The translations under genes and the position numbers were made by a program. The notes beneath the pieces were generated by a model that had not been told where the DNA came from, did no database searches, and saw only the letters and a list, made by a program, of their open reading frames with translations. A stretch of DNA of 21,022 bases from Streptomyces roseochromogenus subsp. oscitans DS 12.976 (lineage in GTDB: Bacteria; Actinomycetota; Actinomycetes; Streptomycetales; Streptomycetaceae): the NCBI RefSeq assembly GCF_000497445.1, contig NZ_CM002285.1, positions 7,400,740 through 7,421,761 of the forward strand, read 5' to 3'. This document shows positions 1-21,022 of this stretch, piece after piece. Every line of letters begins with the position of its first letter. Positions within the stretch are counted from its first letter, which is position 1.

Positions 1-942
1 CTCGGCGGCGGCATGGGCCTGTCCGCCTCGCTCGCCGCGCTGCGCCGGATCACCGGCGACCTGACCGCCGTCGTCACCGTGGCCGACGACGGCGGTTCCA
101 GCGGCCGGCTGCGGGACGAGCTGGGCGTGCTGCCGCCCGGCGACCTGCGCAAGGCGCTGGCCGCGCTGTGCGGCGACGACGAGTGGGGCCAGACCTGGGC
201 CCGAGTCATCCAGCACCGCTTCCAGTCCCAGGGCGACCTGCATGAGCACGCGGTCGGCAATCTGCTGATCGTCGCCCTGTGGGAGCAGCTCGGCGACCAT
301 GTGCAGGCCCTGGACCTGGTCGGCAAGCTGCTCGGCGCGCACGGGCGCGTGCTGCCCATGTCCGCCGTACCGCTGGAGCTGCAGGCCCTGGTCAAGGGCC
401 ACGACCCGGAGCGCCCGGAGGAGGTGGACACGGTACGCGGGCAGGCCACGGTCGCGCTCACGCCCGGCGAGGTGCAGTCGGTGCATCTCGTGCCGAACGA
501 CCCGCCGGCCGTGCCCGAGGCCGTGGCGGCGGTCCTGGACGCGGACTGGGTGGTGCTCGGCCCCGGCTCCTGGTTCTCCTCGGTGATCCCGCACCTGCTC
601 GTCCCCGAGCTGCTGGACGCCCTGACCGAGACCAAGGCGCGCAAGGTGCTGTCGCTGAATCTCGCCCCGCAGCCGGGAGAAACCGAGGGCTTCTCCCCGC
701 AGCGTCATTTGGAGGTTTTGGGGCGACACGCCCCTAAACTCGCCCTGGACGTGGTGCTGGCCGACGAGGCCGCCGTGCCCGACCGCGACTCGCTCACCGA
801 GGCCGCCAAACGGCTGGGAGCCGCGGTCGAGCTGGCCCCGGTGGCCCGGACCGACGGCAGTCCCCGGCACGACCCGGAGCTGTTGGCCGCCGCGTACGAC
901 CGTATTTTTCGGATGCATGGAAGGATCGGCCCATGGCGATGA
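1..942 (+). CDS. yvcK: YvcK/CofD-like UDP-GlcNAc-binding protein, 5' partial
   Basis: The reading frame is open from base 1, so the start lies outside the window; 313 residues are visible. The visible part begins with the glycine-rich [11 protein letters not shown] loop of the YvcK/CofD-like family, followed by [16 protein letters not shown] and [13 protein letters not shown], then [11 protein letters not shown] and [14 protein letters not shown]. YvcK proteins bind UDP-sugars and link carbon status to cell-envelope growth in other bacteria; no enzymatic activity should be assumed. The stop codon lies inside the start of whiA (10-base overlap), which implies translational coupling, and yvcK-whiA is a conserved actinobacterial pair (established knowledge). 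Codons near 706-738 (cat, ttg, gtt, ttg, cct, aaa) are unusually AT-rich for this genome, fitting an embedded promoter. Family assignment is firm; the cellular role is inferred from homologues. Confidence 0.93.
709..740 (+). promoter_or_regulatory. Candidate internal whiA promoter with a GACAC WhiA site
   Basis: Inside the yvcK coding sequence there is a -10-like TAAACT (735-740) with only a poor -35 (TTGGAG at 709-714, spacer 20). Between them is GACAC (725-729), the core reported for WhiA binding, at the centre of the dyad GGGGCG-ACA-CGCCCC (720-734). The host codons are atypically AT-rich. In Streptomyces whiA is known to be transcribed partly from a developmental, WhiA-dependent promoter within the upstream gene; this site fits that in position. 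Assignment is inference: GACAC alone is frequent in this GC-rich DNA. Confidence 0.5.
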
Positions 943-1922
943 CGGCAGCGGTGAAGGACGAGATCTCCCGGCTCCCCGTCACCCGGACCTGCTGCAGGAA
1001 GGCGGAGGTCTCCGCCATTCTGCGGTTCGCCGGCGGCCTTCATCTGGTGAGCGGGCGCATCGTGATCGAGGCGGAGCTGGACACCGCGATGGCGGCCCGC
1101 CGGCTCAAGCGGGACATCCTGGAGATCTTCGGACACAGCTCCGAGCTGATCGTGATGGCGCCCGGCGGACTGCGCCGCGGCTCGCGGTACGTCGTCCGGG
1201 TGGTCGCCGGCGGTGACCAGCTGGCCCGCCAGACGGGTCTGGTCGACGGCAGGGGCCGCCCGATCCGGGGGCTGCCCCCGCAGGTGGTCTCCGGGGCCAC
1301 CTGTGACGCGGAGGCGGCTTGGCGCGGGGCCTTTCTGGCGCACGGTTCGCTGACCGAGCCCGGCCGTTCCTCCTCGCTGGAGGTGACCTGCCCGGGGCCC
1401 GAGGCCGCGCTCGCGCTGGTCGGCGCCGCCCGCCGGCTGTCGATCGCCGCGAAGGCCCGTGAGGTGCGGGGCGTGGACCGGGTGGTGGTCCGGGACGGTG
1501 ACGCGATCGGCGCCCTGCTGACCCGGCTCGGCGCGCACGAGTCCGTGCTGGCCTGGGAGGAGCGCCGGATGCGCCGTGAGGTGCGGGCCACGGCCAACCG
1601 GCTCGCCAACTTCGACGACGCCAACCTGCGCCGTTCGGCCCGCGCAGCCGTGGCCGCGGGTGCCCGCGTGCAGCGAGCCCTGGAGATCCTGGGCGAGGAG
1701 GTTCCCGAGCACCTCGCCGCCGCGGGCCGGCTGCGCATGGAGCACAAGCAGGCCTCCCTGGAGGAACTGGGCGCGCTCGCCGACCCGCCGCTGACCAAGG
1801 ACGCGGTCGCGGGCCGTATCCGCCGGCTGCTCGCGATGGCCGACAAGCGCGCCGCCGACCTGGGCATCCCGGGCACGGAGGCCAATCTCACGGAGGAGCT
1901 GGCCGACAACCTGGCCGGCTGA
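933..1922 (+). CDS. whiA: Sporulation transcription regulator WhiA
   Basis: The 329-residue protein has the full length and organisation of WhiA. The N-terminal two-thirds resembles a LAGLIDADG homing-endonuclease fold without nuclease activity (for example [16 protein letters not shown] near residues 14-29 and [20 protein letters not shown] near 120-140). The C-terminal part (about 240-325, including [25 protein letters not shown] cut short here as ASLEELGAL...AGRIRR) is the helix-turn-helix region. WhiA acts with WhiB to switch aerial hyphae from growth to sporulation septation and binds GACAC-containing promoters (established knowledge). ATG at 933 is preferred over ATG at 939 because GGAAGGA at 919-925 leaves 7 bases. 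It overlaps yvcK by 10 bases and is followed by a strong hairpin, so it ends its operon. Extra regulation probably comes from the promoter candidate at 709-740. Confidence 0.96.
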
Positions 1923-1940
1923 CCGGACGTAGGTCAACAA

Positions 1941-1977
1941 GCCGGTGCTGGGCCCCGGTCGGGGCTTCGGCACCGGC
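1941..1977 (+). terminator. Hairpin terminator after whiA
   Basis: Outer arms GCCGGTGC (1941-1948) and GCACCGGC (1970-1977) pair perfectly, and inside them GCCCC (1952-1956) pairs with GGGGC (1961-1965) around GGTC. It starts 18 bases after the whiA stop. There is no clear T-run, as is usual for actinobacterial terminators. Confidence 0.75.
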
Positions 1978-2095
1978 GTTCGCGCACCTGACGAACCCTC
2001 ATTTGCCTGGCCATGTGGCGCCCTTGACTCGATCATGGACTGACATGAACCTGGCATCTGTTCGCCGCTGTGGCGGACCACCGCTAGGGGGGTTC

Positions 2096-5050
2096 ATGAG
2101 ACACAGAGCGAGATCGATCCTCGCTGTCGGCGCGCTCCTGATCGGCGGAGCGACCCTGGCACCCGTAGCCCAGGCACAGAGCGGAAGTCCGGCGAAGTCC
2201 GACCCTGACCAGGTCAAGGTCTTCCGTGCCGATGTCACCAAGGAGCAGATACCGCTGCTTCTCAAGGCCGGCCAGGACGGTGACGAGCTCGGCGAGCAGG
2301 TCACCCGAGGCGGAAAGTCCGAGGTCGAGGTCTACCTCACCGACCGGCAGGCCGCGAAGCTCCGCGAGCAGGGCGTCGACCTCACCGAGCACACCGTCTC
2401 GGCCAAGGCGCAGGCGCGCATCGCGAAAGCGTCCCAAGGCGTGTTCCGCCCGTACAGCGGCACCGGCGGGCTGAAACAGGAGATTCTCGACACCGCTGAG
2501 GCCAACCCCGGTCTCACCAAGGTCGAATCGATCGGAAAGACGATCAACGGTCAGGACATCCTCGCGCTCAAACTGACCAAGAACGCGCGGAAGTCGGACG
2601 ACGGCTCCAAGCCGTCCGTGCTGTACCTGTCCAACCAGCACGCGCGCGAGTGGATCACGCCGGAGATGACCCGGCGCCTGATGCACTACTACCTGGACCA
2701 CTACCGCAACGACAGCCGCATCCGGAAGGTTGTCGACTCGACGGAACTGTGGTTCGTGATCTCGGCCAACCCCGACGGCTACGACTACACGTTCAAGAAC
2801 TCCGGCACCCGCCTGTGGCGCAAGAACCTGCGGGACGTCAACGGCGACGGTGTCATCGGCACGGGTGACGGCGTCGACCTCAACCGCAACTTCCCCTACA
2901 AGTGGGGCTACGACGACGAGGGTTCGTCCCCCAACCCCACCAGCGAGACCTACCGCGGCGCGAGCCCCGCCTCCGAGCCCGAGACCAGGGCGCTGGACGC
3001 CTTCGAGAAACGCGTCGGGTTCACGTACGCCGTCAACTATCACTCCGCCGCCGAACTCCTCCTCTACGGCGTCGGCTGGCAGGTCGCCACGCCCACCCCG
3101 GACGACGTCCTCTACAAGGCGCTCGCCGGCACCCCGGACAATCCGGCCATCCCCGGCTACCGTTCGCAGCTCTCCTCGGAGCTGTACACCACCAACGGCG
3201 AGGCGGACGGGCACGCCTCGAACGTCAACGGCATCGCCATGTTCACCCCCGAGATGTCGACCTGCCAGACCGCGTCGAACGTCGATCCCAACGACGCGTG
3301 GAAGCCCGAGGACTGCCCGTCGGTCTTCAGCTTCCCCGACGACGAGAAGCTGATCCAGCAGGAGTTCGCCAAGAACATCCCGTTCGCGCTCTCCGTCGCC
3401 GAGACCGCCGTACACCCGGACAGGCCGGTCTCCTCCGTCGGGCTGAGCGCCGCCGACTTCACGCCGGCCGCATTCTCCACGTCGTACTCCGATGGCGCGG
3501 ACCAGGAGGTCTCCGTCGTCGTCCGCAAGGCGATCCGCGACAAGGAGCTGAAGTACCGCGTCAACGGCGGCCGCGTCCTCGACCAGACGCTCAGGCCCTG
3601 GAAGGGCGGAAAGACCTACGGCGGCAAGGACGACCTGTACTTCGACGAGTACCGGGCCAAGGTGCGTGACGGCGAGCCGGGCGACAAGGTCGAGGTGTGG
3701 TTCACCGGCGAGACGAACAGCGGCAAGAAGGTCTCCAGCTCGCACTTCACGTACACGGTCGCCGAGCGGCCCAGGGCCGACACGCTCGTCGTCGCCGAGG
3801 AGGGCACCGCGGCCACGCAGGCGCAGACGTACGTGGACGCCGTCCGGGCGGCCGGGCATCGGGCGATCGTGTGGGACGTCGCGACACAGGGCGCCCCGGA
3901 CGCGCTCGGCGTGTTGAAGCACTTCCGGACCGTGGTGCACTACTCCGGCGCGAACGGCCCCGGTAACGCCACCCAACTGCAGCTGCGCGCCTATCTGAAC
4001 GAGGGCGGCAGGCTGGTCGAGGCCGGTGAACTGGCCGGCGGCAGCGTCGACCTCGGCGGCGGCACCCTCTCGGACGACTTCAGCCAGTACTACCTGGGCG
4101 CCTACAGCCGTACATCGACCAAGGGAGCCACCGGGTTCACCGGCTCCGGAGCCCTCGACGGCTACACCGGCGCCCTCGGTGACGCGTCCGGTGGCCCGCT
4201 GGACCAGGCCGGCACCTACGGCGTCACCTCAGACGCGCTGCCGGTCGCCACGTACCCGCAGTTCAAGAGCGCGGGCGCGGGCCGGTTCGCCGGGACCGTC
4301 AATCCCTACGTGCCGTATTCCGGCTCGTACATGGCCGCCGCCGTGCACACCGACGACGCCTACAAGCGTCTCACCCGCACCATCGACCTCACCGGCGTCA
4401 GCGCCACCGACAAGCCGACCCTGAGCGCCCGGCTGCTGTGGGACACCGAGCCGGGCTACGACCATGCGGTGATCGAGGCGCACACTGTGGGCGCTGACGA
4501 CTGGACGACCCTGCCGGAGGCCGGGGGCGCCACCAGGACGGCCGTACCGGCGGACTGCGGGCAGGGGTTCCTGATCGGCGAACATCCATGGCTGAAGCAC
4601 TATCTGACGCTCGACGGCAACGCCTGCACCGCGAGCGGCACGACCGGCTCCTGGAACAGCCTCACCGGCAGCTCCGGCGGCTGGCGGCAGGTCGCCTTCG
4701 CCTTGAGCGCCTACGCCGGCAAGTCCGTCGAGGTGTCGATCAGCTACATCACCGACCCGGGCACGGGCGGCCATGGTGTCCTCGCCGACGACGCCTCGCT
4801 CGTCGTCGGCGGCACGGCCAAGGAGACCGAGGGCTTCGAGTCGTCCCTCGGGGCCTGGCACGTGCCCGGACCGCCCCCGGGCAGTCCGGCAGTCCTGAAG
4901 GACTGGTCGCGCTTCGGGACGCTGTTCCAGACGTACGGAGCGGTCACCACGGACGACACCGTGCTGCTCGGTTTCGGTCTGGAACAGGTGTCGTCGGCGG
5001 CCGATCGGGCAGCACTGCTGAGGAAGGCGTTCACCACGCTCGGCGGGTGA
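2096..5050 (+). CDS. Secreted M14 zinc carboxypeptidase with C-terminal accessory domains
   Basis: The start is placed at ATG 2096 (984 residues), not the upstream in-frame ATG at 2003. A GGGGGG ribosome site (2087-2092) sits just before it, and the protein then begins with a signal peptide: basic MRHRAR, a hydrophobic stretch, and a likely cleavage after PVAQA (about residue 27). The M14 domain (about 115-440) has every expected catalytic feature: HARE with zinc ligands H182 and E185, the RLWRKN and DLNRNF segments (N263, R264), the third zinc ligand H316 in NYHSA, and the general base E386 in FTPEM. This is the carboxypeptidase A/T type, removing C-terminal residues from peptides outside the cell. 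After it come a beta-rich domain (about 450-555), a segment resembling a glutamine-amidotransferase-like fold (about 559-650) and a MAM/immune-inhibitor-A-like beta domain (about 743-905); these three are inferred. TTGACT at 2024-2029 could be a -35, but no convincing -10 was found. It has its own terminator, so it is probably monocistronic. Confidence 0.9.
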   Translation: MRHRARSILAVGALLIGGATLAPVAQAQSGSPAKSDPDQVKVFRADVTKEQIPLLLKAGQDGDELGEQVTRGGKSEVEVYLTDRQAAKLREQGVDLTEHTVSAKAQARIAKASQGVFRPYSGTGGLKQEILDTAEANPGLTKVESIGKTINGQDILALKLTKNARKSDDGSKPSVLYLSNQHAREWITPEMTRRLMHYYLDHYRNDSRIRKVVDSTELWFVISANPDGYDYTFKNSGTRLWRKNLRDVNGDGVIGTGDGVDLNRNFPYKWGYDDEGSSPNPTSETYRGASPASEPETRALDAFEKRVGFTYAVNYHSAAELLLYGVGWQVATPTPDDVLYKALAGTPDNPAIPGYRSQLSSELYTTNGEADGHASNVNGIAMFTPEMSTCQTASNVDPNDAWKPEDCPSVFSFPDDEKLIQQEFAKNIPFALSVAETAVHPDRPVSSVGLSAADFTPAAFSTSYSDGADQEVSVVVRKAIRDKELKYRVNGGRVLDQTLRPWKGGKTYGGKDDLYFDEYRAKVRDGEPGDKVEVWFTGETNSGKKVSSSHFTYTVAERPRADTLVVAEEGTAATQAQTYVDAVRAAGHRAIVWDVATQGAPDALGVLKHFRTVVHYSGANGPGNATQLQLRAYLNEGGRLVEAGELAGGSVDLGGGTLSDDFSQYYLGAYSRTSTKGATGFTGSGALDGYTGALGDASGGPLDQAGTYGVTSDALPVATYPQFKSAGAGRFAGTVNPYVPYSGSYMAAAVHTDDAYKRLTRTIDLTGVSATDKPTLSARLLWDTEPGYDHAVIEAHTVGADDWTTLPEAGGATRTAVPADCGQGFLIGEHPWLKHYLTLDGNACTASGTTGSWNSLTGSSGGWRQVAFALSAYAGKSVEVSISYITDPGTGGHGVLADDASLVVGGTAKETEGFESSLGAWHVPGPPPGSPAVLKDWSRFGTLFQTYGAVTTDDTVLLGFGLEQVSSAADRAALLRKAFTTLGG

Positions 5051-5069
5051 GGGCCGCCACATTGACAGA

Positions 5070-5102
5070 TCCCGCTCGCCTTGTTCCAACAGGTGAGCGG
5101 GA
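5070..5102 (+). terminator. Hairpin terminator after the M14 peptidase
   Basis: TCCCGCTCGCC (5070-5080) pairs with GGTGAGCGGGA (5092-5102) over 11 bp with one G-T pair and an 11-base loop. It begins 20 bases after the peptidase stop codon. Confidence 0.75.
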
Positions 5103-5149
5103 GCCCTCTCAACGGTGCGCAAACACGCCCCTCATCGGCCCCTGATCAA

Positions 5150-5218
5150 GTGAGCCGACCCGCTCACGAACGAGTGAAGGGGGCGCAAAAACCGCCCGAC
5201 ATTCCGTACCAAATACGG
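5150..5218. repeat. Small inverted repeats upstream of gap
   Basis: The gene-free stretch 5051-5404 (354 bases) holds several inverted repeats. This segment contains GTGAGC (5150-5155) with GCTCAC (5162-5167), GGGCG (5181-5185) with CGCCC (5193-5197), and CCGTA (5204-5208) with TACGG (5214-5218). They are short and could be chance in GC-rich DNA, but three lie in a row just upstream of the larger 5243-5272 dyad. No small coding gene is supported here. Confidence 0.4.
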
Positions 5219-5242
5219 GTGAATCCACTGTCGATCCGGGAT

Positions 5243-5272
5243 GGTCCGTACCCCTACTGGCGGGTACGGACC
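5243..5272. promoter_or_regulatory. Perfect 11-bp inverted repeat upstream of gap
   Basis: GGTCCGTACCC (5243-5253) and GGGTACGGACC (5262-5272) are exact reverse complements separated by 8 bases. It lies about 50 bases upstream of the likely gap -10 (TAGGGT at 5324-5329). Position and symmetry suit an operator for a repressor or activator of gap, or a boundary terminator protecting the gap promoter. The protein that would bind it is not known from the sequence. Confidence 0.5.
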
Positions 5273-5323
5273 GCCTGCCCGTGTATGGGCCATCTCGATG
5301 TCACCCCGGGGCCCGCAGAGAGG

Positions 5324-6412
<1,089 letters not shown>

Positions 6413-6443
6413 TCGTCGAAGATCGCAGCAGCAAGACCTTGAA

Positions 6444-6497
6444 GTGAGAGCAGGGCTCGGGCAGCGCAGCGTCGCGCTGTCCGAGCCCTGCTCTCAC
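6444..6497 (+). terminator. Very long hairpin between gap and pgk
   Basis: The outer arm GTGAGAGCAGGGCTCGG (6444-6460) pairs perfectly with 6481-6497. One G-T pair (6461/6480) joins it to a second perfect stem, CAGCGC (6462-6467) with GCGCTG (6474-6479), leaving a 6-base loop. The whole is a 24-bp stem. It starts 31 bases after the gap stop and most likely terminates or strongly attenuates transcription into pgk. Confidence 0.85.
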
Positions 6498-6557
6498 GTA
6501 CGGACCACGTCCTTTTACGATCAGGTGCACCACGAGCCCTCCTTTGGAGTCCACTCA

Positions 6558-7769
6558 ATGAAGACGATCGACGAACTTCTCGCCGACGGCGTGAGCGGCA
6601 AGCGGGTCTTCGTCCGCGCCGACCTCAACGTGCCGCTGGCCGACGGGACGATCACCGACGACGGCCGCATCCGTGCCGTCCTGCCCACCGTCAAGGCCCT
6701 CGCCGAGGCCGGCGCCAAGGTGGTCGTCGCCTCGCACCTGGGACGCCCCAAGGGCGCCCCGGACCCCGCCTTCTCGCTGCTGCCCGCCGCCGAGCGCCTC
6801 GGTGAACTCCTCGGCGCCCCGGTCGCCTTCGCCCAGGACACCGTCGGCCCGGCCGCCCACGACGCCGTGGACGGCCTCCAGCCCGGCCAGGTCGCGGTCA
6901 TCGAGAACCTGCGCTTCAACGCCGGCGAGACTTCGAAGGACGACACCGAGCGTGCCGAGTTCGCCGACCGGCTGGCCGCGCTCGCCGACGTCTACGTCGG
7001 TGACGGCTTCGGCGCCGTGCACCGCAAGCACGCCTCCGTCTACGACCTGCCGAAGAAGCTGCCGCACTACGCCGGCTACCTCATCGCCACCGAGGTCGGC
7101 GTGCTGAAGAAGCTCACCGAGGACGTCAAGCGCCCCTACGTCGTCGCGCTCGGCGGCGCCAAGGTCTCCGACAAGCTCGCCGTCATCGACGCGCTGCTGG
7201 GGAAGGCCGACCGCCTGCTCATCGGCGGCGGCATGGCCTACACCTTCCTCAAGGCCAAGGGCTACGAGGTCGGCATCTCCCTCCTGCAGGAGGACCAGAT
7301 CCCGGCCGTCACGGAGTACATGCAGCGCGCCGAGAAGCAGGGCGTCGAGCTGGTGCTCCCCGTCGACGTCCTGGTCTCCCGGGAGTTCCCGGACCTGAAG
7401 ACCAAGGCGCCGGCCGACTACACCGTGGTCGACGCGGACAAGATCCCCGCCGACCAGGAGGGCCTGGACATCGGCCCGAAGACCCGGGAGCTGTACGCCT
7501 CGAAGCTCACCGACGCCGCGACCGTCTTCTGGAACGGTCCCATGGGCGTCTTCGAGCACCCCGACTACGCGGGGGGCACCAAGGCGGTAGCCCAGGCCCT
7601 CCTCGACTCGGACGGCTTCACCGTCGTCGGCGGCGGTGACTCCGCCGCGGCCGTGCGTACGCTCGGCTTCGACGAGAATGCATTCGGCCACATCTCGACC
7701 GGTGGCGGCGCCTCCCTCGAACACCTCGAGGGCAAGACGCTCCCCGGCCTCGCCGCACTGGAGGACTGA
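6558..7769 (+). CDS. pgk: Phosphoglycerate kinase
   Basis: This 403-residue enzyme transfers the acyl phosphate of 1,3-bisphosphoglycerate to ADP in glycolysis. ATG at 6558 is chosen because the family N-terminus MKTIDELL starts here and GGAG at 6546-6549 lies 8 bases upstream; the frame stays open further upstream without homology. Visible motifs are FVRADLNVPL, ASHLGRPKG, VGDGFGAVHRKHAS, GGAKVSDKLAVIDALL, GGGMAYTFLKAKG, FWNGPMGVFE and the nucleotide-site GGGDSAAAV. A possible -10, TACGAT at 6516-6521, follows the gap-pgk hairpin, but its -35 would overlap the hairpin arm. It is followed after 6 bases by tpiA, so the two are co-transcribed. Confidence 0.97.
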   Translation: MKTIDELLADGVSGKRVFVRADLNVPLADGTITDDGRIRAVLPTVKALAEAGAKVVVASHLGRPKGAPDPAFSLLPAAERLGELLGAPVAFAQDTVGPAAHDAVDGLQPGQVAVIENLRFNAGETSKDDTERAEFADRLAALADVYVGDGFGAVHRKHASVYDLPKKLPHYAGYLIATEVGVLKKLTEDVKRPYVVALGGAKVSDKLAVIDALLGKADRLLIGGGMAYTFLKAKGYEVGISLLQEDQIPAVTEYMQRAEKQGVELVLPVDVLVSREFPDLKTKAPADYTVVDADKIPADQEGLDIGPKTRELYASKLTDAATVFWNGPMGVFEHPDYAGGTKAVAQALLDSDGFTVVGGGDSAAAVRTLGFDENAFGHISTGGGASLEHLEGKTLPGLAALED

Positions 7770-7775
7770 CCCCGC

Positions 7776-8552
7776 ATGACCACTCGTACGCCTCTGATGG
7801 CGGGCAACTGGAAGATGAACCTCAACCACCTAGAGGCCATCGCACACGTCCAGAAGCTCGCCTTCGCCCTGGCCGACAAGGACTACGAGGCCGTCGAGGT
7901 CGCCGTCCTGCCGCCCTTCACCGACCTGCGCTCCGTGCAGACCCTGGTCGACGGCGACAAGCTCAAGATCAAGTACGGCGCCCAGGACCTCTCGGCGCAC
8001 GACTCCGGCGCCTACACCGGTGAGATCTCCGGTCCGATGCTGGCCAAGCTCAAGTGCACCTACGTGGTCATCGGCCACTCCGAGCGCCGCCAGTACCACG
8101 AGGAGACCGACGAGCTGATCAACGCCAAGGTCAAGGCCGCCTACAAGCACGGTCTGACCCCGATCCTGTGCGTCGGCGAGGAGCTGGACGTCCGCGAGGC
8201 GGGCAACCACGTCACGCATACCCTCGCCCAGCTCGAGGGCGGTCTGAAGGACCTCCCGGCCGAGCAGGCCGAGACCGTCGTGATCGCCTACGAGCCCGTA
8301 TGGGCGATCGGCACCGGCAAGGTCTGCGGCTCCGAGGACGCCCAGGAGGTCTGCGCCGCCATCCGTGCCAAGCTCGCCGAGCTGTACTCGCAGGACGTGG
8401 CCGACAAGGTCCGCATCCAGTACGGCGGCTCCGTGAAGTCGGGCAACGTCGCCGAGATCATGGCCCAGGCCGACATCGACGGCGCCCTGGTCGGCGGTGC
8501 CTCGCTGGACGCCGACGAGTTCGTCAAGATCGTGCGTTTCCGCGATCAGTAG
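7776..8552 (+). CDS. tpiA: Triosephosphate isomerase
   Basis: The 258-residue TIM-barrel enzyme interconverts dihydroxyacetone phosphate and glyceraldehyde 3-phosphate. The catalytic set is complete: K13 in AGNWKMN, H101 in VIGHSERR, and E173 in [11 protein letters not shown]. The phosphate-binding segments YGGSVKSGN and LVGGASL are at the C-terminal end. ATG at 7776 follows the pgk stop by 6 bases; GGAGG at 7760-7764, inside the end of pgk, is the likely ribosome site, so translation of the pair is probably coupled. The next hairpin (8597-8626) lies 45 bases after its stop. Confidence 0.97.
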
Positions 8553-8596
8553 CACGGGCTGTGAGTAGGCGGTAGCGGCGATACGTCGTACCCTTG

Positions 8597-8626
8597 CGGG
8601 GGCACAGCCGAGGTGCCGTGCCCCCG
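8597..8626 (+). terminator. Hairpin between tpiA and secG with an alternative pairing
   Basis: CGGGGGCAC (8597-8605) pairs perfectly with GTGCCCCCG (8618-8626). Inside the loop, GTGCC at 8613-8617 can pair instead with GGCAC (8601-8605), so two mutually exclusive folds exist. It may terminate the pgk-tpiA transcript or act as an attenuator in front of secG. Confidence 0.55.
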
Positions 8627-8660
8627 TCGTCCATCCGAATCCGAGGAAGTTGGTCCAGCC

Positions 8661-8897
8661 GTGGTTTTGGGGTTCTCGATCGCCCTGATCGTCTTCAGCC
8701 TGCTGCTGATGCTGCTGGTGCTGATGCACAAGGGAAAGGGCGGCGGCCTCTCCGACATGTTCGGTGGCGGCATGCAGTCCTCCGTCGGCGGCTCCTCGGT
8801 CGCCGAGCGCAACCTCGACCGGATCACCATCGTGGTCGGCCTGCTGTGGTTCGCGTGCATCATCGTCCTCGGCATCCTGATGAAGACGAACAGCTGA
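8661..8897 (+). CDS. secG: Preprotein translocase subunit SecG
   Basis: The 78-residue membrane protein is the small accessory subunit of the SecYEG channel. GTG at 8661 is chosen because it gives the family N-terminus (VVLGFSIALIVFSLLLMLL) at the right length; the longer frame from 8613 adds a polar segment without homology. AGGAAG at 8644-8649 lies 11 bases upstream. The protein has two membrane segments (about residues 2-22 and 54-74) joined by a glycine-rich loop with the typical HKGKGGGLSDMFGGGMQ. secG directly after tpiA is a conserved arrangement in actinobacteria. It is followed by a hairpin at 8958-9006. Confidence 0.95.
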   Translation: MVLGFSIALIVFSLLLMLLVLMHKGKGGGLSDMFGGGMQSSVGGSSVAERNLDRITIVVGLLWFACIIVLGILMKTNS

Positions 8898-8957
8898 CAT
8901 ACAGATGAATCGCGGACATTCCGCGCAGCGGTATATATCACGCATATTCGGTACGTA

Positions 8958-9006
8958 AGGCCCCATGTTCGGTACGCGCTCCTGAGCGCGGCCTATCATG
9001 GGGCTT
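8958..9006 (+). terminator. Two-part hairpin after secG
   Basis: AGGCCCCATG (8958-8967) pairs with CATGGGGCTT (8997-9006), with one G-T pair, and encloses a perfect CGCGCT (8975-8980)/AGCGCG (8985-8990) hairpin with a CCTG loop. It starts 60 bases after the secG stop and ends before the likely promoter of the next gene. A terminator is the simplest reading. Confidence 0.55.
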
Positions 9007-9039
9007 GCGTCTGGGTGTGGGGGTTGTAACTCCAATGAC

Positions 9040-9067
9040 TGGACGCGCGTTGGGCCTTACGTAGACT
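9040..9067 (+). promoter_or_regulatory. Candidate promoter of the RbpA-family gene
   Basis: TGGACG (9040-9045) and TAGACT (9062-9067) are separated by 16 bases, a fair match to the vegetative TTGACN/TANNNT pattern. It would give a leader of about 60 bases. No GGAAT-N18-GTT SigR-type promoter, known for the classical rbpA gene, was seen here. Confidence 0.45.
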
Positions 9068-9133
9068 GAGGCGCTCGCGGCGAAGCGAAACGCCGACTCG
9101 CTTCGCGGCACCATCACGCAGGGAGTTACGACC

Positions 9134-9469
9134 GTGGCAAGTGGCAACGCGATCCGGGGAAGCCGGGTCGGAGCGGGGCCGATGGGCGAGGCCGAGCGCG
9201 GCGAGTCCGCGCCGCGGCTGCGCATCTCCTTCTGGTGCTCCAACGGGCATGAGACCCAGCCGAGCTTCGCCAGCGACGCACAGGTGCCCGAGACCTGGGA
9301 CTGCCCGCGCTGCGGCTTCCCGGCCGGCCAGGACCGGGACAACCCGCCGGACCCGCCGCGCACCGAGCCGTACAAGACGCACCTCGCGTATGTGCGGGAG
9401 CGGCGCAGCGACGCGGACGGTGAGGCGATCCTCGCCGAGGCGCTCGCCAAACTGCGGGGCGAGATCTAG
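9134..9469 (+). CDS. RbpA-family RNA polymerase-binding protein
   Basis: The 111-residue protein has the RbpA layout. A basic N-terminal tail (AIRGSRVGAG) is followed by a small zinc-type core with candidate ligands C35 and H39 (CSNGH) and C57 and C60 (CPRCG). It ends with the sigma-interacting helix region (PYKTHLAYVRERRSDADGE, then AILAEALAKLRGEI). RbpA proteins bind the principal sigma factor and stabilise the open promoter complex in actinobacteria (established knowledge). Streptomyces normally has its main rbpA elsewhere in the genome, and this sequence differs from that well-known form in the core and lacks its C-terminal extension, so it is probably a second paralogue; that is inference. 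Start GTG 9134 is supported by GGGAG at 9121-9125. It has its own promoter candidate and terminator, so it is likely monocistronic. Confidence 0.85.
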   Translation: MASGNAIRGSRVGAGPMGEAERGESAPRLRISFWCSNGHETQPSFASDAQVPETWDCPRCGFPAGQDRDNPPDPPRTEPYKTHLAYVRERRSDADGEAILAEALAKLRGEI

Positions 9470-9478
9470 GACTTGACA

Positions 9479-9508
9479 CCGGCCGGGTACCTGCGGGTGC
9501 CTGGCCGG
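9479..9508 (+). terminator. Hairpin terminator after the RbpA-family gene
   Basis: CCGGCCGGGTACC (9479-9491) pairs with GGTGCCTGGCCGG (9496-9508) over 13 bp with two G-T pairs and a TGCG loop. It starts 9 bases after the stop codon. Confidence 0.8.
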
Positions 9509-9592
9509 AGCGGTATCCGCGCCGCGAGCCCGGCCGATTGTCAGTGGCGACCTCTACGGTTTTCGTGAAGGCGAGAACCGTGAGGGGGAGTT

Positions 9593-10876
9593 GTGACGGC
9601 GGTCGAGACGGGGGAGGCCGAGCCGGGGGGCAGGCGTGCGCCCGCGTGGCGCGGCGGATTCGGGCGGCTGTGGAGCGCCGCCGTGCTGTCCAGCTTCGGT
9701 GACGCGCTGCGTGGGGCCGCGCTGCCCCTGCTCGCCTCCTCGCTCACCGACCGTCCCCTGCTCATCGCCTCCGTGACCGCCTGTGGCTATCTGCCCTGGA
9801 TCGTCTTCGGGCTGCTCGGCGGAGCGGTGGCGGACCGGGTGGACCAGCGGCGCGCGATGGGGGCCGTGGACGCGGTACGAGGAATGCTCGTCGCCGCCTT
9901 CGCGGTGGCCGTCGCCCTCGGCCACGCCTCGATCGCCCTGCTCATCACGCTGGCCTTCACGCTGACCACGCTCCAGACGCTGTTCGACAACGCCTCCACG
10001 GCACTGTTGCCCGCCCTGGTGGACCGACCGGCGCTCGGCAGTGCCAACGCCCGGCTGATGACCGGACAGAAGATCGCCGGCGGCCTGATGGGGGCGCCCG
10101 TCGTGCCGGTGCTGATCGCCGTCGGGGCTGCCGTCCCCTTCGCGGCCGACGCCATCACCTTCCTGGTGGCCGCCGCGCTGGTCGCCTCCCTGCGGACCGG
10201 CGCACCCGAACGTACGGCGAGACGGGCGGGCAGCACCCTGCGCCGGGAGATCGCCGCCGGGCTGCGCATCCTGGGGCGCGACCGGGCCCTGCGCGGGCTG
10301 TGCGCCGCCACGGCCCTGTGCAACGTCGGCATGGGCGCGCTGATCGCCACCCTGGTGGTCCTGGTGACCGGCTGGCTGGACGCGGGCACGGCCGGGTATG
10401 CGGCGGTGACCACCGCCTACACCGCCGGCGGGCTGACCGGCGGAGTGCTGAACCGGTGGGTCGCGGCGGCTCTCGGCCCGCTGCGGACCGTCCTGCTCGC
10501 CGGCACCGTGCAGACCGGCGCGCTGATGGTCATGGGCACCGTGCGCAGTCTGGCCGCCGCGGTGGCTGCGCTCGCCGTCTTCGGCTGCATGGGCATGCTG
10601 TGGAACGTCAACACGACGACGCTGATGCAGCAGCGGGCCCCCGCCGACATGCTCGGCCGGGTCAGCTCCGCATTCCGCACCCTCGCCGTCGCCGGGGCCC
10701 CGCTGGGCGCCCTGCTCGGCGGAGCCGTGGCCACGGCCTGGGGCCCGGGCACCCCGGCACTGCTCACGGCCGCCTTCTTCGTCCTGTCCGTCACCTCGCT
10801 GATACCGGCCCGCAAGCCGGACGTACCTGTTGTTGCCCGCGCGGACGACGTCACGACGGCTCATGGCCCGCGGTGA
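9593..10876 (+). CDS. MFS transporter, exporter-like
   Basis: The 427-residue protein is a polytopic membrane protein with about 12 hydrophobic segments, typical of the major facilitator superfamily. The loop after the second segment carries the MFS motif-A-like [14 protein letters not shown] (about residues 77-90). An N-terminal [18 protein letters not shown] segment and an [15 protein letters not shown] loop in the second half resemble the EntS-like/MFS_3 drug and siderophore exporters, but the substrate cannot be read from sequence. GTG at 9593 has a purine-rich GAGGGGGAG (9582-9590) immediately upstream. Its stop is 52 bases before pgi, so some read-through into pgi is possible, though a functional link to glycolysis is not evident. 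Confidence 0.85.
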
Positions 10877-10928
10877 TCAATTAGGTTGGAACAGCTGGGA
10901 CAGGCACGAAAGAAGGCGGAAGTCGGAA

Positions 10929-12581
10929 ATGAACGCAGACGGCCGGACCAGGCTCAACCAGACGCCCGAATGGACCGCTCTCGCCAAGCATCGGGAGGAG
11001 CTGGCCGACACTCATCTGAGGGAACTGTTCGCCGCCGATCCCGGGCGCGCCGAGGGGTACGCGCTCCAGGTCGGCGATCTGTACATCGACTACTCGAAGC
11101 ACCTGGTCACCGACGAGACGCTGCGGCTGCTGCGCGAGCTGGCCGCCGCCACGGACGTGTTCGGGCTCCGGGACGCCATGTTCCGCGGCGAGAAGATCAA
11201 CGTCACCGAGAACCGTGCGGTGCTGCACACCGCGCTGCGCGCCCCGCGCGAGGCGGTGATCGAGGTCGACGGCGAGAACGTCGTCCCGAAGGTGCACGCC
11301 GTGCTCGACAAGATGGCCGGCTTCGCCGACCGCGTCCGTTCCGGCGCCTGGACCGGCCACACCGGCAAGCGCATCAAGAACGTGATCAACGTCGGCATCG
11401 GCGGCTCCGACCTGGGCCCCGCGATGGCCTACGAGGTGCTGCGCAGCTTCACCGACCGCGCCCTCATGGTCCGCTTCGTGTCCAACGTGGACGGCGCCGA
11501 CCTGCATGAGGCCACCCGCGACCTGGACCCGGCCGAGACGCTGTTCATCATCGCCTCCAAGACCTTCACCACGATCGAGACGATCACCAACGCCACCTCC
11601 GCCCGCACCTGGCTGCTGGACGCGCTCGGTGACGAGGCCGCGGTGGCCAAGCACTTCGTCGCCCTGTCGACCAACGCCGAGAAGGTCGCCGAGTTCGGCA
11701 TCGACCCGGACAACATGTTCGAGTTCTGGGACTGGGTCGGCGGCCGGTACTCGTACGACTCCGCGATCGGGCTGTCCCTGATGATCGCGATCGGACCCGG
11801 CCGTTTCCGCGAGATGCTCGACGGCTTCCGGCTGGTCGACGACCACTTCCGCACCGCGCCCGCCGAGGCCAACGCGCCTTTGCTCCTGGGCCTGCTGGGC
11901 ATCTGGTACGGCAACTTCCACGACGCCCAGTCGCACGCCGTCCTGCCGTACAGCCACTATCTGTCGAGGTTCACCGCCTACCTCCAGCAGCTGGACATGG
12001 AGTCCAACGGCAAGTACGTGGCGCGGGACGGCAGGCAGGTGGACTGGCAGACCGGGCCGGTCGTCTGGGGCACGCCGGGCACCAACGGGCAGCACGCCTA
12101 CTACCAGTTGATCCACCAGGGCACCAAGCTGATCCCGGCGGACTTCATCGGCTTCGCCGAGCCGGTGGCCGAGCTGAGCGGTGAACTGAAGGCACAGCAC
12201 GACCTGTTGATGGCCAACTTCTTCGCCCAGACCCAGGCGCTGGCCTTCGGCAAGTCCGCCGAGGAGGTCCGCGCGGAGGGGGTGCCGGAGGAGCTGGTCA
12301 CGCACAAGACCTTCCAGGGCAACCGGCCGACGACGACCGTCCTCGCGAAGGAACTCACCCCGTCGGTCCTCGGCCAGCTGATCGCCCTCTACGAACACAA
12401 GGTGTTCGTGCAGGGCGCGGTGTGGAACATCGACTCCTTCGATCAGTGGGGCGTCGAACTCGGCAAGGTCCTCGCCAAGCGCGTGGAGCCCGCCCTGACC
12501 GAGGGCGCGGAGGTGCCCGGACTGGACGCGTCGAGCAAGGTGCTGGTCGCCAAGTACCGCCGGATGCGCGGCCGGAACTGA
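10929..12581 (+). CDS. pgi: Glucose-6-phosphate isomerase
   Basis: The 550-residue enzyme interconverts glucose 6-phosphate and fructose 6-phosphate. Phosphate-binding segments [10 protein letters not shown] and SKTFTTIET, signature DWVGGRYS and signature [17 protein letters not shown] are all present. The catalytic residues known from rabbit PGI have clear counterparts: E358 in DMESNGK, H389 in NGQHA and K513 in GVELGK. ATG at 10929 gives the family N-terminus; the frame is open further upstream but overlaps the MFS gene without homology. TTAGGT at 10881-10886 lies in the 52-base gap and could be part of a promoter (TAGGTT as -10), but no -35 is convincing. It is the last plus-strand gene before the convergent ABC operon. 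Confidence 0.96.
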
Positions 12582-12618
12582 CCACCGCGAACCGGTAGCC
12601 GGTAGCCAGGAGTCGGGC

Positions 12619-12680
12619 GCCGCCCCGGTCGGGGACGCGGGGCATCGGGCGAGGCAGACCGCCCGGTGTCCCGGGGCGGC
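12619..12680. terminator. Nested hairpin between convergent pgi and ABC permease
   Basis: GCCGCCCCGG (12619-12628) pairs perfectly with CCGGGGCGGC (12671-12680), and within the 42-base loop CGGGCG (12646-12651) pairs with CGCCCG (12660-12665). It lies 37 bases after the pgi stop and could stop transcription from both sides. The rest of 12582-12837 holds a short direct repeat (CCGGTAG twice near 12591-12604) and no convincing gene. Confidence 0.5.
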
Positions 12681-12837
12681 TCCCTGCTGATCACCTCGAT
12701 GGGGCGCCCGGCTCAAGCGGGGATACGGGATATGGCTGCCCGACCACCCGGGGCTGCACCCCGCGCAGAGGGTGACCATGACCAACCTCCGCTCTCCATA
12801 CGGGCGTTGAGCCAGGCGGGGGTGTGTTCGGTGTCGG

Positions 12838-15153
12838 TCAGGCCACCGCGCTGAGTGTGTCCGCGAGTCGTTTGCGGGCGGCTCGGCCCGCGGGCAGGGC
12901 GGACAGCAGCGCGGCACCGAGGACCGCGGTCAGCCCGACCGACAGGAGCAGCATCGGCGACGGCGACTGGGCGATGCCGGCGCCGATGCCGCTGGAGCCG
13001 CCCTGGGCGTCGATCAGCCGGCGGGCCAGCGGCAGACCCAGGGCCGTAGCGGCGAGGGCCGCGGCGAGGGCCGTACAGCTCGTCGCCGTGACGGTGATCG
13101 CGGTGATCTGCCGCGGGGACATGCCGATCGCCTTCAGTGCCAGCACGTCCCGTTCGCCCTCGCGGACACTGCCGCCGATGGCGGTGAGCAGCTCGACCAG
13201 CCCGATCAGGGCCAGTACGGCGATCAGCCCGGCGACGACAGCGCGCAGCGGGGACAGGCCGTCGGCCGGGTTCGTCACCGCGTGCACGTCGAGGTGGCCG
13301 CGGCCGGCTCGGCTCAGTGCCCCGGCCACCTGCCGCGGGTCGGCGCCGGGGCGCAGACGCAGTTCGTAGAAGGCGGTGGTCAGCTGGGGGTCGTTCGCGC
13401 GGAGGGTGTCCAGGGAGGTGGTCGCGACCCGGCCGGCGTTCTGCGGTTCGATGCTGCGGCCCACGATGTGCAGGATCTGCGGCCGGTCGCCCACCGTCAT
13501 GCGCACCCAGTCGCCGACCCGGGCGTGCAGCAGGTCCAGCAGGCCCTGGCCGGCCACCGCCTCGTCCGGTCCGCGTGCGGCGCGGCCCTCGGCGAGGGCA
13601 TAGGGGTAGGACTCGGCGCGGGTGCCGACGCCTCGCAGGGCGATGGTGCCGGTCTGGCCGGGGACCAGCGCGGCGACCTCGACCCCGGGATAGGCGGCGG
13701 CGACCCGGTGCTCACCGGTCAGCAGGGCCCGTACGCCGGACGCGTCCAGGGCGCCGTCGGAGCGGACCGTGAGGGCCGTGGGCAGGCCCATGCGTTCCGG
13801 GTCGCTGTGAAAGCGGTCGATCGTGGTCCAGGCGCTGAGCGCCACCACGATCAGCAGCAACGGCAGCGTCAGCCGGGCCACGGTGGCCAGCGATCGGCCG
13901 CGCCCCGCGCACGCCTTGTGGACACCGAGGACCAGCGGGGCCGGCAGCCGCAGTCCGAGCGCCCGCCGGGCCGGCCCGGTCAGCCGGCCGCCGGCTGGTG
14001 CGGCCGGACGCGGCACCGGAACCGGCGGCACCCGCCCGGCCCGCCAGGCCGCGAGCCCCGTGGTCAAGCCGATGAACAGCACCGTGCCCAAGGGCACCGC
14101 CAACAGCGCCACGGTGTGCCCGGGCAGCCCCTGCCACACGCCCACGGCGTCGCCGAGCCGGCCGGGGATCCGGCTGCCCAGGGCCTCGGTGAGCGCCGCG
14201 GCGGCCACCGAGCCGAGCAGCGCGTACGCCAGATGCTGGAGCAGAAAGATCCGGACGACCTGGCCCGGTGTGAAACCGATCGCCTTCAGCACCGAGAGAT
14301 CCCGCAGATGCCCCCGGATACGGGTGGCGATCGCCCCGTGCACGGCGAACCCCGCCGCGATCAGCGCGCCGAGGCCGAACAGGCCGAGCACCTGGCCCAG
14401 CAGCCGGTTGTCGCCCTGCGCCGCGGAGCGCGCCTGCTGCCAGGTGGAGACCTCGCCGACCGCGCCGGAGCCCAGCACCGTGACGGCACGCTGCACGGTG
14501 TAGTCCGTGTCGGCCGGGTCGTCCAGCCGCAGCCCGATGACTTGGCCGCCGGGAGCGCGTACGGCGGACGGCAGGGCCCATACCAGCCCCGGCTGCTCGC
14601 CCGGGCTGTAGTGGGGCTCGGCACTGTCCGCGATGCCCTCGACGGTCAGGGTGCGGGCGGTACCGGGCAGCGTGAGGGTGTCCCCGGGCTCGGCCAGCAG
14701 GGCCCGGGCCAGGCTGCTCTCCAGCACCACGCCGTCCGGTTCGGCCGTGTCCAGCCAGTGCCCGGCGGTGAGCAGCGGCCGGCCCACGGGGGGCAGGCGA
14801 GGGGTGCCGCGCAGCTCGACGGAGGCGCGGGTGCCGCGTACGGCGACGGTGGCGGACTCGGTGCGGTAGGGGCCGGCCACCGAGGCGACGCCGTCCAGCT
14901 CGGCCAGCCCGCGCGGGTCGGCGGACGGCACGGTGTGGATCCACACATGCGCGCCGCGGGCCTGGGTGAAGATCCGCTGCCAGGGGTTGGTGGCGTACCC
15001 GAACAGGGCGGTGGCCAGCAGCAGCGAGGCGACGATCCCGGCGGTGGCCAGCACGAGGAACAGCGCCTCACCACGATGCGTCCGCAGATCGGAGTGCGCC
15101 CACCGCAGGCTGCCCCGTACGCCGGATCCCATGCCCAGCGGACCCCTTGCCAT
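12838..15153 (-). CDS. FtsX-like ABC transporter permease
   Basis: The 771-residue membrane protein has the duplicated FtsX/MacB-type permease layout. After a cytoplasmic start there is one membrane segment (about residues 30-52), a large extracytoplasmic domain, a three-segment block (about 255-390) with the conserved coupling region LSVLKAIGFTPGQVVRIF, then a second anchoring segment (about 425-447), a second extracellular domain, and a final three-segment block with DVLALKAIGMSPRQITAI. The two KAIG-x-(T/S)-P copies show the internal duplication. Such permeases usually export peptides, lipids or hydrophobic drugs, or act in envelope sensing; the substrate is not evident. Its ATG overlaps the ATPase stop by one base (TGATG), so the two are translationally coupled. 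Confidence 0.9.
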   Translation of the reverse strand: MARGPLGMGSGVRGSLRWAHSDLRTHRGEALFLVLATAGIVASLLLATALFGYATNPWQRIFTQARGAHVWIHTVPSADPRGLAELDGVASVAGPYRTESATVAVRGTRASVELRGTPRLPPVGRPLLTAGHWLDTAEPDGVVLESSLARALLAEPGDTLTLPGTARTLTVEGIADSAEPHYSPGEQPGLVWALPSAVRAPGGQVIGLRLDDPADTDYTVQRAVTVLGSGAVGEVSTWQQARSAAQGDNRLLGQVLGLFGLGALIAAGFAVHGAIATRIRGHLRDLSVLKAIGFTPGQVVRIFLLQHLAYALLGSVAAAALTEALGSRIPGRLGDAVGVWQGLPGHTVALLAVPLGTVLFIGLTTGLAAWRAGRVPPVPVPRPAAPAGGRLTGPARRALGLRLPAPLVLGVHKACAGRGRSLATVARLTLPLLLIVVALSAWTTIDRFHSDPERMGLPTALTVRSDGALDASGVRALLTGEHRVAAAYPGVEVAALVPGQTGTIALRGVGTRAESYPYALAEGRAARGPDEAVAGQGLLDLLHARVGDWVRMTVGDRPQILHIVGRSIEPQNAGRVATTSLDTLRANDPQLTTAFYELRLRPGADPRQVAGALSRAGRGHLDVHAVTNPADGLSPLRAVVAGLIAVLALIGLVELLTAIGGSVREGERDVLALKAIGMSPRQITAITVTATSCTALAAALAATALGLPLARRLIDAQGGSSGIGAGIAQSPSPMLLLSVGLTAVLGAALLSALPAGRAARKRLADTLSAVA

Positions 15154-15971
15154 CAGTCCCTCAGCTCCAGCACGCCCGAGATCCCCGCCTTCCGGGACGC
15201 GGGCGCGCCGTCCAGCGGCGCGTCGTCGGCTATACGGCCGTCGAAGAAGCTGATCACGCGGTCGGCGGCGCTCGCCAGCCGGGCGTCATGCGTGACCAGC
15301 ACGATCGTCTGGCCGCGTCCGTGGAAGCGGGACAGCAGCCGCGTCACCTCGCGTGTGCCCTTGCTGTCCAGGCTCCCGGCGGGCTCGTCGGCCAGCAGCA
15401 GCGGGGGATGGTTGACCAGCGCCCGGGCGAGCGCGACCCGCTGCTGCTCGCCGCCGGACAGCTCGCCCGGCATGCTGCGCTCCTTGCCCGTGAGCCCCAG
15501 CTCGGCCAGCAGTTCCTCGCGCTCGGCACGGGCCTGCTTCGGCGGGACACCGGCGAGCAGGGCGGGCAGCTCGACGTTGTCGGCGACGGACAGGTTCGAC
15601 ACCAGGTTGAAGAACTGGAACACGATCCCGATGGCCCTGCGGCGCTCCACCGCCCAGCGTGCCTCGCTGAAGGAGTCCGTGCACCGCCCGTCGAGCCAGA
15701 TGCTGCCCTCGTCCGGGCGCTGCAGCCCGCCGAGGAGATGCAGCAGCGTGGACTTGCCGGCGCCCGACGGGCCGGTGATCGCCACGAACTCGCCGCGCGC
15801 CACGGAGAGATCGACTCCGCGCACGGCACGCGCGGGCGCGCCCTCGCCGTGGTGGGTCTTCACCAGTCCCTCGGCGCGCAGCACGGGAGTGCCCTCGGCC
15901 CGCACCGGAGTGCCCTCGGCCGGCACCTCAGCGCCCTCGGCCCGCGGAACCGGAGTACCGTCCTCGCTCAT
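15153..15971 (-). CDS. ABC transporter ATP-binding protein, MacB/LolD type
   Basis: The 272-residue ATPase powers the adjacent FtsX-like permease. Walker A GPSGAGKS is at residues 67-74 (K73), the Q-loop is in VFQFFNLV (about 117-124), the signature LSGGEQQR at 171-178, Walker B LLLADEP at 191-197 (E196), and the switch histidine at H228 in VTHD. The start is set at 15971 because its ATG overlaps the padR stop as ATGA and a GGAGGA ribosome site lies 8 bases upstream; an ATG 6 codons earlier lacks this support. Residues 5-35 are an unusual tandem repeat rich in (T)PV-RAEG, absent from typical family members. The gene is the middle member of padR-ATPase-permease. Confidence 0.93.
   Translation of the reverse strand: MSEDGTPVPRAEGAEVPAEGTPVRAEGTPVLRAEGLVKTHHGEGAPARAVRGVDLSVARGEFVAITGPSGAGKSTLLHLLGGLQRPDEGSIWLDGRCTDSFSEARWAVERRRAIGIVFQFFNLVSNLSVADNVELPALLAGVPPKQARAEREELLAELGLTGKERSMPGELSGGEQQRVALARALVNHPPLLLADEPAGSLDSKGTREVTRLLSRFHGRGQTIVLVTHDARLASAADRVISFFDGRIADDAPLDGAPASRKAGISGVLELRD
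15889..15951. repeat. 21-bp tandem repeat coding for a 7-residue repeat in the ABC ATPase
   Basis: The 12-base core GTGCCCTCGGCC occurs at 15889 and 15910, and as GCGCCCTCGGCC at 15931, with an exact 21-base period. A diverged fourth unit precedes it near 15868. On the minus strand this encodes successive AEG-centred heptads. The in-frame period keeps the ATPase open whatever the copy number. Confidence 0.8.
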
Positions 15972-16474
15972 TCCAGTTCCTCCTGGCACCGTTCCAGCCA
16001 GTCGAGGTCGGCCTGCAGATGCAGCATCGCGCCCTCGATGAGCAGATGGGCGATGCGGTTGTCCCGGTTCTCGGCCGCGGCCAGCTTCGACAGATTGCGC
16101 ATGGTGGTGAGGTACTGGCGCCGCTGCTTGTTGATGAGGGCGATCTGGTCGGCGAGACCGGTCTGCGGGGCCAGGGCGAGCTTCATGAAGAACTCGTCCC
16201 GCACCCGCGGCTCGTCCTCGGTCTCCTCGAACCAGGCGTGCAGCGCCTCCCGCCCGGCGTCGGTGAGGTGGTAGACCTTCTTGTTGGGTCGGCTGGACTG
16301 CTCGACGTCCTCGCCCTCGATCAGTCCCGACTTCTCGAGGCGGCCGAGGGTGACGTAGATCTGGCCGACGTTCGGCTGAGGGTACGCGGAGCCCAGCAGT
16401 TGCTCAAGGTCCTGCTTCAGCTCATAGCCGTGGGCCGGGCCGCGGGCGAGGAGTGCCAGGAGGGCAAGGCGCAC
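15968..16474 (-). CDS. PadR-family transcriptional regulator
   Basis: The 168-residue protein has the PadR winged helix at its N-terminus: LALLARGPAHGYELKQDLEQ (about residues 6-25), then NVGQIYVTLGRLEKSGLI (about 35-52), and the wing KVYHLTDAGREAL (about 66-78). The C-terminal part (about 90-165) is helical, as in the vinculin-like dimerisation domain. Family members are usually autorepressors whose release induces a neighbouring exporter. GTG at 16474 is the start, with AGGAGGA 8 bases upstream on the minus strand. It heads the operon, overlaps the ATPase start by 4 bases, and is divergent from the solute-binding-protein gene. The dyad at 16527-16541, 53 bases upstream, is a natural candidate operator; the ligand is unknown. 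Confidence 0.92.
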   Translation of the reverse strand: MRLALLALLARGPAHGYELKQDLEQLLGSAYPQPNVGQIYVTLGRLEKSGLIEGEDVEQSSRPNKKVYHLTDAGREALHAWFEETEDEPRVRDEFFMKLALAPQTGLADQIALINKQRRQYLTTMRNLSKLAAAENRDNRIAHLLIEGAMLHLQADLDWLERCQEELE

Positions 16475-16526
16475 TCGTGCTGTCCTCCTGTCTGCTCACA
16501 ATGTGCTCCAGGCCCTAGTATCGCCC

Positions 16527-16541
16527 ATACCTAACGGGTAT
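16527..16541. promoter_or_regulatory. Site A: candidate operator between padR and the solute-binding-protein gene
   Basis: ATACCTAACGGGTAT is a dyad of ATACC and GGTAT around 5 bases. It contains the 13-base motif TACCTAACNNGYA (16528-16540) shared with sites B and C. It sits roughly midway in the 129-base divergent spacer, so one bound protein could affect both genes. A further GTAT at 16518-16521 makes an overlapping GTAT-N5-ATAC dyad. Confidence 0.6.
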
Positions 16542-16603
16542 ACATGGCCTCTGACTCCCGGCGAGGATGCCGCAGTCGTGTGTACGTGTTCAGGGAGGAA
16601 CCT

Positions 16604-17902
16604 ATGCGGTGGATACGCGCCGCTGGTAGGGGGCCCCGGATACGCGCCGCCGGCCGGGCCCTTCTCGTCCTCGCCGTGCTCATGACCGGGTACGTCGCCT
16701 CCGGTGCGCGGGCGGGAGAAAGCGACGGCTCCGGCCGTGGCCCGCTCACCCTGGCCACCGCCGGCGATCTCACCGGCTATCTCGGCCCGCTGCTCCAGGG
16801 CTGGAACCGCACCCACCCCGGCGAGAAGGTCACCCTGGTCGAGCTGCCGGACTCCGCCGACGAGACCCATGCGCAGATGACCACCGATCTGCGCGGCGGC
16901 GACCGCGGCCGGTTCGACGTCCTCAACATCGACGTCAACTGGACCTCGGAGTTCGCGGCGGCCGGCTGGATACGGCCGCTCCCGAGCGAGCGATTCCCGC
17001 TCGGCACCTTCCTGCCGCCGGTCGTGAACACGGCCACCTATGAGGGACGGCTGTACGCGGTCCCGTACGTCACGAATGCCGGACTTCTCCTGTATCGCAG
17101 GGACATCCTCGCCAAGGAGGGCGTACCCCCGCCGCGCACCTGGGCCGAGCTGGAGCACGACGCGAAGACCATCGCGCCGAAGTACGGACTCGGCGGCTAC
17201 GCGGGCCAGTTCCTGCCCTACGAGGGGCTCACCGTGAACGCCGCCGAGGCCGTCTACTCGGCGGGCGGCTCGATCCTCGGCGACGAGGGCACCCGGGTCA
17301 CCGTCGACTCGGCGGCCGCCCGCGAGGGCATCGGCTTCCTCGCCCGCGGCATCCGCGAGGGCTGGATCCCGAAGGCGGCGCTGACGTACAAGGAAGAGGA
17401 GTCCAAGCGGGCCTTCCAGGACGGCAGGCTGCTCTTCCTGCGCAACTGGCCCTACGCCTATGCCGTCGCCTCCGCCAAGGGCTCCAAGGTCGCCGGGAAG
17501 ATCGGCGCCGTACCGCTGCCCGGACCCGACGGGCCGGGCACCAGTGTGCTCGGCGGCTCCAACCTCGCCGTCAACTCCCATGCCCGGCACCCCGATTCGG
17601 CCGCGCGCCTGATCGCCTACCTCACCAGCGCGCCCGTTCAGCGCCAGGTGCTCACCCGGGGCGCGCTGCCACCGGTACGCGCCGCGCTCTACGAAGACCC
17701 CGCGCTGGTACGCCGCTTCCCCTACCTTCCCACCCTGCGCACCGCCGTGCTCACCGCTGCCCCGCGCCCCAAGAGTGCGCACTACGACCAGGTCAGCCTG
17801 GTGGTGCAGGCGATCGTGCACGATGCGCTGACCGGGCACGAGACACCCGCGGCGGCGGTGCGCCGACTGGCCCGGGAGCTGGCGGCTGTCTCCCGCCGCT
17901 AG
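16604..17902 (+). CDS. Extracellular solute-binding protein of a sugar ABC transporter, no lipobox
   Basis: The 432-residue protein looks like a family 1 sugar-binding protein (trehalose/maltose type, LpqY/ThuE-like). Typical segments are PLTLATAGDLTGYLGPLLQG, FDVLNIDVNWTSEFAAAGWI with the following RPL, YAVPYVTNAGLLLYRRDIL, and the late NWPYAYAVA and GGSNLAVNSHARHP. ATG at 16604 is chosen by GGGAGG at 16593-16598 and because the N-terminus then has basic residues, a hydrophobic core (ALLVLAVLMTGYVA) and a possible signal-peptidase site after GARA. There is no cysteine in the signal region, so unlike most actinobacterial binding proteins it is not an obvious lipoprotein. No permease gene is adjacent; the next gene is the GH13 enzyme. 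It is divergent from padR and flanked by motif sites A and B. Family call is good; ligand unknown. Confidence 0.85.
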   Translation: MRWIRAAGRGPRIRAAGRALLVLAVLMTGYVASGARAGESDGSGRGPLTLATAGDLTGYLGPLLQGWNRTHPGEKVTLVELPDSADETHAQMTTDLRGGDRGRFDVLNIDVNWTSEFAAAGWIRPLPSERFPLGTFLPPVVNTATYEGRLYAVPYVTNAGLLLYRRDILAKEGVPPPRTWAELEHDAKTIAPKYGLGGYAGQFLPYEGLTVNAAEAVYSAGGSILGDEGTRVTVDSAAAREGIGFLARGIREGWIPKAALTYKEEESKRAFQDGRLLFLRNWPYAYAVASAKGSKVAGKIGAVPLPGPDGPGTSVLGGSNLAVNSHARHPDSAARLIAYLTSAPVQRQVLTRGALPPVRAALYEDPALVRRFPYLPTLRTAVLTAAPRPKSAHYDQVSLVVQAIVHDALTGHETPAAAVRRLARELAAVSRR

Positions 17903-17918
17903 TTACTTGTTAGGTAAC
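17902..17918. promoter_or_regulatory. Site B: candidate operator after the solute-binding-protein gene
   Basis: GTTAC and GTAAC form a dyad around TTGTTAG; the first base is the last base of the upstream stop codon. On the minus strand it reads TACCTAACAAGTA (17904-17916), matching the shared 13-base motif. It lies about 118 bases upstream of site C, in the visibly AT-richer spacer before the GH13 gene. Confidence 0.6.
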
Positions 17919-18000
17919 GCGTACGTCTCATCTGTTGTGAAAATGCCCCGGTAAGTCCGTATTTGGCACCCCAACTCACCAGTAGCTACTGTTCTTTTCA

Positions 18001-18031
18001 TTGACACCCTCGCGATACGCCTACCTAACAT
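18001..18031 (+). promoter_or_regulatory. Promoter of the GH13 gene giving a leaderless transcript
   Basis: TTGACA (18001-18006) is a perfect -35. TAACAT (18026-18031) fits TANNNT with a 19-base spacer, and the A of the ATG at 18038 is 7 bases after it, the usual transcription start distance. No ribosome-binding sequence precedes the ATG. A CCTAAC -10 with spacer 17 is the alternative; it would still leave almost no leader. Confidence 0.6.
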
Positions 18032-18034
18032 GCA
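18022..18034. promoter_or_regulatory. Site C: candidate operator over the GH13 -10 region
   Basis: TACCTAACATGCA matches the motif of sites A and B (TACCTAACNNGYA) and overlaps the -10 and the predicted transcription start of the GH13 gene. Occupancy here would be expected to repress. The right half is weaker (GCA instead of GTA). Confidence 0.6.
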
Positions 18035-18037
18035 TGC

Positions 18038-19648
<1,611 letters not shown>

Positions 19649-19673
19649 TCAACCACCTCCTGAAGGGACATCG

Positions 19674-21002
19674 ATGATGATGCGACGCCGTACCACCCTG
19701 CTCACCGGCTGTACCGCCCTGACCCTCGCCCTCGCCGCCACCGCCTGCGGCGGCGGACCCGTCTCGGCCGGCGGCGGTGACAAGTCGCTCAGCGGCCAGA
19801 CCGTCACCGTGGCCGGCGTCTGGTCCGGCAGCGAGCAGAAGAACTTCCAGAAGGTGCTGGACGCCTTCACCGCGAAGACCGGCGCCAAGACCCAGTTCGT
19901 CTCCACCGGCGACAACGTCTCCACCGTCGTCGGCAGCAAGATCGAGGGCGGCAACGCACCCGACGTCGTGATGGTCCCGCAGGTCGGCGTCCTCGACCAG
20001 TTCGCGAAGAAGGGCTGGCTCAAGCCGCTCTCGCCGACCGCCCAGCAGACGATCACCGCCGACTACGCGCCCGTGTGGAAGAAGTACGGCAGCGTCGACG
20101 GCACCCTGTACGGCCTGTACTTCAAGGCCGCCCACAAGTCGACCGTCTGGTACAGCCCCAACGCCCTCACCCAGGCCGGGGTCAAGCCCCCGAAGACGTA
20201 CGACGAGATGCTGAAGGCCGGGCACACCGTCTCCGACTCCGGGCTCGCCGCCTTCGCCGTCGCCGGTGAGGACGGCTGGACCCTGACCGACTGGTTCGAG
20301 AACATCTACCTCTCCCAGGCCGGACCCGAGAAGTACGACGCCCTCGCCACCCACAAGCTGAAGTGGACCGACCCGAGCGTGGTCACGGCGCTCACCACCC
20401 TCGGCAAGCTGTTCAAGGACAAGCAGCTCATCGCGGGCGGCCAGAAGGAGGCCCTGAACACCGACTTCCCGGGCTCGGTGGAGAAGGTGTTCGGGCCCAA
20501 GCCCGAGGCCGGCATGGTCTACGAGGGCGACTTCGTGGCCGGGGTCGCGCACGACCAGTTCGGGAAGACCATCGGCAAGGACGCGAACTTCTTCCCGTTC
20601 CCGGCGGTCGACGGCGGCACGGCACCCGTGGTCAGCGGCGGTGACGCGGCGGTCGTCCTCAAGGACGGCAAGAACGCCGGGGCCGGCATGAAGCTCCTGG
20701 AGTACCTGGCCACCCCCGAGGCCGCGGCCGTCTGGGCCAAGGCGGGCGGCTTCCTGTCCCCGAACAAGAAGCTCGACCTCGCCTCCTACGCCGACGACGT
20801 CACCCGCGCCACCGCCAAGTCCCTGGTCGGCGCCGGGGATTCGGTCCGCTTCGACATGTCCGACCAGGCCCCGGCGGCCTTCGGCGGCACCAAGGGGGCG
20901 GGGGAGTGGAAGCTCCTCCAGGACTTCCTGCGCGACCCGTCGGACCCGAAGGGCACCGCGGCACAGCTGGAGTCCGCCGCGGCCAAGGCCTACCAGGGCT
21001 GA
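19674..21002 (+). CDS. Alpha-glucoside ABC transporter lipoprotein, AglE-like
   Basis: The 442-residue protein is a secreted lipoprotein that captures oligosaccharide for an ABC importer. The N-terminus has three arginines, a hydrophobic core (LTLALAATA) and a likely lipidated C25 followed by glycines, although the residue at -3 of the lipobox is alanine rather than leucine. TVTVAGVWSGSEQKNFQKVL, IEGGNAPDVVMVPQVGVLDQ, GLYFKAAHKSTVWYSP and YEGDFVAGVA are typical of the AglE alpha-glucoside-binding group. Three consecutive ATG codons (19674, 19677, 19680) are possible starts; the first is used because AAGGGA (19663-19668) lies 5 bases upstream, with 19677 nearly as likely. It follows the GH13 gene by 25 bases and precedes a new start 6 bases after its stop, so it is inside an operon. 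Confidence 0.9.
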   Translation: MMMRRRTTLLTGCTALTLALAATACGGGPVSAGGGDKSLSGQTVTVAGVWSGSEQKNFQKVLDAFTAKTGAKTQFVSTGDNVSTVVGSKIEGGNAPDVVMVPQVGVLDQFAKKGWLKPLSPTAQQTITADYAPVWKKYGSVDGTLYGLYFKAAHKSTVWYSPNALTQAGVKPPKTYDEMLKAGHTVSDSGLAAFAVAGEDGWTLTDWFENIYLSQAGPEKYDALATHKLKWTDPSVVTALTTLGKLFKDKQLIAGGQKEALNTDFPGSVEKVFGPKPEAGMVYEGDFVAGVAHDQFGKTIGKDANFFPFPAVDGGTAPVVSGGDAAVVLKDGKNAGAGMKLLEYLATPEAAAVWAKAGGFLSPNKKLDLASYADDVTRATAKSLVGAGDSVRFDMSDQAPAAFGGTKGAGEWKLLQDFLRDPSDPKGTAAQLESAAAKAYQG

Positions 21003-21008
21003 GCGACC

Positions 21009-21022
21009 ATGACCGCCACCGC
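21009..21022 (+). CDS. Start of the next operon gene, probably a sugar ABC permease (3' partial)
   Basis: An ATG at 21009 opens 6 bases after the binding-protein stop and reads MTAT to the window edge. Binding-protein genes of this type are usually followed by two membrane permease genes, so this is likely the first of them. Too little is visible to recognise it by sequence. Confidence 0.45.

Follow-up and report, generated by a model that had tools for sequence, protein, structure and literature searches.

Conserved operator-like sites linked to a PadR gene at a sugar uptake and GH13 operon of Streptomyces roseochromogenus

PadR regulators and the organization of the locus

In the excerpts of the PadR literature compared here, the family is linked to phenolic-acid, drug and transporter genes. 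VanR of Corynebacterium glutamicum is a PadR-like repressor of the neighbouring catabolic and uptake operon vanABK; its operator is located downstream of the -10 region and its effector is vanillate (PMC8358305). LmrR regulates an ABC/drug transporter gene as well as its own expression (PMC4534193) and responds to drugs (PMC3506622). LadR is likewise encoded beside a transporter gene, and in this case autoregulation is merely thought possible (PMC6624303). The operators reported for several PadR members are inverted repeats of ATGT/ACAT whose spacer is approximately 8-10 (PMC3506622). Among the listed matches from the PadR literature on sugars, operators and transporters, none described an actinobacterial sugar or GH13 operon regulated by a PadR protein. 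The nearest case is a PadR-type gene of Zobellia that is induced by polysaccharides and that its authors, in the available part of their report, tie to phenylacetate genes (PMC5613140). A further match, PMC10100716, was rejected because the name match was to the plasmid pAdrA. Outside the family, lac loops form between two operators of one promoter, and the effect of operator spacing follows the helical period; fits to two in vivo data sets put the repeat at 11.08 and 11.60 bp (PMC1762422).

The DNA analysed here, referred to below as the window, is a 21,022-nucleotide stretch of S. roseochromogenus subsp. oscitans DS 12.976 (positions 7,400,740-7,421,761) within a 9.78-Mb genome (9,782,257 bases) of two contigs. 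The minus strand holds a compact cluster of three genes, namely ftsX, a gene for an ABC transporter ATPase, and padR. The plus strand carries sbp1, gh13 and sbp2 in that order, followed past the window end by two BPD_transp_1 permease genes (Table 1). The open frame of the ATPase gene overlaps padR, and its start is uncertain. One flank of the locus consists of central carbon frames with GAPDH, PGK and TIM domains (window 5405-8552), and the other encodes 6-phosphogluconolactonase-type, OpcA, G6PD and transaldolase domains (L019 14553-18952). A LacI-type gene at the operon end was considered and rejected: none is present among the frames tested, and convergent pentose-phosphate genes come next.

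Table 1. Genes, candidate regulator sites and predicted promoter elements of the window
Feature	Position	Strand	Description
FtsX/MacB-type permease (ftsX)	12838..15153	-	PF02687, PF12704
ABC transporter ATPase	15153..15989	-	best NCBIfam matches LolD and FtsE, both below cut-offs
padR	15968..16474	-	168 aa; PadR PF03551 and C-terminal PF10400 (profile search)
Site A	16527..16541	.	ATACCTAACGGGTAT; between divergent padR and sbp1
sbp1	16604..17902	+	sugar-type extracellular solute-binding protein; PF01547
Site B	17902..17918	.	GTTAC-N7-GTAAC; at sbp1 stop codon; candidate upstream site of gh13 promoter
-35 element of gh13 promoter	18001..18006	+	TTGACA; 15 bases before C; TTGACA in 80/81 loci, TTGACT in one
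Site C	18022..18039	+	TACCTAACATGCATGCAT; over -10 element and predicted start of gh13 operon
-10 element of gh13 promoter	18026..18031	+	TAACAT; 19-bp spacer; predicted from sequence
gh13	18038..19648	+	alpha-amylase-family glycoside hydrolase; PF00128; leads sugar operon
sbp2	19674..21002	+	second solute-binding protein; PF01547

The padR product has the winged-helix domain PF03551 at residues 5-79 (76.4 bits against a cut-off of 27) and so can be classified as a PadR-family protein. PF10400 extends over residues 91-168 of 168, which places it in subfamily 1, whose members have approximately 180 aa and end in a large helical domain, some 80-90 residues long (PMC3506622). Its recognition-helix region reads N-V-GQIYVTLGRLEKSGL. 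The pattern N-x-G[QH][IV]YV[TVA]L is common to all 44 aligned PadR proteins (GQ in 41 of them) and differs from the subfamily 2 motif EGT(L/I)YPxLxRLE (PMC3506622). The operators of the LmrR/LadR type have ATGT/ACAT arms (PMC3506622) and, in the sources available, no associated sugar operon, whereas the arms here are TACCT/AGGTA. By eye, the conserved sites have the form [AT]TACCTAACA-N-GTA[AT]; ATGT/ACAT arms are absent, and that operator type is not taken as defining the PadR family.

Conservation of the sites and their tie to padR

The initial annotation reported three exact copies of the 13-mer TACCTAACNNGYA, and these are indeed present at 16528-16540 (plus strand), 17904-17916 (minus strand) and 18022-18034 (plus strand). 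With up to two mismatches there are seven matches in the window, compared with a mean of 1.58 and a maximum of 5 in dinucleotide shuffles. As was also stated, the octamer TACCTAAC has no further exact copy in the window, where 0.13 copies are expected from independent bases at 70.4% GC, close to the earlier figure of 0.1. The suggested scan of the whole genome yielded four copies of the 13-mer, three of which are in the window (reversed control: 0), and 14 copies of the octamer, three of which are inside a single 1.5-kb stretch at this locus (reversed control: 23). Genome-wide, the octamer is rarer than composition predicts (about 61 copies expected under independent bases at the GC content of the window).

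The dyads proposed for A and B are real, A having the arms ATACC-N5-GGTAT and B those given in Table 1. Site C is only a half match on the dyad frame and is embedded in TACCTAACATGCATGCATGTTGA. The VanR operator contains TTAGGTA, like the sites at this locus. A reading of C as a 26-bp palindrome was rejected: C is near-palindromic in the window, but the right arm differs in species with leadered gh13, so the palindrome is not the conserved feature. The fourth half-site suggested before pgi found no support. TTAGGT at 10881-10886 is a hexamer only, and the 11 aligned records covering these positions (the window's own region included) have TTAGGT in six cases and CTAGGT in five.

Conservation was assessed in 81 loci, namely the window and the best 80 of 182 sbp1 relatives in the genome collection, all of them from Streptomyces. 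As these loci were chosen via sbp1, they inform on linkage rather than on the frequency of the gene group. The padR, ATPase, sbp1 and gh13 genes are matched in 80/80 loci; ftsX was not found in L066, nor sbp2 in L037, L060 and L070, which are loci ending at a contig end. In the alignment of orthologous promoters that had been proposed as a check, sites A, B and C each have at most two mismatches to their consensus in every locus, in species that are related, so that the locus counts are not independent. The site A consensus is ATACCTAACAGGTAT, a perfect dyad ATACCT-N3-AGGTAT, and the 15-mer is within one mismatch of it in 80/81 loci (window included). Site B has TACYTAAC on the minus strand in 81/81 loci (minus-strand consensus GTTACCTAACAAGTAAC). 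Site C has TAC[ACT]TAAC in 81/81 loci, with a consensus that includes the promoter, TTGACA-N15-TAC[CTA]TAACATGCATGCAT, and its conservation is partly that of the -10 element and the start codon. The exact octamer is kept in A in 80/81 loci, in B in 51/81 and in C in 50/81, and all three are exact together in just 29/81.

Six Streptomyces loci at a greater distance (L226-L231) include exceptions: L228 has lost site A (7 mismatches), L231 has a weak form of it (3 mismatches), and site B is unrecognisable in L226 and L227 (5 and 6 mismatches). The L231 locus (G030 C19), with its weakened site A, is a second padR-ABC-sbp1 group that has no gh13 or sbp2 in the 12.5-kb stretch examined.

The 15-mer WTACCTAACARGTAW is present in 47 of 199 Streptomyces genomes (reversed control: 0). 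Paired copies lie approximately 1.35 kb apart, matching the A-B distance in the window. A global regulon was ruled out by the maximum of two copies per genome over the 199 genomes. Orthologs of padR (at least 85% identity) and of gh13 (at least 83%) occupy the same 18 of 37 Streptomyces genomes (own genome and 36 others). One of these 18 genomes (G011) carries elsewhere a second gh13 gene with 74-76% identity (L274); it has neither B nor C before it, and the 4 kb around this paralog contain no padR and no sbp1.

Among 394 genomes searched within the class, 14, all from a single other family, have a PadR ortholog with 69-72% identity. In all 14 loci, padR and sbp1 are divergent and sbp2 comes after sbp1; permease genes come next in the two loci examined. 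The 14 stretches of 12.5 kb contain no gh13 ortholog; a far-side gene in 13/14 loci has 31-33% identity to gh13. Because sbp2 follows sbp1 in these loci, sbp1 belongs with the sugar transporter, and its earlier description as an orphan does not hold. The padR/sbp1 gap contains TACCTAACNNGTA in 14/14 cases, adjoining a TTGAC-N19-TAACAT promoter-like stretch and a related second element, TGCATAACATGMATGCA. Of 16 matches to the 13-mer in the 14 genomes, 14 are in this gap. The reversed control gives 10 matches, so single matches elsewhere are background. In these loci (L212-L225), TGCATAACATGMATGCA lies beside TACCTAACACGTA and over TTGAC-N19-TAACAT, and is a possible additional PadR site at a distance of about two turns.

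PadR relatives with 40-46% identity adjoin ABC genes, and sugar genes are absent. A matrix was derived solely from the 13-mers of sites A, B and C (13 distinct sequences). Its best hit in the whole locus lies at most 150 bp before padR in 16/20 loci of these relatives, and elsewhere in the other 4/20. Column-shuffled matrices place their top hit in the padR promoter in 2.3/20 loci on average, and 4 of 1000 reach 16. The motif also precedes PadR relatives without adjoining sugar genes, which the initial annotation had not foreseen. Patterns run directly on these distant promoters were picked after viewing them and are not counted as evidence. The same promoters (L232-L251) have TAACCGTTA-type repeats, often two, which are likely an operator family of their own.

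The gh13 promoter and the spacing of sites B and C

The RNA start of gh13 is predicted at 18038, the A of the ATG, and the transcript would therefore be of the leaderless type. About a fifth of the genes of Streptomyces lividans are leaderless, and the promoter elements given are TANNNT and TGAC (PMC6742748). An ATG in frame with gh13 is present in 33/81 loci and is absent, out of frame or interrupted in 48/81. The non-leaderless loci inspected are longer by approximately 30-80 bases; most of them show a CAGAGACAGG-like stretch and start with TTG or GTG. As the promoter is kept while use of the ATG varies, C lies on the -10 element and start point with or without a leader. Gh13 thus seems to have moved between two translation-start modes while the promoter stayed. 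At site C, ATGCATGCATG gives a start codon in all three frames (window 18022-18060, loci L020-L099). At site A, no good -35/-10 pair was found for the start points.

Site B lies 118 bp upstream of C in the window. Between species, the B-C distance is 74, 95-97, 105-107, 116-118, 127-128 or 138 bp, values that differ by approximately whole helical turns. The centre distance in 106 loci with both sites is 118 in 73 and 116 or 117 in 22; the other 11 have 74 (3), 105-107 (5), 127-128 (2) or 138 (1). No B-like 15-mer with up to three mismatches occurs in 3000 shuffled gaps. A pattern of B, TTGACA and C with a free gap gave 82 matches in 224 Streptomyces genomes, with centre distances of 74 (1), 95-97 (4), 105-107 (13), 116-118 (63) and 128 (1). 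Only 11 of the 93 spacing values scanned are occupied, in five classes that were drawn after seeing the data, and this comparative evidence agrees with whole-turn spacing of the lac type. The best period is 10.8 bp for the class centres and 11.15 for all matches, compared with 11.08 and 11.60 bp for lac (PMC1762422). Random class centres equalled this fit in 0.17% of trials, in which the period was allowed to vary from 9.5 to 12. A second pattern, run on 295 genomes, agreed with this, giving spans of 115-117 in 79/83 matches and of 73, 104, 105 and 127 in the rest; the genome samples behind these counts overlap and the species are related.

On a quick tree of the sbp1 and gh13 proteins with 102 different rows (identical rows and loci without a recognisable B excluded), there are eight class changes, and six changes of the main class are forced by well-supported branches. 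An earlier tree, in which two loci without a recognisable B were counted as non-main rows, gave seven forced changes. The odds placed on the readings below are unchanged by this, because any number of separate changes from six to eight leads to the same conclusion.

The whole-turn spacing is strong, although not final, evidence of helical phasing. By this comparison B and C are part of one promoter and helically phased, a feature absent from the initial annotation. Lac-type loops resemble this arrangement in having two operators at one promoter and a spacing effect with the helical period. As such loops favour whole-turn spacing, the B-C pair can be read as a loop, and its spacing suggests bridging by PadR. 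The lac case differs in that the protein belongs to another family and the data are of repression, whereas here the spacing is evolutionary and bridging by PadR is a proposal.

Proposed model and alternatives

On the comparative evidence, the best-supported model is the one suggested at the outset, in which a single local dimeric regulator, likeliest the neighbouring PadR, acts on both the padR-ABC-ftsX operon and the sugar operon; its extension to pgi is dropped. Sites A, B and C are probably sites of the local PadR, with A serving in repression of padR-ABC-ftsX and sbp1, a phased B-C loop blocking gh13 and an effector bringing release. The steps would be as follows. Bound as a dimer at A, in the DNA that separates the divergent start regions, PadR would repress its own operon (autoregulation) and also sbp1. 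It would occupy the gh13 promoter at two places, strongly at the upstream site B and less strongly at C, which covers the -10 element and the start point. PadR on both sites, 118 bp apart on the same helix face, would bridge a small loop and exclude polymerase, which requires the meeting of two bound dimers. Repression at C, aided by B, would cover gh13, sbp2 and the permease genes. An effector would free PadR, and the exporter, binding protein, GH13 enzyme and transporter would be turned on together; this effector might be a sugar that the operon imports or a compound that the ABC exporter carries.

PadR autoregulation combined with a local target operon is of a known kind, and the whole-turn phasing of B and C appears to be the new element. 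VanR is similar in repressing a neighbouring catabolic and uptake operon, but its targets are vanillate genes rather than sugar genes, and the part of the report consulted describes no phased upstream second site (PMC8358305). With vanillate as the effector of VanR and drugs as those of LmrR, the PadR cases compared offer no precedent for a sugar effector. It is conceivable, if still a tentative proposition, that PadR became the dedicated switch of an actinobacterial sugar-uptake/glucosidase operon by means of a phased repression loop, sensing a sugar or a substrate of the FtsX-type exporter. In that case the export genes and the uptake genes would share one inducer.

The main rival is that upstream-bound PadR acts on polymerase: PadR at the phased site B would activate, or hinder activation, by polymerase contact, with C merely a site-like promoter element and no repression loop. 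This is unlikely, although C is a half match over a -10 element, an upstream-bound activator would also be phased, and the best PDB sequence match of the window PadR is the gene activator AphA. The presence of TAC[ACT]TAAC before and within the -10 element in all 81 loci exceeds the needs of a -10, and the centre of B is approximately 128 bp before the predicted start, from where activation would itself need a loop.

Binding of the sites by another regulator (LacI, GntR, ROK or a global factor), with PadR as a bystander, is less probable again. Sugar operons are often under LacI, GntR or ROK regulators, which is the general ground for this explanation. However, no such gene is present among the tested window frames and six tested downstream frames, and WhiA (933-1922) is the sole other regulator among the tested frames. 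The near absence of the sites elsewhere in the genome argues against a global factor, and the motif is found with padR in another family and beside distant PadR relatives, where no gh13 ortholog accompanies it.

A likeness of the copies by chance, or only as AT-rich promoter DNA, is hardly credible and already contradicted: C does overlap a -10 element, AT-rich matrices do score promoter regions above coding DNA and 4 of 1000 column-shuffled matrices equal the real one, but the remaining shuffles fall below it, three of the four genome copies lie within 1.5 kb, the sites are conserved in 80 further loci and the reversed-pattern control is 0 over 199 genomes.

The preferred reading thus remains that of local PadR sites; by sequence comparison they form a real, conserved, PadR-linked set, for which the phased-loop architecture is proposed. 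From this reading follow a predicted operator and a predicted small regulon for a PadR subfamily that occurs in several actinobacterial families, and it would link an uncharacterised FtsX-type exporter to sugar uptake. The B-C distances form a natural series of spacings: evolution kept changes by whole turns, and part-turn changes were not observed.

A separate observation concerns sbp1. Although its product is a solute-binding protein, a lipobox (by the author's pattern) is lacking in 80/81 Streptomyces loci (window 16604-16720). In the other family, sbp1 seems to encode a LAGC-type lipobox, as judged by eye from a few aligned loci.
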